Source: Leucobacter chromiireducens subsp. solipictus
GTDB taxonomy: Bacteria; Actinomycetota; Actinomycetes; Actinomycetales; Microbacteriaceae
Length of the DNA stretch: 64,000 bases
NCBI RefSeq assembly: GCF_016758195.1
Contig: NZ_QYAC01000003.1
Coordinates: 62,001 to 126,000, forward strand
Direction of reading: 5' to 3'
How positions within the stretch are numbered: position 1 is the first letter of the stretch; each line of letters opens with the position of its first letter. Both the position numbers and the translations under genes were made by a program. The notes beneath the pieces were generated by a model. The model was given only the letters and a program-made list of their open reading frames with translations, had not been told where the DNA came from and searched no databases. This document shows positions 1 through 64,000 of this stretch, piece after piece.

Positions 1-324
1 CACTTCGGGGTCGGCGGTCAGTATCGCGTGAATGAAGTTCGCCGTCACCGAGATCCCGGCACCGCACATCAGGAGGAACCACGGGTACCAAGCAGAACGG
101 TGGCCGGCGATTGCGACCGTGGCAACGGTCGCCACGACGATGATGCCGTCCACGATCAGCGGCCATACCCACGCCTGCTCCGCCGCGTATCCCGACCTCT
201 GGGCAAGATTCGTCAGCGCGATGAACGACAGCCAGAACGCCCCCGCCGCAATGGCGATCGTGCCGGTGATTGCCGTGATGACCGGGAGCCGTCCGACTCG
301 CGTCTCAGATGCTGTGGCGGTCAT
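1..324 (-). CDS. DUF2637-type membrane protein (partial)
   Basis: This reads leftward from the ATG at 322-324 and runs off the window, so the C-terminus is missing. About 108 residues are visible. They contain at least three hydrophobic segments (roughly residues 14-40, 52-72 and 78-100) separated by short polar loops, with aromatic-rich stretches such as YPWFLLMCGAG. This layout fits the DUF2637 family of actinobacterial plasmids and integrative elements, related to Streptomyces spread proteins. Its start overlaps the stop of the primase gene by four bases (ATGA), so the two are translationally coupled. A role in spread or transfer of the element is inferred from family and context only. Confidence 0.7.
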   Translation of the reverse strand, partial: MTATASETRVGRLPVITAITGTIAIAAGAFWLSFIALTNLAQRSGYAAEQAWVWPLIVDGIIVVATVATVAIAGHRSAWYPWFLLMCGAGISVTANFIHAILTADPEV

Positions 325-1226
325 GCGAGCACCCGCCCTCGATCGACCGGCCCCCGCTGGGCGGCCGGCTGCGCATGCGCGGGCGACGGCGAGGAAGCCG
401 AGACGGGGCCACGGTATGCGGAGCGGATCGTGCGTGCGATTTCCGGAGGTGCGAGGCCGATCTGCTCGGCGACCGGGCCGAGCGCTGCGAACGCCTCGGC
501 AAGGGTGGCGCCGTTCTCGGCGAGACGGCAGGAAGCCCAGTAGAGGCCCTGGTTCCGTTCGCTCTGCTCCCGTCCGCCAAGCCATGCTGCAATGCGCTGG
601 GTGCGCTCTTGGAGGGCGCCCCGGAAGGGCTGCCCTTGCCACGTCGGCCGCACCAGGCGAGGGTCGAGGAACTCCCGCAATGCGGCCGCATCCACCGGCT
701 GCACGTCGCCGGTGGCGAGATCGAGGAGCTGATACGCGGCCACCTGCCCGTCGATGAGGGTGCGAGATGGCGGGGCGACGATGTAGCCGGCGGTGCCCCG
801 GAAGTCGAGCTGCGCGTTCCCCGACGCCCACGAGCGCTGCTCGATCTCCGCCGCCGGATAGTAGGCGTGCAGCCCGCCCGACGGGGTGACCACGTGCGCC
901 GCCCACCCGTCGAGGAAGCCGGCCTGCGTGGCGCGCTGCCACGAGACGGGCCCGCGCGGTTCGTCGCCCTTCACGTCGACATCGACGACTTCGATCCCGG
1001 AGGCGGGGCCGGTCGGGATGCCGATGTTCGCCTCCGGCCAGCGCCGCCACCATGCACCCACCTGGACAGGGTCAGCGGTCGCGTCTTTGAAGCCGTGCGC
1101 CACGAGCGGGCGCTTCTCACCGGGCACGCACGGGAACACGGGCACCCCGAGATTCGCATAGTGCTGGGCGGCATCCGCCAGCGACAGGCCGGCCACTGGG
1201 GCGAGGAGCTGCTCGGCATCCATCAC
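321..1226 (-). CDS. Bifunctional primase/polymerase (Prim-Pol) protein
   Basis: The 301-residue protein carries the N-terminal Prim-Pol fold of archaeo-eukaryotic-type primases. The segment GVPVFPCVPGEKRPL (about 27-41) opens the domain. The catalytic acidic pair is in VVDVDVKG (D82 and D84), and the His of the GGLHAYY motif is near residue 125. This family makes primers for replication of plasmids and integrated elements. The C-terminal 100 residues have no recognisable helicase, so the protein is primase-only. Translation probably starts at GTG 1226, with an ATG directly after it, and overlaps the stop of the upstream ArdC-like gene. The order ArdC, Prim-Pol, DUF2637 looks like one operon of element maintenance genes. 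Confidence 0.82.
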   Translation of the reverse strand: MMDAEQLLAPVAGLSLADAAQHYANLGVPVFPCVPGEKRPLVAHGFKDATADPVQVGAWWRRWPEANIGIPTGPASGIEVVDVDVKGDEPRGPVSWQRATQAGFLDGWAAHVVTPSGGLHAYYPAAEIEQRSWASGNAQLDFRGTAGYIVAPPSRTLIDGQVAAYQLLDLATGDVQPVDAAALREFLDPRLVRPTWQGQPFRGALQERTQRIAAWLGGREQSERNQGLYWASCRLAENGATLAEAFAALGPVAEQIGLAPPEIARTIRSAYRGPVSASSPSPAHAQPAAQRGPVDRGRVLA

Positions 1227-2314
1227 AGCCCCCGAACCGGCGCCGTCTGCGCTGGTTTTCGTGCAGCGGGGCGTGCCGGTGTCTTCCGTTCGGCCTGCTT
1301 TGCAGTCGCGCGCTCGGGCTCATCTCGGGTGAGACCGGGCGGGGTGCCGTCGCTGATCTGCACGGTGTCGAGCTGGTCCAGGATCTCGAGCGAGACTTTC
1401 CGCACGCGCTCGGCCGTGGCCTGCACGATCTGGATCGGGTTCTTCCCATCGGCGGCCATCGCCCACCCCGAAACATATGGGATCGTGTAGGCGCTCGTAT
1501 CCATGCCGTGCGCGGCACCGACCATGAGCGCGACCGACTCGGCCTCCACCTCGCCGATCCCGCGATGCTGCCGCGCCTCCACCTGGTCGGGGCCGTGCAT
1601 CTTCACATGCGCCAGCTCGTGCACGAGCGTCTTCACCTGGGCGGCATCGTCCATGTTCGTGCGCACCGCGACCTGACGATCATCGAACTTCGTGATGCCA
1701 TTCGCACCGTGGATCATGCCCTCGTGCGGCACCGGCATAAACGTGAACCCAGCCTCCTCGACCTGCCGGATCAGGCCCTCGCGAAGCCCGGCCGGCGCCT
1801 CACCCGCGAGGAGCTGCGGTGACGGCGGCAGGGCCACGTCGGGGCCGGTGGTCTGGGAAATATCGAAGACGTAGGCGACCTTCGCGCCAACCATCTCCGA
1901 CTTCACCTTCTCGCCCGGCAGCGGCGCTTCGCGGGGCGCGAGCCGACGCCACGACATCGGATTCGCCGGGGTCTTCGACGCGAACTTCCCGATCACCGGG
2001 GCGAGGATCGCGTACCCCTTCTGGCCCTTCTCGACGCGACGGCCAAGCTGCGCCCACTGCCGGAACCCCGCCACATACGTCGGCATCGGCTCCGGCACCC
2101 GGCCGGCCTCCCACGCGGCCTGATGCTGCGCGAAGATCAGCCACGAGTTGTTCACCGAACGTGACCGGAACTTCGCCGCGAACGACAGCGCCCGCTTCCA
2201 GTCCTCACCCGTGACCAGCTTCTCGACCTGCGCGTTAAGCTGCTCGCGCACCGCGTCGAGCTTCGCCTCGCGCGCAGCGCGGACTTCCTCGGGGGTCCTC
2301 CTCGGTGCAGCCAT
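1223..2314 (-). CDS. ArdC-like antirestriction protein (ssDNA-binding plus metallopeptidase)
   Basis: The 363-residue product has the two-part ArdC layout. The N-terminal single-stranded-DNA-binding region (about 25-160) includes NSWLIFAQ and GRRVEKGQKGYAI. The C-terminal zinc metallopeptidase domain has HELAH at 232-236 and a downstream acidic ligand candidate in GEVEAES (about 254-260). The last 40 residues are a Pro/Ala/Lys-rich tail. ArdC-family proteins protect incoming single-stranded DNA against host restriction during conjugation. The gene starts at ATG 2314 behind a GGAGG-containing leader and is the first gene of the leftward operon with Prim-Pol and DUF2637. The antirestriction role is inferred from family and from the mobile-element setting. 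Confidence 0.8.
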   Translation of the reverse strand: MAAPRRTPEEVRAAREAKLDAVREQLNAQVEKLVTGEDWKRALSFAAKFRSRSVNNSWLIFAQHQAAWEAGRVPEPMPTYVAGFRQWAQLGRRVEKGQKGYAILAPVIGKFASKTPANPMSWRRLAPREAPLPGEKVKSEMVGAKVAYVFDISQTTGPDVALPPSPQLLAGEAPAGLREGLIRQVEEAGFTFMPVPHEGMIHGANGITKFDDRQVAVRTNMDDAAQVKTLVHELAHVKMHGPDQVEARQHRGIGEVEAESVALMVGAAHGMDTSAYTIPYVSGWAMAADGKNPIQIVQATAERVRKVSLEILDQLDTVQISDGTPPGLTRDEPERATAKQAERKTPARPAARKPAQTAPVRGL

Positions 2315-2543
2315 GATCCGCCTCCTTCACGTCTGCCGCAATCCCGATGTGTGAGACGCGGCATACCTTGAAGGTGCGCCGATCAGACATAGCTGGAGCG
2401 TTCAGCGACGTGGAGTACCGTCACTGCTTTCAGCCCTACGCAGGAACCCGGCATGGCACCGTCCTAGCAGGACAGCAGTATGGCGAGAGGTGTTTTCAGA
2501 AGAATCCAGTGCTTTCCGGCGGAGAATCGAACAAACCGGCGTT

Positions 2544-3422
2544 CTAGCCTGGTCGTCGATGGCGCCGCCTGTACTCGCCAGGAGTCATGCCTGCGATCCG
2601 TCGGAACAGAGCCGTACCGTGGCTAGAACTACGCCAACCAACGGTGAGCATCGCGGAGTCAATCGTGAGGTCCGAAGTCCGCAGTAATTCTGCAAGGCGC
2701 TCCGCACGAATCACCGCGAGATAGGCAGCCGGAGTCTTCCCATGGGCTTCTGTGAAGACGACGCGAAGCTGCGAGGATGACAGATGCACAGCAGCTGAGA
2801 GACAAGCAAGAGTCCAGGACTTTCCGGGTTCGCTTCGAAGGAGCTCTGCTGCCAGTCGGGCTTCGGCCCGCATCGGGAATGCCCAACGATTTGGCGAGAA
2901 AATCGATTCGAGGTCGAAGGGTTCGACCTCTGAGGGGAAGTCGGGCAGAAAGGGCGATATGAGATTTGCCGTGGAAGACCAGAGCGCCTGCATGCGATGG
3001 AAGTTCCGACCCACACTTCCTCTGCTAAGCACTACGAGTTCATCAAGCCATGCGGCAATGACTTTGGCACGATTCTGATCTAGTCGGAAGAATATCGTCG
3101 AGATCGGATACAGATCTTCTAGGAGCCTGGTAGCCTCAAGCTTGTCGTGCAATAGATGCGCATGACGCCAGCGGACTTGGTCAATCAAGTATTCGGGATC
3201 AAGATAGACCGTTGTGTAGGTAGTTGAACCGTCTGGGGTGCTTCCGCAGAGAGTGTTCGATGCCATCAAGATCGCATCGCCGCGAACCACCCGTTTCTTG
3301 CCAAATTCGCTGCAAAAGACACCTGACCCGCCGCGAACCAGTATGAATTTGGCTCGACTGTAAAATCCCGGACGAATTGGTCGGCGCATTTCTCGGGTAT
3401 GCGCATAGATGGGATAGGACAA
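2544..3422 (-). CDS. AraC-family transcriptional regulator
   Basis: The 292-residue protein has an N-terminal cupin-like sensor region (about 1-160) and a C-terminal double helix-turn-helix (about 190-290). The second HTH ends in the family signature FRRIAGMTPGEYRRR. The window shows lower GC here than in the flanking ArdC and relaxase genes, consistent with separate acquisition. It lies downstream of the leftward catabolic genes (149 bases after the dehydrogenase stop) and is a candidate regulator of that cassette or of a transfer gene. No ligand can be assigned from sequence. Confidence 0.85.
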   Translation of the reverse strand: MSYPIYAHTREMRRPIRPGFYSRAKFILVRGGSGVFCSEFGKKRVVRGDAILMASNTLCGSTPDGSTTYTTVYLDPEYLIDQVRWRHAHLLHDKLEATRLLEDLYPISTIFFRLDQNRAKVIAAWLDELVVLSRGSVGRNFHRMQALWSSTANLISPFLPDFPSEVEPFDLESIFSPNRWAFPMRAEARLAAELLRSEPGKSWTLACLSAAVHLSSSQLRVVFTEAHGKTPAAYLAVIRAERLAELLRTSDLTIDSAMLTVGWRSSSHGTALFRRIAGMTPGEYRRRHRRPG

Positions 3423-3571
3423 TCAGTCGAGTTCCTGGATCGTGGAGGGACTGTGGGTACTATTCGAGTGAACCTAATCGGTCGTCGCGCCCAGTGTCGG
3501 CTACCGCGTGGATTCCGTTGAGGAGGCTTTCCCCAGGCTGAGTCGGAAAAGCCCCCTGGCAGGAACTAGCC

Positions 3572-4432
3572 TCAGCGGCGAGCAACCCAGCGGACTATTT
3601 CGGTATGATCCGCGCTCGATTCCAGTGATCCGCTGGCCTTCTTCCAGGCCTCTCCTGCAGTACGAAGCGCGAGTGCCGGGAGCCCGAGTTGCTCGCAGAG
3701 GTTCACTGCGGTAGCGACGTCTTTGGTCATGAGCGAGAGCGAGAAACCGGAGTTAAAGGTGCCAGGCAAGACGAACTGGGGGTACTTCCATTCGCTGCTG
3801 AAGCTCCTGCCCGATGATTTATTGATTATGTCAACGAACACTGCGGGTTCGATTCCGAATCGAGTAGCTGATTCAGTGGCTTCGGCCATAGCGAGGAGCG
3901 ACGAGGCTGAGAGTGCATTGTTGAGGGCTTTGACGGCATGCCCGGAGCCGACGGGGCCGACTTCGAAGATAGTCTTGCCGAGCACCTCCAAGATGCCCCG
4001 CTCTCCATCGTGGAGCGCATCTGAACCGCCGACCATGATGGTCAGAGTTCCCTCAGTAGCCCCGTTAACGCCGCCCGAAACAGGGGCGTCAACGAACCTG
4101 ATCCCGCACCCAGCGAGTTCACTAGCTCGCGCTCGGGATCCTTCTGGATCTGATGATCCCATGTCGAGTACGAGCGAGCCCTCGGGAAGCGCGGACGCGA
4201 GCTTGCCGCTGTAGAAGAGAACATCGTCGACAATGCTCCCATTGGGCAGCATGAGGATGACAATTTCGCAGGAGCTCATCTCGCGGAGACTCGTTGCCTT
4301 TCGAGGCGGAGCTGTCCAGCCGTCGAAGGCGGCAGGAGATACATCGTATGCGGTGATCGCATGGCCGGCGCTGATGAGGCGATTTACCATCGGTCGCCCC
4401 ATGAGCCCCAGGCCGACGAAGCCGATTTTCAT
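3572..4432 (-). CDS. NAD(P)-dependent beta-hydroxyacid dehydrogenase (HIBADH family)
   Basis: The 286-residue enzyme belongs to the 3-hydroxyisobutyrate / 2-hydroxy-3-oxopropionate dehydrogenase family. The Rossmann motif GLGLMG is at 7-12, the substrate-binding motif DAPVSGG at 115-121 and the catalytic lysine at K168 in the AVKALNN segment. Length is typical. The family oxidises or reduces small beta-hydroxyacids with NAD(P). It is the last gene of a leftward set (MFS importer, lactonase, hydrolase, carboxymuconolactone-decarboxylase-like protein, this gene), and its start overlaps the preceding stop by four bases. It probably handles a ring- or ester-cleavage product in that pathway, but the substrate is unknown. 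Confidence 0.85.
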   Translation of the reverse strand: MKIGFVGLGLMGRPMVNRLISAGHAITAYDVSPAAFDGWTAPPRKATSLREMSSCEIVILMLPNGSIVDDVLFYSGKLASALPEGSLVLDMGSSDPEGSRARASELAGCGIRFVDAPVSGGVNGATEGTLTIMVGGSDALHDGERGILEVLGKTIFEVGPVGSGHAVKALNNALSASSLLAMAEATESATRFGIEPAVFVDIINKSSGRSFSSEWKYPQFVLPGTFNSGFSLSLMTKDVATAVNLCEQLGLPALALRTAGEAWKKASGSLESSADHTEIVRWVARR

Positions 4433-4815
4433 TGCGTCTTCCGTTCATCGAGCACGCTCTTGGCGACCCGGAATGCTTCGAGCGCTGCGGGAACGCCGCA
4501 GTAGATCGCCGTCTGCATGAGCGCTTCGCGGATCTCTTCCGGACTCAGCCCGTTGTTCAGCGCGCCTCGCACATGCACTGCGAGTTCGTGCGTTTTTCCG
4601 AGCGCGACGAGCATACCGAGGTTCAACAGGCTGCGTGAGCGCCGGTCGAGACCAGGTCTGGCCCAGACTTCGCCCCAGCAATACTCCATGACGAGTTCCT
4701 GCATGGGCATGGAGAACTCGTCTGCTGTTCCGACAGAACGTGCGACGTGCTCGGCGCCGAGCACCTCCGTGCGAATCCGGCGACCTGTTTCGATTCTTGA
4801 TTCAGTGGTATCCAT
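4429..4815 (-). CDS. Carboxymuconolactone decarboxylase family protein
   Basis: The 128-residue protein matches the small all-helical CMD/AhpD-like fold. It carries the PcaC-type sequence WARPGLDRRSRSLLNLGMLV, a central THELAVHVRGALNNG segment with the His expected for PcaC-like members, and ALMQTAIYCGVPAAL near the C-terminus. PcaC decarboxylates gamma-carboxymuconolactone in protocatechuate breakdown. This copy has no neighbouring pca genes, so the real substrate may differ. It overlaps the downstream dehydrogenase gene by four bases and follows the alpha/beta hydrolase by 31 bases, so all are probably cotranscribed. A short leader with GGAA precedes the ATG. Confidence 0.85.
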   Translation of the reverse strand: MDTTESRIETGRRIRTEVLGAEHVARSVGTADEFSMPMQELVMEYCWGEVWARPGLDRRSRSLLNLGMLVALGKTHELAVHVRGALNNGLSPEEIREALMQTAIYCGVPAALEAFRVAKSVLDERKTQ

Positions 4816-4846
4816 CGTGTTCCTGCTTTCCTGAAAGTGATTCGTG

Positions 4847-5728
4847 CTACCTAGACACGCCGATTCCGTGCCTCGCGAAGAAGGCGAGGGAATCTGCCAC
4901 GGCGCGTTCTCTGTGAGGCGGTTCGTAGATGTCGTAGTGAGTGATGTTGTAGATGTGCATGCTTTTCGGTTCGCTGGCCGCTTGGAAGAGCGATTCCGTT
5001 TCCTCCACGGGCACGGCCAGGTCTTCTCCCGCCCCGAGGAAGAGCACGGGTCGCGGAGAGATACGAGCTACGTCGCGCTCGGGTGCAAACTCGAAGATGC
5101 TCTCGACCGCTTCCATCGGGAAGGTCTGGCGGATCTGCGGCCAGCGTTCTTCTGCTTCGATGAAGGCAGCATTGGATTGGCTGTTATCGAGGATCATTCC
5201 GGGGTCGATTCGTTCCGAAACGCCGGTTGTGGCTCGACGATGCCGGTCATCCACAACCAGAGGCTCCATACGTTCCCAGGCAGCAGGCCAGCATCGTCGA
5301 ACGTCACCGATCCCGACCTGGCATACCACCGCCCGAACCCTTGAATCGTCAGCGGCTGCCTGGATGACGTTCGCACCTCCGAAGCTGGTGCCATAGAGCA
5401 TGAGTTGTTCCGCATCGATGAAAGTCTGGCCTTCCAGCCAGGAGAGTGCCGATCGAATGTCGGCGACCTGTTCTTTGGGAACCAACCGGCCGCGCTCTCC
5501 ATCAGATTCGCCGAACCCTCGGTAGTCGATGGCCATAGCCACGAACCCCGCTTTGACGAAGAGTTCGGCGAAGTCGGGCAGCGCCCACTCCTTGATGCCC
5601 CGGAACCCGTGGCACAGCACAACCGCAGGCACCGGGTTGGTCGTCTCCGGCCGCCAGAGGAGCGCAGAGCATCTGACTCCAGACGAGTAGTAGTCGATGG
5701 GTTGCGGAGCGAGAGAGGTGGTGTTCAT
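4847..5728 (-). CDS. Alpha/beta hydrolase
   Basis: The 293-residue protein is an alpha/beta hydrolase of the acyl-ester / dienelactone-hydrolase-like type. The oxyanion segment LCHGFRG is at 38-44 and the nucleophile elbow GTSFGG at 113-118 (Ser115). A late acid occurs in GAGEDLAVP and the probable catalytic His lies in NITHYDIY. No signal peptide is present, so it acts in the cytoplasm. It sits in the leftward catabolic cassette between the lactonase-like gene and the CMD-family gene. Hydrolysis of an ester or enol-lactone intermediate is a reasonable inference. The start ATG is preceded by AAGGAGG-like sequence. Confidence 0.85.
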   Translation of the reverse strand: MNTTSLAPQPIDYYSSGVRCSALLWRPETTNPVPAVVLCHGFRGIKEWALPDFAELFVKAGFVAMAIDYRGFGESDGERGRLVPKEQVADIRSALSWLEGQTFIDAEQLMLYGTSFGGANVIQAAADDSRVRAVVCQVGIGDVRRCWPAAWERMEPLVVDDRHRRATTGVSERIDPGMILDNSQSNAAFIEAEERWPQIRQTFPMEAVESIFEFAPERDVARISPRPVLFLGAGEDLAVPVEETESLFQAASEPKSMHIYNITHYDIYEPPHRERAVADSLAFFARHGIGVSR

Positions 5729-5756
5729 GAATGGTCCTCCTTAGTGAAGGGCTGGC

Positions 5757-6539
5757 CTATGCAAGCTGGAAGACTTGCGGGTGTGCGGGGTCGGGTTCGA
5801 TCTTGCGAACGGTCTCTGGGTCGTGGCCGGGAATGACGAGTTCGTCGGCGTCGGCAAGTGCAATGCAGAGCTGATGGCTGTCGAGGTTCGCGATGACATC
5901 GGCGACGACGGGGAACGGACTGCGCTGATCCGCGTTGGCTCGGAAATGCATGGCGTCTGAGGCGAGCACCAGCCATCCCCGCGCGGTGCGGACTCGAACG
6001 ATCTGGGTGCCTTCGGTATGCCCGCCGACGTGCCTCAGTTCGATTCCCGGCCTGAGCTGGTGGTCGCCCTGGTATAGCCGGATTCGCTCAGTACCAATGA
6101 GCGCCCGGACTATCTCAATATCGGCTGACTCATAGGGGCCGGAGATGAGGCTGTGCTGCATCGCTCCGCCGTTGACGAATGCCCATTCGCTCGATTGCAG
6201 GTGGAATTGCGCCGCAGGGAAGAGATCGATGCCGCCGGCATGGTCATAGTGGAGATGCGTGAGGATCACGTCTTCCACTTGCCCCGTCGAGACGCCGACC
6301 TCAAGCAAGGTCGCTGCGATGTCAAGCAGCGGGGTTCGTCCTCGTCGCGTGAGCGTTTCGGTCTTCGCCCCGGTGTCGACAACGATGGTTTCCTGCCCGT
6401 TGCGGAGCAGCCAGAGGTAGTAGTCCATGGCCATCCTGTGGCTCGCTTCTTCGCCGCAGCAGTTCATGAGGTTCTGTGCTCGCACGCGATTCTGCATCGT
6501 TGCGTATCTGACGGCGAAGACCTCGTAGGTGTCGCTCAC
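5757..6539 (-). CDS. Metallo-beta-lactamase-fold hydrolase (lactonase-like)
   Basis: The 260-residue protein contains the MBL-fold metal motif HLHYDH at 95-100, a later GHTEG segment and VIPGHDP near the C-terminus, which supplies the final ligand. The pattern is closest to N-acyl-homoserine lactonase and other small lactonases. I chose the GTG start at 6539 because it overlaps the MFS stop (GTGA) and makes a typical length. The longer frame running upstream is only the shadow of the transporter gene. Lactone opening fits the CMD-family and hydrolase neighbours. Quorum quenching is an alternative role that sequence cannot exclude. Confidence 0.83.
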   Translation of the reverse strand: MSDTYEVFAVRYATMQNRVRAQNLMNCCGEEASHRMAMDYYLWLLRNGQETIVVDTGAKTETLTRRGRTPLLDIAATLLEVGVSTGQVEDVILTHLHYDHAGGIDLFPAAQFHLQSSEWAFVNGGAMQHSLISGPYESADIEIVRALIGTERIRLYQGDHQLRPGIELRHVGGHTEGTQIVRVRTARGWLVLASDAMHFRANADQRSPFPVVADVIANLDSHQLCIALADADELVIPGHDPETVRKIEPDPAHPQVFQLA

Positions 6540-7882
6540 TTCGTGCTCACGGTTTCCAGCGTTGCGGTTTCTTCGATCGAGTGAGAACGGAAGAGATTGC
6601 GTCCGAGCGTCTCGGGAAGCCAGACGAGCAGGATCGGCAGGCAGACTGCGGCGACGCCGATGAGGTAGAACGCCGGTGATACGGGGTTCCCGGTGGTCGA
6701 GAAGAGCCATGCGGCGACGAACGGGCCGGGGCCGGCCACGAAGGCGAGCGCGAGGTTGTATGCGAGTGATACCGAGGATGAGCGGCTGGCAGCAGGGAAC
6801 AGCTCGACGATGATGACGAAGTTGGTCACCACGACCATCGACTGCGACATTGCCATGAGCACGAGTCCGAGCAGCGCCGCTGCTTGGGAACCGGAACCCA
6901 CGAGCAGGAACACGGGAATGGTAAGTACGAGGTGGCCGATGGTGCCGATGAGATTGATCGGGCGGCGACCGAAACGGTCTGCGAGCCATCCGGCAAGCGG
7001 ACAAAGCGCCATGTAAGAAATCAGGGCGATGGTCATGAGAGTGAGGGCGGTGGTCTTCGGGAACCCTGCGACGGTGGAGAGCTGAGTGTTCATGTAGGTC
7101 GCGAGGAAGTAAATGCCGGTTCCGCCGACAGCAGAGACTGCGAAGGCGACCAACGGGCTGCGCCATCCATTCACGAGGGGAAGTTTGAGCGGGCTAGTTG
7201 CGAGTTCGTCTTTCTCGACGAGCGCCTCGAAGACAGGGCTCTCCTCAATGCGCAACCGCACGTAGAGGCCAATGATCGACAGAGGAGCTGCAATGAGGAA
7301 AGGAATGCGCCATCCCCAGGCAAGCATCTCACTCTCGCCCAGGAACGAATTGACAAGCAGCGCCGCAAAACTGCCCGCAACGAATGAAAGCGCTGCTGAG
7401 GCGGGGATCACGCTACCCACGAGGCCGCGTCGGTTTGCGGGTGCGCTCTCGACCAGGAAGGTGATTGCGCTGGCCCCCTCGCCACCTGCGGAGAGTCCCT
7501 GCACCATGCGCAAAGCAACGAGAAGTACCGTTGCGGTCACGCCGATGTCGTGGAAGGTGGGCAGGCAACCGATGAGCGTGGTTGCCACTCCCATAAGGAG
7601 CACGGAGAGAACCAGCGCGAACTTCCTGCCTTTTCGATCGCCGATCGGCCCGAAGATCAGTCCGCCCAGTGGGCGCATCACGAATCCGACAGCGAACACG
7701 GAGAGCGAGCTGAGGAGTCCGATCATCGGGTCATCCGATGCAAAGAAGAGCGCTCCGACAACGGCGGCGAAATACCCGTAGACGGCGAAATCAAACCACT
7801 CCATGAAGTTTCCGATGCCGACTGCAAAAGCCGTCTTTCCCATCGAACTCTTGCGGACTCGTGGTGCTTCGGTAAGGGACAT
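6536..7882 (-). CDS. MFS transporter, metabolite:H+ symporter type
   Basis: The 448-residue protein has twelve predicted membrane segments. The loop motif GDRKGRK after TM2 and GGEGASAITFLVE in the fourth and fifth segments are typical of the MHS group (shikimate, proline/betaine and aromatic-acid symporters). I place the start at ATG 7882 because AAGGAGG lies seven bases upstream; a longer in-frame extension lacks a ribosome site and reads as non-coding. It is the first gene of the leftward catabolic cassette, divergent from the GntR regulator, with an inverted repeat between them. It is likely the uptake system for the cassette's substrate. Confidence 0.88.
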   Translation of the reverse strand: MSLTEAPRVRKSSMGKTAFAVGIGNFMEWFDFAVYGYFAAVVGALFFASDDPMIGLLSSLSVFAVGFVMRPLGGLIFGPIGDRKGRKFALVLSVLLMGVATTLIGCLPTFHDIGVTATVLLVALRMVQGLSAGGEGASAITFLVESAPANRRGLVGSVIPASAALSFVAGSFAALLVNSFLGESEMLAWGWRIPFLIAAPLSIIGLYVRLRIEESPVFEALVEKDELATSPLKLPLVNGWRSPLVAFAVSAVGGTGIYFLATYMNTQLSTVAGFPKTTALTLMTIALISYMALCPLAGWLADRFGRRPINLIGTIGHLVLTIPVFLLVGSGSQAAALLGLVLMAMSQSMVVVTNFVIIVELFPAASRSSSVSLAYNLALAFVAGPGPFVAAWLFSTTGNPVSPAFYLIGVAAVCLPILLVWLPETLGRNLFRSHSIEETATLETVSTK

Positions 7883-7914
7883 TCCAACCTCCTTGTTGGT
7901 ACTTGCGATGACGC

Positions 7915-7938
7915 ATGACAATCTACATTGATTGTCAT
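7915..7938. promoter_or_regulatory. Inverted repeat, probable GntR operator
   Basis: A perfect 8-base inverted repeat, ATGACAAT and ATTGTCAT with an 8-base spacer, lies 33 bases upstream of the MFS start and 64 bases upstream of the divergent GntR-type regulator. The position in a divergent promoter fits autoregulation and control of the catabolic genes by that regulator. Binding is inferred. Confidence 0.55.
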
Positions 7939-8001
7939 ACGATTTGCAAGCATTGGTAGACGTTTCCGTGAAATTGTGGGCTACGGGGTTAGACTGAGCG
8001 C

Positions 8002-8721
8002 ATGATTCAAGGTCAAACGTCGGGCGCGCTTCCCCGGCGAGAGCTGGTCGTCGAGGCAATTAAGGACGATTTCAGATCCGGCGCTCTCGTGCCAGGCACT
8101 CGCTTGACCGAGCGCGGGCTTTGCGAGCGTTTCGATGTGAGTCGCACGACCGTGAGGGAGGCGTTGCGGGCGCTTGAGGCGGAGGGGCTGATAGCCCTGA
8201 TTCCGAATGCTGGCCCGGTCGTATCCGAGCTCACGGGCGATGAAGCTGCCCAAATCTATCTTGCGCGTGCTGCACTTGAAGGTCTGATGGCAGCCAGCTT
8301 CGTTGTGAACTGCACCCGAGCTCAGCTGCTTGAGCTGATGGATTGGAAGGATCGCTTCGCGGTAGCCGTGAGAGCTGGCGATGTGCCGGCCATGGTCAGC
8401 TCGATTGGTCAGTTCTACTCGGTGCTTACCCGTGGCGCGTCGAGTCGCATACTTGAACGGCAGTTGGATGCTCTGTATCTGCGCACGACAGCGCTCAGGA
8501 TGACTTCGCTGGCTCAACCCGGGCGCGCTGACCTCTCTCTCGCGGAAGTTGAAGAGCTCTGCGATGCCCTGCAGCGCAGAGAAGCGGAAGTTGCACGTGT
8601 TGCCGCCATGCGACACGTGCTGAATGCCGGCAGCGTGGGACTTGAAGCACTGAACACGCAGGATGCTCGGATCATTTCGAGTTTTGAGGCCACGGCTCGC
8701 GCGCTGATTGGTGAGGGCTAA
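8002..8721 (+). CDS. GntR-family regulator with FCD domain
   Basis: The 239-residue protein has an N-terminal winged helix of GntR type (about 14-75, with RLTERGLCERFDVSRTTVREAL). A helical FCD ligand-binding domain follows (about 90-225), including the acidic and His residues in EEL and MRHVL. It is divergent from the MFS importer and separated by 119 bases holding a perfect inverted repeat. FCD regulators usually sense small carboxylic acids and repress adjacent catabolic genes, which fits the 3572-7882 cassette. The effector is unknown. Confidence 0.87.
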   Translation: MIQGQTSGALPRRELVVEAIKDDFRSGALVPGTRLTERGLCERFDVSRTTVREALRALEAEGLIALIPNAGPVVSELTGDEAAQIYLARAALEGLMAASFVVNCTRAQLLELMDWKDRFAVAVRAGDVPAMVSSIGQFYSVLTRGASSRILERQLDALYLRTTALRMTSLAQPGRADLSLAEVEELCDALQRREAEVARVAAMRHVLNAGSVGLEALNTQDARIISSFEATARALIGEG

Positions 8722-8735
8722 GGCGCCGTCGATGC

Positions 8736-9314
8736 CTAGGCGGGGGCAAGCTGTGCAGCGGCGAGCGTTGCCCATTCAGCCGTCCGAACTCGTGAGGAGG
8801 CTTCTTCTTCGCCGAGCATCAATGCTCCGAGCTGAGGAACCATGTTCGGCCATGCGGCCAAGCCGATAGCCCCGAACAGAAGCGTGGCCGCCTCAGCCTC
8901 CGGCACACCGACTCCCTTTGCGAAGGCGCTGACCTTTTCGCGGTAGAACAAAGTGCGCTCGGGGTCTTCGACCCCATCTGCGCCCAGTTCGAGCGCCTCC
9001 CATTGCAAGAGGCGGAGCAGCTCGGCATGGTCGCGGTGGTACGCGCCCACCGCAGCAACATACTTCGAGAGAAACTCAGCGGCCGTGAGATCGCCCTGCG
9101 GGAAAGGCACGAGCCCGAGCAGCGCATTCAGGGCATCCGAGAGCACGGCCTGGAACATGCCCTCTTTGCTTCCGAAATACGCGTAGATGCGCTGCTTGTT
9201 CACGCCAGCCGTCGCCGCGATTCGATCCGTGCGCGCGCCAGCGAGCCCGTGTCTCGCGAACTCTGCCCGCCCAGCGTCGAGAAGGGTGCGCTTGGTTGCC
9301 TCGGGATCTGCCAT
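8736..9314 (-). CDS. TetR-family transcriptional repressor
   Basis: The 192-residue protein has an N-terminal TetR helix-turn-helix (about 8-55: TLLDAGRAEFARHG, then TAGVNKQRIYAYFGSKEGMF) and a helical C-terminal ligand domain. I chose the ATG at 9314 because GATGGAGG precedes it with good spacing; the frame continues upstream only through operator DNA. It is divergent from an MFS gene, with a 13-base inverted repeat in between. It therefore probably represses both itself and the transporter. Confidence 0.87.
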   Translation of the reverse strand: MADPEATKRTLLDAGRAEFARHGLAGARTDRIAATAGVNKQRIYAYFGSKEGMFQAVLSDALNALLGLVPFPQGDLTAAEFLSKYVAAVGAYHRDHAELLRLLQWEALELGADGVEDPERTLFYREKVSAFAKGVGVPEAEAATLLFGAIGLAAWPNMVPQLGALMLGEEEASSRVRTAEWATLAAAQLAPA

Positions 9315-9347
9315 GCCCTCCATCGTAGAGTTCGCGCGCAAATCACG

Positions 9348-9385
9348 CAACCAACCAGTTAGTTGCAAAACCAACTGGTTGGTTG
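9348..9385. promoter_or_regulatory. TetR operator palindrome
   Basis: Perfect 13-base arms, CAACCAACCAGTT and its complement, are separated by 12 bases between the divergent TetR and MFS genes. The right arm ends 13 bases before the GTG chosen as MFS start. This is the expected place for a TetR operator that blocks both promoters. Confidence 0.7.
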
Positions 9386-9398
9386 TAACTTGTTGGTC

Positions 9399-10607
9399 GT
9401 GACTACTTCTCCTCCCAATCTCGCTTCCCCCGCTTCTCCATCTCATCCAGGTTCAACTGGATATTCGACCGCCTCCGTGGTCCTCCTGGCGGTGCTCGCG
9501 CTGGTCGTGCTCTCGCAGCTCTACGGCGCGCTCGTACTCGGACCGACTGCCGCAGGCGAGTTCGGAACAGGCGGCGGCGGCCTCGTGCAAACCGCGTTCG
9601 GCATCGCCTATGCCGCAGGGTTCATCGCCTGGGGTCCGCTTGTCGATCGTTTCGACGCCCGGCGTATCCTGCTGCTCGGCCTCATCGGCCTGGCGCTCAC
9701 GACCGCATTCGTGGCGTTCTCGCCGACGATGGCCTGGCTGATCTTTGGCAGGATCGCGCAGGGGCTCGCCGCCGCAAGTTTCGCTCCCGCCGCGTTCTCG
9801 TACTTCGGGTCTCACCTTCCAATGCCGTCGCGGGTGACCGCGATCACCGTGCTGACGAGCTCGTTTCTCGCCGCTGCAGTGCTGGGGCAGGTCGCCGCAC
9901 AGGCGATCACCGACACGCTGTCGTGGCGCTGGTTCTTCGGCATCAGCGCGATCCTGCTCGCCATCGCAGTCGGGGCGGCAGCCCGGGTGCTGCACGCCGA
10001 TCAGGCAACCGATCAGCCTCAGTCGCGGCCATTCGCCGCACTCGCGACGCTGCTCGGCAACGGCAGAATCCTCGTGCTGCTCATCGCGACGCTCGCTATT
10101 CTCGGCCCCTTCATCGCCCTGTACGCGGCCCTCGGGCACACTGCGCAATTTTCGGGGAACGCGATGCTCACGCTTCGCCTCAGTGCTTTGCCCGCCCTCG
10201 TCTGGGCCGGCTTCGCCTCGGGATGGCTTGCCCGGTTCTCAGCGTCATCGCGACTGATCGTCGGCTTCACCGGTGCGGCAGTTGCCGCAGCCGCGCTCGC
10301 GCTCGTCGGCGGCAACCCCGTCGGCGCAGCTATCTGCCTGTTCGTGTTCGCCGCATGCGTATCGATCCTCGCCCCAGCCATGATCCAGGCACTCACGGGC
10401 CTCGCACCCGAACAGCGCGGCAGCATCACCGCGCTTTACACCTTCGCCCTGTTCCTCGGCGCGAGTCTCGCGCCCTTGCCAGTCGCCACCGGCGCTGCTG
10501 CCCCAACGCACCTCGACCCGGTCGCCACAACAGCTCTTATCTCTGCCGCAACGCTTCTCGCCTCCGCAGCCCTCACTGCGGCCGCAAGTCGTGCACGCCC
10601 CGCCTGA
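9399..10607 (+). CDS. MFS transporter, drug-efflux-like
   Basis: The protein is about 402 residues with roughly twelve membrane segments. The MFS loop signature is seen as GPLVDRFDARRILLLG, followed by IFGRIAQGLAAASFAPAAF. I selected GTG 9399 because an upstream ATG at 9363 would place the start codon inside the repressor operator. No good Shine-Dalgarno precedes 9399, so leaderless translation is possible. Divergent TetR control suggests an exporter of a toxic compound, possibly with the lipoprotein encoded 26 bases downstream. Substrate is unknown. Confidence 0.82.
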   Translation: MTTSPPNLASPASPSHPGSTGYSTASVVLLAVLALVVLSQLYGALVLGPTAAGEFGTGGGGLVQTAFGIAYAAGFIAWGPLVDRFDARRILLLGLIGLALTTAFVAFSPTMAWLIFGRIAQGLAAASFAPAAFSYFGSHLPMPSRVTAITVLTSSFLAAAVLGQVAAQAITDTLSWRWFFGISAILLAIAVGAAARVLHADQATDQPQSRPFAALATLLGNGRILVLLIATLAILGPFIALYAALGHTAQFSGNAMLTLRLSALPALVWAGFASGWLARFSASSRLIVGFTGAAVAAAALALVGGNPVGAAICLFVFAACVSILAPAMIQALTGLAPEQRGSITALYTFALFLGASLAPLPVATGAAAPTHLDPVATTALISAATLLASAALTAAASRARPA

Positions 10608-10633
10608 CCCCGCACCCCACCGAAAGGAACCCC

Positions 10634-11392
10634 ATGAAATTCTCCACTCTCCGTCACCGCAGCACGATCGCAACGGCAGCCGCCCTGGCAACAGCCGCAC
10701 TCGCAGTGACGGCGCTCGCCGGCTGCGCGGCGCCCGACGCCAACGCCGACACCCCCGCCCCGGCAGCCGAAACCACCCCTCAGCCGAAGCCCGCCCCCGA
10801 ACCCGAAAGCACGCCCATGTTGCAGCCGATCCACCCCTCCCTGACCATCCCTGACACCTACGAGCAAGTCACCACCCGAGACGAGCATCACGACGGCCAC
10901 CCCGTGACCGTCACCCGCGCCCAGGCCAACGGCGAGCTGAACTACGGAGGCGAACACGTCACCACCGTCGTCGGCGAAGACGGAACCATCTACGGGTACA
11001 CCCGCCAGGCGGCAGCCTTCACTGCCGACGCAATGCCGAGCAGCGAAGAAGCCGAACGAGTCGCCCTCGAGTTTCTGAACAGCATCGACCCAGGCTTCGC
11101 GAGCGGGCTCACCGTGCAATGGATCGACCAGCACGACGAGACCATCACCGGCGCAGATGGCACACCCGTCACCGTGACCGGCATGAAGGTGAAGACCCGC
11201 CACGCCTCGGGTCTTTACACCTGGGTGATCGTCGGCGCAAACAACGAGATCGTCACCTACGAGCGAGACATCACATGGAACAGCGACCACTCACACAGGC
11301 AAACCGCCATGTGGCTTCACGACGCCTGGATCACGGCACGCGACAACGGCGGTGCCGAACTTGGCGGCTTGAACGCACCCCTGAACAGCTAA
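10634..11392 (+). CDS. Secreted lipoprotein of unknown function
   Basis: The 252-residue protein starts at ATG 10634 behind AAAGGAA. It has an Arg/His-rich N-terminus, a hydrophobic stretch and the lipobox ALAGC, so it is predicted to be exported and lipid-anchored. A Pro/Glu/Thr-rich linker (about 37-65) precedes the mature domain. No catalytic motif was recognised. It follows the MFS gene by 26 bases and ends before a strong hairpin, so it is probably part of the TetR-controlled transcript. Confidence 0.78.
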   Translation: MKFSTLRHRSTIATAAALATAALAVTALAGCAAPDANADTPAPAAETTPQPKPAPEPESTPMLQPIHPSLTIPDTYEQVTTRDEHHDGHPVTVTRAQANGELNYGGEHVTTVVGEDGTIYGYTRQAAAFTADAMPSSEEAERVALEFLNSIDPGFASGLTVQWIDQHDETITGADGTPVTVTGMKVKTRHASGLYTWVIVGANNEIVTYERDITWNSDHSHRQTAMWLHDAWITARDNGGAELGGLNAPLNS

Positions 11393-11401
11393 GACCGAGC
11401 A

Positions 11402-11434
11402 GTGTGGGGCCACCCCATAGGCGAGGCCCCACAC
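11402..11434 (+). terminator. Hairpin terminator after lipoprotein gene
   Basis: Ten-base perfect arms, GTGTGGGGCC and its complement, enclose a 13-base loop 10 bases after the lipoprotein stop. No clear T-run follows, which is common in high-GC actinobacteria. Confidence 0.65.
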
Positions 11435-11472
11435 CTCAATCCCTATTTCGCCGCACTACGTCAGGAACTCAA

Positions 11473-11898
11473 ATGACCCATGCAACGATAGCCAATTCTC
11501 CTACCGCACGACTCGCTCATATTCGAGGAGACGACGCTATCCCCGGAATATCCCAGGCAGTGATCGTCGAACACGGCAGAATCGCATATCTCTCCGGTCA
11601 TCTTCCGATATCCGCAGACGGCGAAGCGCCAGATCGATTCGAAGAACAACTCGCTCGGGTATTCGCCAGCCTCCGCTCCACTTTGGAGGATCTCCACGCC
11701 ACCTCCGCTGATCTCATACGCATCACCATCTACGTCGTCGGCCTCAGCGAAGACCGGCTTCCGCTCATCAGAGCAGCCAGGGACCAGTTCTTGGGCAACA
11801 GCGACAACCCACCTGCATCCGCCCTGCTCGGCGTTGCATCACTGTTCCGTCCCGAGATCCAAGTCGAAATCGACGCAATCGTGAGCCTTCCGGGTTGA
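11473..11898 (+). CDS. RidA/YjgF-family protein
   Basis: The 141-residue protein resembles the RidA family of small trimeric imine/enamine deaminases. It has an early GISQAVIVEHGRIAYLSG segment, a central DLIRITIYVV strand region and a C-terminal PASALLGVASLF stretch, where the family keeps its Arg/Glu active-site loop; here the expected Arg of the RxxV segment is replaced by SALLGV. The start at ATG 11473 has AGGA seven bases upstream. It stands alone between a terminator and the converging methyltransferase. An enzymatic role cannot be assigned with certainty because the family is diverse. Confidence 0.75.
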   Translation: MTHATIANSPTARLAHIRGDDAIPGISQAVIVEHGRIAYLSGHLPISADGEAPDRFEEQLARVFASLRSTLEDLHATSADLIRITIYVVGLSEDRLPLIRAARDQFLGNSDNPPASALLGVASLFRPEIQVEIDAIVSLPG

Positions 11899-11920
11899 AA
11901 ATCCCAGCAAGTCACGGGAT

Positions 11921-12997
11921 TCATCCTTTCAAATGCTGAAGTGCGGCCCTCGCCTGCAGCGGTAGTACGCCGTTACCGAGAGCGGCGAGCTGCTGGTTTG
12001 CCGTGAGCAGATCCGTCGGATCAGTCACCCAACCTGACGGGAGACCCATGAGCCATTCGACGAACTCAGGGGCCGGCCTCGGGCGAGGCGTATCGTTCAG
12101 GATCGTCGGCGCCGGGGCTTGCCTTCCGGTGATGTGTTCCCATCTGGCGATGGCGTCGGCGTATCGGCCCCATCGCCGAGTATGCCGTCGATCAGCCACC
12201 ACAACGTCTCGGGTTCGGGCTTCCATTCCTCCGAGCCAGCCGGCCCGTTCAATGCGATGTCGATGATCTGATGCGAGAGCGCGATCGTGCCGCGACGTGC
12301 TTTCACCTGATCCAGGTTCTCCCCGCCCCGCGCCGCGTCGGAGGCGAGCGGGGTGCGGAACAGGGTCGTGCGCGAGGATGAAAACGCGAAACCTCGGGTG
12401 CGGAGCACCGACGGTGGAAGCGGGTAGGCCGATCCATTGCGCGTCATACCCGATGTCGGCCAGGTCTCCGAGAACGGCTCCGGCCGCCCGGAGAGGTCGA
12501 GTTGCGTCGTCTCCCAGACCCCAGTATCCGGGTTCCAGGTCGCGAAGGGTTGCGGGGTGAGGGGTTGCATTATTGCCTCCTTCAGGGGTTGCACGGATCG
12601 CGGATGCAGAGAGCAGCCCGCGCACGTTCTCGATGACAACGAACTCGGGGCGGAGCTGGTCGATCGCTTCGGCCATGTACGACCAGAGGCCGGATCTCGT
12701 GCCGGGAGCAAGGCCCGCCATCTTCCCGACGGTGGAGACATCCTGGCAGGGAAACCCGCCACAGAGTATGTCTACGGGCTCGACGCCGGCCCAGTTGACC
12801 GAAGTGATGTCGCCGAGGTTCGGGGCATCGGGCCAGTGGTGAGCGAAGACGTGCTGCACGGGGCTGATCTCCGAGAACCAGATCGTCTGCGCGTGGAAGA
12901 CGTGCTCCACGGCGAGATCGAGGCCGCCGTAACCAGAGAACAGGGAGCCGACGCGCGGTGGCGCAGGGTCGGAGGGCAGAACTTGGGCTTCTCGCAT
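11921..12997 (-). CDS. DNA C5-cytosine methyltransferase
   Basis: The 358-residue enzyme contains the C5-MTase motifs in order: motif I FSGYGGLD (20-27), motif IV GGFPCQDVS with catalytic Cys84, motif VI ENVRG (about 124-128), motif VIII GAPHPRFRVFILA, and motifs IX-X ending in LAALGNGVLPLQA. It methylates cytosine in DNA. No cognate restriction gene is adjacent, so it is an orphan enzyme, common on actinobacterial elements and phages, probably protecting against restriction. The stretch between motifs VIII and IX, the usual target-recognition region, is very Arg/His/Gly-rich and weaker in codon bias. It is overlapped by a second well-formed frame at 12097-12570. Confidence 0.9.
   Translation of the reverse strand: MREAQVLPSDPAPPRVGSLFSGYGGLDLAVEHVFHAQTIWFSEISPVQHVFAHHWPDAPNLGDITSVNWAGVEPVDILCGGFPCQDVSTVGKMAGLAPGTRSGLWSYMAEAIDQLRPEFVVIENVRGLLSASAIRATPEGGNNATPHPATLRDLEPGYWGLGDDATRPLRAAGAVLGDLADIGYDAQWIGLPASTVGAPHPRFRVFILAHDPVPHPARLRRGAGRGEPGSGESTSRHDRALASDHRHRIERAGWLGGMEARTRDVVVADRRHTRRWGRYADAIARWEHITGRQAPAPTILNDTPRPRPAPEFVEWLMGLPSGWVTDPTDLLTANQQLAALGNGVLPLQARAALQHLKG
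12097..12570 (-). CDS. Nested out-of-frame ORF inside the C5-MTase gene
   Basis: A 157-codon frame lies wholly within the methyltransferase gene on the same strand, in a different frame. Its ATG (12570) is preceded by AAGGAGG at six-base spacing, a near-perfect ribosome site. The product has a natural-looking composition, for example ATWNPDTGVWETTQLDL, the SETWPTSGMTRNG motif, TPLASDAARGG and a C-terminal EPETLWWLIDGILGDG. From memory, the WPTSGMTRNG and TPxxSDxxRGG patterns resemble segments linked with phage and actinobacterial C5-MTases. Over the region between MTase motifs VIII and IX, the third positions of this frame are G/C-rich while those of the MTase frame are not. It is therefore probably translated, perhaps as a partner or specificity subunit. 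Function is not known. Confidence 0.6.
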   Translation of the reverse strand: MQPLTPQPFATWNPDTGVWETTQLDLSGRPEPFSETWPTSGMTRNGSAYPLPPSVLRTRGFAFSSSRTTLFRTPLASDAARGGENLDQVKARRGTIALSHQIIDIALNGPAGSEEWKPEPETLWWLIDGILGDGADTPTPSPDGNTSPEGKPRRRRS

Positions 12998-13209
12998 CGG
13001 AACTCCGGGTGATCGGCGATCCCGGCCCGCGCGTTCATCGCCGCCGGATGGTCACCTCTCAGGTGCACCTCGCCCTCATCCACCGCATCGCCTCTCGCGC
13101 AGATCCCGCACCACTGAGACCCACCCAGCCAGCGCAGCCAGACCGGCCAACCTAGCCTCGCCGCTCGCCCTGCTCCCGAGCTCTCACGCGTCTTGCAGAT
13201 GAGGTCCAC
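12772..13209 (-). CDS. Possible small CxxC protein overlapping the MTase start
   Basis: A frame from GTG 13209 encodes about 67 residues before reaching the MTase start. This part is rich in Trp and Cys (WPVWLRWLGGSQWCGICARG, then CEKPKFC) and looks more protein-like than chance. The rest runs under the MTase gene and reads like a shadow, so either the gene is frameshifted or only its first half matters. No family recognised. Low confidence. Confidence 0.25.
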   Translation of the reverse strand: MDLICKTRESSGAGRAARLGWPVWLRWLGGSQWCGICARGDAVDEGEVHLRGDHPAAMNARAGIADHPEFRCEKPKFCPPTLRHRASAPCSLVTAASISPWSTSSTRRRSGSRRSAPCSTSSLTTGPMPRTSATSLRSTGPASSP

Positions 13210-13278
13210 CCCGCTATCCGTCTCTCGTTCGTAGAGATAGCGATGCGGAATGTCAGCGGTGCGGGAGATACTTCCGGC

Positions 13279-13764
13279 ATGAACGACATGCAGTGGACCG
13301 ACGAAGATTCCGCCCGGGTTGCCTTTGAAACGTTGGCGGCTGACCATCCGTCGCGAGTAGCGAAGGCCTTCAACGACCTTTTCCATCAGGACGACCTGTT
13401 GACGTCTGTCCTCGAGATGTTTGTGACGCCAGAAGCTCGTGCTGATTGGGGAGACTTTACAGACGGCAAACGGTTCTTCTTTGACCAAGCGATCGCCATC
13501 TCCACGCGAGCGCTACGTCCGAAGGAAGCAAATGATGTGGCCTACGTGAAGCTCGTCCCCGATAACGGCGCATACCTAGTGAAGCAGCCGAGGCAGGACG
13601 TGATCGCCTACGTTACTTTCGTATGGCGTTCAGAACTCCACGGGTGGCGTATCCACTCGATCGGACAACCGGCACCGCCTCACTTGCTGCCCCGCACAGA
13701 TCTTGGTGGTGCTGCACCACGATATGAGTCCGACGTTGAGGTCTCTATGCAATCAAAAAGTTAG
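13279..13764 (+). CDS. Hypothetical protein, 161 residues
   Basis: This starts at ATG 13279, with a GGGAGA about 12 bases upstream; an earlier in-frame ATG at 13243 lacks a ribosome site. The product is soluble and acidic, with AFNDLFHQDDLLTSVLEMF early, a strand-rich centre (DVIAYVTFVWRSELHGWRIHSIG) and no membrane segment. The strand pattern loosely recalls small NTF2-like folds but no motif proves this. It converges with the CHAT gene. Base composition is lower in GC than the backbone genes. Function unknown. Confidence 0.55.
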   Translation: MNDMQWTDEDSARVAFETLAADHPSRVAKAFNDLFHQDDLLTSVLEMFVTPEARADWGDFTDGKRFFFDQAIAISTRALRPKEANDVAYVKLVPDNGAYLVKQPRQDVIAYVTFVWRSELHGWRIHSIGQPAPPHLLPRTDLGGAAPRYESDVEVSMQSKS

Positions 13765-13780
13765 TCACCGGCGCGCTCTA

Positions 13781-13808
13781 GGGTTGCGTCTCTGGCTATA
13801 TGCAACCC
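13781..13808. terminator. Hairpin between convergent genes
   Basis: Seven-base arms GGGTTGC and GCAACCC flank a 14-base loop 17 bases after the 13279-13764 stop and 137 bases beyond the end of the convergent CHAT gene. It may terminate the first transcript. There is no T-run. Confidence 0.35.
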
Positions 13809-13944
13809 CACGCAGCTCGGCAGTCCTGGTATGCGCACCTTGTCTGCTCTGGGACAACTTGTCTGAGCATTTGTTCGCTGTCAGGTCGACTGGATCAAAT
13901 GCGGCAACCTCGTCTTGATGGCCTGGCTCAACTGACAGGCGGCC

Positions 13945-16029
13945 CTACCGATCCGCCGACCACGTGGTATTGGTGGGTGAGCCGACCAGGAGAAAGCTCG
14001 GCCTACCCAGCATCGTGTACATCAGACTCTCGGGAACATATCCTGGTGAGCGTAGCCAGTCTCGTACCTGTTGCTCGTCGTTGGTTCGTGCGGCGATGCT
14101 GACAAGTCGAGCTTCCGCATCCTGATACAAGTGCGTGCGTCTCATGCCATGGTCGCCTGTCATGAACTGCTCGATCGGGCTGATGCCATCCACTCGCGTG
14201 AATGCCCATTCCATGAGCTTGCGGTTCCCATGGACAAGATCAATAACTACGTTTAGAGCTTGAACTTGATGCCAAACATCCATAACTGAAGAGTTCGCGG
14301 CAGTTGCGGAGTCATTGACGGCAAGAGCCACATATCTCAGGAACCGGGCTACAGTCTGCGCGTTGTGGAACACGTCTACTGGAACTAGCGTGCTGAGCAC
14401 CGCAATAGCGCCTTCTCTGATTAGGAGATCTCCGATGTTCACCACTCCTCCGCCTCGCGGCGAGGTATGGCACGCGCTGAGAATCACTAGTGGTGGGACT
14501 GCACCGAAGTCATCGCCAAGGCTACGTTCATTCTCCCCGATAACGATGCCGGCAACGTTTTGTTCAGGCGCGTGAAAACCATGTGCGCTGAGGATCAGTA
14601 CGTCCGGCGCTGAGGCGGTGATCGCTTCACGGAGTGAATCCTTTGTAAGCGTTTCCCTGATTGTGAAGCCAATGCCTGCGGCCTCCATCTCGTCGGCGAT
14701 ACTTGCCCATCCTGTCCGAGATGCTGCACCAACGGGGTCCGAGGTCGGGATGCACTCCGCCACGAGAACTTTGAAGCCCGCCCTCAACAGGCGCGGTACC
14801 TGTGGACTGAGTTCAAACTGCAATGCACGGGTGAGAGGGTTGATGGGACGGTAGTTGATCGGGAGACGATTGCAGATAGGTGAGGAATCGCCGGGAATCG
14901 TCAGTAGCCCAAATGGGAAGTTGGTGAAAGCCTCAATGGATGATGCGCAGCGTATAGCTGCGACCAGTTCGTCGGTCCAAAAGGACTCAGTGACGTCGTT
15001 GAGGCGTTGAAGAAGCCGTTTAACTGCCACTGGACGCGGCCCTTCAGACCAATGGCGCTCTAGCGAGGCGACTGCATGAAACGCTTCTGGCGTCAGTACA
15101 TCTTCAAGGACGATGCCCATCGAGTTGTCCGCCGATGCGACATGGCTAACCATCAGGGCTCTAACTTCTGGGTAGTCATCCCTGAAGGTGCCGTCGATGA
15201 TTCCATCTGGCCCAGAAGAGAACCTGACGTAGCGAGGTGCTGTGCCGGATAGGCTCATCGTTAACCGTATTCGGGTGTTTGATTTCTTCTCCAAAGCTGC
15301 GGGATAATGCGCTTCGGCCGAATCGATGTCGACTCCCTCCTGCTCAAGCTCTGCTAGGGCTTCAAGATGTATTCGAAGCCTTCGGACGTTCGCCGCCGAA
15401 CGAAAAGGAGATACCTGCTCTTCGGGGAGTTCGAGCGGAACTGCCATCATTCGTGCCAGTCTTTGTAGCGAAAGAAGCGAGCCGTCCTGTCGTATCGGCC
15501 ACGACCACCTCGGAGTAGCAGGTTCGAGGACAACGACTTGCGGCCAGTCATCGAGCCATCGTGAAGCCAGAAGCCGCCAGTGTTCGTCTAGAGAGGATTG
15601 ATCTAGCGCATCGAAGGCGGCCGGCGGGAGCAGCGAGCCGATCTGTCTCGAAGCTGTCTGTGCTGCCTCAATTCGGTCAGTGGATGCAAGGATGAGCGCC
15701 GGTTCATGCGGAGCAGCCAATACTGCCATGAGTTCGGCCTCATCTAGCAGCACATCTGGGATGAGGGCGATCGAGTGACCTCGAGGAAAGCCGTCTACCT
15801 GATCTTTGACGGCCGGTATTTGCAGGTCGAGCGTTTCGAACCGGTTCTTTGGAAGGTGCATCGCATAGTGGATTCCAATGAGGGCTGGCAGGAGGGCTTC
15901 GTCAAAGGTTCCGGGCTGCGGCTCATCAGGAATGAACGCTGGTTGGAAGTCCGCTCCATCAGGTCCAAGCGGTGCCGCAACAATGTATAGGGGTGTTGGG
16001 AAGCCCACCTTGTCGTCTTTGTTCGTCAC
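13945..16029 (-). CDS. CHAT-domain (caspase-like peptidase) protein
   Basis: The C-terminal third of this large protein has the CHAT caspase-like dyad: His in VLILSAHGF and Cys in VILSACHTS, followed by GGGVVNIGDLLIREGAIAVLST, which matches the conserved strand after the catalytic Cys. With the GTG start at 16029, chosen because GAGG precedes it, the protein has 694 residues and the dyad is H483 and C520. The first 450 residues have no recognisable domain and no TPR repeats, signal peptide or membrane segment. CHAT proteases act in bacterial defence and controlled proteolysis, often activated by a sensor partner. None is obvious here: the gene is monocistronic and divergent from the relaxase. 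A defence or abortive role is inferred. Confidence 0.8.
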   Translation of the reverse strand: MTNKDDKVGFPTPLYIVAAPLGPDGADFQPAFIPDEPQPGTFDEALLPALIGIHYAMHLPKNRFETLDLQIPAVKDQVDGFPRGHSIALIPDVLLDEAELMAVLAAPHEPALILASTDRIEAAQTASRQIGSLLPPAAFDALDQSSLDEHWRLLASRWLDDWPQVVVLEPATPRWSWPIRQDGSLLSLQRLARMMAVPLELPEEQVSPFRSAANVRRLRIHLEALAELEQEGVDIDSAEAHYPAALEKKSNTRIRLTMSLSGTAPRYVRFSSGPDGIIDGTFRDDYPEVRALMVSHVASADNSMGIVLEDVLTPEAFHAVASLERHWSEGPRPVAVKRLLQRLNDVTESFWTDELVAAIRCASSIEAFTNFPFGLLTIPGDSSPICNRLPINYRPINPLTRALQFELSPQVPRLLRAGFKVLVAECIPTSDPVGAASRTGWASIADEMEAAGIGFTIRETLTKDSLREAITASAPDVLILSAHGFHAPEQNVAGIVIGENERSLGDDFGAVPPLVILSACHTSPRGGGVVNIGDLLIREGAIAVLSTLVPVDVFHNAQTVARFLRYVALAVNDSATAANSSVMDVWHQVQALNVVIDLVHGNRKLMEWAFTRVDGISPIEQFMTGDHGMRRTHLYQDAEARLVSIAARTNDEQQVRDWLRSPGYVPESLMYTMLGRPSFLLVGSPTNTTWSADR

Positions 16030-16183
16030 GCTGAACCTCGGTACTGGATTGTAGATAGATGGGGAACCCAGAATCGCGTTAATGATATAGACGCAATAAC
16101 TAGGTACCTTTGCAAACCTAATCTTGCTACACCAGGGCGGTCTGGATTTCAAGAACCGCGCGGCGTTCGCCCACCTATACATC

Positions 16184-19100
16184 ATGACGGTTTCGATGCG
16201 GATCATGAGCGCCGGGGACGGCTACAAGTATCTCCTGCGCTCGGTCGTCGCGGGTGACGGTGACCGGAGCCTTGCGACGCCGCTGACTCGCTACTATGCC
16301 GAGGCCGGGAGCCCTCCCGGCCGGTGGCTCGGCTCTGGCCTCACCCAACTTGGCGAAGGCCGTATCACTCCTGGCGAGGAAGTATCGGAGCAGCAGCTCC
16401 AGCTCCTCATCGGGATGGGCTGCGACCCGGTGACAGGTGACCCGCTCGGCCGTGCCTACCCGGTCTACAAGACCCCCGCCGAGCGCATCGCCGACCGAGT
16501 TGAAGCCCTCGACCCGGACCTTGGCCCGGCCTCGCGCGCGGAAGCGGTCGCCGAGATCGAAGCCGAAGAACACGGGCGCGGTGCCCGGAAGGCCGTCGCC
16601 GGGTACGACTACACCTTCTCGCTCCCGAAGTCGGCGTCGGTGCTGTGGGCGGTCTCAGACGCCGGCACCCAAGCACTCATCGCCGAAGCGCACCACGCAG
16701 CGATCGCCGAGGTGATCGACTTCATGGAACGAGAAGTCGCCGCCACCCGCGTCGGCATGACCGGCGCCGACGGCGGCGCAGTCGCCCAAGTCGATACCTT
16801 CGGGCTCGTCGCGACCGCCTACGACCACTACGACTCCCGCAGCAATGATCCTCACCTTCACACGCATGTCGTCGTGTCGAACAAGGTGAAGACCGTGCTG
16901 GACGGGCGGTGGCGGTCGCTGGACGGGCGGCCGATGCACGCCGCGACCGTCGCGCTCTCCGAACTGCACGAGGCGATCATCGCCGACCACCTCACCCGGC
17001 TGCTCGGCGTGGAGTGGGAGGCGCGGGATCGTGGCCGCGACCGCAACCCCGCCTGGGCGATCAGAACGGTGCCGGAAGAGCCCATGCTCGAGTTCTCGAC
17101 CCGCGCCCGCCAGATCGACGCCGAGAAAGACCGCCTCATCGCCGAGTACGTTCAGAAGCACGGCCGGCAACCCTCGGCGGCAACGATCATCAAGCTCCGC
17201 GCCCAAGCCACCCTCTCCACCCGGCCCGAGAAGCAGGTGCGCTCCCTCGCCGACCTCACGACCGAATGGCGCAAGCGCGCCACGACGCGGCTGGGGCGGG
17301 AGGCATCGGAATGGGCGCGTGAGGCGATCCCGGCAGCACCCGTACGAGTGCTGCGTGCCGATGACCTTCCTTTGGATGAGATCGAGAAGATCGGCCGTGC
17401 CGTGATGGAGGCCGTGGGTGAGAAGCGGTCGACCTGGCATCGCTGGAACCTGACGGCCGAGGCCGCACGGCAGACGATGGAGTACCGATTCGCGACCGTA
17501 CGGGATCGGGAGGCCGTCACCGGCATGGTCGTCGATGCTGCCGAGCGCGCCTCGCTGCGCCTCACGCCGCCGGAGCTCGCCTCGACGCCGGTGCGGTTCC
17601 AGCGGCCGGATGGGTCGAGCGCGTTCCGCCCCCGCCACGGCACCTTGTATTCCTCCGAGGCGCTGCTCGATGCGGAGAAGCGGCTCCTCGAACGCTCCCG
17701 CATCCTGACCGGCACAAAGCTCCCGCTCGCCCTCATCGAGAAGGTCACGAGGCGACCGGATCGGGAGGGGCGGATGCTCGGCCCCGACCAGGCAGACGCA
17801 CTCACCCGCATAGCGGTCTCGGGCCGTCAGCTTGATCTCCTCGTCGGCCCGGCGGGCACGGGGAAGACGACCGCGATGCTCGCGCTCCGCACCGCATGGG
17901 AACAGCAGCACGGTGCCGGGTCCGTGGTCGGGCTGGCCCCGTCGGCGGTCGCGGCGGAAGTGCTCGCCGGGGATCTCGGGATCAAAACCGAGAACACCGC
18001 CAGGTGGTGGACGCTGCACATCATGACCGGCCGAACCTTCCAGGCGGGTCAGCTCGTGATCGTGGACGAGGCGAGCCTCGCCGGCACCCTCGCCCTCGAC
18101 CGCATCACCGGGGCCGCCGCGAAAGCCTGCGCGAAGATTCTCCTCGTCGGCGACTACGGGCAGCTCCAATCCCCGGCAGCGGCCGGTGCGTTCGGGCTCC
18201 TCGCCGGCGACCGTCACGACACCCCGGAGCTCTCCACAATCCACCGCTTCACGCACGAATGGGAAAAGCGAGCATCGCTGCGGCTCCGCCTCGGAGAACC
18301 CGACGTGATTGATGTCTACCAGGACGCCGACCGGATCATCGGCGGCACCACCGACGACATGACCGCAAGAGCCTACGAGGCGTGGCGGGCAGACCGAGAA
18401 GCCGGGATCGCGTCGATCCTCGTCTCCGACTCCGGCGAAGCGGTGGCGGCGCTGAATCTGCGCGCCCGTACCGAGCTCATCCTCGCCGATGTCGTGCACC
18501 CGCTCAGGGGCGAGGTAACGCTGAGCGGCGGGGTCCAGGCCTCTGTCGGCGACACGGTGATCACGCGGAAGAACGAGAGGAAGCTGCGCACCCGGTTCTC
18601 ATGGGTACAGAACGGGAACAGGTGGACGATCACGAAAGTGCGCCGCGACGGATCAGTGACCGTGCGTCCAGTCGGCCCAGACCGCGGCGAGTCGATCGTG
18701 CTCCCCGCCGACTACGTCGCCCAGCACCTCGACCTCGGCTACGCCGTCACCGCATACCGTGCCCAAAGCGTCACCGTCGATACCTCGCATGTGCTGGCCG
18801 ATCCAACGATGACGCGGGAGAACCTGTACGTTGCCTTTACCCGCGGCAAGGAAGCGAACCTTGCCTACGTCTCCACCGACACTCCGGACGACGCGCACGC
18901 GCACCCGCATGAGGTCGAAGACATAGAAGAAGCAGCCCGTCGGGTGCTCTACGGGGTACTGCATCATTCCGGGGCTGAACTCTCCGTGCACGAGACGATC
19001 CAGGCCGAGCAGGAAAGGTGGGGATCGATCCTGCAACTCGCTGCCGAATATGAGACGATCGCCACCGAAGCCCAGCACGACCGCTGGGCCACCCTCATCC

Positions 19101-19744
19101 GCACCTCCGGCCTCACCGACACGCAGACAGAAGCAGCACTCTCATCGGAAGCATTCGCCGCCCTCGCCGCCGAGCTGCGCCGGGCCGAAGCGAACCATCA
19201 CGACGTTGACCGGCTCTTCCCGCGGCTCGCGAAAGCGCGAGGCTTCGATGACGCCGACGACATCGCCTCCGTCCTGCGCTGGCGCCTCGCCACCGTCACC
19301 CAGCACCCTGCCACAAATGGGCGCGCGGCACAGGCACCGAGGTTGATCGCGGGCCTGATCACCGTCGCCGACGGCATCACCGAACCGGACATGCGGCAGG
19401 CGCTCGCGGAACGGCACCAGCTCATCGAGCAACGCGCCGCCGCCCTCGCAGAGCGGGCCACGGCCGATGGTGCACCATGGGTGCAGGCACTCGGGGCGCG
19501 ACCGGACGATCCGCGCAAGCAGGAGGCCTGGGCGCGGTATGTGCGCACGGTCGCGGCATACCGTGACCGCTACGGCGTCACGAGTGATGATGCCCTCGGC
19601 CCGGCCCCGGACGGGATCGCGCAGACGATCGACCAGGCCCGCGCCGCACAAGCGATCCAGCGCGCACGAGCTCTCACCATTCAGCGGGAGCGCCCGAAGG
19701 CCGCGGCGAACGCGCTCACCAGACGGGGCGCACGGTCGCTCTGA
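16184..19744 (+). CDS. MobF/TrwC-family conjugative relaxase-helicase
   Basis: The 1186-residue protein has the TrwC layout. An N-terminal relaxase opens with SAGDGYKYLL, with candidate nicking tyrosines in TRYYAEAG, and has the metal-binding triad HLHTH at about 224-228. A superfamily 1 helicase follows with Walker A GPAGTGKTT (about 555-563), DEAS Walker B and a late TAYRAQSVTVD motif. The start at 16184 matches family N-termini; later ATG codons at 16196 and 16205 are alternatives. It nicks the transfer origin and unwinds the transferred strand. The origin of transfer was not identified; the 154-base gap to the divergent CHAT gene is one place to look. A small membrane protein follows downstream. 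Confidence 0.93.
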   Translation: MTVSMRIMSAGDGYKYLLRSVVAGDGDRSLATPLTRYYAEAGSPPGRWLGSGLTQLGEGRITPGEEVSEQQLQLLIGMGCDPVTGDPLGRAYPVYKTPAERIADRVEALDPDLGPASRAEAVAEIEAEEHGRGARKAVAGYDYTFSLPKSASVLWAVSDAGTQALIAEAHHAAIAEVIDFMEREVAATRVGMTGADGGAVAQVDTFGLVATAYDHYDSRSNDPHLHTHVVVSNKVKTVLDGRWRSLDGRPMHAATVALSELHEAIIADHLTRLLGVEWEARDRGRDRNPAWAIRTVPEEPMLEFSTRARQIDAEKDRLIAEYVQKHGRQPSAATIIKLRAQATLSTRPEKQVRSLADLTTEWRKRATTRLGREASEWAREAIPAAPVRVLRADDLPLDEIEKIGRAVMEAVGEKRSTWHRWNLTAEAARQTMEYRFATVRDREAVTGMVVDAAERASLRLTPPELASTPVRFQRPDGSSAFRPRHGTLYSSEALLDAEKRLLERSRILTGTKLPLALIEKVTRRPDREGRMLGPDQADALTRIAVSGRQLDLLVGPAGTGKTTAMLALRTAWEQQHGAGSVVGLAPSAVAAEVLAGDLGIKTENTARWWTLHIMTGRTFQAGQLVIVDEASLAGTLALDRITGAAAKACAKILLVGDYGQLQSPAAAGAFGLLAGDRHDTPELSTIHRFTHEWEKRASLRLRLGEPDVIDVYQDADRIIGGTTDDMTARAYEAWRADREAGIASILVSDSGEAVAALNLRARTELILADVVHPLRGEVTLSGGVQASVGDTVITRKNERKLRTRFSWVQNGNRWTITKVRRDGSVTVRPVGPDRGESIVLPADYVAQHLDLGYAVTAYRAQSVTVDTSHVLADPTMTRENLYVAFTRGKEANLAYVSTDTPDDAHAHPHEVEDIEEAARRVLYGVLHHSGAELSVHETIQAEQERWGSILQLAAEYETIATEAQHDRWATLIRTSGLTDTQTEAALSSEAFAALAAELRRAEANHHDVDRLFPRLAKARGFDDADDIASVLRWRLATVTQHPATNGRAAQAPRLIAGLITVADGITEPDMRQALAERHQLIEQRAAALAERATADGAPWVQALGARPDDPRKQEAWARYVRTVAAYRDRYGVTSDDALGPAPDGIAQTIDQARAAQAIQRARALTIQRERPKAAANALTRRGARSL

Positions 19745-19851
19745 TACTTGCGAAGGGTTCCGCTTCTCGACTGCCCGACGTACATTGGAAGCACAGCGGC
19801 AGAAACCTGCATGACACATTTCGCCTCCGGGCCGGGCCTTCGGGTCACTTC

Positions 19852-19885
19852 CATTAGCGCCGCTGCTAACCGCAATGCGCTAATG
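19852..19885. promoter_or_regulatory. Inverted repeat before small membrane protein gene
   Basis: Perfect 9-base arms CATTAGCGC and GCGCTAATG are separated by 16 bases. The right arm ends just before the GAGAGG ribosome site of the 19898 gene, so a bound regulator or an RNA hairpin could control its translation. Confidence 0.45.
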
Positions 19886-19897
19886 AGAGGAATCATC

Positions 19898-20242
19898 ATG
19901 TTGAACTTCATCGTCTCGGGATTCGCGAACGTGGTCGCCACGCTGAACCGTCACCTTCCCAGCCTCCGGCTCATTCAGCGAGTCGTCCACCGTCGCGACA
20001 GCCACAAGTGGGGTGTTCCCGCGATGCTCCTCGCGGTGCCCTATTTCCTGCTCGCGAACGTCTTCAAAGTCATTCTCGAGGATGGAGGGCACGCCTTGTT
20101 CAGCTTGCCGCTCCTGTGGTGCCTCGTCATGGGGATCGTGTTCCTCGCGCTCGGCCCCATCAGCTTGGTCTTGCTATTTGCCGCCCGCGCTCGTGAGGTG
20201 ATGACTCAACGTAGACGAGCGCACAGCAGGATGAACGCTTGA
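19898..20242 (+). CDS. Small membrane protein of the relaxase region
   Basis: The 114-residue protein starts at ATG 19898 behind GAGAGG. It has an N-terminal amphipathic part, then KWGVPAMLLAVPYFLLANV (first membrane segment, about 38-60) and a second around LLWCLVMGIVFLALGPISL (about 75-97), with a basic cytoplasmic C-terminus. Proteins of this pattern often follow TrwC-type relaxases in actinobacterial elements and are sometimes mislabelled as sulfate permeases. I recognise the pattern from memory. A role in transfer is possible but not shown by the sequence. Confidence 0.7.
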   Translation: MLNFIVSGFANVVATLNRHLPSLRLIQRVVHRRDSHKWGVPAMLLAVPYFLLANVFKVILEDGGHALFSLPLLWCLVMGIVFLALGPISLVLLFAARAREVMTQRRRAHSRMNA

Positions 20243-20292
20243 GAGCCAGCCGGGAGACGCGGCGGCACCCTCCTGCGTAGGAGAATGGGGGC

Positions 20293-21975
20293 GTGGAGCC
20301 AGAACTTGAACTGACCCGACGCGATGGAGCGCCGGAAGAACTGTGGCAGATTGCCCGCCTATATTGGGAACACTCGGGTGTCGATGCCTACGGCAAGGTT
20401 GTCTGGGCAAGGCCCACGAAATCGATCTCGGTCACCGCATGGCGGGGCGCAGTTCACCATGTGGCCGGTGCTGGCGCAATCGCAGCGCTCCCCGGAGCGG
20501 CTTGTGCCGAGTGCGGAGATCCTCTGACGCTCACCTCTCGTACCGCGTTCGAGTCTGGACGGAACGGGCGGAATACAGTTTGCTGTGACTGTACCTCAAC
20601 ATATGCGGACAGTGTGCTTCGCGTCGGCGGCTCCGACCTTGAAGATCTGCGTCTGCGTCAGCAGCAGCACGCGACCAGGCGACTGGCTGCGGTGCAGGCA
20701 GAAGCAGAATTGAAAGCTGAGCAGCAAAGACAACTGGACGCACTCGAAACCGAGCGGCGTCGCGCGATTGCTGCACAGTTTCCATTGCAGTATCGCCAGG
20801 ATCTCCCAGATCCGCGATCCATCGGTCTCCGAGCTCGACTGACAACCCTCGCGCTGATGGACTACGCCGCACGAGATGGGCTCGTTGAGCCGGTCGAGCA
20901 CCAAGAGCTCGTGCTTGCGCCGTCTCCCCAACTGGGGGCTGACCTCATTGACGAAGCAAGTGGAGGTCTGCTGGTCACTCATCCTTCAACCCCAACGCGA
21001 GCGTTTGCCTGGGCGTCGCCGGCGGACGGGGAAGAGCCGAGCTGGACGGGCTATTACCCACTCCTGACGCGATTACATCTGGGGCTCGGCCAGCATGATC
21101 CGGCAAAGTGGGAAGCCACACGCGAAAACCTTGTTGCATCCATGCAACTCGAAGCACTCACCGCAGCTGAGCAAAAGGATCTTTTGACTTTCGCGGCGGA
21201 GCTCATTGGAAACGAGGCACTCCGCTACCTTAAGTTCAAGCTCAACGACGAGTATCGTCTCCCGGACATCTCCGATGAGATTCGCCCGCGCGCACTCGAC
21301 CTCCTGACATTCGCGGCCCACCAGCTTTCGCTTGGGCATCTCATGCGGGCAATCTGGACCGTAACTAGCGGCGCGACGAACCTCAAGGCCTCCAGGCCCT
21401 ATATACCCAAGCAGCGTGTCGCGGACTACACCGTCGGTCAGCTCGAAGTGAAACTTCACGACTACTTAGCTCCCGAGCACCAACTTCTAGAACCGTACCG
21501 GGCCGACACCAGGCTCCCGCTGTCGGCACTCACCCGTGTCCTGTTTTACGAAGTCATTCACGCAGATCCCCTCACCTATACATTGCCGGAGCTGGAGCGG
21601 TCACTTCCGGCACCCAGTGACACCTATGCCCGCGAGCTCTGCCGCATCAGCATCCCCGACGGAGAACAAGCCCGAGATGCCCTGCTCGCAACCTCCCACA
21701 ACTGGGACGGAACCCTGTTCCGCCGAGCCCTCGCCGAGGTCGAGAACCGGACCTTTGAACCGTGCACGCCGGGATGCATCCACGACCGTCAGCCAGATCG
21801 CGCAAGACAATTCGGGGCGAGCTTCGACAAGCTCATCTCTCGAATTGGCGCAGACGCAGCGAGCGTCGCCTTGATCGAGTTAATGCGTTATGCGAACGAC
21901 GACCCGGAGACAGCAGCGGAACGTCCAGGCGATCTGCTACTGACCCTGGTCGCTCAGGAACTCGGCGCGCTTTGA
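20293..21975 (+). CDS. Hypothetical protein with Cys pairs and coiled coil
   Basis: The 560-residue product starts at GTG 20293. Two Cys pairs (CAECG at about 71-75 and CCDC at about 97-100) can form a zinc site. A charged, Gln/Glu/Arg-rich helix follows (about 118-165) and is probably a coiled coil, then a mostly helical region of 390 residues without known motifs. A second possible metal segment, CTPGCIH, occurs near the C-terminus. It lies between the relaxase block and the integrase and has lower GC than either. No function can be named; a mobile-element accessory or defence role are both possible. Confidence 0.7.
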   Translation: MEPELELTRRDGAPEELWQIARLYWEHSGVDAYGKVVWARPTKSISVTAWRGAVHHVAGAGAIAALPGAACAECGDPLTLTSRTAFESGRNGRNTVCCDCTSTYADSVLRVGGSDLEDLRLRQQQHATRRLAAVQAEAELKAEQQRQLDALETERRRAIAAQFPLQYRQDLPDPRSIGLRARLTTLALMDYAARDGLVEPVEHQELVLAPSPQLGADLIDEASGGLLVTHPSTPTRAFAWASPADGEEPSWTGYYPLLTRLHLGLGQHDPAKWEATRENLVASMQLEALTAAEQKDLLTFAAELIGNEALRYLKFKLNDEYRLPDISDEIRPRALDLLTFAAHQLSLGHLMRAIWTVTSGATNLKASRPYIPKQRVADYTVGQLEVKLHDYLAPEHQLLEPYRADTRLPLSALTRVLFYEVIHADPLTYTLPELERSLPAPSDTYARELCRISIPDGEQARDALLATSHNWDGTLFRRALAEVENRTFEPCTPGCIHDRQPDRARQFGASFDKLISRIGADAASVALIELMRYANDDPETAAERPGDLLLTLVAQELGAL

Positions 21976-22107
21976 AATCCGCGCACATCTCCAGTTTCAA
22001 TTCGCCACCCGCATGAGGCCAGGCTGGAAGGATGAAGAGTCCCCAGCAGCACCCCCGACCAGCCCTTCTCCATTGCTCACCTCGCGCCCATCAGATCGGA
22101 GGGCAGC

Positions 22108-23283
22108 ATGGCTAGGCCTCGCACACCCATTGGCACCTTCGGGAAGATCAGTCACCGCCGCCTAGGCAAGGGACGATGCGAAGCTCGCGCACGCTACCGA
22201 GACTGGGACGGCAAGCTCCGCGCCGTCCAATGCAGAGGCCTAACTCGTGCCGCGGCGGAACTCGCGCTGAAGCGCAAGCTCGCCGAACGTTCTCTCTTCC
22301 AGCCCGGCTTCATCGGTATCAGCTCCGACAGCCGATTTTCCGCGCTTGTCGACTACTGGCTCGAAGACATGGAGATCGAAGACCGCCTCTCGAAAACCAC
22401 CCGGCAGCTCTACGAACGCAACATGCGCACCCTCGTCGCACCCGTCTTCGCCGAGCTCACCCTGCGCGAGATCGGGGTTGCTCGCTGCGACTACTTCCTG
22501 AAGCAGCTCGCGAAGCAGAGCTACAACCGGGCCCGGCAAGCCCGCGTCGTCCTCAGGCTCGCGCTCGGCCTTGCCGTTCGGCACGAAGTGATCCCGCGCA
22601 ACCCGATGGATCACGTCTCCCGGCTGCGCCGCCCAGTCAGCACTCCGGACGCATTCGAGGACTCTGACATCGAGCTAATCCGCGAAGCGGTGCAGGCCTG
22701 GGAAGAACGGGAGATCACTGCCGGTCCGAGACCTGATGGGCAGCTCGGTCAGATCATCGAAGTGCTCCTCGGCACCTCTGCCCGGATCGGGGAGGTGCTC
22801 GCGATCCGGCTGTGCGACCTCGATCTGCGCAGCCCGATCCCGACGGTGAAGATCACCGGCACGATCGTCAGCCGGAAAGGCGAGCTGACACACCGGCAGG
22901 ATCACCCGAAGACCTCGCGCTCGGTACGGAGGATCGCGCTCCCGGCGTTCGCGATGAAAGCGATCAAGGCCCGCATGAAGAAACGGCTCTCGATCGACCC
23001 CGACGCCTTGCTGTTCTGCAACCGCAACGGCGGCCCGATGACCACGAACAACGTCCGCCGCCAACTCCGCTCGATCATGGACAAAACCGGGCTCGAAGGA
23101 GTCACACCGCACCGGTTCCGCAGGACCGGAGCGACCACGATCTATCACGCGGGCGGACTCGATCTCGCGGCCGGCCTTCTCGGGCACACCGACCCGAGAA
23201 TCACCCAGCACCACTACATCGCCCGCAACGACCTTGTAGATCCGGCCACCGCATCAATGCTCGAACAACGATTCGGAGGATAG
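22108..23283 (+). CDS. Tyrosine site-specific integrase
   Basis: The 391-residue protein has an N-terminal arm-binding region, a core-binding SAM-like domain (about 75-175) and a C-terminal catalytic domain with the expected residues: R226 in TSARIGEVL, H335 and R338 in PHRFRRTG, H360 in LLGHTDPRI and the nucleophile Y370 in HHYIA. The ribosome site GGAGGGCAGC precedes the ATG. It should integrate and excise the element. The nearest plausible attachment site is the partial tRNA-Pro at 31951-31994, about 8.7 kb downstream, with the defence genes in between. No excisionase gene was recognised nearby. Confidence 0.92.
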   Translation: MARPRTPIGTFGKISHRRLGKGRCEARARYRDWDGKLRAVQCRGLTRAAAELALKRKLAERSLFQPGFIGISSDSRFSALVDYWLEDMEIEDRLSKTTRQLYERNMRTLVAPVFAELTLREIGVARCDYFLKQLAKQSYNRARQARVVLRLALGLAVRHEVIPRNPMDHVSRLRRPVSTPDAFEDSDIELIREAVQAWEEREITAGPRPDGQLGQIIEVLLGTSARIGEVLAIRLCDLDLRSPIPTVKITGTIVSRKGELTHRQDHPKTSRSVRRIALPAFAMKAIKARMKKRLSIDPDALLFCNRNGGPMTTNNVRRQLRSIMDKTGLEGVTPHRFRRTGATTIYHAGGLDLAAGLLGHTDPRITQHHYIARNDLVDPATASMLEQRFGG

Positions 23284-23299
23284 TCGCCCAGCGCGCACG

Positions 23300-23339
23300 G
23301 GGAACCGCGCCCTATCACGAGGGTCGGGGCGCGGTTCCC
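23300..23339 (+). terminator. Strong hairpin terminator after integrase
   Basis: Thirteen-base perfect arms (GGGAACCGCGCCC and complement) around a 14-base loop begin 17 bases past the integrase stop. It probably ends the integrase transcript. Confidence 0.7.
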
Positions 23340-23369
23340 AGAATCCAGGTCTTCACGTAAGGTCGGGAC

Positions 23370-23576
23370 ATGGGCGACGGCGGCATCGAGATCCCGGAAG
23401 ACCTGGAGATCCGGGTGTGGGATCCGGACAGCGGGTACCGCACGTGCCCGGTATGCGGTGGAGATTGCGTTCCCGAGCCGAACGGCGCAGACGGGCACGG
23501 CATCCGCATCATGTTCGTCTGCCCCGAGCACGGTGCGCACAGCATTGTCGACCCGTTCGCCGATAAGCGGCGCTAG
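23370..23576 (+). CDS. Small zinc-ribbon-like protein
   Basis: The 68-residue product has CPVCGGDC in the middle and a CPEHG pair near residue 50, a plausible single zinc site. It begins with an acidic stretch (GDGGIEIPEDLEIRVWD). It lies just past the integrase terminator. Small zinc proteins of this kind are frequent on actinobacterial elements; no function is known for this one. Confidence 0.5.
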   Translation: MGDGGIEIPEDLEIRVWDPDSGYRTCPVCGGDCVPEPNGADGHGIRIMFVCPEHGAHSIVDPFADKRR

Positions 23577-23616
23577 AGAAGGAAGTAGGTCTGCGCTTCC
23601 ACCCTCTGTTCAGAAC

Positions 23617-23640
23617 TGAATGTGAATACGAGCACATTCA
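23617..23640. promoter_or_regulatory. Inverted repeat upstream of ABC-3C operon
   Basis: Eight-base perfect arms TGAATGTG and CACATTCA with an 8-base spacer lie 149 bases before the first ABC-3C gene. It may be an operator. A weak promoter-like pair follows (TTGCCA at 23696, TAGACT at 23721, 19-base spacing). Confidence 0.35.
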
Positions 23641-23788
23641 TCTAACATCCCAACACCGCGGCAAACCACCCACAGCCCGAAGCGTTCTCAGGCAGTTGCC
23701 ACCACACAAGCCAGCCGTCATAGACTAGGGAAAGTGTTGTCCACGAGCTGACTTAGGTCGAGCCACAGATTAGCAAGGCGGTGATGCC

Positions 23789-24979
23789 ATGAGTCAGTTT
23801 GATGCAAGCGCCTCAGCTCTTGGCTTCATCTACCAACTCAGATGGGCGTTGCTGGACCTCCTCCGAGCTATGCGGCGTGACGCGACCATCAGCCTATCGA
23901 TCGAAGACTACGACGACATTGCGCAACTCACTCCCGACGGAGATGTGCATTCGGCTAGTCAGATAAAGAACCACGAAGCACCCGCGCCAGTTACAAACTC
24001 GAGTCCTGACCTCTGGAAAACCTTGCGAGTATGGCTAGAAACACCAGTGCTCCGAGCCAGTGGCGGCCCCCGACTGTATTTGATCACGACGGCGACAGTT
24101 CCCGAGGATTCAGCGGCATGGTTCTTGACACAAGAAGCGCGAGACACGAGTCAAGCATGCGCGCTCCTAACCCAAGCAGCTGCACGGTACACCGCAAAGG
24201 AAACCGAAGCAGGACGGACGGCGTGGAAGGACGCGCCAGAGTCGGACAGGCTAGCGCTCATCGAACGCATCTTTGTCATCGGAAATAACCCCAAGGTCAC
24301 CGAGATTGATGAGATTGTCCGTCAAGAGTTGTCTCAGAGTGTCCGCGATGAACATATGGACCACTTCGTTGAGCGGCTCTGGGGGTGGTGGCATCAACAA
24401 TGCCTGGCTGTTCTCACGAAGGACGGGGTAGCCACGATCTCTGCCGGACAGCTCCGGGCCAAACTCAACGCTCTTCGTGACCACTACACCGAAGGCGCTC
24501 TTCCAATCGACGATAGCCTGGCTGGAATTACCGCTGAGGATATCGGTGACGAACATTCAGGAAAACCGTTCGTACAGCAACTCGAGTGGATTCAGATTCG
24601 CGGTAAGAACATGCAGCGAGCGCTCATCGATTACCACCGGGCATACGCACAAACTACGAAGTGGCTTCGGGACGGAGACCTTGTTGAGGACGACCTCAGC
24701 AGGTACGAAAGGATGCTCGTTGAAGAGTGGGAGATTCAATTCGAGAACGCGTGTGACCGGCTCGACCGGCTAGGGGCGACTGATGATGCAGCCAAAGTGG
24801 AAACCGGTCGTTCTCTGTTTGAAAAACTCTATGAAATGAACAACGTAGTAATCCAGGCGGGGTTCACTGAGCGATTCCTTAGCGGAGGAACCCGCCATGT
24901 GATTGCTAATCGAGGTGATCTCGGGTGGCATCCAGATTTCCGTGAGCGAGTCCGAGAGCTTTTGGGAGTTCCTGCATGA
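23789..24979 (+). CDS. ABC-3C system effector with REase-fold nuclease domain
   Basis: The 396-residue protein opens with GFIYQLRWALLDLL and continues with SIEDYDDI (E39, D40) and SQIKNHE (Q58, K60). This acidic plus QxK layout is that of the DUF4297/Cap4-like restriction-endonuclease-fold nucleases. The C-terminal half, including a WIQIRGKNMQRALIDYHRAY segment, matches the conserved region that couples such effectors to ABC three-component systems, as I know the family. It should be a DNA nuclease kept in check by the two following proteins. Its stop overlaps the middle-component start by four bases. The other two genes of the system follow in order, which strengthens the call. Confidence 0.8.
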   Translation: MSQFDASASALGFIYQLRWALLDLLRAMRRDATISLSIEDYDDIAQLTPDGDVHSASQIKNHEAPAPVTNSSPDLWKTLRVWLETPVLRASGGPRLYLITTATVPEDSAAWFLTQEARDTSQACALLTQAAARYTAKETEAGRTAWKDAPESDRLALIERIFVIGNNPKVTEIDEIVRQELSQSVRDEHMDHFVERLWGWWHQQCLAVLTKDGVATISAGQLRAKLNALRDHYTEGALPIDDSLAGITAEDIGDEHSGKPFVQQLEWIQIRGKNMQRALIDYHRAYAQTTKWLRDGDLVEDDLSRYERMLVEEWEIQFENACDRLDRLGATDDAAKVETGRSLFEKLYEMNNVVIQAGFTERFLSGGTRHVIANRGDLGWHPDFRERVRELLGVPA

Positions 24980-25467
24980 CCTCATCAGATCCTGGTCACC
25001 GGCCGGAATTATCCACAGCTATCCTCAACCCTGCAATCGTTGCAGCGTCGATTCAGTGGGCTAGCCGTCGGCACAGTGACACAGGCAAACGGTCGATGCC
25101 ATGGGAGTACTCCTTCCTTATCGTGCCGCTTGTCTTTCATCAGCGCACCCGGCTTGAGCTTCCACAAACTTCGACTACTCATCTTCCTGTTTGGATTAAC
25201 AACCACCAGAGCGTCTTGGCTGGTTTCCCGCAGCGGGCAAAAAAGTTCACCTCCCACGTTCGTGAAGGTATTCGGTATGGACTTCGAAGCGGACAGCTCA
25301 CCCTCAACGCTGACGCAACGTTCAGAGGATCAATGAGATCCGGAATAACGCTTCCGGAAGATTCGGAACTTAAGAGCATCCTCTCGTCGTCTGCCACAGT
25401 TGGAGGCATTTTCTCAAAATCTGGCACCCCTGTGAACGTATTCACGCAGTTTGGAGTATCTCCCTAA
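24976..25467 (+). CDS. ABC-3C system middle component
   Basis: The 163-residue protein sits between the nuclease effector and the ABC ATPase, overlapping the first by four bases and the second by one. It starts with LSTAILNPAIVAASI, has YSFLIVPLVFHQRTRLELP in the centre and ends with ILSSSATVGGIFSKSGTPVNVFTQFGV. The layout is typical of ABC-3C middle components, which are thought to link ATPase and effector. No enzymatic motif is present and none is expected. Confidence 0.78.
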   Translation: MTSSDPGHRPELSTAILNPAIVAASIQWASRRHSDTGKRSMPWEYSFLIVPLVFHQRTRLELPQTSTTHLPVWINNHQSVLAGFPQRAKKFTSHVREGIRYGLRSGQLTLNADATFRGSMRSGITLPEDSELKSILSSSATVGGIFSKSGTPVNVFTQFGVSP

Positions 25468-27470
25468 TGCAGATTGTCAGTATCAGCATTTATCACCAGG
25501 ATGGCCGGAGAAGAGACGTAAATTTCCGCCTTAACGCCCTAAACATCATTACGGGCGACTCCAAGACGGGGAAAAGTTCGTTGCTCAACATTGTTGACTA
25601 CTGCCTCGGGCGCAAAAAGTCTTCAATCCCTCGCACGAAATGGTTCAAGGCCATCGCTTGGTTTGCTGTGGTCTTCCAGCTGCCAGGTGGTAACCGCGCT
25701 CTTGTTGCGCGAATCCCGCATGCGCCCGGCATATCAAACCACCGAGCCATGCTGGAGTTCGGGAACTCCGAAATGGTTGCTCCGCCCGCAGAACAGCTGC
25801 GGCTGAATGTCGACACAGAAGCCCTGCGGACCCAGCTTGGAACGCACATTGGCTTGGCGGGCGTGCAATTGGAATCGAGCGAGAACTCAACCAGGGGCCC
25901 GGTCTCTGTGGGGCTAGGGAGTGCGGTACCCTTCACGCTGCAGGAACAGCATGAAATCGACAACAAAGTCTCATTGTTTCACAGGCAGGACGAGCACGGA
26001 ATTGCGCAAGGACTCAGGGACTCACTCCCATTCTTCCTTGGCGCAGTGGACGGGGAACAAGCAGCAAAGAGAGCGAGGCTGCGAGAAGCCCGTCAAAAGC
26101 TCAGGCGTGCGGAGAATGCACTCGACGCCGCCGAGGAAGGACTCAAAGCGCAGCACCAGGAACTCCGTGAGTTGCTGAGCGAAGCTCGATCTGTTGGCCT
26201 CATCACGTCGCGAGTTGACGATCCAGGACAAAGCATCGTGGATGTGCTCAACAACGTGAGATTTACAAGACTGTCGGAACCAGTCATCTCCAAGGCCGAT
26301 CTTGCTGCCCAGGACGAACGGCGCCGAAATGAACAGAAACGTTTTGAGCTCGCGCAGGAGCTCAACGTTTACATGAACAACCGTGAGCTTCTACTCGACG
26401 TACGAGATGGAGAAGGCGATTACGACGATTCATTGTCACTCCAGATCGAGCGATTGAGCGTGCTCGACTTCATCCCTCATCGAGACAGGCATAAGGATGT
26501 TTGCCCGGTCTGTGAGCAGGTGATGCCTCAGCCAGACGCAACAGTCGAAAGCCTTAATTCCCGACTGTACGAGCTGCGTGACGAACTCTCGCAGGTGACG
26601 GCCAGAAGACCCAAACGGCAACAGGCGTTGAGAGAGAATGACGGTGAGATCGACCGCATTCGACGCGAGCTGAGCATCATCGACGCGACGATGGACGGAA
26701 GCGCCGTATCCGATCTCAACATGAATCCGAGCGCGTTGCGCGAAGCGCAACAATTCGTTCGCGGCCGCATCGATGCCATCCTGAGTAATCTGCAAGGCCG
26801 TGATGACACCGAAGTGGCAAGGCTCCGTAGCGCTCGTGAACAGGCACAGGCAATGGTCGAAGCGCTCGAGAGCGAACTCGACGGCGGTGAAGCCCGAGAG
26901 CAGCTGACCTCACGCTTGAACGCACTAAGTGTCCTCCTGGGAAGTTACAGCCAGCGGCTCAACCTCGAGCAAGCCGATATGCCGATTCGACTGGACGTTC
27001 ACCAGCTCACAATCGTTGTGGATACTGAAGACGGCCCGCTGCCTCTCCCCAATATTGGAAGCGGTGAAAACTGGGTCGGTTACCATGTTGCCGCGCACTT
27101 GGCGCTCCACGAGTACTTCTTGAAACAGCGCCGCCCCGTGCCTCGATTTCTCATGTTCGACCAACCCAGCAAGGCCCATTTCCAGTCGGATCGGCCTCGC
27201 GATCCAAACGATGAGTACGTCGATCCTGATCGAGAGTCTGTGCGGAACATGTTCAAACTCTTCGCTGATTACTCCGACGCCCTCAACGGTCAGATCCAAC
27301 TCATCGTTGTCGACCACGCAGATTATGAGGATGACTGGTTCGCGAACTCAGTTATATACAACTGGAGACAAGGTCGAACATTCATTCCCAACACCTGGCT
27401 TTCTCCTGAGGCGCAGTTGCTTCCGGACGACGCCAGCAGCGAGCAGCTCCGACTGGAAGCCACGCCTTAG
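25467..27470 (+). CDS. ABC-3C system SMC-like ATPase (DUF3732)
   Basis: The 667-residue protein is an SMC/Rad50-like ABC ATPase. Walker A is GDSKTGKSS at 30-38. Long coiled coils (about 200-300 and 360-490) flank a Rad50-type hook-like CPVC near residue 345. The C-terminal half carries the GSGENWVGYHVAAHLALHE signature and the FLMFDQPS Walker B region, both characteristic of the DUF3732 ATPases of ABC three-component conflict systems. It probably senses invading DNA or an altered nucleoprotein state and licenses the nuclease effector. It is cotranscribed with the two upstream genes. Confidence 0.87.
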   Translation: MQIVSISIYHQDGRRRDVNFRLNALNIITGDSKTGKSSLLNIVDYCLGRKKSSIPRTKWFKAIAWFAVVFQLPGGNRALVARIPHAPGISNHRAMLEFGNSEMVAPPAEQLRLNVDTEALRTQLGTHIGLAGVQLESSENSTRGPVSVGLGSAVPFTLQEQHEIDNKVSLFHRQDEHGIAQGLRDSLPFFLGAVDGEQAAKRARLREARQKLRRAENALDAAEEGLKAQHQELRELLSEARSVGLITSRVDDPGQSIVDVLNNVRFTRLSEPVISKADLAAQDERRRNEQKRFELAQELNVYMNNRELLLDVRDGEGDYDDSLSLQIERLSVLDFIPHRDRHKDVCPVCEQVMPQPDATVESLNSRLYELRDELSQVTARRPKRQQALRENDGEIDRIRRELSIIDATMDGSAVSDLNMNPSALREAQQFVRGRIDAILSNLQGRDDTEVARLRSAREQAQAMVEALESELDGGEAREQLTSRLNALSVLLGSYSQRLNLEQADMPIRLDVHQLTIVVDTEDGPLPLPNIGSGENWVGYHVAAHLALHEYFLKQRRPVPRFLMFDQPSKAHFQSDRPRDPNDEYVDPDRESVRNMFKLFADYSDALNGQIQLIVVDHADYEDDWFANSVIYNWRQGRTFIPNTWLSPEAQLLPDDASSEQLRLEATP

Positions 27471-27855
27471 CCTGGATCTCCCCTTGTGACGTGTCAAACG
27501 TGACTTGGCCGCCCTACTTGCTGAGGTGCTCTAAGGCACAGAGCCAAGAGCGACTATTTCACTAAGGCGGCAGGCAGTCCTCTCGAGCCGCTGCGGATAA
27601 CAGAAGCCGTAGGCGCAGATTCGGTTCGGATCAAGCAACGTTGGTCGGAAACCGCTAACCCGATCGTTGCTGGTACCTCAGGGAAGCGGTATCTACAGAG
27701 GGTGCTTGAAACCCGTAAAAGAGACCGAGGTCTCTGAGGTTCCGCACGAACAGGCCGCCCCCTGCGTCAAGTGCCGCGCTGTCGGACGGCCCGTTTGTCT
27801 TGGGCGCGCCTCGCGTTTCCTAGGAGCTGCTTGAGAGGTGCCCTAGTTTAGGAGT
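27471..27855. other. Intergenic region between ABC-3C and R-M genes
   Basis: No gene is visible. It contains one small palindrome, AGAGACC and GGTCTCT separated by two bases (27720-27735), which could be an operator for the restriction-modification gene or a weak terminator. The last bases before the next ATG include TAGTTTAGGAGT, which mixes a -10-like sequence with a close ribosome site. Confidence 0.4.
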
Positions 27856-30800
27856 ATGGCAAATCCAGCGATCGAACCATGGAGCGCAGCGCTCAGCACT
27901 TTCGGCGCCGAAAGCGCTGCCAAACTCGATGGACCTGGCGACCGCGAAGCAGCGATTCGCGGCCCTCTTGAGCAACTCATTAAGTCCGTCGGCAGTCTCG
28001 TGGGCAGAGCCGCTGTGCTGCATGACGAGGTGCGAGACCAGGAGCGTCGTGTGCGCCCCGATTACGGGGTCTCCATCAATAGAGTCATGATCGGGTACAT
28101 CGAGGTGAAAGCTCCTGGGCGCTCTATTAATCCGACGGAGATGACCGGACATGACCTGGAGCAGTGGACTCGACAACGAGATCTGCCGAACCTGCTCTAT
28201 ACCAACGGTACGGACTGGCGATACTATCGCGGCGGGGAACTGATTGAACAGGCCATTCTGACGCCCCAGTCCCTGGTTGATGTCGGAGCAAACCTAGAGG
28301 CCACGCCTCAACTCGAGGCTATATTTCGAGCGTTCCTGAACTGGACGGCTGCCCCCATCACATCGGTGCGGTCCTTGGTCCGCGCAATCGCACCGCTGAC
28401 TCGTTTGTTGAGAGGCGAGGTTCTCGATCAGCTCGCCGCGGAGCGGAAACGTATCTCTTCCGGAGAGCTCGAGGACGAACAACCCTTTATCGGACTAGCC
28501 CGCGATTGGCGTCGCCTGCTCTTTCCTCAGGCTGAGGACGAGACCTTTGCAGATGGGTATGCGCAGGCGGTGACCTTCGCGCTTCTCCTCGCGCGCACTA
28601 GCAACATCGAAATCTCTGGCCGCAGCCTGCATGAAGTTGGTAGGGAGCTTGGCCTTCAACATTCACTCATGGGGCGAGCGCTCCAGCTGCTCACTGACGA
28701 CGTGGCCACTGATTTCAAGGTGTCACTCGACCTGCTGGTCACCGTAGTAGGCGCAGTACGTTGGGACAGAATTCGCTCCAGTAAGCGTGACGTCTATCTC
28801 TATCTCTACGAAGAGTTCCTGGCAGAGTACGATGACGAGCTCAGGCAGGACTCCGGTACTTACTACACGCCGAAGGAACTAGTAGACGAGATGGTGCGCC
28901 TGACGCAGACGGTTCTCCAGGAAGAACTAAAGATTGACCAGGGCTTCGCATCCTCCGATGTCTACACGATAGATCCGGCGATGGGAACGGGCACTTTCCT
29001 CCAATCGATTGTCGAAACCGTCCAGGAACAGGTGAAGATAGAGGAAGGCCCTGGTGGCGTCGCCGATGCTTTGACTGAGCTGGCGCAACGTCTAGTGGGA
29101 TTCGAAATCCAGATGGGACCTTACGCAGTGGCCGAGCTGCGTGTGGCAGAGCTGCTCACGCAAGCTGATGCTTCACTGCCCGATGACGGACTCAAACTTT
29201 ATGTCACCGACACACTCGATGACCCGAATGCTGATATGACGCAGATCGCATCCGGTCTTCAACCGATTGCTAATTCTCGCAAGCGAGCGAACGCGATCAA
29301 GCGTTCCCAGAAGGTCAACGTCGTTATTGGCAATCCACCCTATCGAGAGCTGGCTTCCGGTCTTGGCGGGTGGGTTGAACATGGTAGCGGTGCCGATGGC
29401 AAGGAGAGCGAGGGCGTTCTTAGTGCCTTTCTCGAAGACGTACCGGGTCGCATTGCCGCGAAATTGAAGAACTTCTACATCTATTTCTGGCGGTGGGGTA
29501 CATGGAAGGTATGGGAATCAACACCGGCTGATGAGACCGGAATCATCTGCTTTATCACGACATCTGGGTATGTCACCGGCACAGCTTTCAAGACAATGCG
29601 TCGCTATATTCGTCAACACGCCAGTGACGGGTGGATCATCGACTTGACGCCGGAAGGGCAGACGCCGGAGGTGGCAACGCGAATCTTTCCTCAGGTACGG
29701 CAGCCGCTGGCCATTGGAATATTCGTGCGCCGCCCAGAAACCGACCTTGCCACCCCAGCCAACCTTCGCTACTTGTCCGTGCATGGTAGGCGTGCTGAGA
29801 AGTTCAGCCAGCTTCGGAAACTTGAGATTTCGGACGCTTCTTGGCGAACTGTTCGCACTGACTGGACGGCGCCGTTCACGGCGGCAGCCTCGTCTTCTTG
29901 GGATGACTGGCCCACCGTAGACAACATCTTTCCCTGGTACTCTCCGGGTGTCTTCCCGACCCGGACGTGGGTATATTCTCCTTCCAGCTCTACGCTCGAG
30001 GCGCGTTGGAAGACCTTGGTGGGAGAGGCTGACCAAGAGGAACGACGAAAGCTCATGAAGGACTCCGGAACGGCTTTCCATTCAGAGTTCAAGGATTTGC
30101 CAGGCTATCCGCATCCAGCGCGGCTGCCCAAGATTTCCTCACTCACTGCGCAGAGTGACGCGGAGCCAATCATCAAAGTCGGTTTCCGGGCGTTCGATCG
30201 CCAATACTTGTTAGCAGATCCACGCCTCATTCACCGTGCCCGAGAAGGTCTTTGGGAAGCTGCGCTTGTGCAGGGTCAGGTGTTTGTCTTCGAACAACAT
30301 GTTCACTCCATCTCAGGAGGGCCGGGGCTGCTGTTTTCCGGTTGGATTCCTGATAACCACCATTTCAATAACCGTGGTGGTCGATCAATGCCGTTCCTGC
30401 ACCCGGACGGCACTGCAAATCTCGCCTCGGGACTGGTTACCGCGCTCACATCAGAATTTGGAGAGCCAGTTGAACCCGTTGATGTGCTGGCCTATGTTGC
30501 AGCTGTGACTGCGCACCCGGGATTTACTTTAGATTTTGCAGACGAGCTTGAGACGCCGGGGATCCGCGTCCCGTTGACGAAAGATTATGCACTTTGGGCA
30601 GAAGCGGTTGAGCTTGGCAAGGATCTACTAACGGCTCAGACTTTTGGACGGTTCGATGGCTCGGATATTGCCTATTCCCAGGACGATCCCCGTCGCGTGA
30701 TGATCCGAGACCGAGTTAAGGAGTTGCCCCAGGGACTTTCTTACGATGCCTCTGCAGAGGAGATCATTGTGGGTGGAGGACGGTTTGGCCCTGTCTCCCG

Positions 30801-31158
30801 GAAAGTCTTTGAATACAGTGTTGGTGGGAGAAACGTCCTAAAGTCATGGGTGGGATACCGCTCCAATGAGCCCGCTGGAAAGCGCACCTCTCCGCTTGAC
30901 GATCTCAACCCAACGGTTTGGGAGCGTGAATGGACGAAGGATCTCCTGGAAGTACTTACAGTGCTCTCTAAGCTTGTAGCCCTCGAAGAAGGCCAGGCCA
31001 AACTGCTAAAGAAGATTGTTTCGACGCCCGTCTTTACTGTGACTGAACTCGAAGAGTGTGGTACCGCTTGGCCAAAGCAAGACAGTGATCGCAAGCCGCG
31101 CCGCGCCATCACGAACGCGCTGTTTGACGTCGAGGCGGTCGTGAAGGATGGAAACTAG
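27856..31158 (+). CDS. Single-chain restriction-modification enzyme (type IIG/ISP-like)
   Basis: The 1100-residue polypeptide joins a nuclease and an adenine methyltransferase. The N-terminal PD-ExK domain shows RPDYGV and GYIEVKAPG (about 68-88). A helical coupler follows (about 180-330). The N6-adenine MTase has motif I DPAMGTGTF (about 373) and motif IV NPPY (about 493). The C-terminal part (about 700-1050) resembles the specificity domain of type ISP enzymes. No helicase domain is present, unlike LlaGI-type ISP enzymes, so it is closer to type IIG. Modification and cleavage by one chain would explain the absence of separate hsd genes. It stands alone downstream of the ABC-3C genes. Confidence 0.88.
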   Translation: MANPAIEPWSAALSTFGAESAAKLDGPGDREAAIRGPLEQLIKSVGSLVGRAAVLHDEVRDQERRVRPDYGVSINRVMIGYIEVKAPGRSINPTEMTGHDLEQWTRQRDLPNLLYTNGTDWRYYRGGELIEQAILTPQSLVDVGANLEATPQLEAIFRAFLNWTAAPITSVRSLVRAIAPLTRLLRGEVLDQLAAERKRISSGELEDEQPFIGLARDWRRLLFPQAEDETFADGYAQAVTFALLLARTSNIEISGRSLHEVGRELGLQHSLMGRALQLLTDDVATDFKVSLDLLVTVVGAVRWDRIRSSKRDVYLYLYEEFLAEYDDELRQDSGTYYTPKELVDEMVRLTQTVLQEELKIDQGFASSDVYTIDPAMGTGTFLQSIVETVQEQVKIEEGPGGVADALTELAQRLVGFEIQMGPYAVAELRVAELLTQADASLPDDGLKLYVTDTLDDPNADMTQIASGLQPIANSRKRANAIKRSQKVNVVIGNPPYRELASGLGGWVEHGSGADGKESEGVLSAFLEDVPGRIAAKLKNFYIYFWRWGTWKVWESTPADETGIICFITTSGYVTGTAFKTMRRYIRQHASDGWIIDLTPEGQTPEVATRIFPQVRQPLAIGIFVRRPETDLATPANLRYLSVHGRRAEKFSQLRKLEISDASWRTVRTDWTAPFTAAASSSWDDWPTVDNIFPWYSPGVFPTRTWVYSPSSSTLEARWKTLVGEADQEERRKLMKDSGTAFHSEFKDLPGYPHPARLPKISSLTAQSDAEPIIKVGFRAFDRQYLLADPRLIHRAREGLWEAALVQGQVFVFEQHVHSISGGPGLLFSGWIPDNHHFNNRGGRSMPFLHPDGTANLASGLVTALTSEFGEPVEPVDVLAYVAAVTAHPGFTLDFADELETPGIRVPLTKDYALWAEAVELGKDLLTAQTFGRFDGSDIAYSQDDPRRVMIRDRVKELPQGLSYDASAEEIIVGGGRFGPVSRKVFEYSVGGRNVLKSWVGYRSNEPAGKRTSPLDDLNPTVWEREWTKDLLEVLTVLSKLVALEEGQAKLLKKIVSTPVFTVTELEECGTAWPKQDSDRKPRRAITNALFDVEAVVKDGN

Positions 31159-31950
31159 GCCACTTCTTGCCGCCCTTTATGCGCGTCCAGGAAGGTGCAG
31201 AAAGGGTTGCGATCCCATAGAGCTTTGCTGTGTCCTCTTCTCAATGTGACGATGGCGAGTACCTGCGCCGCGACTGTTTCAACTCTTCGAGACGGTGGAT
31301 GTGAAAGAACACCAGACACCCTTCGACGAGTGGTTGAATGCGGTAGGGCAGATATGCTTCTTTCACGTCAACCAGGCGTTTGAAGGCTTCGGAAAGTAAC
31401 CGATCGGTCTGATATCGAGGGCATCCTGGAGGCCTCTTCGCTGTTCCACCGTTAGGGGGCGGAGTTCTCCCACAACCTTCGCTTCTGGCGCACGGACATG
31501 ATGAGCGAAGCAACTATGCGGGAACGGGCCGAAGCCATCGAATCAATTCTTAGAAAAAGAAGTCTGGCGCGAAGACAACAAGCTCTGGCGTGAGGACCTG
31601 TAACCAGGTGATGAGCCTCTAGCTGGGTTCGGCATCGGCCTGCGGCTGCTCGGTCATGTCAAAAAGGTTTTCGATCAGGAAGCTTTCTGACATGACCAAG
31701 CCGGAGGGCCAGATCCAAACCTGGGGATGACTCGCACCGAGGAAGCGTTTGCTGACCGGTCTTGAATCTTGATCGCCATAAAGTCACCAAAAATTCCACC
31801 CCAGGGCCCAACGGACGCGCATCAAACTAAGCAACTAGTGGGCCAATCAAGTGGTCAACATCATGCAAAACATGCAAAACGTGACGCGCTCTGCAATGTA
31901 TGGAACGGCGAAGCCCCAGCGAAGCATTGGAAATCGGCCGATCCGTCTGC
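31159..31950. other. Decayed region near the element end
   Basis: No intact gene can be supported. Short protein-like stretches interrupted by stops are present in several frames, for example around 31255-31400 and 31460-31600. A perfect 10-base inverted repeat, GGTCATGTCA and TGACATGACC, spans 31652-31697 with a 26-base spacer. A 9-base direct repeat ATGCAAAAC occurs near 31860-31880. The segment separates the restriction-modification gene from the partial tRNA. Confidence 0.5.
31652..31697. repeat. 10-base inverted repeat near attachment site
   Basis: Arms GGTCATGTCA and its complement, 26 bases apart, lie about 255 bases from the partial tRNA. Possible roles are an integrase or excisionase arm site, or the trace of a lost insertion. 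None is proven. Confidence 0.5.
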
Positions 31951-31994
31951 CTGGGGGTCAAGGGGTCGCAGGTTCAAATCCTGTCAGCCCGACA
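31951..31994 (+). other. 3' half of tRNA-Pro(GGG): probable attachment site
   Basis: The sequence runs from the anticodon loop (CTGGGGG, anticodon GGG) through the 3' anticodon stem TCAAG, a variable loop, the T arm (GCAGG, TTCAAAT, CCTGT) and the acceptor strand CAGCCCG with discriminator A. The 5' half (acceptor, D arm, 5' anticodon stem) is absent from the preceding bases. Tyrosine integrases commonly target tRNA 3' ends, so this is probably the right-hand att copy of the element whose integrase is at 22108-23283. The full tRNA should lie at the other end, left of the window. Confidence 0.8.
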
Positions 31995-32019
31995 AATGCG
32001 ATGTCTCAGGACATCAGGG

Positions 32020-32058
32020 ACACCTGAACCCGCGGAAACGCGAGTTCAGGTGTTTTTC
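32020..32058 (+). terminator. Hairpin with T-run after the partial tRNA
   Basis: Arms ACACCTGAAC and complement around a CGCG-GAAA-CGCG core are followed by TTTTTCGTTT, a classical Rho-independent layout. It lies 26 bases after the tRNA fragment and would terminate a tRNA transcript. It also contains the stop codon of the leftward transposase remnant. A smaller hairpin, GATGTC-TCAG-GACATC, is at 32000-32015. Confidence 0.7.
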
Positions 32059-32333
32059 GTTTGGTAGTCCTTTTCTGGGTCGATGGTGTATTCGCCGAGG
32101 ACTTCCCTGGTGGTTGTGATGCCGGCGGCGTGACTGGCGTGGACGAGACAGACGAGCTCGACGCGGGCGTGACCTCGACCAATCCCAAGGTGCTTGAGCT
32201 TCCCTGCAGATCGGAACCTGATGGCGTCTCCGGGTCAGCGATGTCGTATCTCACTTGCCAGGTGTCTGGAGTGACTGGTTGTGTGGATGCGGCATTCGGG
32301 GTCGCGGTGCACGCGAGCCTTGGGCTCTTCTCT
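32046..32333 (-). pseudogene. IS481-family transposase remnant (3' end)
   Basis: Read leftward, the last 52 codons encode GKLKHLGIGRGHARVELVCL and end VLGEYTIDPEKDYQTKNT, the typical C-terminus of IS481-family DDE transposases (GKLxHxGIGR, then a TIDPxKDYQ ending). The upstream part (PVTPDTWQVRYDIADPE) continues the family pattern but in another frame, so a frameshift lies near 32205. No catalytic domain is present upstream. The element is a dead fragment beside the integration site, which suggests repeated insertion here. Confidence 0.75.
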
Positions 32334-32454
32334 CGATCACGCGGTGGAAAGCGGAAGTTCTTGTGGTGACTGCGGCGAAGGCTGCAGTAGGCCGAGTCAA
32401 ACTCAAGCCAGCACCCAATGGCGGACCACTCGGCTCAAACGTACAGGCGAGTCT

Positions 32455-32757
32455 CTAGCGTGCCCGATGGTGCGCGAGCTCGAAATCAATAAACGCCGCG
32501 ATCATCGCCCGGTAGGCATGTTCCACGACCTCTGGCGATGCACCGCTTTGCTCCGCGAGGCCGCGAACCTTGACGATGACCTGCTCTACGCGATCCGGGG
32601 CGCGCACCGCCTGCTCATCCTTCTTGAGCGAGCCTGCTGCGAGAACCCACTCCTGACGCTCGGCGATGAGCTCCACAATCCGGGCATCGAGTGCATCGAT
32701 TTGGTTCCGAACTTCGTCGATGCTTGGCGTCGCAGCTTCGGTCATGCGGTCGAGCAT
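32455..32757 (-). CDS. Chorismate mutase (AroQ type)
   Basis: The 100-residue all-helical protein matches stand-alone AroQ chorismate mutases. Features are EVRNQIDALDARIVELIAER (first helix with the active-site Arg pattern), the central LKKDEQAVRAPDRVEQVI with Lys and Arg residues, and a C-terminal helix ending near EHAYRAMIAAFIDFE. It converts chorismate to prephenate for Phe and Tyr synthesis. ATG 32757 is preceded by AGGAAA; ATG 32745 is an alternative. It is divergent from the aminotransferase gene. Predicted cytoplasmic. Confidence 0.85.
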   Translation of the reverse strand: MLDRMTEAATPSIDEVRNQIDALDARIVELIAERQEWVLAAGSLKKDEQAVRAPDRVEQVIVKVRGLAEQSGASPEVVEHAYRAMIAAFIDFELAHHRAR

Positions 32758-32982
32758 AGCGATTTCCTACGAATGGATCACCCCGGACAAAAAGGATGCC
32801 GTGTTCAGAGGCGATTGCAGTCCATCACCCTGACGGTCGGCACGGAACCGCTCAGGTATCCTGGATTGATCCCGGGGCACATCCGCAGCCGGGACGGTCG
32901 CGCGCCTGCCGCTCGGGGGATCACCTGATGGGGGAGCCGGCCCAACTCGCTGGTCGACAACGGCCACTTTGGGGAGACGTAC

Positions 32983-34245
32983 GTGAGTGAACTAGCAGCC
33001 TTCGACCGCCGTGAATCTGAGGTCCGGGGGTACATCCGCTCGTTCCCCGTGCTCTTCGAGCGCGCGAACGGTTCGGTGCTCAGCACCGCGGACGGCCGCG
33101 ACTACCTCGACTTCTTCGCGGGTGCCGGCGTGCTCAACTACGGGCACAACAACCCCAAGCTGACCGAGCCGCTGATCGACTACCTCCGCGAGGGCGGGAT
33201 TCTGCACGGACTCGACATGGCGACCTCGGCGAAGCGGGACTTCATCGAGGCATTCGAGCGCCGGATCCTGGAACCCCGCGGCCTGGACTACAAGCTGCAG
33301 TTCACCGGCCCGACCGGGGCGAACGCGGTGGAGGCGGCGCTCAAGGTTGCGCGCCAGGCGACCGGCCGCTCCAACGTCGTCGCCTTCACGAACGGCTTCC
33401 ACGGGCTCAGCCTCGGGGCGCTCGCCGCCACGGGCAACGCCAAGTATCGGCGCGCCGGCGGCGTGGACCTCGGTGGGGTCACCCGACTGCCCTACGACGG
33501 CTATCTCGGCGCGGACCTCGACACCCTTGACCTGTTCGAAAAGATGCTCACCGATCCGGGCTCAGGGCTGGACGTCCCCGCCGCGGTGATCGTGGAGACC
33601 GTGCAGGGCGAGGGCGGCATCAACGTGGCGAGCTCCGCGTGGCTGCAGCGCCTGCGCGAGCTGACCGCCGCCCACGGCATCCTGCTGATCGTCGACGACA
33701 TCCAGGCGGGCGTGGGCCGCACCGGAGCGTTCTTCAGCTTCGAAGAATCGGGCATCGTCCCCGACCTCGTCACCGTCTCCAAGTCGATCTCCGCATCCGG
33801 GCTGCCGATGTCGCTGCTGCTCATGCGCCCCGAGGTGGATGTGTGGGAGCCCGGCGCCCACACCGGCACCTTCCGCGGCAACAGCCTGGCCTTCGTAAGT
33901 GCCCGGGCCGCCCTGGACAGCTACTGGGCGGACGCCGCGTTTATGGATCAGGCGGCGGAGCGCAGCGCACAACTGCGCGCAGCGCTCGACGCTATCGCGA
34001 CCGAGTTCCCCGAGGCGGGCTTCGTGGTCCGCGGGCGCGGCCTCATGTACGGGCTGGCTTCGGCAAGCCGCCCCGAGCTTGCGGGCGCGGTCTCCGCCGC
34101 GGCGTTCGAACGCGGACTCGTGATCGAGACCTCCGGCGGCTCCGACGAGGTCCTGAAGTTCCTCCCGGCGCTGACCATCACGGCCGAAGAGCTCGACGCG
34201 GGGCTTGCGATCGTGCGGGAGTCGCTGCGCGCGGTCGGCGCGTAG
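32983..34245 (+). CDS. ectB: Diaminobutyrate--2-oxoglutarate aminotransferase (EctB-like)
   Basis: The 420-residue class III PLP aminotransferase matches EctB closely: RRESEVRGYIRSFPVLFERA at the start, FFAGAGVLNYGHNNP, QFTGPTGANAVEAALK, GFHGLSLGALAATGN, VETVQGEGGINVAS, IVDDIQAGVGRTG and the PLP-lysine motif VSKSISASG, followed by HTGTFRGNSLAF. EctB makes L-2,4-diaminobutyrate from aspartate semialdehyde, the first step to ectoine or to diaminobutyrate-containing siderophores. The start is GTG 32983 behind GGGGAGA. No ectA or ectC is adjacent, so its pathway is uncertain. An upstream 20-codon frame (32929-32990) overlaps the start. Confidence 0.83.
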   Translation: MSELAAFDRRESEVRGYIRSFPVLFERANGSVLSTADGRDYLDFFAGAGVLNYGHNNPKLTEPLIDYLREGGILHGLDMATSAKRDFIEAFERRILEPRGLDYKLQFTGPTGANAVEAALKVARQATGRSNVVAFTNGFHGLSLGALAATGNAKYRRAGGVDLGGVTRLPYDGYLGADLDTLDLFEKMLTDPGSGLDVPAAVIVETVQGEGGINVASSAWLQRLRELTAAHGILLIVDDIQAGVGRTGAFFSFEESGIVPDLVTVSKSISASGLPMSLLLMRPEVDVWEPGAHTGTFRGNSLAFVSARAALDSYWADAAFMDQAAERSAQLRAALDAIATEFPEAGFVVRGRGLMYGLASASRPELAGAVSAAAFERGLVIETSGGSDEVLKFLPALTITAEELDAGLAIVRESLRAVGA

Positions 34246-34348
34246 CGCGAACGCCCGGGCGAACGCCCAGGCCACTCCGGCCGGTGCACCGACCCCGGCC
34301 GGGAAGGCGTGGCAACGCTCCGAGCGCTGCGCCGCGGCGCATTCATCG

Positions 34349-34366
34349 CCCAGGCTGGTGCCTGGG
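34349..34366 (+). terminator. Short hairpin after EctB-like gene
   Basis: CCCAGGC and GCCTGGG around a TGGT loop lie about 100 bases past the stop. It is a possible terminator without a T-run. Confidence 0.35.
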
Positions 34367-34456
34367 AGAACCGGCTGTCCTCCGCCGTATCGCACTTCCC
34401 GAGTGAAATAATCGCGGGAGCGGCAGTTGCGCCGCGCGGGACCCCGGGGAGGCGAC

Positions 34457-35890
34457 GTGAGCCTGACGATCCAGCCACGCCGTGTGCGACGCCGGGCGGT
34501 GGTCCGGCTCCTCGCGCCGCTTCGTGAGGTGCGGTGGGGCGGTCTGCTGCTCGGAGTTCTGCTGCTCGTGGGGCTGACGGGCTGCATGACCGGGGACGGG
34601 GTCCACGCCGCGTTCACGCGCGAGTTTGCGCGGGATCCCGCGGTCGTCGACCTCGATCTCTCGAGCGCGGACAACATGCCGTTCACGGGTGGCGTGGGCG
34701 GCGAGGTGACGCTGCGCAGCGACTTGGGCGAGGCGGAACTGCGCGCCTTCGCGGAGCGAGTGCGGGAGTTCGGTGCGGACCACGGCGGTGCCGCGACGGA
34801 TCAGGCCGGCTCGAGCGATCCCTCGCGCGTGCGCATCACCCTGCTGCTCGACGAGTGGCGTCTCCCCGTGCTCATGGATCCGGAGGCGGGGAACGCGCTG
34901 CTCGAAGTATTCGGTGAGCTCCGAGGAGATGCGCGCGTTCAGACGGGCGGCTTCGGGACACGGGACTTCACGGACTCGGCGACTTCGGCGCGACTCGAAG
35001 TTGCCGACGGCGAGACGGCGTTCGCGCTGCTCGCGGAGTCGCCGGAGCTGTTCGCGGGGCTCGGCAGGATGCCGGAAGTGACCGTGGCGACGGTACCGGG
35101 AGTTCCGGAGCGTGTCGTGCTGACTGGTGCCCCCGGGGCCTGGTCCGACCGAGCGGGTGCCGGATACGCGGCGCTCGGTGCCGCAGCCCCGCTCACCGCG
35201 TTCGAGGCCGATCCCGCCGCGGTGACGGTCACCCTCGCCAGCGAGGCGGATCTTGCGCGCGCCGAAGGGGTCGCGCGTGGGACGCTGCGGTACGGCGACG
35301 GTGGGAGCGTGTACTTCCAGAGCGATCTGGTGACGCTCTTCCCCGGGGCGAGCGGGGGATCCGCCCGGGTGCTACTGGCGGATCTCCCCGTGGACGCCAG
35401 TGCGGGCATCGAATCTCTGTGGACCGATGATCACGCGCTGCAGCTCGGTGCCCCCGGCGCACGGGAACTCGCCGTCATCGCCGCCGCGGTCGATCAGAGT
35501 CCCGCCGCGGCGGGCCTCGGCCCGGTGACGATCCGTGTGGGCCCGGCGGACGAGCCGACGCTCGCGATCGAGGGTGCCCCCGGTGCGCTCGCCGAGCGGG
35601 CGGCGACCGTGCTCGCGCTCGGGGAACGCGGCGAGGTGGCCCGGGTCGTGCTGTCCCCGGGATTCTCCTCGGAGCTGGAGACACGCGGCGACCCGAGCGA
35701 TGCGGACCTTGCGGCATACGCGCGGCAGTTGAAGCCGCATGCGGAGCCGGGGGATCGGGTCTGCATTGATGCCGCGCGGCGTGGCTCGTTCTGCGTCACC
35801 GCGGCGGAGCGACTCACTGCCGCGGAGCTCACCGAAGGTGCGGCCCGGGATGGGCGTGCATTCGTGGATGCGTGGAACGCGCAGACCTGA
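34457..35890 (+). CDS. Large predicted lipoprotein
   Basis: The start is GTG 34457, preceded by GGGGAGGCGAC. The 477-residue protein has a basic N-terminus, a hydrophobic segment and the lipobox VGLTGC, so it is probably exported and lipid-anchored. The mature part is rich in Ala, Gly, Asp and Glu. It repeats an alternating pattern of short strands and helices, such as ARVLLADLP and VVLSPGF, with no catalytic motif recognised. Two Cys near the C-terminus (RVCIDAARRGSFCVT) may form a disulfide. It follows the EctB-like gene by about 210 bases and appears independently transcribed. Confidence 0.78.
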   Translation: MSLTIQPRRVRRRAVVRLLAPLREVRWGGLLLGVLLLVGLTGCMTGDGVHAAFTREFARDPAVVDLDLSSADNMPFTGGVGGEVTLRSDLGEAELRAFAERVREFGADHGGAATDQAGSSDPSRVRITLLLDEWRLPVLMDPEAGNALLEVFGELRGDARVQTGGFGTRDFTDSATSARLEVADGETAFALLAESPELFAGLGRMPEVTVATVPGVPERVVLTGAPGAWSDRAGAGYAALGAAAPLTAFEADPAAVTVTLASEADLARAEGVARGTLRYGDGGSVYFQSDLVTLFPGASGGSARVLLADLPVDASAGIESLWTDDHALQLGAPGARELAVIAAAVDQSPAAAGLGPVTIRVGPADEPTLAIEGAPGALAERAATVLALGERGEVARVVLSPGFSSELETRGDPSDADLAAYARQLKPHAEPGDRVCIDAARRGSFCVTAAERLTAAELTEGAARDGRAFVDAWNAQT

Positions 35891-36511
35891 GCGCTGACGC
35901 ACGGCGCTGCCAAAGGCCGCGGCGGGTCGCCGCCCCGCGAGGTGCGGCTGCTCCGCGCCGCGGACTGCGGCACCGACGCCCGCGCGAGCGCACCGTGCCG
36001 AGCGCTCATGCACGCTGCGGGTGGGGAGAGACACCCCTCGACTGAGCTGAGCACGCGGACGTCCGTGAGCCGGCCCCGCAATTCCGCGCACGGAAGGCTC
36101 GGCGGGGTATCTCCCCGAGGCCGGGCATCTTTCCGCGGCGGATCCGCCCGCCCCGCGCCCCGCGGCCCGACGGCCCCTCGACGCCTCGGGGGCCGTCGGC
36201 CCCAGCGAGATACCCGACGGGTACAGCCAGGCGTGCTGCAACCTCCGAGGTGGGGGAGGGGCCGATGGACGGATCCACCTGGCCTCCCGGTTTTGACGCG
36301 TCGGAGGTCGTGAACGGGTTCAGTCCGGTGTTTCCGTGCGACGCTGGCAGGATGAGCACCCGCGGATCGCCGTGTGGGGCGATCGCGCCCTCGACCCCCG
36401 ACCCCCAGCCTCAGGCCTTAGGCCTCAGGCGAACATGACGGGCCGGAGTGCCGGTCGCGCAGTGGACCCCATTGCGCAGTGCCCGTTCCCTGGCTAGGCT
36501 GGGTGTTATCG
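35891..36511. other. Gene-free GC-rich stretch
   Basis: No gene with a ribosome site is visible on either strand; long frames here are shadows typical of GC-rich DNA. A strong hairpin at 36167-36199 (CCGACGGCCCC and complement, 11-base arms) may be a terminator for the lipoprotein gene. Just before the copper locus, the repeated sequence GCCTCAGGC occurs twice near 36412-36430. Confidence 0.5.
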
Positions 36512-36532
36512 ACATACCCCTCGGGGGTATGT
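36512..36532. promoter_or_regulatory. CsoR-like copper operator
   Basis: ACATACCCC and GGGGTATGT form a perfect 9-base palindrome around TCG, 76 bases upstream of the His-rich gene. The TACCCC-GGGGTA core is the hallmark of actinobacterial CsoR/RicR copper-responsive operators. No csoR gene is in the window, so the regulator would be encoded elsewhere. Confidence 0.7.
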
Positions 36533-36607
36533 GCTTCCGCGTCGAACGCGGGCGCTGTGCCTCGGATCGCGGGTGGCCGGCGTGAATCACAGGACGGGTG
36601 AAGGGAA

Positions 36608-37408
36608 ATGAGCATGCAGCACGAAGCACACGAACATGACCATGGCGGAGCGGCGGTATCTGGGCACGATGCCGGGGGAGTGTCGCTCGCCGCGGGCGGG
36701 TATCAGCTCTCTCCGATTCAGGCTCCGGCGGCCATCGGCGAAGACGGAGCATTCCGATTTCAGGTGCTGACCGCCGCCGGCCATGTTGCGGGTGGCTTCC
36801 CGGAATCGCACGAGAAGGCGTTGCACCTCATCGTGGTGCGCGCCGACGGCACCGAGTTTGGGCACGTGCATCCCGAGGTTGATCGCGACGGAACCTGGTC
36901 GACACCCTGGCGCTGGGCCGCGGCCGGCACGTACCGCGTATACGCGGACTTCATCCCGCCCGAGGACGGTGCGGAAGGTCTCACGCTCACGCAAACGGTC
37001 CATGTTCCGGGCGAGTTTGCGCCCGTGGCGTTGCCGGTCGCGCGGGTGGCGAAGGTCGCGGGCTTCACGGTATCGGCTTCCGGCGACCTCATCGCGGGAT
37101 CGCCGGTCGAGCTCGCGATTGACGTCACGAAGGCGGGCGCTCCCGTGCGCGCTCTCGAGCCGTACCTCGGCGCGTTCGGTCACCTCGTCGCGCTGCGGGA
37201 GGGGGATCTCGCGTACCTGCATGTCCACCCGGACGGACCCGCACCCGGCCCCGGTTCGGTCTCGGGGCCGACGGTCAGATTTGTGGTGACCGCCCCGACG
37301 GCCGGGCGGTACTTCCTCTACTTCGACTTCCAGGTCGACGGTGAGGTGTTCACCGCGGAGCTTCAGCTCGACGCCGCTGCCTCTGAGAGGGATCACGCGG
37401 CTCATTGA
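36608..37408 (+). CDS. His-rich protein of a putative copper locus
   Basis: The 266-residue protein begins with HEAHEHDHGG, a His cluster suited to metal binding, and has no signal peptide. Two similar beta-rich halves follow. Each contains a His pair motif, HLIVVRADGTEFGHVHPE (about 74-91) and HLVALREGDLAYLHVHPD (about 193-210), so it looks like an internal duplication. ATG 36614 has better spacing to AAGGG than 36608. A CsoR-like palindrome precedes it. A copper-buffering or copper-handling role is inferred from operator and His content. Confidence 0.7.
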   Translation: MSMQHEAHEHDHGGAAVSGHDAGGVSLAAGGYQLSPIQAPAAIGEDGAFRFQVLTAAGHVAGGFPESHEKALHLIVVRADGTEFGHVHPEVDRDGTWSTPWRWAAAGTYRVYADFIPPEDGAEGLTLTQTVHVPGEFAPVALPVARVAKVAGFTVSASGDLIAGSPVELAIDVTKAGAPVRALEPYLGAFGHLVALREGDLAYLHVHPDGPAPGPGSVSGPTVRFVVTAPTAGRYFLYFDFQVDGEVFTAELQLDAAASERDHAAH

Positions 37409-37500
37409 GCGCGTCGGCGCGGTGCGCCCCGGCGGCGCTTCCACCCGCACGCGGCGGTATCCCCGCCGGGTGACGGTGGAAGCGCCGCATTATGAGAACG

Positions 37501-37516
37501 CCCCACGGGGGTATGC
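37501..37516. promoter_or_regulatory. Degenerate CsoR-like half operator
   Basis: The right half CGGGGGTATG is identical to that of the 36512-36532 palindrome, while the left half has drifted. It lies just upstream of the MFS start, so both genes may answer to the same copper regulator. Confidence 0.45.
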
Positions 37517-37526
37517 AGTTGCTGGA

Positions 37527-39038
37527 ATGGTGTCCGAACGACGGGCGGTCTGGGAGGACTCAGTAGTCAAACTCTTTGCGATTCGCGACTTCAGGCACCT
37601 GTTCGGTGCCCAGATCATCGCGCTCCTCGGCACCGGACTCGCCACGGTCGCGCTCGGGCTGCTCGCCTACGAGCTCGCCGGACCTGCGGCTGGCGCGGTG
37701 CTGGCGACGGCGCTGACCATCAAGATGGTCATGTACGTGCTCATCGCGCCGATCGCGGGCGCCTTTGCCGACCGCTTGCCGCGACGACTGTTCCTGACGA
37801 TCCTCGATCTCGTGCGCGCCGCGGTTGTCCTCGTGCTCCCGTTTGTCACTGAGATCTGGCAGGTCTACGTCCTCATCGGGGTACTGCAGGCGGCATCGGC
37901 GGCGTTCACGCCCACGTTCCAGGCCGTGATCCCGGACATCGTCCCCGAGGAAGCCCAGTACACGCGGGCGCTGTCGGCGTCTCAGGTCGCCTACACGATG
38001 GAGAGCCTCTTGAGTCCGGTGCTCGCCGCCCTCGCGCTCGCCGTCATGTCGTTCAATTGGCTGTTCGTGGGCACCGCGGTCGGATTCCTGATCTCCGCGG
38101 CACTCGTGCTGTCGACGCGGATCCCGAACGCGGCCAGCGGAGTTCCGGGCGGCGCGTGGGAGCGCATCACGTCGGGGCTCGGCACGTTCGTGCGCACGCC
38201 GCGCCTGCGCGGCCTGATGGGGTTGAATCTGGTGGTGGCCGCCGCGGGCTCGATCGTTGTGGTGAACACGGTGAATTACGTACGTGATCAGCTCGGCGGG
38301 GATCAGTCCGACGTGGCCTGGATGCTCGCGGCGTCCGGCGCGGGGACGCTCGTGGTCGCGCTCATCCTGCCGCGCGTGCTGGACCGGGTTGCGGACCGCC
38401 CGATCATGATGACGGGGGCGGCTGTGCTGCTCGCGGGCGTCGCGGCTGCGGTGGCGATGGTGGCCGGAGGCGTCGTGTCGACGGCGGTGACCGCGCCCAT
38501 CTGGGTGGCGATCGGCGCGGGGATGGCGTTCATCGTGACGCCGACGGGGCGCGTGATTCGCGAATCGACCCCTCCAGCCGGGCTGCCCGGCGCGTTCGCC
38601 GCGCAGTTCTCCCTGTCCCACCTGGCCTGGTTGGTGACGTACCCGATCGCGGGATGGCTCGGCACCGCGGCCGGCCTGACGGCCGCGTGGTCGGTCCTGG
38701 CAGCACTCGCGGTTCTCGGGGCTATCTTCGCGGTCGTCGCCTGGCCTCGTGAGGGCCGCGCCGCCGCGCAATCGCCAGCGCCCGCCGGAACCGCAACCCC
38801 CGCGCCCGCCGGGACCGCGACCCCCGCGCCCGCCGGGACCGCGACCCCCGCGCACACCGGGACCGCGACCCCCGCGGGAGCAGGTGCCGGGACCTCCGCG
38901 GGAACCGGGACCGCGACCCCGGCTGGAGCTGGGCTCCCTGCCGGTACCCCAGCCGTTCCCGCCGCGTCAGCGGGAGCGTGCGAGTGTGGCGAGGCGGTGC
39001 TGATCGCGGCGCAGTGCTCGTGCAGCCGGCCGGTGTGA
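37527..39038 (+). CDS. MFS transporter with repetitive linker and Cys-rich tail
   Basis: The protein has about 503 residues. Residues 13 to about 410 form an MFS domain (KLFAIRDFRHLFGAQ, PIAGAFADRLPRRLFLT) like that of putative heavy-metal or drug exporters. An Ala/Thr/Pro repeat (units of APAGTATP, encoded by a 24-base tandem DNA repeat) links it to a Cys-rich end with CECGE and QCSCSRPV. That tail could bind copper. ATG 37527 is the only reasonable upstream start although its ribosome site is weak. The preceding CsoR-like half operator and His-rich neighbour suggest a copper-efflux or copper-tolerance unit. This is inference. Confidence 0.78.
   Translation: MVSERRAVWEDSVVKLFAIRDFRHLFGAQIIALLGTGLATVALGLLAYELAGPAAGAVLATALTIKMVMYVLIAPIAGAFADRLPRRLFLTILDLVRAAVVLVLPFVTEIWQVYVLIGVLQAASAAFTPTFQAVIPDIVPEEAQYTRALSASQVAYTMESLLSPVLAALALAVMSFNWLFVGTAVGFLISAALVLSTRIPNAASGVPGGAWERITSGLGTFVRTPRLRGLMGLNLVVAAAGSIVVVNTVNYVRDQLGGDQSDVAWMLAASGAGTLVVALILPRVLDRVADRPIMMTGAAVLLAGVAAAVAMVAGGVVSTAVTAPIWVAIGAGMAFIVTPTGRVIRESTPPAGLPGAFAAQFSLSHLAWLVTYPIAGWLGTAAGLTAAWSVLAALAVLGAIFAVVAWPREGRAAAQSPAPAGTATPAPAGTATPAPAGTATPAHTGTATPAGAGAGTSAGTGTATPAGAGLPAGTPAVPAASAGACECGEAVLIAAQCSCSRPV
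38778..38873 (+). repeat. 24-base tandem repeat in MFS gene
   Basis: Four head-to-tail 24-base units, of which the second and third are identical and the others differ at a few positions, encode the 8-residue unit APAGTATP. More degenerate copies follow. Repeat number may vary between strains. Confidence 0.85.
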
Positions 39039-39431
39039 CGGTCGCCTCGCCCGGCTGAGTCGCCCGGGTGGCGCTCCGGGCCCGGCGCGGCGGCAGGCCC
39101 CGTGTGGCTGGCGCGGCGGGCTCGGCTGTGCGCCGCGTTGGCGCGGGGCCGATCTGGTCCGGCCTGCGTCAGGGGCCGATCCGGCCCGGGCTGCGTCAGA
39201 GCTCGTGAGAGGCAGTGACGTGGTGGCGGGGCATCTCACCGGCCCGCGCATATTCCGCACCGCGAAACTGCATCTTCACGATTCGGAAGTTTCTATTGAC
39301 CCGTTGATCCTGCCCGTGATAGGTATGGAGCACTCCAACGACGGAGTACCTGGATCAGCAGACAGGGAAAAACTGAGCTGGCACCCACGTGGGGCCGGCA
39401 GGCGGTTCCACCGTACGGATGGAGTCAGCAC
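39039..39431. other. Intergenic region with promoter of the purine pair
   Basis: No gene is visible. A promoter-like pair is TTGACC (39296) and TAGGTA (39320) with 18-base spacing, which would leave an untranslated leader of about 100 bases. I could not match the leader to a known riboswitch. The rest is GC-rich with repeated GGGCCGATC-type words. Confidence 0.4.
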
Positions 39432-40802
39432 ATGCCACAGCCAACCGCGCGCCTCTGGATCAAGAACCCGCTCGGGATCTTCACGGGGACCGACGCCGAC
39501 GCTGCAGGCGGGATCGTGATCGAAGGATCCGTCGTCAGTGAGCTCGTGCCCGCCGGGGGCGCACCCGCGGCTCCGGTCGATCAGCAATTTGACGCGAGTC
39601 GCCACGTGGTGATCCCCGGGCTCATCAACACCCACCACCACTTCTACCAAACGCTCACCCGTGCGTGGACCCCCGTCGTGAGCGCCGAGCTCTTTCCCTG
39701 GCTGCAGGGGCTCTACGGGGTGTGGGCGGGGCTCACCCCACGAGATCTGGAACTCGCGACCACCGCGGCCCTCGCCGAGCTGCTGCTGTCGGGGTGCACC
39801 ACCGCCGCCGATCACCACTACCTCTTCCCGGACGGACTCGAGGACGGCATCGACGTGCAGGTCGAGGCCGTCCGGAAGCTCGGCATGCGGGCCACCCTCA
39901 CCCGCGGTTCGATGTCGCTCGGCGAGGCGGACGGCGGCCTGCCCCCGCAGCGCACCGTGCAGGACGCCGACGTGATCCTCGCGGACAGCGAGCGCCTCGT
40001 CGGTGCGTACCACGAGCGTGGTGCCGGGGCCTTCGTGCACATCGGACTCGCGCCGTGCTCCCCGTTCTCGGTGACCACCGGCGTGATGCGCGACACCGCG
40101 GCGTTGGCCGAACGTCTCGACGTCCGTCTCCACACGCACCTCGCCGAGACCCTCGACGAAGAGGACTTCTGCCGCGACACTTTCGGGCTGCGCACCGTTG
40201 ACTACCTCGAGAGCGTCGGCTGGCTCTCCGATCGCACCTGGCTCGCGCACGGGATCCACTTCGATGACGCGGAGATCGCCCGGCTCGGTGCGGCCGGGAC
40301 TAGCGTGTCCCACTGCGCCACCTCGAACATGCGGCTCGCCTCGGGCATCGCGCGTGCGCTGGAGCTCGAGCAGGCGGGATCCCCCGTGGGTCTCGGCGTC
40401 GACGGATCCGCCTCGAATGACGGGTCCAACATGATCCAGGAGGTGCGCCAGGCGCTGTACCTGCAGCGCCTGCGCTACGGTGCCGCGGCGGTCACCCCGG
40501 AGCGGGCGCTCGGCTGGGCCACCGCGGGATCGGCGCGGGCCCTCGGCCGATCTGACCTCGGCACCCTCGCCCCGGGGATGCAGGCTGACCTCGCGATGTT
40601 CACCCTCGACGAGCTGCGCTTCTCCGGCAGTCACGATCCCGTGGCCGCGCTGCTGCTGTGTGGTGCCGAGCGGGCCGACCGCGTCATGGTGGGCGGCACC
40701 TGGCGCGTCACCGACGGACAGATCGAAGGCCTCGACGTTGCGCAGCTCATCGCCCACCACAGTGAGGCCGCCCGCGGCCTCCTCGCCCGCCACGCCGCAT
40801 AA
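39432..40802 (+). CDS. 8-oxoguanine deaminase-like amidohydrolase
   Basis: The 456-residue enzyme belongs to the TRZ/ATZ amidohydrolase group. The metal ligands are in PGLINTHHHFYQT (His 68-70), HTHLAET and AHGIHF, with the catalytic Asp in GVDGSASND. The HHHFYQTLTRAW start and APCSPFSVT segment match 8-oxoguanine deaminases, which convert 8-oxoguanine to urate. Isocytosine or other guanine-like substrates are alternatives. The downstream NCS2 permease (56 bases on) would import the purine, which supports the purine salvage or catabolism role. Confidence 0.83.
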   Translation: MPQPTARLWIKNPLGIFTGTDADAAGGIVIEGSVVSELVPAGGAPAAPVDQQFDASRHVVIPGLINTHHHFYQTLTRAWTPVVSAELFPWLQGLYGVWAGLTPRDLELATTAALAELLLSGCTTAADHHYLFPDGLEDGIDVQVEAVRKLGMRATLTRGSMSLGEADGGLPPQRTVQDADVILADSERLVGAYHERGAGAFVHIGLAPCSPFSVTTGVMRDTAALAERLDVRLHTHLAETLDEEDFCRDTFGLRTVDYLESVGWLSDRTWLAHGIHFDDAEIARLGAAGTSVSHCATSNMRLASGIARALELEQAGSPVGLGVDGSASNDGSNMIQEVRQALYLQRLRYGAAAVTPERALGWATAGSARALGRSDLGTLAPGMQADLAMFTLDELRFSGSHDPVAALLLCGAERADRVMVGGTWRVTDGQIEGLDVAQLIAHHSEAARGLLARHAA

Positions 40803-40858
40803 GCCTCCCAGACCCAATCCGTTCCACCGTTCCCATTCACCACGACAAAGAGGTCGAT

Positions 40859-42319
40859 ATGAACCAGAACACCGTGGCCGTCGACCGGCCAGAAGACGAA
40901 AGACTCCCGTTCGGAGCCACGCTCGCCTACGGGCTCCAGCACGTGCTCACGATGTATGGCGGCATTATCGCCCCGCCCCTGATCATCGGATCGATGGCCG
41001 GCCTGAACGGGGCGGAGATCGGGGTGCTGATCACCGCGTGCCTGTTCATGGGCGGGCTCGCCACGATCCTGCAAACCCTGGGGGTGCCGTTCTTCGGTTC
41101 GCAGCTGCCGCTGGTGCAGGGCGTCTCGTTCGCCGGGGTGGCGACCATGGGGGCGATCGTCACGAGCGGGGGCGGTCTCCCCGCCGTGCTCGGCTCCGTG
41201 ATCGCCGCGTCCCTGATCGGACTCCTGGTGGCACCGGTATTTGCGAAGATCATCCGGTTCTTCCCGCCCGTCGTCACCGGTGTGGTGATCACCACCATTG
41301 GCCTGACCCTGCTGCCGGTTGCGGCAGGCTGGGCGATGGGCGGCGTCAGCGATGCGCCAGACTTCGGTTCGCAACAGAACCTGCTGCTTGCGGCGCTCAC
41401 GCTGGTGGTCGTGCTGGTGCTCAGCAAGGTGCCGATCGGGGCGATCTCGCGACTCGCGATTCTTCTTGCCATGGTGATCGGCACGATCATCGCGGCGTAC
41501 ATGGGCATGGTCGACTTTGGCGGGGTGCTCGACGGCCCGATCTTCGCGATCCCGACCCCGTTTGCGTTCGGAATGCCGACCTTCGAAATCGCGGCGATCA
41601 TCTCGATGCTGATCGTGGTCCTCGTCACCCTGACGGAAACCACCGCGGACATTATTGCGGTCGGCGACATCATCGGCACCAAGGTGGACTCGAAGCGGAT
41701 CGCCGCGGGACTCCGTGCCGACATGCTCTCGAGCGCGGTGTCCCCGGTGTTCGGATCCTTCACGCAGTCCGCCTTTGCGCAGAACGTGGGCCTCGTCGCC
41801 ATCACCGGCGTCGAGAGCCGCTTCGTGGTCACCGCCGGTGGTGCGGTGCTCGTGGTGCTCGGATTGCTCCCGGTGCTGGGGCGCGTGGTCGCGGCCGTGC
41901 CCACACCCGTGCTCGGCGGTGCCGGAATCGTGCTCTTCGGCAGCGTCGCGGCCAGCGGGATCCGGACGCTCTCAAAAGTCGACTACCGCGGCAACATGAA
42001 CCTGATCATCGTGGCGGCCTCGATCGGGATCGCAATGCTGCCGATCGCCGCTCCCACTATTTACGATCAGATGCCCGCCTGGTTCAACACCATTTTCCAC
42101 TCGGGCATCAGTTCGGCAGCGGTTGCCGCGATCATCCTGAACCTCCTGTTCAACCACCTCGGCGGCGCGGGCAAGGACGGGTCGGCGCTCGCCGCCGCGC
42201 CCACGCGCAGTATCCCGATCGCCTACTTGGAAGCGTTCGAGGACGGCGACTCGGTGATCGACGGCAGGATCGTTGACCGCGATGGGCGAGAGGTGCCGCT
42301 GGATCACCCCGCTCGGTAG
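40859..42319 (+). CDS. NCS2-family purine permease
   Basis: The 486-residue membrane protein has about 14 membrane segments. The NCS2 features are GLQHVLTMYGG at the start, TLTETTADIIAVG (the Q/E-type binding motif of TM8, here E) and ITGVESRFVV followed by GRVVAAVPTPVLGGAG. The family imports xanthine, uric acid, guanine or uracil with H+ or Na+. Its position behind the deaminase-like gene suggests a purine or oxidised-purine substrate. A ribosome site AAAGAGG precedes the ATG. A large nested hairpin follows the stop. Confidence 0.88.
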   Translation: MNQNTVAVDRPEDERLPFGATLAYGLQHVLTMYGGIIAPPLIIGSMAGLNGAEIGVLITACLFMGGLATILQTLGVPFFGSQLPLVQGVSFAGVATMGAIVTSGGGLPAVLGSVIAASLIGLLVAPVFAKIIRFFPPVVTGVVITTIGLTLLPVAAGWAMGGVSDAPDFGSQQNLLLAALTLVVVLVLSKVPIGAISRLAILLAMVIGTIIAAYMGMVDFGGVLDGPIFAIPTPFAFGMPTFEIAAIISMLIVVLVTLTETTADIIAVGDIIGTKVDSKRIAAGLRADMLSSAVSPVFGSFTQSAFAQNVGLVAITGVESRFVVTAGGAVLVVLGLLPVLGRVVAAVPTPVLGGAGIVLFGSVAASGIRTLSKVDYRGNMNLIIVAASIGIAMLPIAAPTIYDQMPAWFNTIFHSGISSAAVAAIILNLLFNHLGGAGKDGSALAAAPTRSIPIAYLEAFEDGDSVIDGRIVDRDGREVPLDHPAR

Positions 42320-42379
42320 CCGTGCGAGGGTGAGCGAATCAGGGCGACTGGTGCACCGGTCGCCCTGAGTTCGCACGGC
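42319..42379 (+). terminator. Long nested hairpin terminator
   Basis: Outer arms GCCGTGCGA (9 bases) and inner arms TCAGGGCGAC (10 bases, 42339-42348 with 42359-42368) form a two-level stem starting at the NCS2 stop codon. It separates the purine pair from the next operon. Confidence 0.7.
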
Positions 42380-42381
42380 AA

Positions 42382-42463
42382 TGTAATCCATTACAAATAT
42401 CTCGCCCCCGTGCTTGCGCCTGCCGTGGCTGGTGTGTATCGTAACTCAATGTACACGATTACA
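42382..42463 (+). promoter_or_regulatory. Promoter flanked by two similar palindromes
   Basis: TGTAATCCATTACA (42382-42395) is a perfect palindrome. TGTACACGATTACA (42450-42463) differs at three positions. Between them lie TTGCGC (42414) and TATCGT (42437) with 17-base spacing, a reasonable sigma-70-type promoter. The 68-base distance allows looping. The LacI-family gene at the end of the operon is the obvious candidate repressor. Confidence 0.55.
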
Positions 42464-42495
42464 TTTGCGGTAGTTGCAATCAAAGGGGATGTCGC

Positions 42496-43539
42496 ATGCG
42501 CACACGGAGAGAGTCCACACACGTCCGAAGGGTGGGCTCCGCGCTCATCGCGATCCTCGCGGCGACCGCGCTGTCGGCGTGCGCCGCGGGAACTCAGGGT
42601 GGGACAGATGCCGAGTCGTCGCCGGAGGGCCTGACGCCGTTGACCCTTTCGCTGGACTGGAATTCCTACGTGGCCTACCACGCGCCCTTCGCACTCGCGG
42701 AAGAGTCGGGCATCTGGACCGAACACGGGCTCAGCGTGCAACAGACGATGCCGGGAGGTTCTGGGGACGCGCTCATCGAGGTCGGAACGGCGAAGACCGA
42801 CCTCGCCTGGGCGGACCTGTCGACCTCGGCCGCATCCATGCTGCAGGGGGTGCCCGTCACGGCGGTCGCGACGGTCCAAACGAAGAACGCGAGCGGGCTG
42901 ACGGTTCTCGAGGGTACATCGCTGGAGAGCGCGGCAGACGTTCCGGGGATGCGGATCGGGTCGACCCCCGGTGGATCAGACGCGACCCTGATCGGTGCAT
43001 TCTTGCGGGCGAACGACATCGATCCCGAGGCAGTCGACATCGTGAATCTCCCGGCGAACGGCAAATTCGCGGCGCTGATGACCGGCGAGGTCGATGCGAT
43101 TAGCGGGCAGGTGTATTACTACGTCAGCAGCGCGCAGAGCCAGGGCGTCACCGCGACCGGGAAATCGTATTCGGACATGGGGCTCGACGTCCTCGACCAC
43201 GGCTTCGTGGCGAACGACGCGTTTCTCGCGGAGCAGCCTGAGGCGGTCACCCGGTTCCTGGCGGCATACCGCGAGGCGCTCGCGCGCACCATTGAGGATC
43301 CGGCGAGTGCGTGCACGGTGCTGACGGAGAAATCTGAGGGCGCGCTGCTCCCAGAGGATTGTGAGTCCCAGCTCGAGGGGTGGCTTCCGCTCGTGGGTGA
43401 TCCCGCGGACCCAGCGTGGGGCACCAACGAGGCAGCGGACTGGACGAGCACGGTCGACGTGCTCACGGAATTCGGTGGTGCCGAGGGCGACCGCACCCCG
43501 GCGAGCATGTTCACGAACGAGGCGCTGCCGCATGAGTGA
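42496..43539 (+). CDS. ABC transporter substrate-binding lipoprotein (NMT1/SsuA-like)
   Basis: The 347-residue protein has a signal peptide ending in the lipobox ALSAC (Cys29). The mature domain (about 45-330) follows the NMT1/SsuA/ThiY pattern: LTLSLDWNSYVAYHAPFALA, a central GMRIGSTPGGSDATLI hinge and DVLDHGFVANDAFLAE. This type binds sulfonates, nitrate, aromatic acids or pyrimidine precursors outside the cell. Its stop overlaps the ATPase start by eight bases. It leads an eight-gene operon. Ligand unknown. Confidence 0.88.
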   Translation: MRTRRESTHVRRVGSALIAILAATALSACAAGTQGGTDAESSPEGLTPLTLSLDWNSYVAYHAPFALAEESGIWTEHGLSVQQTMPGGSGDALIEVGTAKTDLAWADLSTSAASMLQGVPVTAVATVQTKNASGLTVLEGTSLESAADVPGMRIGSTPGGSDATLIGAFLRANDIDPEAVDIVNLPANGKFAALMTGEVDAISGQVYYYVSSAQSQGVTATGKSYSDMGLDVLDHGFVANDAFLAEQPEAVTRFLAAYREALARTIEDPASACTVLTEKSEGALLPEDCESQLEGWLPLVGDPADPAWGTNEAADWTSTVDVLTEFGGAEGDRTPASMFTNEALPHE

Positions 43540-44350
43540 GCGCCACGCGACCCCAATCGAAGTCCGCTGCGACGACGTGTCGAAGCGGTACACGACGCGA
43601 TCCGGCGCCGTCACCGCGCTTGAGCGGGTCACCGTTCGGGTGCGACCGGGTGAATTCGTTTCGCTTCTCGGCCCGAGCGGTTGCGGCAAGACGACCCTGC
43701 TGCGCCTCATTGCCGGGCTCGAAGCGGCGTGTGAGGGCACGGTGAGCATTGACGGCCAAGCGGTCACGCGCGCGCACCCTGAGCTGGGCGTCGTGTTTCA
43801 GACGGACCTCCTCATGCCCTGGCGCACCGTGCTCGACAACGTGCTCCTGCAGGCCGAGGTGCGCGGGCAGAAGTCGCCGGAAACGGTTCGGCGGGCAACC
43901 GAGCTGCTGGAGCAAGTTGGGCTCCGGGATTTCATCGCGAGCTATCCGCACGAGTTGTCCGGCGGGATGCGGCAGCGCGTCGGCATCTGCAGGGCCCTGC
44001 TGCACCGGCCTCGACTCCTGCTCATGGACGAGCCTTTTGCGGCGCTCGACGCGATGACGCGTGACCAGATTTCCGTGGAGCTTTCGGACCTTGCTGCGCG
44101 AGCGGGAACCACGATCATCTTCGTTACCCACTCCATCCCGGAGGCGGTATTCCTTTCCGACCGAATCTACGTGATGTCGGCGCGGCCCGGGGAGATCGCC
44201 GCTGAGGTGAGTATCGAACAGCCGCAACCACGACAGCTGCACCACCGGCAGCAGCCGGAGTTCGTGTCGAGCGTCGCCGAAGTGACCTCGATCTTTGAAT
44301 CGCTCGGCGTATTCCACAGCACGCCGCAACAGACACAGGAGACCGAGTAA
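43532..44350 (+). CDS. ABC transporter ATP-binding protein
   Basis: The 272-residue protein has all ABC motifs: Walker A GPSGCGKTT (47-55), Q-loop VFQTDLLMPWRT, signature LSGGMRQR, Walker B LLLMDEPF and the switch His in FVTHSIPEA. It belongs to the SsuB/TauB-like group that powers uptake of organic anions. It overlaps the binding protein gene and abuts the permease gene by one base. The C-terminal tail is Gln-rich. Confidence 0.9.
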   Translation: MSERHATPIEVRCDDVSKRYTTRSGAVTALERVTVRVRPGEFVSLLGPSGCGKTTLLRLIAGLEAACEGTVSIDGQAVTRAHPELGVVFQTDLLMPWRTVLDNVLLQAEVRGQKSPETVRRATELLEQVGLRDFIASYPHELSGGMRQRVGICRALLHRPRLLLMDEPFAALDAMTRDQISVELSDLAARAGTTIIFVTHSIPEAVFLSDRIYVMSARPGEIAAEVSIEQPQPRQLHHRQQPEFVSSVAEVTSIFESLGVFHSTPQQTQETE

Positions 44351-45198
44351 TGACCAGACACACGGGTGCGGCAACGGTCGCCGTGGAGCTCCGGCAACCC
44401 CGCGGAAAACGCAAGCGTGGCCCCGACCGGGCGGGGCGGCACTGGCTCGCACGCATGCCGTGGATCGCGCCGGTCGTCACGCTCGTCGCGCTCATCGGGA
44501 TCTGGGAGATCGGCGTGCGTGCCTCCGGCGTCGCGCGATTTCTACTCCCTGCCCCGAGCGCGGTGGCGCAGTCGATGGTGGAGAACTGGGATCTCCTGAT
44601 GCGTCACGCTGGCGTCACGCTCCTGGAAACGCTCATCGGTTTTGTCCTGAGCGCGGTCGTCGGAATCGCGCTCGCCATCGTCATGGTGATGTGGCCGCTC
44701 GCGGGTGCCGCGATCTTCCCGATCCTGGTGGCTTCCCAGGTGATCCCGAAGGTCGCGATCGCACCGCTGATGGTGGTCTGGATCGGGACAGGGGTGACGA
44801 CCGCCTCGTTGATCGCATTTGTGATGGCGTTCTTCCCGGTGGTTGTCAACGCGACACTGGGGATGCGATCGGTGAACTCGTCATCGATCGATCTGTTGCG
44901 GTCGATGCGGGCGAGCCAATGGCAGGTGTTTCGGTACCTCCGGTTCCCGAATGCGGTGCCACACATCCTGACGGGGCTGCAGCTCGCGGTCGCATTCGCG
45001 ATCGTGGGCGCGATCGTGGGCGAGTTCGTCGGCAGCGACTCCGGGCTGGGCTACTTGCTCATCGTGGCGCAGGGCAATCTACGAACTGAACTGCTCTTTG
45101 CTGACCTTGTCGTGCTCACGGCACTTGGACTCCTGCTCTACTACGGCGTCGAACTGCTCGGACGGCTGTTTCTGCGGAACCGGCGCGACCAGCACTGA
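44350..45198 (+). CDS. ABC transporter permease
   Basis: The 282-residue protein has a basic N-terminal tail, about six membrane segments and the EAA-like loop containing LRSMRASQWQVFRYLRFPNA, typical of SsuC/TauC-type permeases. With the two upstream genes it makes a complete importer. The start codon shares one base with the ATPase stop (TAATG). Confidence 0.9.
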   Translation: MTRHTGAATVAVELRQPRGKRKRGPDRAGRHWLARMPWIAPVVTLVALIGIWEIGVRASGVARFLLPAPSAVAQSMVENWDLLMRHAGVTLLETLIGFVLSAVVGIALAIVMVMWPLAGAAIFPILVASQVIPKVAIAPLMVVWIGTGVTTASLIAFVMAFFPVVVNATLGMRSVNSSSIDLLRSMRASQWQVFRYLRFPNAVPHILTGLQLAVAFAIVGAIVGEFVGSDSGLGYLLIVAQGNLRTELLFADLVVLTALGLLLYYGVELLGRLFLRNRRDQH

Positions 45199-45273
45199 CG
45201 ACGCACGGCAGACGCACACGCAGAGAAGGAGCTTCCCCCACGGGATGCTCCGGAGAGAGAAAGAGGAGATTAC

Positions 45274-46788
45274 GTGCACAACGCACACACACGATTCGGG
45301 ACGGTCATCGATGGTGAGCCGCGCGCCGGAGACAGGAGTGAGGCGCTCATCGACCCCGCGACCGGGGCCGAATGGGGGCGCGTCGAGTGGAGCACAGCCC
45401 ACGTTGCTGAGGCGATCGCGAGCGCTCAGCGCTGCGTCAACGATGGGGGTTGGGCCGGGTGGTCCCGCACCGAGCGGGCAGATCTGTTCGATGAAATCGC
45501 GCGCGGGATCGCGCCGCGGGCGGATGAGCTCGCGGTGCTGGAGTCTCGGGCCAATGGCAAGCCGATCGCGGCAACGCGAGCCGAGGTGCTGGCGGCGAGC
45601 CGGTGGTGGCAGTACTACGCGGCACTGCTGCGCGGGCTGCGAGAGGAACACTTTCAGAACTCGCCGACGAAGCGCACCCGCATCGACCACGAGCCTGTCG
45701 GGGTCGTCGGACTGATCACTCCCTTCAACGGGGCATTCTCGCTCGCGACATGGAAGCTCGCCCCAGCGCTCGCCGCCGGAAACGCGGTGGTCCTGAAGCC
45801 ACCGGTCAACTCGCCGGGATCGAGCGTGATCCTCGCGACGATACTCCGGGACGCGGGCCTGCCCGCTGACGCAGTGCACGTGCTCCAGGGAGGTGCAGAC
45901 GTGGGCAGCGCCCTGGTGAGCGACCCCGCAGTCGGCATGGTTTCCTTCACCGGGAGCACCGCGGCAGCCAAGCACGTGGCCAGTGTCGTGAGCGGCCGAC
46001 TCGGCCGATTCGTCGCGGAAGCCGGAGGGAAATCCGCGCATCTGGTGTTCGCTGATGCAGACATTGAGGAGGCCGTGACCGCGGTTGTGCAGGGCGTCTT
46101 CTCCGGATCCGGCCAGACCTGCGTCGCGGGGTCGCGCGTGCTTGTGCAGCGTTCGATCGCGGCACCGTTCCGGGCCGCGCTCGTCGCGCGGGTACGCCGG
46201 TTGCGAGTGGGGGACCCCCGCGATTCGATGTCGCACCTCGGCCCGATCGCGACGGCACAGCAGCTCGAGCGGATCGAAGCGATGGTGGATGCCGCGATCG
46301 CCGAGGGCGCCGAGGTGCTGTGCGGCGGTGGGCGGCCGTCCACGCTCCCCGCGGAACTGCGCGGCGGGTTCTGGTTTGAACCGACCGTGCTCGGCAGCTC
46401 ACACGGCACGGAGTCCGTCTGGCATGAGGAGGTATTCGGTCCGGTGCTCACCCTCAGGGAGTTCGGCGACGAAGACGAGGCGATCACGCTCGCGAACGAC
46501 TCCCGATACGGCCTGGCCGCAGGCTTCTGGACGTCGGACGTGCGCCGCGTCGAGCGGGTCTCCCGGAGATTGCATGCCGGCACCGTCTGGGTGAACTGCT
46601 ACCGGGGCATGGACTGGGAGACACCATTCGGCGGGTACCGGGAGTCGGGTCTCGGACGAGAAAACGGCGTGGAGGGACTCCGAGAGTTCCAGCAGGTGAA
46701 ATCAGTGGTCGTCGAGAGCGGCCACGCCACGGATCCGTTCGGGATCGGTGAACAGGAACAGCGCACATCAGAGGAGAACGCGTCATGA
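45274..46788 (+). CDS. NAD(P)-dependent aldehyde dehydrogenase
   Basis: The 504-residue enzyme has the ALDH superfamily motifs: the oxyanion Asn in TPFNGAF, the nucleotide-binding FTGSTAAAK, general base Glu in AEAGGKS and catalytic Cys283 in GQTCVAGSR. It starts at GTG 45274 behind GAGGAG. It oxidises an aldehyde to its acid, probably an intermediate of the compound imported by the preceding ABC system. Overlap with the next gene is four bases. Confidence 0.88.
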   Translation: MHNAHTRFGTVIDGEPRAGDRSEALIDPATGAEWGRVEWSTAHVAEAIASAQRCVNDGGWAGWSRTERADLFDEIARGIAPRADELAVLESRANGKPIAATRAEVLAASRWWQYYAALLRGLREEHFQNSPTKRTRIDHEPVGVVGLITPFNGAFSLATWKLAPALAAGNAVVLKPPVNSPGSSVILATILRDAGLPADAVHVLQGGADVGSALVSDPAVGMVSFTGSTAAAKHVASVVSGRLGRFVAEAGGKSAHLVFADADIEEAVTAVVQGVFSGSGQTCVAGSRVLVQRSIAAPFRAALVARVRRLRVGDPRDSMSHLGPIATAQQLERIEAMVDAAIAEGAEVLCGGGRPSTLPAELRGGFWFEPTVLGSSHGTESVWHEEVFGPVLTLREFGDEDEAITLANDSRYGLAAGFWTSDVRRVERVSRRLHAGTVWVNCYRGMDWETPFGGYRESGLGRENGVEGLREFQQVKSVVVESGHATDPFGIGEQEQRTSEENAS

Positions 46789-47813
46789 ATACCATCGTCG
46801 AGTCGGACTCGTCGGCACCGGCCATCATCGTCGATTGCCTGGAATACAGTAAGCCCTCCCGAGAGCGCTTTCTCGAATGGCAGCGGGGGCGCGTCGGATG
46901 CGTTCACGTCACCCTGGCGGTGTGGGAGACCGCGCGCGAGACGTTGAGCGTCATTGGGCAGTGGAACGATCTGTTCGCGGAAAACGCCGATCTGGTGGCG
47001 TTGGCGCGCACCTCCGCGGAGATCAGGACGATCGCAGCGTCGGGTCGAACCGCCGTCGTCTTCGGATTTCAGAACACGGCTCCGCTTGAGGACGACATCC
47101 GGCTGGTGCAGGTATTCCACGACCTCGGCGTGCGGATCGTGCAGCTGACCTATAACACGCAGAACAGCATCGCCGCGGGGTGCTGGGAGGACGCAGACAG
47201 CGGCCTATCGACCCACGTGGGCCGCCAGTTCGTCGACGAGCTGAACCGCGTGGGAATGCTGATCGATCTGTCGCACTGCTCCGAGCGCACGTGCCTCGAC
47301 ACGATTGCGCTGAGCAGCGCCCCGGTCGCGGTCACCCACGCGAATCCGCTCGAGTTCGTGGGCTCCGACGTGGAGCTGGGGCGGCGGCCGAAATCAACAG
47401 CGGTGCTCGAAGCGCTCACGGAGCGTGGCGGCGTCGTGGGACTCAGCCCGTACGTGCGGATGCTGAAGCACGGCATCCGCACGACGGAGCAGGAATTCGT
47501 GGACATGATCTCCTGGACCGTCGATAAGTTCGGGGTCGAGCACGTCGCACTGGGTACCGACTTCTATACCGGATACGGGATTGAGGCCGTCAAGTGGTGG
47601 CGTATGGGGCGGTGGGCGCGCGAAAGCCCGGTGCCGATCGACGAGCAGGCACCCGTTGTGCAGTGGCCCGCATGGTTCTCGTCCCCGGAAGCGTTCCCGT
47701 CGCTTGTTTCCACCATGGAGAAGTCTGGCTTTTCCGCGACCGAACTCGATCGGGTGCTCGGGGGAAACTGGATCCGCCTATTCGGCGAGATCTTCGATCG
47801 GCCGCAGCAGTGA
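46785..47813 (+). CDS. M19 (renal dipeptidase) family hydrolase
   Basis: The 342-residue protein matches the membrane-dipeptidase (M19) fold. FGFQNTAPLEDD, VQLTYNTQN, GMLIDLSHCSERT, PVAVTHANP and VALGTDFYTGYG follow the family's order, with His and Asp metal ligands. The usual first HxD motif is changed to IVDCLEYSK, so the first metal site may be altered or lost. Bacterial relatives hydrolyse dipeptides or other amides, and some act as decarboxylases or lyases on non-peptides. The operon position suggests such a non-peptide substrate. Confidence 0.78.
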   Translation: MNTIVESDSSAPAIIVDCLEYSKPSRERFLEWQRGRVGCVHVTLAVWETARETLSVIGQWNDLFAENADLVALARTSAEIRTIAASGRTAVVFGFQNTAPLEDDIRLVQVFHDLGVRIVQLTYNTQNSIAAGCWEDADSGLSTHVGRQFVDELNRVGMLIDLSHCSERTCLDTIALSSAPVAVTHANPLEFVGSDVELGRRPKSTAVLEALTERGGVVGLSPYVRMLKHGIRTTEQEFVDMISWTVDKFGVEHVALGTDFYTGYGIEAVKWWRMGRWARESPVPIDEQAPVVQWPAWFSSPEAFPSLVSTMEKSGFSATELDRVLGGNWIRLFGEIFDRPQQ

Positions 47814-49384
47814 CGCAGCACGCGGTCATCGTGGGCGGCGGCCACAACGGGCTCGTCGCCGCGAACTACCTGGCGCGTGCGGGCTGGAAGGTCACGGTCC
47901 TTGAAGCGCGTGCGTCCTTTGGTGGGGTGGTCGGCCGGTACGAGTATCTGCCCGGCTACGCGGCCTCGATCACGAACTCGCCCGGTTCGTTCGACGGGAC
48001 CGTGCTGCACGAGCTGGAGCTACACCGTTGGGGGCTGCGCTTCGAGCGCCCCGAGGTGACGCTCCTCCACCCCATGCGAGAGTCCCTGTTCGTGGGGTGG
48101 CGAGACCCGGAAGCCGTCGCACGCCAGATGGATGGCTACGCACCCGGCGAGTCCCGTCGGCACCGGCAACTCGTGGGGCGGCTCGACGCGCTCGGGGCAG
48201 CGGCCGGTGTGACGTTCGGGCAGCGGCCGCGCTCACTCGCGGAAACGCTGGCGCGGTTGGACCCGTCGTGGCGCGACGAATTCGAGCGGGTCCTCATTGC
48301 CGGATCGTTGACCGAGCTGTTGGATGAGTCACTGGAATCTGACGAGGTGAAGAGCCTGATGATGATGCTCGCGCTCAACGGTCAACTCGTGGCACCCACT
48401 GCGGCAGGGTCCGCGTTCGGTCTGTTGCTTCGTCCGATCGCGCGCGCATCGGCGACGCACGATCCGCTGGGGAGCACGTCTGCCCCGCTTCGCGGCTCCG
48501 TCGGGCTGCCCGTCGGCTCGATGGCCGCGATCGTTGACGCATTGGTCGCCTCGGCGCACGCACGCGGCGTGGAGCTCCGGCCGAGCGCGCGGGTCTGCGC
48601 GTTGACGATGAACGACGACCAAGACATCACCGGGATTGAGCTCGAGTCAGGGGAGCACATCACCGACATGGATGCGGTGATCGTGACACTCGAGCCCTCG
48701 CAACTGGCAGGGCTGCTGCCGAACGCATGGCGTTCGGATGTCGAGCGGCCGGCGGCACCGACCGGCTCGGCCTTCAAGATCGCGCTCGCGCTCGATGGGC
48801 TACCGGAAATCGCACACGCGCCGGCGGGCGTGCCGCAGGAGACCCTTTTCGCGGCGCAGTTTCGGATCGGCCCGGACCCGGGATACATCACCCGGGCCGT
48901 CGAAGACGGGATCGCGGGTCTACCGTCGGAGAACCCGCTCATCTGGGGCCTGGTCCCGAGCCTCACCTCCCCGGTGGTGGCCCCCCATGGTCGGCATCTC
49001 ATGAGCTTGAATGTGTGGCATGCTCCGCACGCGCTCGGTGCCGCGTACTGGCGACAGCACGGCCGCGAGTTTGCGGACCGATGCATCGCCCAGGTTGACC
49101 GGGCCTTCCCCGGCCTGCGTGACCGGATCGTCGATCGCGTATGGCTGGGACCACACGACATCGAAGCGGAGTTCGGGTTGACCGGGAGCAACATCACCCA
49201 CGGTGACATGCTCCCCGTTGACATGCTGAACGGACGGCCCGGGCTCGCCTTTGCGGAGGCTCTGGAGGCCTCGGGCGTGGTGCTTGGCGGAGCCGGAACC
49301 TGGCCTGGCGGCTACGTCACCGGTGTGCCCGGACGGAACGCCGCGATGTCCCTACTCACGAATCAGAAGGAGTTCGCCCAATGA
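47810..49384 (+). CDS. FAD-dependent oxidoreductase (phytoene desaturase/amine oxidase type)
   Basis: The 524-residue protein starts at GTG 47810, overlapping the previous stop by four bases. The dinucleotide-binding motif GGGHNGLVAANYLARAG is at about 8-24, followed by VTVLEAR. Near the C-terminus GGAGTWPGGYVTGVPG closes the FAD site, as in the PYROXD2/CrtI-like group. It probably oxidises a ring or amine substrate in the pathway. No signal peptide. The exact reaction is unknown. Confidence 0.83.
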   Translation: MTQHAVIVGGGHNGLVAANYLARAGWKVTVLEARASFGGVVGRYEYLPGYAASITNSPGSFDGTVLHELELHRWGLRFERPEVTLLHPMRESLFVGWRDPEAVARQMDGYAPGESRRHRQLVGRLDALGAAAGVTFGQRPRSLAETLARLDPSWRDEFERVLIAGSLTELLDESLESDEVKSLMMMLALNGQLVAPTAAGSAFGLLLRPIARASATHDPLGSTSAPLRGSVGLPVGSMAAIVDALVASAHARGVELRPSARVCALTMNDDQDITGIELESGEHITDMDAVIVTLEPSQLAGLLPNAWRSDVERPAAPTGSAFKIALALDGLPEIAHAPAGVPQETLFAAQFRIGPDPGYITRAVEDGIAGLPSENPLIWGLVPSLTSPVVAPHGRHLMSLNVWHAPHALGAAYWRQHGREFADRCIAQVDRAFPGLRDRIVDRVWLGPHDIEAEFGLTGSNITHGDMLPVDMLNGRPGLAFAEALEASGVVLGGAGTWPGGYVTGVPGRNAAMSLLTNQKEFAQ

Positions 49385-49677
49385 GCGAAACGCAAGAGTT
49401 CTTGGTCAACATTCAGATCGATTGGCCCCGGGATCTCTCCGAGGAGACCATCGCGCGGGTGTCCGCAGAGGAACGACAGATGGCAGCGGAGCTTGCTCAG
49501 GCCGGCACGCTGGTGCGGATGTGGCGGGTGCCGGGGCGCCGGGAAAACTGGGGCTTATGGCGTGCGGCGGATGCAACCGCACTGCACCGCGTGATCAGCG
49601 CGCTGCCGGTCTGGCCATACATGTCGGTGACCGTTCACTCGCTCGCGCAGCACCCCGTGGACCCCGTCTACACTTGA
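49381..49677 (+). CDS. Muconolactone Delta-isomerase-like protein
   Basis: The 98-residue protein matches the CatC-type ferredoxin-like fold: FLVNIQIDWPRD, EERQMAAELAQAGTLVRMWR, NWGLWRAADATALHRVISAL and LPVWPYMSVTVHSLAQHP, in family order. CatC isomerises muconolactone in catechol breakdown. Here the other cat genes are absent, so a related isomerisation or stress-domain role is possible. It overlaps the preceding gene by four bases. Confidence 0.78.
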   Translation: MSETQEFLVNIQIDWPRDLSEETIARVSAEERQMAAELAQAGTLVRMWRVPGRRENWGLWRAADATALHRVISALPVWPYMSVTVHSLAQHPVDPVYT

Positions 49678-49682
49678 AATCC

Positions 49683-50711
49683 ATGAAGCAAGTGGGAGTG
49701 GTCGACATCGCTCGGGAGGCCGGGGTCTCGACGGCAACGGTCTCTCGAGTGCTGAACGGCTCGGGAGCGGTCACCGAGGCGACACGAGCGCATGTCCGAG
49801 AGGTCATCGCGCGCTTGGGCTACACCCCGAACGCGTTCGCGGCGAGTCTCCGCAAGGGGCGAAACGACGCGATCGGGATCGCGGTCGCGAGTATCTCGCA
49901 GCCGTGGCACGTCAAACTCATTCGGGAACTCCGGCGGGCGATCCGCGCACAGGGGTTTACGACGATCGTGTACGACCTCGAACACTCGGAGGAGGTGTTG
50001 ATCGAACACGCCGAGAGTGCCAGGAGGCTCCGTCTCGCCGGGATGGTGCTCGCGACCGGTGATCGGCTCGACGCACCGGACGTGCGCGCCGCACTGGACC
50101 AGTTGGTCGAGACCGTGCCGCTTGTGGTGATCGGGCAGCAGCTGCCGGACGCGGGCTGGACGACGGTCGCGTTCGACGATGTCACCGCGTCGGAGCACGC
50201 GGTCCAAGAGCTGCTCGAGCGGCGAGCGAAACCGGTCCTGTTTCTGGGTGAGGCCGCATCCTCGTACCTCAGTGAGGAACGCCGGATCGGCGTGGAGCGA
50301 GCGCTCCGTGCCGCCCCCGAATTGCTCGAGGGGTCGGAGCTCGTGACACTCACCGCGGGGATGGATTACGCCGCGGGGTACCGGGAGGTGATGGCGCGCG
50401 CCGCTTCCCTCTCTCAGTTCGGGACTGTCTTTTGTGTGAACGACGAACTCGCGCTCGGGGCATGCCGAGCCGTGCACGAGCTGGGGTTCTCCGTGCCGAA
50501 TGACGTGATGGTGATCGGCTACGGAGACGTGGATATGCTGCCCTACGTGGTCCCGTCATTGTCTTCGGTGAGTGGTGACGTGCATGCGGTCGCTGAGCGG
50601 GTGGTTCCCGCGATTATGGCCGGCATTGATGGCCGACGGATGCCAAATCCGGCGAAGTTGCAGCGGCGGATCGTGCACCGGGAATCCACGGGGGGATCGG
50701 GCGAGCAGTGA
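49683..50711 (+). CDS. LacI-family transcriptional regulator
   Basis: The 342-residue protein has a LacI HTH and hinge (VVDIAREAGVSTATVSRVLN at about 7-26, then RLGYTPNAFAASLRKG) and a periplasmic-binding-protein-like sensor domain to the end (CVNDELALGACRAVHELG, SVPNDVMVIGYGDVD). It begins five bases past the isomerase stop and ends the operon. It likely binds the TGTA-type palindromes at 42382-42463 and represses in the absence of the substrate. Confidence 0.88.
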   Translation: MKQVGVVDIAREAGVSTATVSRVLNGSGAVTEATRAHVREVIARLGYTPNAFAASLRKGRNDAIGIAVASISQPWHVKLIRELRRAIRAQGFTTIVYDLEHSEEVLIEHAESARRLRLAGMVLATGDRLDAPDVRAALDQLVETVPLVVIGQQLPDAGWTTVAFDDVTASEHAVQELLERRAKPVLFLGEAASSYLSEERRIGVERALRAAPELLEGSELVTLTAGMDYAAGYREVMARAASLSQFGTVFCVNDELALGACRAVHELGFSVPNDVMVIGYGDVDMLPYVVPSLSSVSGDVHAVAERVVPAIMAGIDGRRMPNPAKLQRRIVHRESTGGSGEQ

Positions 50712-50858
50712 CTCCTGGGGCACCGTGGCGACTGCACTCGCCCGGTGCGTTCACCCAGCTGACGTGATGCGTTCACGCCCCGGCAAGCCGGGCGAGGGAG
50801 ACTCGGCACCAGGCCACGCACCGCGACGCGCGCGCGTGCCGGGGCCGGAGGGAGGACC

Positions 50859-51302
50859 ATGGCGACGATCGACGACGTTCGATGGCATGCCGGCGGCGAG
50901 TTTCCAGCGGGGCTCGCGCCGGATGCTGCGGCGACGCACATCGGGATGTTTGTCGCCTGGCTCGCTGAGGCCCGCGATCCGGACGGGGAGTGTCTGCTGC
51001 TCCCGAGTCCGGCGCGTGAGGCGCTCCGCGGCCGCGTGGCGACCCCAGGACGCGCGCTCCTCGAGTACTGCGGCGGCACGCTGTCCGAAGCGATGCTGAG
51101 CGCCCGGGGCACCGCCTTCGCGCACGCCGGCTACGACGGGGAAACGGGCTCGTATCTGGATGACTACGTGGACGTATTCGACGACGTGGGGGACACGATC
51201 TATGAGGTCCCCGACACCTGGGGCAGCTTTCAGCGGATCGCACCATGGATCGACGCACGGTTCCGGGCCTGGCTCGACGCCACGGGCCCGTCTGGGTCGT
51301 GA
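50859..51302 (+). CDS. Hypothetical protein, 147 residues
   Basis: The start ATG 50859 follows GGAGGACC. The product is acidic and soluble, with FVAWLAEARDPDGE, an AFAHAGYDGETGSYLDDYVDVF stretch and SFQRIAPWIDARF. The gene composition fits the host. No family named. It stands 147 bases after the LacI gene. Confidence 0.65.
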   Translation: MATIDDVRWHAGGEFPAGLAPDAAATHIGMFVAWLAEARDPDGECLLLPSPAREALRGRVATPGRALLEYCGGTLSEAMLSARGTAFAHAGYDGETGSYLDDYVDVFDDVGDTIYEVPDTWGSFQRIAPWIDARFRAWLDATGPSGS

Positions 51303-51384
51303 CCGCACCGCGTGTGTGACCGCGGGCCTCGGTGCCCCAGCCACCGAATGGCCGCCACGCCGAGGATCGCATAGCGTGGAGGGC

Positions 51385-51849
51385 ATGACCGAGACCCGGC
51401 CCACGTACCGTCTGCGCAGCGCTCGTCCCGACGACTTCGACGCGATCATCGCGGTGATCGATGAGTGGTGGGGGCGAGCCGCGTCCCGAGACCTGACCCG
51501 ACTGTTCCTCGATCATTTCTCGAACACGAGCCTGATCGCGGAGACGCAGGGGGAGGAGCTTGCGGGTTTTGTCTTGGGATTTCCGTCCCCCGCCCAGCCC
51601 ACACTGGCCTACATCCACTTCACCGGAGTGCACCCGGCCCACCGGCGCAGCGGACTCGCGCGCACCCTGTACGCGCGGTTCTGTGAAGACATGCGTTCGC
51701 GTGGCTGCACTGAGGCGAAAGCGATCACCTCTCCGGTCAACGAGCGCTCGATCGCCTTCCACCGGGCGCTGGGCTTCAGCGTAAGCGCCCCGATCCGCGA
51801 CTACGATGGCCCGGGGCTCGATCGCGTGGTGTTCCGGCGGCCGCTGTGA
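51385..51849 (+). CDS. GNAT-family N-acetyltransferase
   Basis: The 154-residue protein starts at ATG 51385 behind GGAGGG. It has the GNAT fold order with the acetyl-CoA loop in VHPAHRRSGLARTLY (Q/RxxGxG/A type) and the C-terminal NERSIAFHRALGF motif. It acetylates an unknown amine. It overlaps the nucleotidyltransferase-like gene by four bases, so the two are coupled. Confidence 0.85.
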   Translation: MTETRPTYRLRSARPDDFDAIIAVIDEWWGRAASRDLTRLFLDHFSNTSLIAETQGEELAGFVLGFPSPAQPTLAYIHFTGVHPAHRRSGLARTLYARFCEDMRSRGCTEAKAITSPVNERSIAFHRALGFSVSAPIRDYDGPGLDRVVFRRPL

Positions 51850-52673
51850 CCGAGTCGCCCACGGCTGGGCCGGCGTGCGACCGCGTGCTGCAGGCTGTCA
51901 CCGAAAGACTTTCCGCGCAGAACCCGGGGGATCTGCGCGGGTTGTTCCTTACCGGATCATGGGCGGCGGGATCCGGCGGGCCGCACAGCGACATTGACCT
52001 GCTGCTGCTCACACGCCATCCGCTGCGTACGTCCGAGCGCCGCGCTGTGACCGAGATGCTGCTGGGGCTCTCCGGCTGGAGCGGACACCGAGCGAGTTAT
52101 CCGGAGGTGGCGGCGCGCCGGCCGATCGAGCTCACCGTGCTCACGATTACGGAACCGCTTCCGGCGTTGCCCGCCCCACGGCTCGACTACCAATTTGGTG
52201 AGTGGGCGCGCACCGAACTCCTGGCGGGGGAGCTTCCCGCGCCGCGGGAGGACCCCGATGTGCTCGTCCTCCTCGCGGCCGCGCAGCAGGCGCACCAGCG
52301 GCTGCTCGGGGCCCGGCTCGACGAGCTGCTGCGCCCCGTGCCGGAGGCTGAGCTGCGTGCCGCGGCCCGGGCGCTGGCCCCAGACCTCCGCACCGAACTG
52401 GCGGGGGACGAGCGCAACGTGCTGCTCACGCTCGCCCGCATCCTCGTTACCGTCGAGACGGGCCGGATCGTGTCCAAGGAGGTTGCCGCAGCGCTCGCCG
52501 CGCCGCGGCTCTCCGCCTCGGCGCGGGCCGTACTCGAGCGAGCCAGTGCCGAGTACCTGGGTACCGAGCGGGCAGATCCGAACGCGGGCTGGGCGTTCGC
52601 CGAGGAGACCGCCGCGGAACTCATCGCGCTGCTCTCGCCCGCGGCATCCCGGCCCCGCCCGGATGCGGTGTAA
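51846..52673 (+). CDS. Aminoglycoside nucleotidyltransferase-like protein (AadA-like)
   Basis: The 275-residue protein starts at GTG 51846. The nucleotidyltransferase motif GSWAAGSGGPHSDIDLLLL (GSxxxGxxxxxSDxD) is at about 38-56. A C-terminal helical region resembles the AadA/ANT(9) domain (TLARILVTVETGRIVSKEVAAAL and a late WAFAEETAAELI). Such enzymes adenylylate streptomycin or spectinomycin. Resistance is not shown by sequence; it is coupled to an acetyltransferase gene and has host-like composition, so it may be an intrinsic gene. Confidence 0.75.
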   Translation: MTESPTAGPACDRVLQAVTERLSAQNPGDLRGLFLTGSWAAGSGGPHSDIDLLLLTRHPLRTSERRAVTEMLLGLSGWSGHRASYPEVAARRPIELTVLTITEPLPALPAPRLDYQFGEWARTELLAGELPAPREDPDVLVLLAAAQQAHQRLLGARLDELLRPVPEAELRAAARALAPDLRTELAGDERNVLLTLARILVTVETGRIVSKEVAAALAAPRLSASARAVLERASAEYLGTERADPNAGWAFAEETAAELIALLSPAASRPRPDAV

Positions 52674-52681
52674 TGGGAGAC

Positions 52682-53323
52682 ATGACTCGCCACCGTCCGC
52701 TCGCCGCTCTCTCCCTGCTTGCGGCGCTGCTGCCGCTCTCGGCCTGCAGTCCGCTGTCGCTCCCCGCGCCCCAATCGGACGGGCCGAGCCCCGAAGCGCG
52801 GATCGCCCAGGAGGCGGGGGTTGTGGTCGAACCCGGGCACGCGCGCTGCGACTTCACTAACGTCCCCTCGGGAGAGGCCGGCCAGGGGACAAGCAGCGGC
52901 GAATTCGGCACGCTCGATTCGGCCGAGGTGCGGGAGACCGCGGACGCCTACGAGGTCACCTTCACGGGCGAGTTCCTCGATCCGGCGCTGGTGACGCCCA
53001 CCGCCCGGGTGAACTTTCGGCTGGTGCTGACCGAGCCCGACACCGCTCCCGTGATGCTGTTCACCGAGTACGCGCAGGGCGCGCTCACCACCACCGGGAC
53101 CGTCGCCGTGGGTATGGCGTTCGCGCAGGAGACGGCCGCGGAGCTGACGCCGGGCGCCTTCACCGCGAGCTACGCCAAGAGCTCTCCGGACCTCGCGGGC
53201 TTCGCGCCCGAAACCTGGCGTGCGGGCGTGGAGTACACGAGCGGGGAGCCCAGGGTGGACCCGGTGATTCGCTCGTGCGGGGACGGTCGGGACTGGGAGT
53301 GGCAGCCGCTCGCGGGGGAGTAG
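52682..53323 (+). CDS. Predicted lipoprotein, 213 residues
   Basis: ATG 52682 is preferred over 52673 because GGGAG precedes it. The signal peptide ends in LPLSAC. The mature part has a beta-rich pattern (YEVTFTGEFLDPALV, VNFRLVLTEP) and two Cys (CDF near 60 and RSCGDG near the end) that may pair. No motif recognised. It follows the nucleotidyltransferase-like gene by eight bases. Confidence 0.72.
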   Translation: MTRHRPLAALSLLAALLPLSACSPLSLPAPQSDGPSPEARIAQEAGVVVEPGHARCDFTNVPSGEAGQGTSSGEFGTLDSAEVRETADAYEVTFTGEFLDPALVTPTARVNFRLVLTEPDTAPVMLFTEYAQGALTTTGTVAVGMAFAQETAAELTPGAFTASYAKSSPDLAGFAPETWRAGVEYTSGEPRVDPVIRSCGDGRDWEWQPLAGE

Positions 53324-53827
53324 GGAGCCCGCGGTTCGCCGCGCCGGAGGACCTGGTAGGCACAGCTCTGGGCGCGGCCGGATCAGGCGGGCGTTGCGCT
53401 GAGTGAAGCGTTCGTCCTGCATGGTCCGCATCGCTGTTCGAAGCGATCGTCGCGGTCGCCGGTGCCCGTTATCGGAATAGGGATGGGGATCCAGTCGCAG
53501 CGTGGGCGTCATACGGCGGCGCGGCCGGTGTCCGAGGTTTCGTGCCCGCGAGGGAGGCGTGGGCAACAAATGCCTGATGAGGCATGCCGAGGAGGGCGTT
53601 GCCGAGACCCTCGAACGCGGCCGAGGCGCACAGCGCAAACACCGAGGTGTCGGCGTGGTCTGGGCTCACACAGCCGCCGTGCGGATCAATCACCGGAACT
53701 CCCCGTCTGCTGCGGTGCGAGAACACGGCGGTAGCCGCGGCCGACGCGCGAGCAACGGTTGTCCTGGAGAGGAGCTGGGTGTGGGGATGAGGTGACACCG
53801 CAGGTGCACGTCGTCTAATGTTGGATT
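53324..53827. other. Intergenic region before surface protein gene
   Basis: No convincing gene on either strand. A small hairpin TGCC-TGATGA-GGCA lies near 53572-53585. A leftward protein-like stretch (about 53560-53660, with LGNALLGMPHQAF) lacks start and support and may be a gene relic. Confidence 0.4.
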
Positions 53828-55630
53828 GTGAACAAATTACACCACCGTCTTCGATCCGACAGCGTTGCGGATCCGCTCTCGCCCCGATCGTCGCGCCCCG
53901 CGCGCCGTCGCACCCTCGGCCTCGCGCTTGCGGCCACGCTGGCCCTCGGCGGTACCGGGCTCGCCACGGCAAGCGCCGCCCACGCGACTCCGCTCCCGCA
54001 GCAGACCGAGCCGGGCACCCCCAGCGCCGAAGTCGCGGCAGGGGTCGTGACGCACACGGAACTCATCGTCCAGTCGACCCCGAGCCGAGTGGGGCAGTAT
54101 CTCGTTGCCGCGGCACTCGTCTCCCTCGACGGCCCCGCACTGCTCAACGGCGAAGCGCTGGTCTTTGAGCTCGATGGCGTCGTAGTCGGGCAGAGCCCGC
54201 TGTTGTATTTCGGATCCGGGAAGTACGGCACGCTCGTTCCGCTCATCTTTTCGCCCGGGGCGGGGTCTCATGAATTGGTGGCACGGTTCGCGGGAACGGG
54301 CGACGCCCTCGCCTCAGCGAGTGATCCGGCGGTGTTCAGCGTCGCGCAGATCAGCACGCTGACGGAGATCACCAGCGCGCCCATCTCGGGCACCATCGAT
54401 GCCCCGATCGACGTCTCCGCGCGGGTGAGCGCCGACCAGCCACCCCCCAATCTGGAGGGGCTCGACGGAACAGCGGCGCTGCTCGCAAACGGCTCGCCGG
54501 TGATGACGCTCGAACTTGCGGCCGACGGCTCGGTGCGGTTCGACGATGTGCTCGTACCGTGGGGCACCACCACCCTCAGCGTTGCCTACCTGGGGGATAC
54601 CCGCGGTAACTACGCGCCTTCCTCCTCGGCGTTTTCGCCGTTCGCGGGTGAGGTGATCGACACCACCACCGCGCTCTCACTCTCCGCCCCGCAGATCCGC
54701 GCGGACGGTGCCGTCGCGCTGACGGCGACGGTGCAGTCGGCGGATGGCGCAACGGCTCCGCGCGGCACCGTCGAGTTCCAGGTTGACGGCGAGGTGGTGC
54801 GCACCGCTCAGCTGGGCACGGACGCCGACACGGCGCCGGGCACGGCTCTCGCGGTGTCCACGTTGAACCCCGCGGAACTCATGCTCGGTGAGCACGAACT
54901 GACCGCGCGGTTGGTGCCAGCGGACGGCTTTGCGGGCTCCTCGAGCACTGCAGCCGCATTGCGGATCCTGGGGGTGGAAACGGTCCTCACCCCTCATGCC
55001 ACGGAAGTGCGTGGCACTCCGACGCGGCCCGCGCAGGTGGACGTGACGGCGCAGATCGTCGACGGCGGAACTGACGACGGTGGATCCGGCGACGGCGAAC
55101 CAGGTCACGGTGAACCAGGTCACGGCGAACCAGGCGACGGTGGATCCGGCGACGGCGACGAAACCGGGTCCGCAGTGGCGGCGCACCGTTCCGACGCGCC
55201 GATCGATCTTCCCGCTGGCACGGTCCAGGCGTACCTGGGAGCGAAGCCGCTCGGTGATCCCGTGTCCCTCGAGGACGGAACGGGAACGGTGATCCTTGCC
55301 GGCCTCCCCGTCGGCGCACACGAGGTCGAGCTGCGTTTTGCCCCCGGATCCCCGCAACTGTTGCGGAGCGCCGCGACCGTTGCGGTCACCGTGACCGCGG
55401 ACACTCATCCGGATGATGGCGGCACGCCCGATGACGGCAGGCCGGATGATGGCGGCACGCCCGACGGCTCGACCCAGCCGAAACCCCACGCGAAGCCCGG
55501 CCAGGCCACCGCGCACCCGGGGGCGCTCGCCACGACCGGTGGCGCGGCAGTCACGCCGCTCCTGCTCGGAGGGCTCGCGCTTCTTGGCGGGTCCGCCGCG
55601 CTGATCATGTCCGCGCGGCGCCGGAGCTAG
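53828..55630 (+). CDS. Cell-surface protein with Ig-like repeats and LATTG sorting signal
   Basis: The 600-residue protein starts at GTG 53828. It has an Arg-rich N-terminus and a signal peptide (about 28-52). Two or three bacterial Ig-like modules follow (TALSLSAPQIRADGAVALTATV is typical), then an acidic Gly/Glu/His repeat (about 418-445) and a Pro/Asp linker. The C-terminus has LATTGG, a hydrophobic helix and the basic end SARRRS, the layout of a sortase substrate with LAxTG in place of LPxTG. No sortase gene is in the window. It is probably anchored on the cell wall; binding partner unknown. Confidence 0.8.
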   Translation: MNKLHHRLRSDSVADPLSPRSSRPARRRTLGLALAATLALGGTGLATASAAHATPLPQQTEPGTPSAEVAAGVVTHTELIVQSTPSRVGQYLVAAALVSLDGPALLNGEALVFELDGVVVGQSPLLYFGSGKYGTLVPLIFSPGAGSHELVARFAGTGDALASASDPAVFSVAQISTLTEITSAPISGTIDAPIDVSARVSADQPPPNLEGLDGTAALLANGSPVMTLELAADGSVRFDDVLVPWGTTTLSVAYLGDTRGNYAPSSSAFSPFAGEVIDTTTALSLSAPQIRADGAVALTATVQSADGATAPRGTVEFQVDGEVVRTAQLGTDADTAPGTALAVSTLNPAELMLGEHELTARLVPADGFAGSSSTAAALRILGVETVLTPHATEVRGTPTRPAQVDVTAQIVDGGTDDGGSGDGEPGHGEPGHGEPGDGGSGDGDETGSAVAAHRSDAPIDLPAGTVQAYLGAKPLGDPVSLEDGTGTVILAGLPVGAHEVELRFAPGSPQLLRSAATVAVTVTADTHPDDGGTPDDGRPDDGGTPDGSTQPKPHAKPGQATAHPGALATTGGAAVTPLLLGGLALLGGSAALIMSARRRS

Positions 55631-55844
55631 CCCACCGTGTTCCGCGACCGCCGCTGCGCTGCGAACCCGGAGTCTCCGTCCGCGAGAGACTCGGCCGGTC
55701 GCAGGGGCGGCCGCGGAACGCTGGATCCTCGACCTTCCGATACTGCATTCTCGCGATTGCCCGCCTTCCGGATCGGCGCGGTTGCGATACTGGATCGCGA
55801 GATGCCGGGCCCGTGTGGTGCTCCCGCGTCGCGAGGAGGAGACC

Positions 55845-56261
55845 GTGCAGTTCACCGCGTACCTGGCCGGCGGCAAGGCAGACGGGCCACCCGGGCCCGC
55901 GCGGATCGCACGGTTACTCGGCCCCGCGATGCCCGCCTGGGAATTGCTGCTGCAGGGGTGCGCGGAACTCGAGCCGGTCGCCCAAGCGTCCTGGAAGTAC
56001 TACGCGGATGGCGGTTGGCTCTGCCGCGTGCAGCGCGGCACGAAGACCCTCGCCTGGCTTGCGCTTCGCGAGGGATACGCCACGGCCACCTGCTATTTTG
56101 CGGAACGCCACCGGGACCCGATCACGGAAATCCCGGGGTGCGCGTGGGTCGCAGAGGTCCCCATGATCGGACGTATGCTCCCCGTCCAGCTCGAACTGCG
56201 CACCGCTGCCGACGCGGGGCTTGCGCTCGAGCTGCTGCGCGCGAAAGGAACCTGGCGGTAG
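55845..56261 (+). CDS. DUF3788-like protein
   Basis: GTG 55845 is preceded by GAGGAGGAGACC, a strong ribosome site. The 138-residue product has MPAWELLLQG, ASWKYYADGGWLCRVQRGTKTLAWLALREGYATATCYF and a closing ELRTAADAGLALELL. This pattern fits DUF3788 family proteins. Function unknown. It precedes a TetR gene by 66 bases. Confidence 0.68.
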   Translation: MQFTAYLAGGKADGPPGPARIARLLGPAMPAWELLLQGCAELEPVAQASWKYYADGGWLCRVQRGTKTLAWLALREGYATATCYFAERHRDPITEIPGCAWVAEVPMIGRMLPVQLELRTAADAGLALELLRAKGTWR

Positions 56262-56327
56262 CACGGCGGTGGAGCCCACTCGGGAGTCGCCCACTCCACG
56301 GGTGGGCCTCGACCGGAAGGCACGACC

Positions 56328-56972
56328 GTGCCTGAGGGCCTGCGCGAGCGAAAACGACGACGGACACACGAGCAGCTCGAGACCGCCGCCGTCACCATGG
56401 CGGTCGCGAACGGCGCGGACACGGTCACTGTTGACCGGGTGTGCGAGGCGGCCATGGTGTCGCGGAGTACCTTCTTCAATTACTTCGCCTCGCTTGACCG
56501 GGCAATCTACGGTGGCCCGTTGTCCTTCGACCCCTCGGGTGCAGCGCGCGTGCTGCACGCCCACCCGAGTGACCTTGTGCTCGCGACGATCCGGATCCTG
56601 CACGAGTCGGTGTCCGGTCCGGAGCCCGCCGCTCTTCGCCCACACCGCGTCACACTGTTCATCCGTGAAGCGGGTGCGATCCGGCCCGTCTCACCCACGC
56701 ACGCAGAAAGCCGTGATCGGCTGATCAGCATCCTGGTCGAGTGGCTTGAAACGCGCCCGGATCACGCCCGATTGCCCGATCAGCCACCCGAGCACGAGGC
56801 GGAACTGACGATCGCGCTCGCGCTTGCGGTGGCCGCCGAGGTGTTTCCCGACACGGGGCGCACCGACGGTGATCTCGCGTCGTACACCGCTGCCCGCGCT
56901 CGGCTTGCGGCGATCATCACGGAGCCCGGCGCGGGCTCAGCCCCGCCGGCCCGGGTCCCGCGTGAATCGTGA
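56328..56972 (+). CDS. TetR-family transcriptional regulator
   Basis: The 214-residue protein starts at GTG 56328. The N-terminal HTH includes RKRRRTHEQLETAAVTM and DRVCEAAMVSRSTFFNYF. The C-terminal domain is helical and not recognisable. Its target may be the neighbouring DUF3788-like gene or a distant one. No clear operator was seen. Confidence 0.82.
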   Translation: MPEGLRERKRRRTHEQLETAAVTMAVANGADTVTVDRVCEAAMVSRSTFFNYFASLDRAIYGGPLSFDPSGAARVLHAHPSDLVLATIRILHESVSGPEPAALRPHRVTLFIREAGAIRPVSPTHAESRDRLISILVEWLETRPDHARLPDQPPEHEAELTIALALAVAAEVFPDTGRTDGDLASYTAARARLAAIITEPGAGSAPPARVPRES

Positions 56973-56999
56973 GGTTCGTGTGCTCGGTGACGGCGTGGT

Positions 57000-57407
57000 T
57001 CACAGGCGCGCGGCGAGCCGGTCGAGACGGCGTGCGGGCACCGGGCGCATCGCGCGGTGCAGCGCCCGCAACAGGGGCCCCGAGTGCCGGATGGTGTGCG
57101 TCACCAGGGTGGCTGGCCCGTCGGGGAGCGCCGCGTCGCGGAGCCGCCACTCGCCGGTCTCGGCACCGCCGGCGACCGTGAGGGTCCACACGATGCGCTC
57201 CGCGCCGATCTCGGCATAGCGGAGGGTGGCGGGCCCCGGAACTCGCGTGGCGACACGATACACGCGGCCCGTTGTCGCGACGCGATCCGGCGCGGTCACA
57301 CTCCGCAGCGCGGGGTTCCACTCCGCCAGCTCGGCGATGTTCGTGAGGACCGCGGCGACCCGCGCGCGGGGTGCCAGCATCATCCGAAATGCGGTGTACT
57401 CGGCCAT
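57000..57407 (-). CDS. SRPBCC-family protein
   Basis: The 135-residue protein starts at ATG 57407 behind GGGAGC. The sequence AEYTAFRMMLAPRARVAAVL, AEWNPALRSV and a late HSGPLLRALHRAMRP fit the START-like SRPBCC fold with a hydrophobic ligand cavity. A polyketide-cyclase or lipid-binding role is usual but substrate cannot be named. It converges with the TetR gene. Confidence 0.72.
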   Translation of the reverse strand: MAEYTAFRMMLAPRARVAAVLTNIAELAEWNPALRSVTAPDRVATTGRVYRVATRVPGPATLRYAEIGAERIVWTLTVAGGAETGEWRLRDAALPDGPATLVTHTIRHSGPLLRALHRAMRPVPARRLDRLAARL

Positions 57408-57507
57408 GCGACGCTCCCGTCGTGACGCCCTCACGGCGCGCCGCCGGGTGCCGCGCGCTCGTGCCCCGCAGCCACAGCGTACCCCGCCGCCGGGCCGCAG
57501 CACAGGT

Positions 57508-57897
57508 TCAGGAGACTTCGGAGTCGTCCTGATCCGGCACGATCTGCTGCAGGATCGTGGCGTGGCGCAGCAGGAACGCACGCTCGTCAAACTTCTTGCG
57601 GCGCAGCCAGGAGGTGACCTCCGAATTGTGCTTGCTCGCGTTACACGAGGCGCAGGCGGGAACGACGTTGCCGATCGTGTAGCGGCCCCCGCGAGATATG
57701 GGCTGCACGCAATCCCGCTGCAGGGCGGGGCCGGTGCCCTGACAATAGGCGCAGCACCCCCACGCGTCGAGCAGAATTGCCCACTGCTCATCCGTCAGAT
57801 CGTTGTCGACCCGAGACAGCCGCGTGCGGCGGCGGCGCGCATAGCGGGCGCGGGTGGCCGCGGACTGGGTGGCGGAGTTGCGGCGACGTGGTGGCAC
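57508..57897 (-). CDS. HNH endonuclease-like protein
   Basis: The 129-residue protein starts at GTG 57897 behind GAGGGG. The central zinc finger has CAYCQG and CASCNASKH, and QPISRGGRYTIGNVVPAC sits between them, the HNH/ββα-metal layout. The usual catalytic His (in DHxxP) is replaced by Cys: the sequence is RDCVQPIS. The N-terminal 40 residues are very Arg-rich. Activity is therefore uncertain; the protein may be a DNA-binding relative. From memory, similar His-to-Cys versions occur in related actinobacteria. Confidence 0.75.
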   Translation of the reverse strand: MPPRRRNSATQSAATRARYARRRRTRLSRVDNDLTDEQWAILLDAWGCCAYCQGTGPALQRDCVQPISRGGRYTIGNVVPACASCNASKHNSEVTSWLRRKKFDERAFLLRHATILQQIVPDQDDSEVS

Positions 57898-58028
57898 CCC
57901 CTCACTCTGGCACGAGACCTGGCTCTTGTCAGATCGCCGAACCGGTGTCACCATTACTCTCACCAGGGATGGGTGCCGCTGCGGCCCAACGCCGCATCGC
58001 TCGTCCCGCGAGGCGAGGGAGCCGGGAC

Positions 58029-59255
58029 ATGCACACCCGCATCATCACTCGACAGCGGTGCCGGATCAGGCGCCGGGCGGCGCTCGCCGCCGTGGGACTC
58101 GCGCTGGGTGGGGTGGCGCTGAGTGGCTGCGCCGGTGGCGCCGCTGGCGGATCGGGCGATCCGGCCGTCGACGAATCGGCCGCGCGTCCGAGCATGATCC
58201 AGCGCCCCGAAGCCCCCGCGGGGGCGCTCCCTGAGGAACTGCAGCGCGCCCTGGACGCGGCGCTCGACCAGACACGGGCTCGGTATGGCGTGCCCGGTGC
58301 CGCCGCCGGGGTGTGGATCCCGGACGAGGGGTCCTGGACCACGGCGGTGGGGGTCGCGGACGCCGAGCGCGACACCGCGGTGACCGAGGACATGAGCTGG
58401 CCGATCCGCAGCATCACGAAGTCCTACACCGTGACGCTGCTGCTCCAGCTCGCGGACGAGGGGGCGCTCAGCCTCGACGACACCCTCGACCAATACGTGG
58501 ATGGGGTCACCCACGGCGACGAGATCACCCTGCTGCAGCTCGCCAACATGTCGAGTGGGATCGCCGACTACGTGACCGAGGCGTTCATGACCAGGTTCGC
58601 GGCGGATCCCGCGCACGTGTACTCGCTCGCCGAGCTCAACGCCGGGGTCGTGGGCCAGCCCGCGCAATTCGCGCCGGGGACCGAGTTTGTGTACACGAAC
58701 GCCAACACGAACCTGCTGGGGGCAGTGATCGAACAGGTCACCGGGCAACCCTACGCGGACGTGTTGCAGGATCGCATCCTGGACCCGCTCGAACAGCGCG
58801 ACACCCACTACATCACCGACGTGGCCAAGTGGACGGCGCCACACCCCGTGGGGTACCAGCCCGACCCCGACACGGGGGAACTCGCGCCCCAGGACCAAAA
58901 CCCGTCAATCCTCGGGGCGGCGGGCGCACTGTTCTCCACGCTCGACGACGGGCGGGTGTGGGCCGAGACCCTGGGATCCGGCGCGCTTGTCACATCCGAG
59001 ACGCAGGCGCTACGGGAGATCGGGCACCAGATCGAGAAGCCGCCCTACGACCTCTACGCCGTGGGCATGGGTGAGACGGACGGCTGGCTGGGGCACAACG
59101 GCGAGGGGATCGGCTTTACCGCGGCGACCTTCCACGACCCCGGGTCCGGGGCAAGCATCGTGGTGTACATGAACGCGTCGAATCTGCCGGACCACGCGCA
59201 CCCTGCGGATCAGGCGTTCCGGGCGCTCGCCGCCGTGGTCCGCGATCGAGGGTGA
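58029..59255 (+). CDS. Serine hydrolase (beta-lactamase/DD-peptidase fold), lipoprotein
   Basis: The 408-residue protein starts at ATG 58029. The signal peptide ends in the lipobox ALSGC (Cys34). The class C beta-lactamase-like domain has SITK (S128, K131) as the SxxK motif, YTNAN as the YxN motif and HNGEG in the place of the third (KTG/HxG) motif. Such lipoproteins are usually DD-carboxypeptidase- or esterase-like. It is probably attached to the outer face of the membrane. Confidence 0.85.
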   Translation: MHTRIITRQRCRIRRRAALAAVGLALGGVALSGCAGGAAGGSGDPAVDESAARPSMIQRPEAPAGALPEELQRALDAALDQTRARYGVPGAAAGVWIPDEGSWTTAVGVADAERDTAVTEDMSWPIRSITKSYTVTLLLQLADEGALSLDDTLDQYVDGVTHGDEITLLQLANMSSGIADYVTEAFMTRFAADPAHVYSLAELNAGVVGQPAQFAPGTEFVYTNANTNLLGAVIEQVTGQPYADVLQDRILDPLEQRDTHYITDVAKWTAPHPVGYQPDPDTGELAPQDQNPSILGAAGALFSTLDDGRVWAETLGSGALVTSETQALREIGHQIEKPPYDLYAVGMGETDGWLGHNGEGIGFTAATFHDPGSGASIVVYMNASNLPDHAHPADQAFRALAAVVRDRG

Positions 59256-59263
59256 GGCGGCGC

Positions 59264-59373
59264 GCGGCTCACGAACGCGGCGGAGATTCACGAACGTGCA
59301 GGAGATTTTCTTGGGATTTGGGCCCGTGGCCCGTGGATCTCCGTGGTGTTGGTGAGCGTGCGCCGCGCGGTGC
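59264..59373. repeat. Palindromic repeat, copy A
   Basis: This 110-base unit starts nine bases after the serine hydrolase stop. It has two left copies of GGAGATT (the first followed by CACGAACG) and one right arm CCGTGGATCTCC. Copy B has the same length and differs at only a few positions. The unit may also terminate the hydrolase transcript. Confidence 0.8.
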
Positions 59374-59400
59374 CTCTCTCTGCCGCGGTGTGCCCCTCAC

Positions 59401-59510
59401 GCGGCTCACGAACGCGCAGGAGATTCACGAACGCGCAGGAGATTTTCTTGGGATTTAGGCCCGTAGCCCGTGAATCTCCGTGGTATTCGTGAGCGTGCGC
59501 CGCGCGGTGC
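59401..59510. repeat. Palindromic repeat, copy B
   Basis: This is the best-conserved copy. Left arm GGAGATTCACG pairs perfectly with right arm CGTGAATCTCC. A second GGAGATT in the left half could pair with the same right arm. The period from copy A is 137 bases. Confidence 0.85.
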
Positions 59511-59675
59511 TTGCGGGGGCAGCACTGGGACTAGATATGCCTGGCCTGGCTATGTCGGGTCTAACTGGGCTGGGTTGGGCTGGGTAGATCCGGGCGGCGC
59601 TGCGCTGAGTTGAGTGCACCCGGGGCCGAGCTGTGCCGCGCGTCCGGTGCTTGTCTCTGCCGCGGTGTGCTCCTC

Positions 59676-59780
59676 GCACGGTTCACGAACGCGCAGGAGA
59701 TTCACGAACGCGCAGGAGATTTTCTTGGGATTTGGGGCCGTGGCCCGTGGATCTCCGTGGTGTTGGTGGGTGGCGCGGCT
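59676..59780. repeat. Palindromic repeat, copy C
   Basis: It is close to copies A and B in the core. The leader TCTCTGCCGCGGTGTGC, also found before copy B, precedes it. The 59511-59675 gap to copy B holds no gene and contains TGGGCTGGGT-type simple sequence. Confidence 0.78.
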
Positions 59781-59907
59781 GGCTGGAGCGGCGGATCAGG
59801 TGCGGCGGATCAGGCGCGGCTGGAGACTGGCCCAGACCCCCGCGACGGGGGAGCGCGGAATGCCGAGCGCGCGGTGACGCCCGGCGGCGATGCGGGATAA
59901 TGGGCGC

Positions 59908-60546
59908 ATGACCTCCGCCTCGCGCCTCCCGCACCTGGTGCGGGGCGCGTGCGCGGCCGCGATCGCGACCTACGCGGCACTTTTTTCTCACGTCCTGGCG
60001 GGCGGCGCGATGCCGGCCCCGCTCGGCATCGTGGCCCCACTCCTGCTCTCGCTCCTCGTGTGCGTGCTGCTCGCGGGTCGTACCCTGTCGCTGACCCGGC
60101 TCTCGATCTCGGTCATGGCGAGCCAGGCCCTGTTCCACACGCTCTTCGTGCTGGGGGCCACCCCGTCGAGCGGTGGGGGCGTCCCGAGCGGCGGCCCGCA
60201 CCAGAACCACGGACAACTGGCACTCGCCCTCCCCGCGATCTCGGGTGAGACCGTGGAACTGATTCAGGGCAACACCGTAATGTGGGCGTCGCACGCGATC
60301 GGCGCAGCCGTCACCGTGCTGTTCCTGTACCGCGGTGAACGCACGATCCACCGCCTCCGCGCCCTCGCCGAGCGAATCGCCGCCTGGCTCGATCGGCGAC
60401 TTTCGGCGCCACTCCGCGTCGTGCCCGTGCCCCCGCCGGCCCGGGTGCAGCCCGCGCCCGCGCGTGGCTGGACCGTGCTCGCGCAACTGCGCGCCTCGGT
60501 GCTGATCCGGCGCGGCCCGCCCGTGTGCGCCGGGCTCGTTCACTGA
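59908..60546 (+). CDS. Integral membrane protein near copper genes
   Basis: The 212-residue protein starts at ATG 59908, with four hydrophobic segments (about 10-33, 36-57, 66-86 and 124-145). A Gly/His loop (SGGGVPSGGPHQNHGQ, about 88-103) and a basic C-terminal tail with RLRALAERIAAWLDRR follow. It precedes the PCu(A)C and PepSY genes. A part in copper handling is inferred from position and the His-containing loop. Confidence 0.7.
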   Translation: MTSASRLPHLVRGACAAAIATYAALFSHVLAGGAMPAPLGIVAPLLLSLLVCVLLAGRTLSLTRLSISVMASQALFHTLFVLGATPSSGGGVPSGGPHQNHGQLALALPAISGETVELIQGNTVMWASHAIGAAVTVLFLYRGERTIHRLRALAERIAAWLDRRLSAPLRVVPVPPPARVQPAPARGWTVLAQLRASVLIRRGPPVCAGLVH

Positions 60547-60708
60547 TTCCATCCGTGTCATCGCGTTGGCCCGGGTGGAAGACGCGCGCCTGCCCTCCTT
60601 CAGCATCCCTATTTTTTGGCCGCCGCGGCATGCCCGCGGCGGGGCGTCGGCCTGCGCGGATACACTCCGCCGAGCCGCACGCACGACTGCCTGAAAGGCG
60701 TTCACGCA

Positions 60709-61296
60709 ATGAAACACATGACATCACGCACCGTCCCCCTGACCGCCGCGCTCGGCGTCGCGCTGCTCGCGCTCACCGGCTGCGCCTCGAGCGCGGGATC
60801 GAGCGCCGCCGGCGACACCGTCGCCGTGGAGCGCGCGGCACACGCGGTCACCCTGAGCGACGCGTGGATCAAATCCGCCGACGCCGGGGAGATGACCGGC
60901 GCGTTTGGTGCGCTCCAGAACACGACGTCCACCGACGTGACCGTCGTGTCGGTCCGCTCCGCGGGGGCCACCATGATCGAACTGCACGAGACCGTGCCGA
61001 ACGAGTCCGGCCAGATGGTGATGCGGGAGGTCGAGGGCGGCTTTGTGATCCCCGCGAACGGTCGCTTCGACCTGGAACCGGGCGGCAACCACATCATGCT
61101 GATGGACTTGCCCGAAGCGCTCACCGCGGGTGAGGAACTGCGCCTCACCCTGGAGTTCGCGGACGGCTCGACGTCCGAGGTGAACGCGCTGGTGAAGGAC
61201 TACACGGGCGCGAACGAGAGCTACGAGAGCGGCGGTGGCGACGCCACCGCCGGCGAGCACGGCGATGCCACGGCCGGCGAGCACGGCGAGCACTGA
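60709..61296 (+). CDS. PCu(A)C-type copper chaperone lipoprotein
   Basis: The 195-residue protein has a signal peptide with the lipobox ALTGC (Cys25). The PCu(A)C metal site is present: H93 in ELHETV, Met103/105 in QMVMREV and H128, M130/132 in NHIMLMDL, matching the H-M-H-M pattern that binds Cu(I). The C-terminus repeats DATAGEHG twice and ends GEH, adding a His-rich tail. The family delivers copper to the CuA centre of cytochrome oxidase or to export. The next gene follows by eight bases. Confidence 0.9.
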   Translation: MKHMTSRTVPLTAALGVALLALTGCASSAGSSAAGDTVAVERAAHAVTLSDAWIKSADAGEMTGAFGALQNTTSTDVTVVSVRSAGATMIELHETVPNESGQMVMREVEGGFVIPANGRFDLEPGGNHIMLMDLPEALTAGEELRLTLEFADGSTSEVNALVKDYTGANESYESGGGDATAGEHGDATAGEHGEH

Positions 61297-61304
61297 GTCG
61301 CGCC

Positions 61305-62780
61305 ATGACTTCGACACAGTCTGTGCCCGCCCCGGCTTCAGCCCCGGGCTCGGCCCCACACGCCCCGTCCGCGGGGACGCGGCCCGCGAGACCTCAGCGC
61401 GGCTGGTTCGCCCAGCTCCTGCTTCGGCTGCACTTCTACGCCGGCGTCTTCGTCGGCCCGTTCATCCTGGTCGCGGCGGTATCGGGTGGGCTCTACGCGC
61501 TCACGCCCACGATCGAGCAGGTCGTGTACGCCGAGACGCTCCGTGCGCCCGCGAGCGACACCCAGCTGTCACTCGGTGACCAGATCCGCGCCGCGCAGGA
61601 CTATGCGGGAGCGGATGCGGCCCTCACACTCGTGCGCCCCGCGTCGGAATCGGGACGCACCACCCGCGTGCTGTTCGCCGATCCTGCGCTCGACGCGGGA
61701 GTGTCCCGCGCGGTGTTCGTCGACCCGGCAACCGGGGAGATTCGCGGGGACCTGTTCTCCTACAGTTCGAACGAGGAGCTGCCGTTCCGCACCTGGGTGT
61801 CGGGCCTGCACCGCACGCTGCACCTGGGTGAAGCCGGCCGGATCTACAGCGAGCTCGCGGCCTCCTGGCTGGGGATCATCGCGCTTGCCGGATTCGGGTT
61901 GTGGCTGGTGCGGATCCGGAAGTCCCGCACGAAGAAGGACTTTGTGCGGCCGAACCGGCGCTACCGCGGCTACCGGAAATCGCTGAGCTGGCACACCTCC
62001 GTTGGGGCCTGGGTGCTGCTCGGCGCGCTGTTCCTGTCCGTGACCGGTATCACCTGGTCGCAGTTTGGCGGCGGCAACGTGGGGGCGGTGCGCACCGCGC
62101 TTGGCGGGACCACGCCGCGGGTCGACACGAATCTCGACGGAAACGTGGCGGCGGCCGATGAGCACGCTGGGCACGCCGGCCACGGCGCGCCCGCGTCCGC
62201 GCCGAGCGGCGAGGCGAACCCCGACACCTTCGACGCGATGCTCGCCATCGGGCAGCGCATCAACGTGAACACGGGACAGGTGGAAATCGCGCCTCCCGCG
62301 GCACCCGGGCAGGCCTGGGTGGTGAAAGAGATCAAGTCCAGCTTCCCGACGGAGGCGGACGCGGTTGCCATCAACGGCAGCACCATGGAAGTGGTGGATC
62401 GCGTGGACTTCCGCGAGTTCTCACCGCTGGCGAAGCTGACGCGGTGGGGGATCGACCTGCATATGGGGGTGCTGTTCGGGATCGTGAATCAGCTCGTGCT
62501 GTTCTTGGTCGCCGTCGGCATCACCGGGCTGGTGGTGCTCGGGTACCTCATGTGGTGGCGGCGCCGGCCCACACGGACCTCGCCGCTGGAGTTCGCCCGG
62601 CCGCCGCGGCGAGGCACGCTGCGCGGTGCCCCCTGGTGGGGGATCGGGCTCGTGCTGCTCGGCGCGATCGGGATCGGCGTGATGCTCCCGGTGCTCGGGT
62701 GGACGCTCGCCGGGTTCGTGGTGGTCGACACGATCGTGGGCCTCGTGCAGCAGCGCCGGGCCGCGGCGAGCGCGCGCTAG
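61305..62780 (+). CDS. PepSY-domain membrane protein
   Basis: The 491-residue protein has a Pro/Ala-rich cytoplasmic start, then LRLHFYAGVFVGPFILVAAVSGGLYAL (TM1), an extracellular PepSY region with LHRTLHLGEAGRIYSE, SWLGIIALAGFGLWL, the SWHTSVGAWVLLGALFLSVTG segment, a His-containing loop (EHAGHAGHG) and two C-terminal membrane segments. The HxxxG-type pattern fits the PepSY-TM family, whose members include iron/copper-siderophore reductases. Coupled with the PCu(A)C chaperone, it may act in copper reduction or import. Confidence 0.83.
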   Translation: MTSTQSVPAPASAPGSAPHAPSAGTRPARPQRGWFAQLLLRLHFYAGVFVGPFILVAAVSGGLYALTPTIEQVVYAETLRAPASDTQLSLGDQIRAAQDYAGADAALTLVRPASESGRTTRVLFADPALDAGVSRAVFVDPATGEIRGDLFSYSSNEELPFRTWVSGLHRTLHLGEAGRIYSELAASWLGIIALAGFGLWLVRIRKSRTKKDFVRPNRRYRGYRKSLSWHTSVGAWVLLGALFLSVTGITWSQFGGGNVGAVRTALGGTTPRVDTNLDGNVAAADEHAGHAGHGAPASAPSGEANPDTFDAMLAIGQRINVNTGQVEIAPPAAPGQAWVVKEIKSSFPTEADAVAINGSTMEVVDRVDFREFSPLAKLTRWGIDLHMGVLFGIVNQLVLFLVAVGITGLVVLGYLMWWRRRPTRTSPLEFARPPRRGTLRGAPWWGIGLVLLGAIGIGVMLPVLGWTLAGFVVVDTIVGLVQQRRAAASAR

Positions 62781-62855
62781 GAGGACCCGCCGGGGCGTGA
62801 GGCGTGCCTTACGCCCCGGCGGGGTTCCGCGGGGTTCCGCGGGGTCGAACAGAAC

Positions 62856-62919
62856 GGAGATTCACGATTCCGCAGGAGATTTTTGCCGATCTCGGCGCTC
62901 GGCGCGTGAATCTCCTGCG
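62856..62919. repeat. Palindromic repeat, divergent copy D
   Basis: The left arms are GGAGATTCACG (62856-62866) and CGCAGGAGATT (62871-62881), and the right arm is CGTGAATCTCCTGCG (62905-62919). Either left arm can pair with it perfectly, not both. It lies between the convergent PepSY and monooxygenase genes. The rest of the 62781-63065 gap holds no gene. Confidence 0.75.
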
Positions 62920-63065
62920 CAATTGTCGCACCGGCGCCGCGCCCTCGCCCGCACGGGACACACGTGAGGCTCGCGCAAGGCCCGCTGCGGCGCTCAGGCC
63001 TCCCGTCAGGCACCCGCACCGTGCCTTCGCCCGCGCAGGGCCCCGCGCCCCGCCTAAGTCCCGCG

Positions 63066-64000
63066 TCAGGCCCGCAGCTGGTCGCGCAGCGTGGTGCCCG
63101 CGTAGGACGTGCGGAAAACGCCGCGCCGCTGGAGTTCCGGGACCACCCCGGAGACGAAGTCCTCGAACGAGGAGTGGTAGAGCGCCGGGAACACGATGAA
63201 CCCGTCGGCCGCCTCGCTGCGGAAGAGGTGCTCGAGCTCGTCCGCCACGGCCTCCGGGCTGCCGACAAGTTGCGGGTGGAGCTGGTTCATTGCCTGCTCA
63301 CGGGCGAGATCCGCGACGGTAAAGCCGCGCCGCTCGCTCACCGCGCGCAGCATGTCCTCGAATCCGGTGCTGCCGGTCGCGCCGCGGTGGGCGTCGAGCA
63401 GCGCGACCGCGGGGGCCGCCGGGTCGAGCGTGTCGGCGTGGAGGAGGCGGGCGAGCTTCGTGAGCGCTTCGGGCAGGTCGATGGCGGCCTGCAGCTCCGC
63501 GAGGGTGGCCTGTGCCGCGGCGTCGGTGCTGCCGAGGATCGGCTGGATGCCCTGGAGGACCCGGATCGTGTCCGGATCGCGGCCGTAGTCGAGGCGTGCG
63601 CGGTCCCGGAGCTCGGTGCGCATGGCGCGCATCTCCTCGGGCGAATCGCTGATCGCGAAGACGATTTCCGCCCACCGTGCGGCGAAGGCGCGCCCGCGGG
63701 GCGAGGACCCTGCCTGCATGAGCACGGGCTCGCCCTGGGGGCTCCGCGGCAGGGTGAGCGGTCCGCGAGAGAGCAGTCCCTCGGGGATGCGGTGCACGCG
63801 ATCCGGGTCCGCGAACTCCCCGCGAACGCGATCGTGCACGAGCGCGCCGGGCCGCCACGAACGCCACAGCTCGCGTACCGTTTCGACGACGGCGTCGGCG
63901 TGATCGTAGCGCGCGGCGGGGGAGGCGATGCCCGGCTGCCCCATGTTGCGCGCCTCCGCGTTGCTCGTGGAGGTGACGATGTTCCACGCGACGCGGCCGC
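63066..64000 (-). CDS. LLM-class flavin-dependent monooxygenase (partial)
   Basis: The gene reads leftward from beyond the window, so the N-terminus is missing; about 311 residues are visible. The frame continues through GRVAWNIVTSTSNAEARNMG at the edge, the NtaA/SnaA/DszA-type signature, followed by LWRSWRPGALV and QGEPVLMQAGSSPRGRAFAA. Relatives use reduced FMN to cleave nitrilotriacetate, dibenzothiophene or other compounds. No flavin reductase partner is visible. The substrate is unknown. Confidence 0.85.
   Translation of the reverse strand, partial: GRVAWNIVTSTSNAEARNMGQPGIASPAARYDHADAVVETVRELWRSWRPGALVHDRVRGEFADPDRVHRIPEGLLSRGPLTLPRSPQGEPVLMQAGSSPRGRAFAARWAEIVFAISDSPEEMRAMRTELRDRARLDYGRDPDTIRVLQGIQPILGSTDAAAQATLAELQAAIDLPEALTKLARLLHADTLDPAAPAVALLDAHRGATGSTGFEDMLRAVSERRGFTVADLAREQAMNQLHPQLVGSPEAVADELEHLFRSEAADGFIVFPALYHSSFEDFVSGVVPELQRRGVFRTSYAGTTLRDQLRA

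Follow-up and report, generated by a model that had tools for sequence, protein, structure and literature searches.

Split C5 methyltransferases and the layout of the locus

C5-cytosine DNA methyltransferases made of two polypeptides are already known. In one of them, M.EcoHK31I, the small ORF is reported by Lee et al. 1995 to lie nested out of frame within the large ORF. In bacteria few long overlaps on one strand are known for which function of the two frames has been established. The consulted portion of PMC5944983 places the recognition domain of C5 methyltransferases between motifs VIII and IX and reports that enzymes divided after motif VIII and ahead of the recognition domain can complement (PMC5944983). 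For M.EcoHK31I (YGGCCR), according to the consulted portion of PMC3404938, the larger polypeptide carries motifs I-VIII and X together with the predicted recognition domain, and the smaller polypeptide carries motif IX; the title of a reference cited there states that both are required (PMC3404938). For M.AquI (CYCGRG) the same portion of that source gives two polypeptides, the small subunit consisting of the distal variable region plus motifs IX-X (PMC3404938).

We analysed a stretch of 64,000 nucleotides from Leucobacter chromiireducens subsp. solipictus, referred to as the window. Table 1 lists the features of a locus in which one ORF (beta) is fully enclosed by another (alpha, 12997..11921) on the same strand. 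Alpha belongs to PF00145 by the sequence criterion, with an E-value of 2.7e-29 and 103.1 bits compared to a gathering cut-off of 22 (Pfam), and we could read the PCQ, ENV, VIII, IX and X motifs in its translation. The names of these motifs (FVEWLMGLP for IX, GNGVLPLQA for X and the others) are presumed. Alpha also matches phrog_363 over amino acids 5-356 with E 9.7e-67, and beta matches phrog_1008, annotated as 'DNA methyltransferase', at profile positions 67-150 of 329 with E 1.7e-15 (PHROGs).

A sequence-only reading of this DNA had described a nested same-strand ORF of 157 codons with an AAGGAGG inside a C5 methyltransferase gene, and we found it at 12570..12097. The AAGGAGG is present, but it is separated from the ATG by 5 bases and not by 6 as claimed. 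All peptides named in that reading were recovered, namely WETTQLDL, SETWPTSGMTRNG and TPLASDAARGG in the nested frame and GYWGLGDD with motif VIII in the methyltransferase frame. The G/C-rich third positions attributed to the nested frame were likewise seen: across nested codons 71-120 the nested frame had a GC3 of 0.82, compared to 0.52 for the methyltransferase frame and 0.70 for the third frame.

Table 1. Features of the alpha/beta locus, in coordinates of the window
Feature	Position	Strand	Remarks
Alpha, C5-cytosine DNA methyltransferase ORF, 358 aa	11921..12997	minus	Motifs I-VIII, then IX and X
Beta, nested ORF in +1 frame, ATG 12570 to TGA 12097	12097..12570	minus	157 codons plus TGA; proposed recognition-region subunit
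Shine-Dalgarno AAGGAGG	12576..12582	minus	5 nt ahead of the beta ATG
Beta codons about 8-70 (WNPxxGxWETxQ, SETWPTSGMTRNG), over alpha motif VIII	12361..12549	minus	Constraint in both frames
Beta codons about 71-120 (LFRTPLASDAARGG...TIALSHQIID), recognition region	12211..12360	minus	Constraint in the beta frame
Alpha motif IX (FVEWLMGLP), presumed	12038..12064	minus	Methyltransferase frame, downstream of beta
Alpha motif X (GNGVLPLQA), presumed	11951..11977	minus	Methyltransferase frame

Several further genes lie in the window. A TrwC-type relaxase-helicase (16124..19744, plus strand) and a phage-type integrase (22108..23283, plus strand) suggest a mobile element adjoining the methyltransferase. 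A CHAT-domain protein with a PADLOC BovA match lies at 13945..16206 on the minus strand. On the plus strand we found a three-gene ABC-3C / Lamassu-like defence operon with matches to LmuA, LmuC and LmuB (23789..27470) and a Type ISP/IIG restriction-modification enzyme of 1100 aa (27856..31158). Elsewhere in the same genome there is a second C5 methyltransferase (G000:C4:304712-305764), which matches positions 2-320 of 324 of the Pfam profile.

Constraint on the two frames and on the internal start

To compare substitutions by frame we used a codon alignment of 25 homologues that share this layout. The window genome and its relatives contributed 24 of them and a Microbacterium plasmid the remaining one. 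The set excludes duplicates, L017, which nearly copies L016, and L026-L030, which are divergent or differ in layout. Rates were compared over 12 disjoint pairs drawn from this set. Outside the overlap alpha varies mainly at codon position 3: upstream of beta the difference rates for alpha positions 1/2/3 were.062/.052/.246 and downstream.294/.234/.521, and in each alpha-only flank the third-position differences exceeded the first-position differences in 12 of 12 pairs, with the flipped pattern in none. Across beta codons about 8-70 the normal third-position excess was absent (.122/.047/.121) and we observed identities of 0.867 for alpha, 0.842 for beta and 0.776 for the third frame. The stretch between motifs VIII and IX varies at the beta wobble position. 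For beta codons about 71-120 the rates were.349/.109/.080, and the variation was concentrated at alpha position 1, i.e. the third position of beta, in 11 of the 12 pairs and the opposite way in none; the identity was 0.876 for beta, compared to 0.603 in alpha and 0.626 in the third frame. The three frames were alike across beta codons 121-138 (0.745, 0.716 and 0.716), none of them being prominent. Stop codons in the nested frame would have spoken against the sequence-only reading, but in the 25 aligned homologues they are confined to the C-terminal tail, from codon 132 onwards, and the reading withstands this check.

The number of stop codons in each frame was then set against the number expected under synonymous shuffling. 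As the first loci had been found through beta, we drew a second sample with alpha residues 1-140 only, which lie upstream of the nest. Its viral part was the best 80 among the matches listed, some on contigs in common with the beta-found sample; 20 were not anchored by the pattern and two were duplicates, which left 58 loci. Among 30 loci from relatives 16 were not anchored and two were duplicates, leaving 12 to be tested for openness. For the 58 viral loci (from the best 80 listed) we counted 1 stop in frame B, the frame of beta, compared to 89.3 expected, and 57 were open compared to 15.8 expected. The third frame of these loci contained 95 stops compared to 105.1 expected, as predicted. Frame B of the relatives showed no stop (6.6 expected) and neither did the beta-found set of 81 loci (77.6 expected), for which the regular-expression anchoring had missed 30 of 124 loci. 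Canonical C5 methyltransferases from the relatives contained 8 stops compared to 10.0 expected, a thin control with 4 of 20 loci anchored. Looking at individual viral loci, L215 (from the best 80 listed) has one stop in the tested stretch of frame B, in L191 and L197 frame B is closed near motif VIII, and in three open loci (L186, L195 and L222) the beta signature was not seen by eye. The converse shuffle, of alpha across the recognition region given beta, gave 0 stops in the 25 homologues where 28.6 were expected, with all 25 open compared to 8.2 expected; alpha is thus held open through to motifs IX and X.

The start of beta showed a similar picture. The sequence-only reading made the retention of AAGGAGG and ATG a check on itself: by hand count the exact AAGGAG precedes the frame-B start in 21 of the 25 homologues and a close variant in three, with neither in L023. 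A Shine-Dalgarno match of at least 5 bases at the proper distance before the frame-B start was found in 17 of 25 methyltransferase-ascertained loci of the relatives (1.3 expected) and in 16 of 70 viral loci from the best 80 listed (2.4 expected), compared to 0 of 9 canonical C5 methyltransferase controls (0.2 expected). In 22 of the 70 methyltransferase-ascertained viral loci (from the best 80 listed) not even a match of at least 4 bases was present. In many phages the start signal of beta falls inside the conserved ENVRGLL stretch. Taking the expectation from the remaining Arg codons of the same ORFs, we found the Arg at the ENVR site coded by AGA or AGG in 20 of 21 methyltransferase-ascertained viral loci from the best 80 listed (3.1 expected), in 41 of 59 beta-found viral loci (8.1 expected) and in 6 of 9 phage records (0.8 expected). 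This preference is missing in the relatives (3 of 30, 2.5 expected), which have a distinct AAGGAG further downstream of the ENVR site. Judged from these counts, the start signals of frame B are under selection.

The dual coding proposed in the sequence-only reading is thus borne out at the sequence level by the frame-specific substitutions, the two-way synonymous-shuffle tests and the selection on the start site. By these measures both frames are selected and the arrangement is conserved.

Distribution and motif layouts

Alpha and beta occur together. In 199 genomes alpha was matched with an E-value no higher than 1e-37 at 47 places, and all of these had a beta match alongside (hand count; a few partial and one cut by a contig end), compared to 0 of the 83 weaker alpha places, which are mostly other C5 methyltransferases (also counted by hand). 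Partial beta matches at G036:C5:23402-23677 and G093:C1:192350-192538 have no alpha match there and may be remnants or something else. A match on a Sinorhizobium plasmid (H85, 31.5% identity) was treated as chance; L038 has no listed gene and no methyltransferase could be made out by eye.

Related pairs range from actinobacteria to phages of Bacteroides, Paenibacillus, cyanobacteria and enterobacteria. Annotated nested +1 pairs have already been deposited for Paenibacillus phage Bloom (gp56/gp57) and Escherichia phage K1G (ORF31/ORF30), the nested frame of the Microbacterium plasmid is annotated as a hypothetical protein, and Salmonella phage SW3 also has the nested arrangement. Of 5426 E. coli genomes 68 contain DNA resembling the SW3 gene, with at least 80% of the gene covered in five, on DNA similarity and irrespective of reading frames. 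In the literature searched, which was covered in part and mostly as titles and abstract openings, we did not find the arrangement described as a family.

The position of motifs IX and X relative to the two frames differs between lineages. In the window and in at least 21 of 30 distinct loci from relatives both motifs are in frame A, the frame of alpha, and the recognition region alone is in frame B; this layout is also present in some actinophages such as PFR1 and in a Candidatus Megaera plasmid (GC 0.44). For Bacteroides phage BS162P3 (GC 0.44) and Sulfitobacter phage phiGT1 the translations show motif X in frame A and motif IX in frame B, as do viral contigs down to GC 0.41. In the phages Catdawg, Twister and Samora frame A ends shortly after motif VIII and frame B runs on into IX-X, and Catdawg gp5 matches positions 64-318 of phrog_1008. 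Among 65 untruncated methyltransferase-ascertained viral loci (from the best 80 listed) at least 25 had X in A and IX in B, at least five had both motifs in B and at least seven had both in A; one or both motifs were not recognised in 28. These counts are lower bounds, because the motif patterns missed some loci (32 of 255).

Several loci depart from these layouts. In L027 (G021:C38) 23 bases are missing in the overlap compared to three relatives and the C-termini are swapped, with motifs IX-X in frame B and the remainder of the recognition region in frame A. The deletion may be decay or a natural exchange of tails, and a split beta match at G029:C3 probably reflects the same swap. In the phages and viral contigs L032, L035, L034 and L083 beta often contains 'LLPTPxASDG' units repeated several times in tandem, which look like an array of recognition modules, and in L034 and L083 the motif IX-X end is in the third frame. 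In L029 and L033 the array begins with one or more LPTP-like units in frame B and has a later one in frame A alongside IX-X, and is thus distributed over both frames. For Arthrobacter phage Abidatro (L031, gp40/gp41) and Ovechkin (L032) the annotated second gene starts downstream of the overlap, 282 and 432 bases, respectively, after the beginning of the beta match. Records of this kind probably lack the N-terminus of beta.

Interpretation and comparison with known enzymes

We are confident, from the sequence evidence, that a single stretch of DNA codes here for both polypeptides of a C5-cytosine DNA methyltransferase, with beta predicted to give the specificity. Alpha, the long ORF, would supply motifs I-VIII, for catalysis and SAM binding, as well as IX and X. 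Beta would initiate independently in the +1 frame at the strong ribosome-binding site within alpha, and alpha would pass through the recognition region as a weakly constrained linker that is kept open to reach IX and X. The two products would then assemble into one enzyme in which beta confers the DNA specificity. Beta is most likely the second subunit carrying the recognition region, as the same frame elsewhere continues into motif IX or IX-X. It is best read as a part of the methyltransferase because the stretch from VIII to IX is covered by frame B in every layout, and in two of them this frame bears conserved methyltransferase motifs as well. The suggestion in the sequence-only reading that a partner protein is made from the recognition region fits these observations, given the constraint on the nested frame between VIII and IX and its continuation to IX or IX-X in other lineages.

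There are several other possible explanations for an open and conserved frame inside a methyltransferase gene. The GC-rich gene could simply leave its +1 frame open, and the similarity of beta could be an echo of conserved methyltransferase codons. The GC content of about 0.66 is in keeping with such an artefact and shuffling itself expects some openness of the +1 frame, in 6.9 of the 12 loci from relatives and 15.8 of the 58 viral loci (from the best 80 listed). However, frame B is open far beyond its synonymous shuffles and the third frame is not, the nested +1 layout was also found in sequences of GC 0.41-0.47, and the substitutions track the nested frame where the methyltransferase frame is unconserved. 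The shuffle tests and the substitution pattern led us to reject this explanation, which we regard as extremely improbable. We also judged it highly unlikely that the ribosome is programmed to move from the methyltransferase frame into the nested frame (and, in the window, back again) to yield one fused enzyme. The frame-B start signals are selected, the window would require two opposite shifts and beta has a stop of its own, even though in many phages the first frame does end shortly after motif VIII and the second holds the rest of the enzyme. Since the conserved N-terminus of beta overprints motif VIII, a frameshift would also forfeit one or the other.

If beta is translated, it could still act as something other than a methyltransferase subunit, e.g. 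as a regulator or an inhibitor. No fold or domain could be assigned to it: Pfam and NCBIfam gave no match and phmmer against the PDB returned nothing below E 1. The AlphaFold2 model of the window beta alone was poor (pLDDT 66.2, pTM 0.30), and Foldseek with this model found neither a C5-methyltransferase small domain nor any other match at E 0.001; a motif-IX-bearing beta likewise gave a low-confidence model and nothing at E 0.001. Against a separate role stand the enzyme motifs IX or IX-X that the same frame bears in other lineages and the precedent of M.EcoHK31I as an enzyme of two polypeptides, both required by the cited title (PMC3404938, consulted portion), and we consider such a role quite unlikely. 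A hidden homing endonuclease has next to no probability. The ShiLan element is likewise an out-of-frame ORF in actinophage methylases, as far as the consulted portion of PMC11855218 goes, but beta, unlike a disjunct insertion, is present at all 47 strong alpha matches in the relatives and overlaps the conserved motif VIII. We rejected the HNH element on the finding that beta has no HNH or other match in Pfam or NCBIfam.

With the two-polypeptide methyltransferase as the preferred reading, the comparison of layouts leads us to favour, by a modest degree, a broader view. Bipartite C5 methyltransferases with an overprinted +1 recognition region may form, on sequence similarity, an ancient and widespread family of phages and bacteria rather than a peculiarity of a single E. 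coli enzyme. Motifs IX and X and single recognition units would have moved between the frames because indels in the overlap swap the tails, which would account for the three main layouts (IX-X in alpha, IX in beta or IX-X in beta) and for recognition-unit arrays over both frames.

For this locus selection could be resolved by frame, the internal start signals are selected, and related pairs extend from actinobacteria to several groups of phages. Many records named 'DNA methyltransferase' may cover half an enzyme, and alpha cloned alone may yield no activity or the wrong specificity. The assignment of motifs should presumably include a check of the other frame for a partner. The layouts also provide a natural series for asking why a specificity domain stays locked to its catalytic gene in another frame.

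The bipartite kind of enzyme is not new, and M.EcoHK31I is the nearest known example. Alpha of the window resembles its large subunit in carrying motifs I-VIII and X. Both systems have two overlapping same-strand ORFs in different frames, both selected in the window; the nesting in M.EcoHK31I is as reported. In M.EcoHK31I motif IX is confined to the smaller polypeptide and the larger one is predicted to contain the recognition domain, whereas in the window motif IX is in alpha (12064..12038) and the constrained recognition region is in beta. The small subunit of M.AquI has motifs IX-X, whereas beta of the window is completely nested and ends before IX, with IX-X in alpha. Some actinophage pairs (Catdawg gp6/gp5) have an M.AquI-like split of motifs but with an out-of-frame overlap of 209 bases. 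The pairs Bloom gp56/gp57 and K1G ORF31/ORF30 each comprise an annotated C5-methylase gene that, like alpha of the window, encloses another gene in the +1 frame; their translations differ from the window in having IX in beta and X in alpha. The phrog_1008 profile extends to the IX-X region whereas the window beta stops earlier, and it is the C-terminus of the window alpha that matches profile positions 217-317. As motif IX stays in alpha, the layout of the window is a variant of the M.EcoHK31I arrangement.
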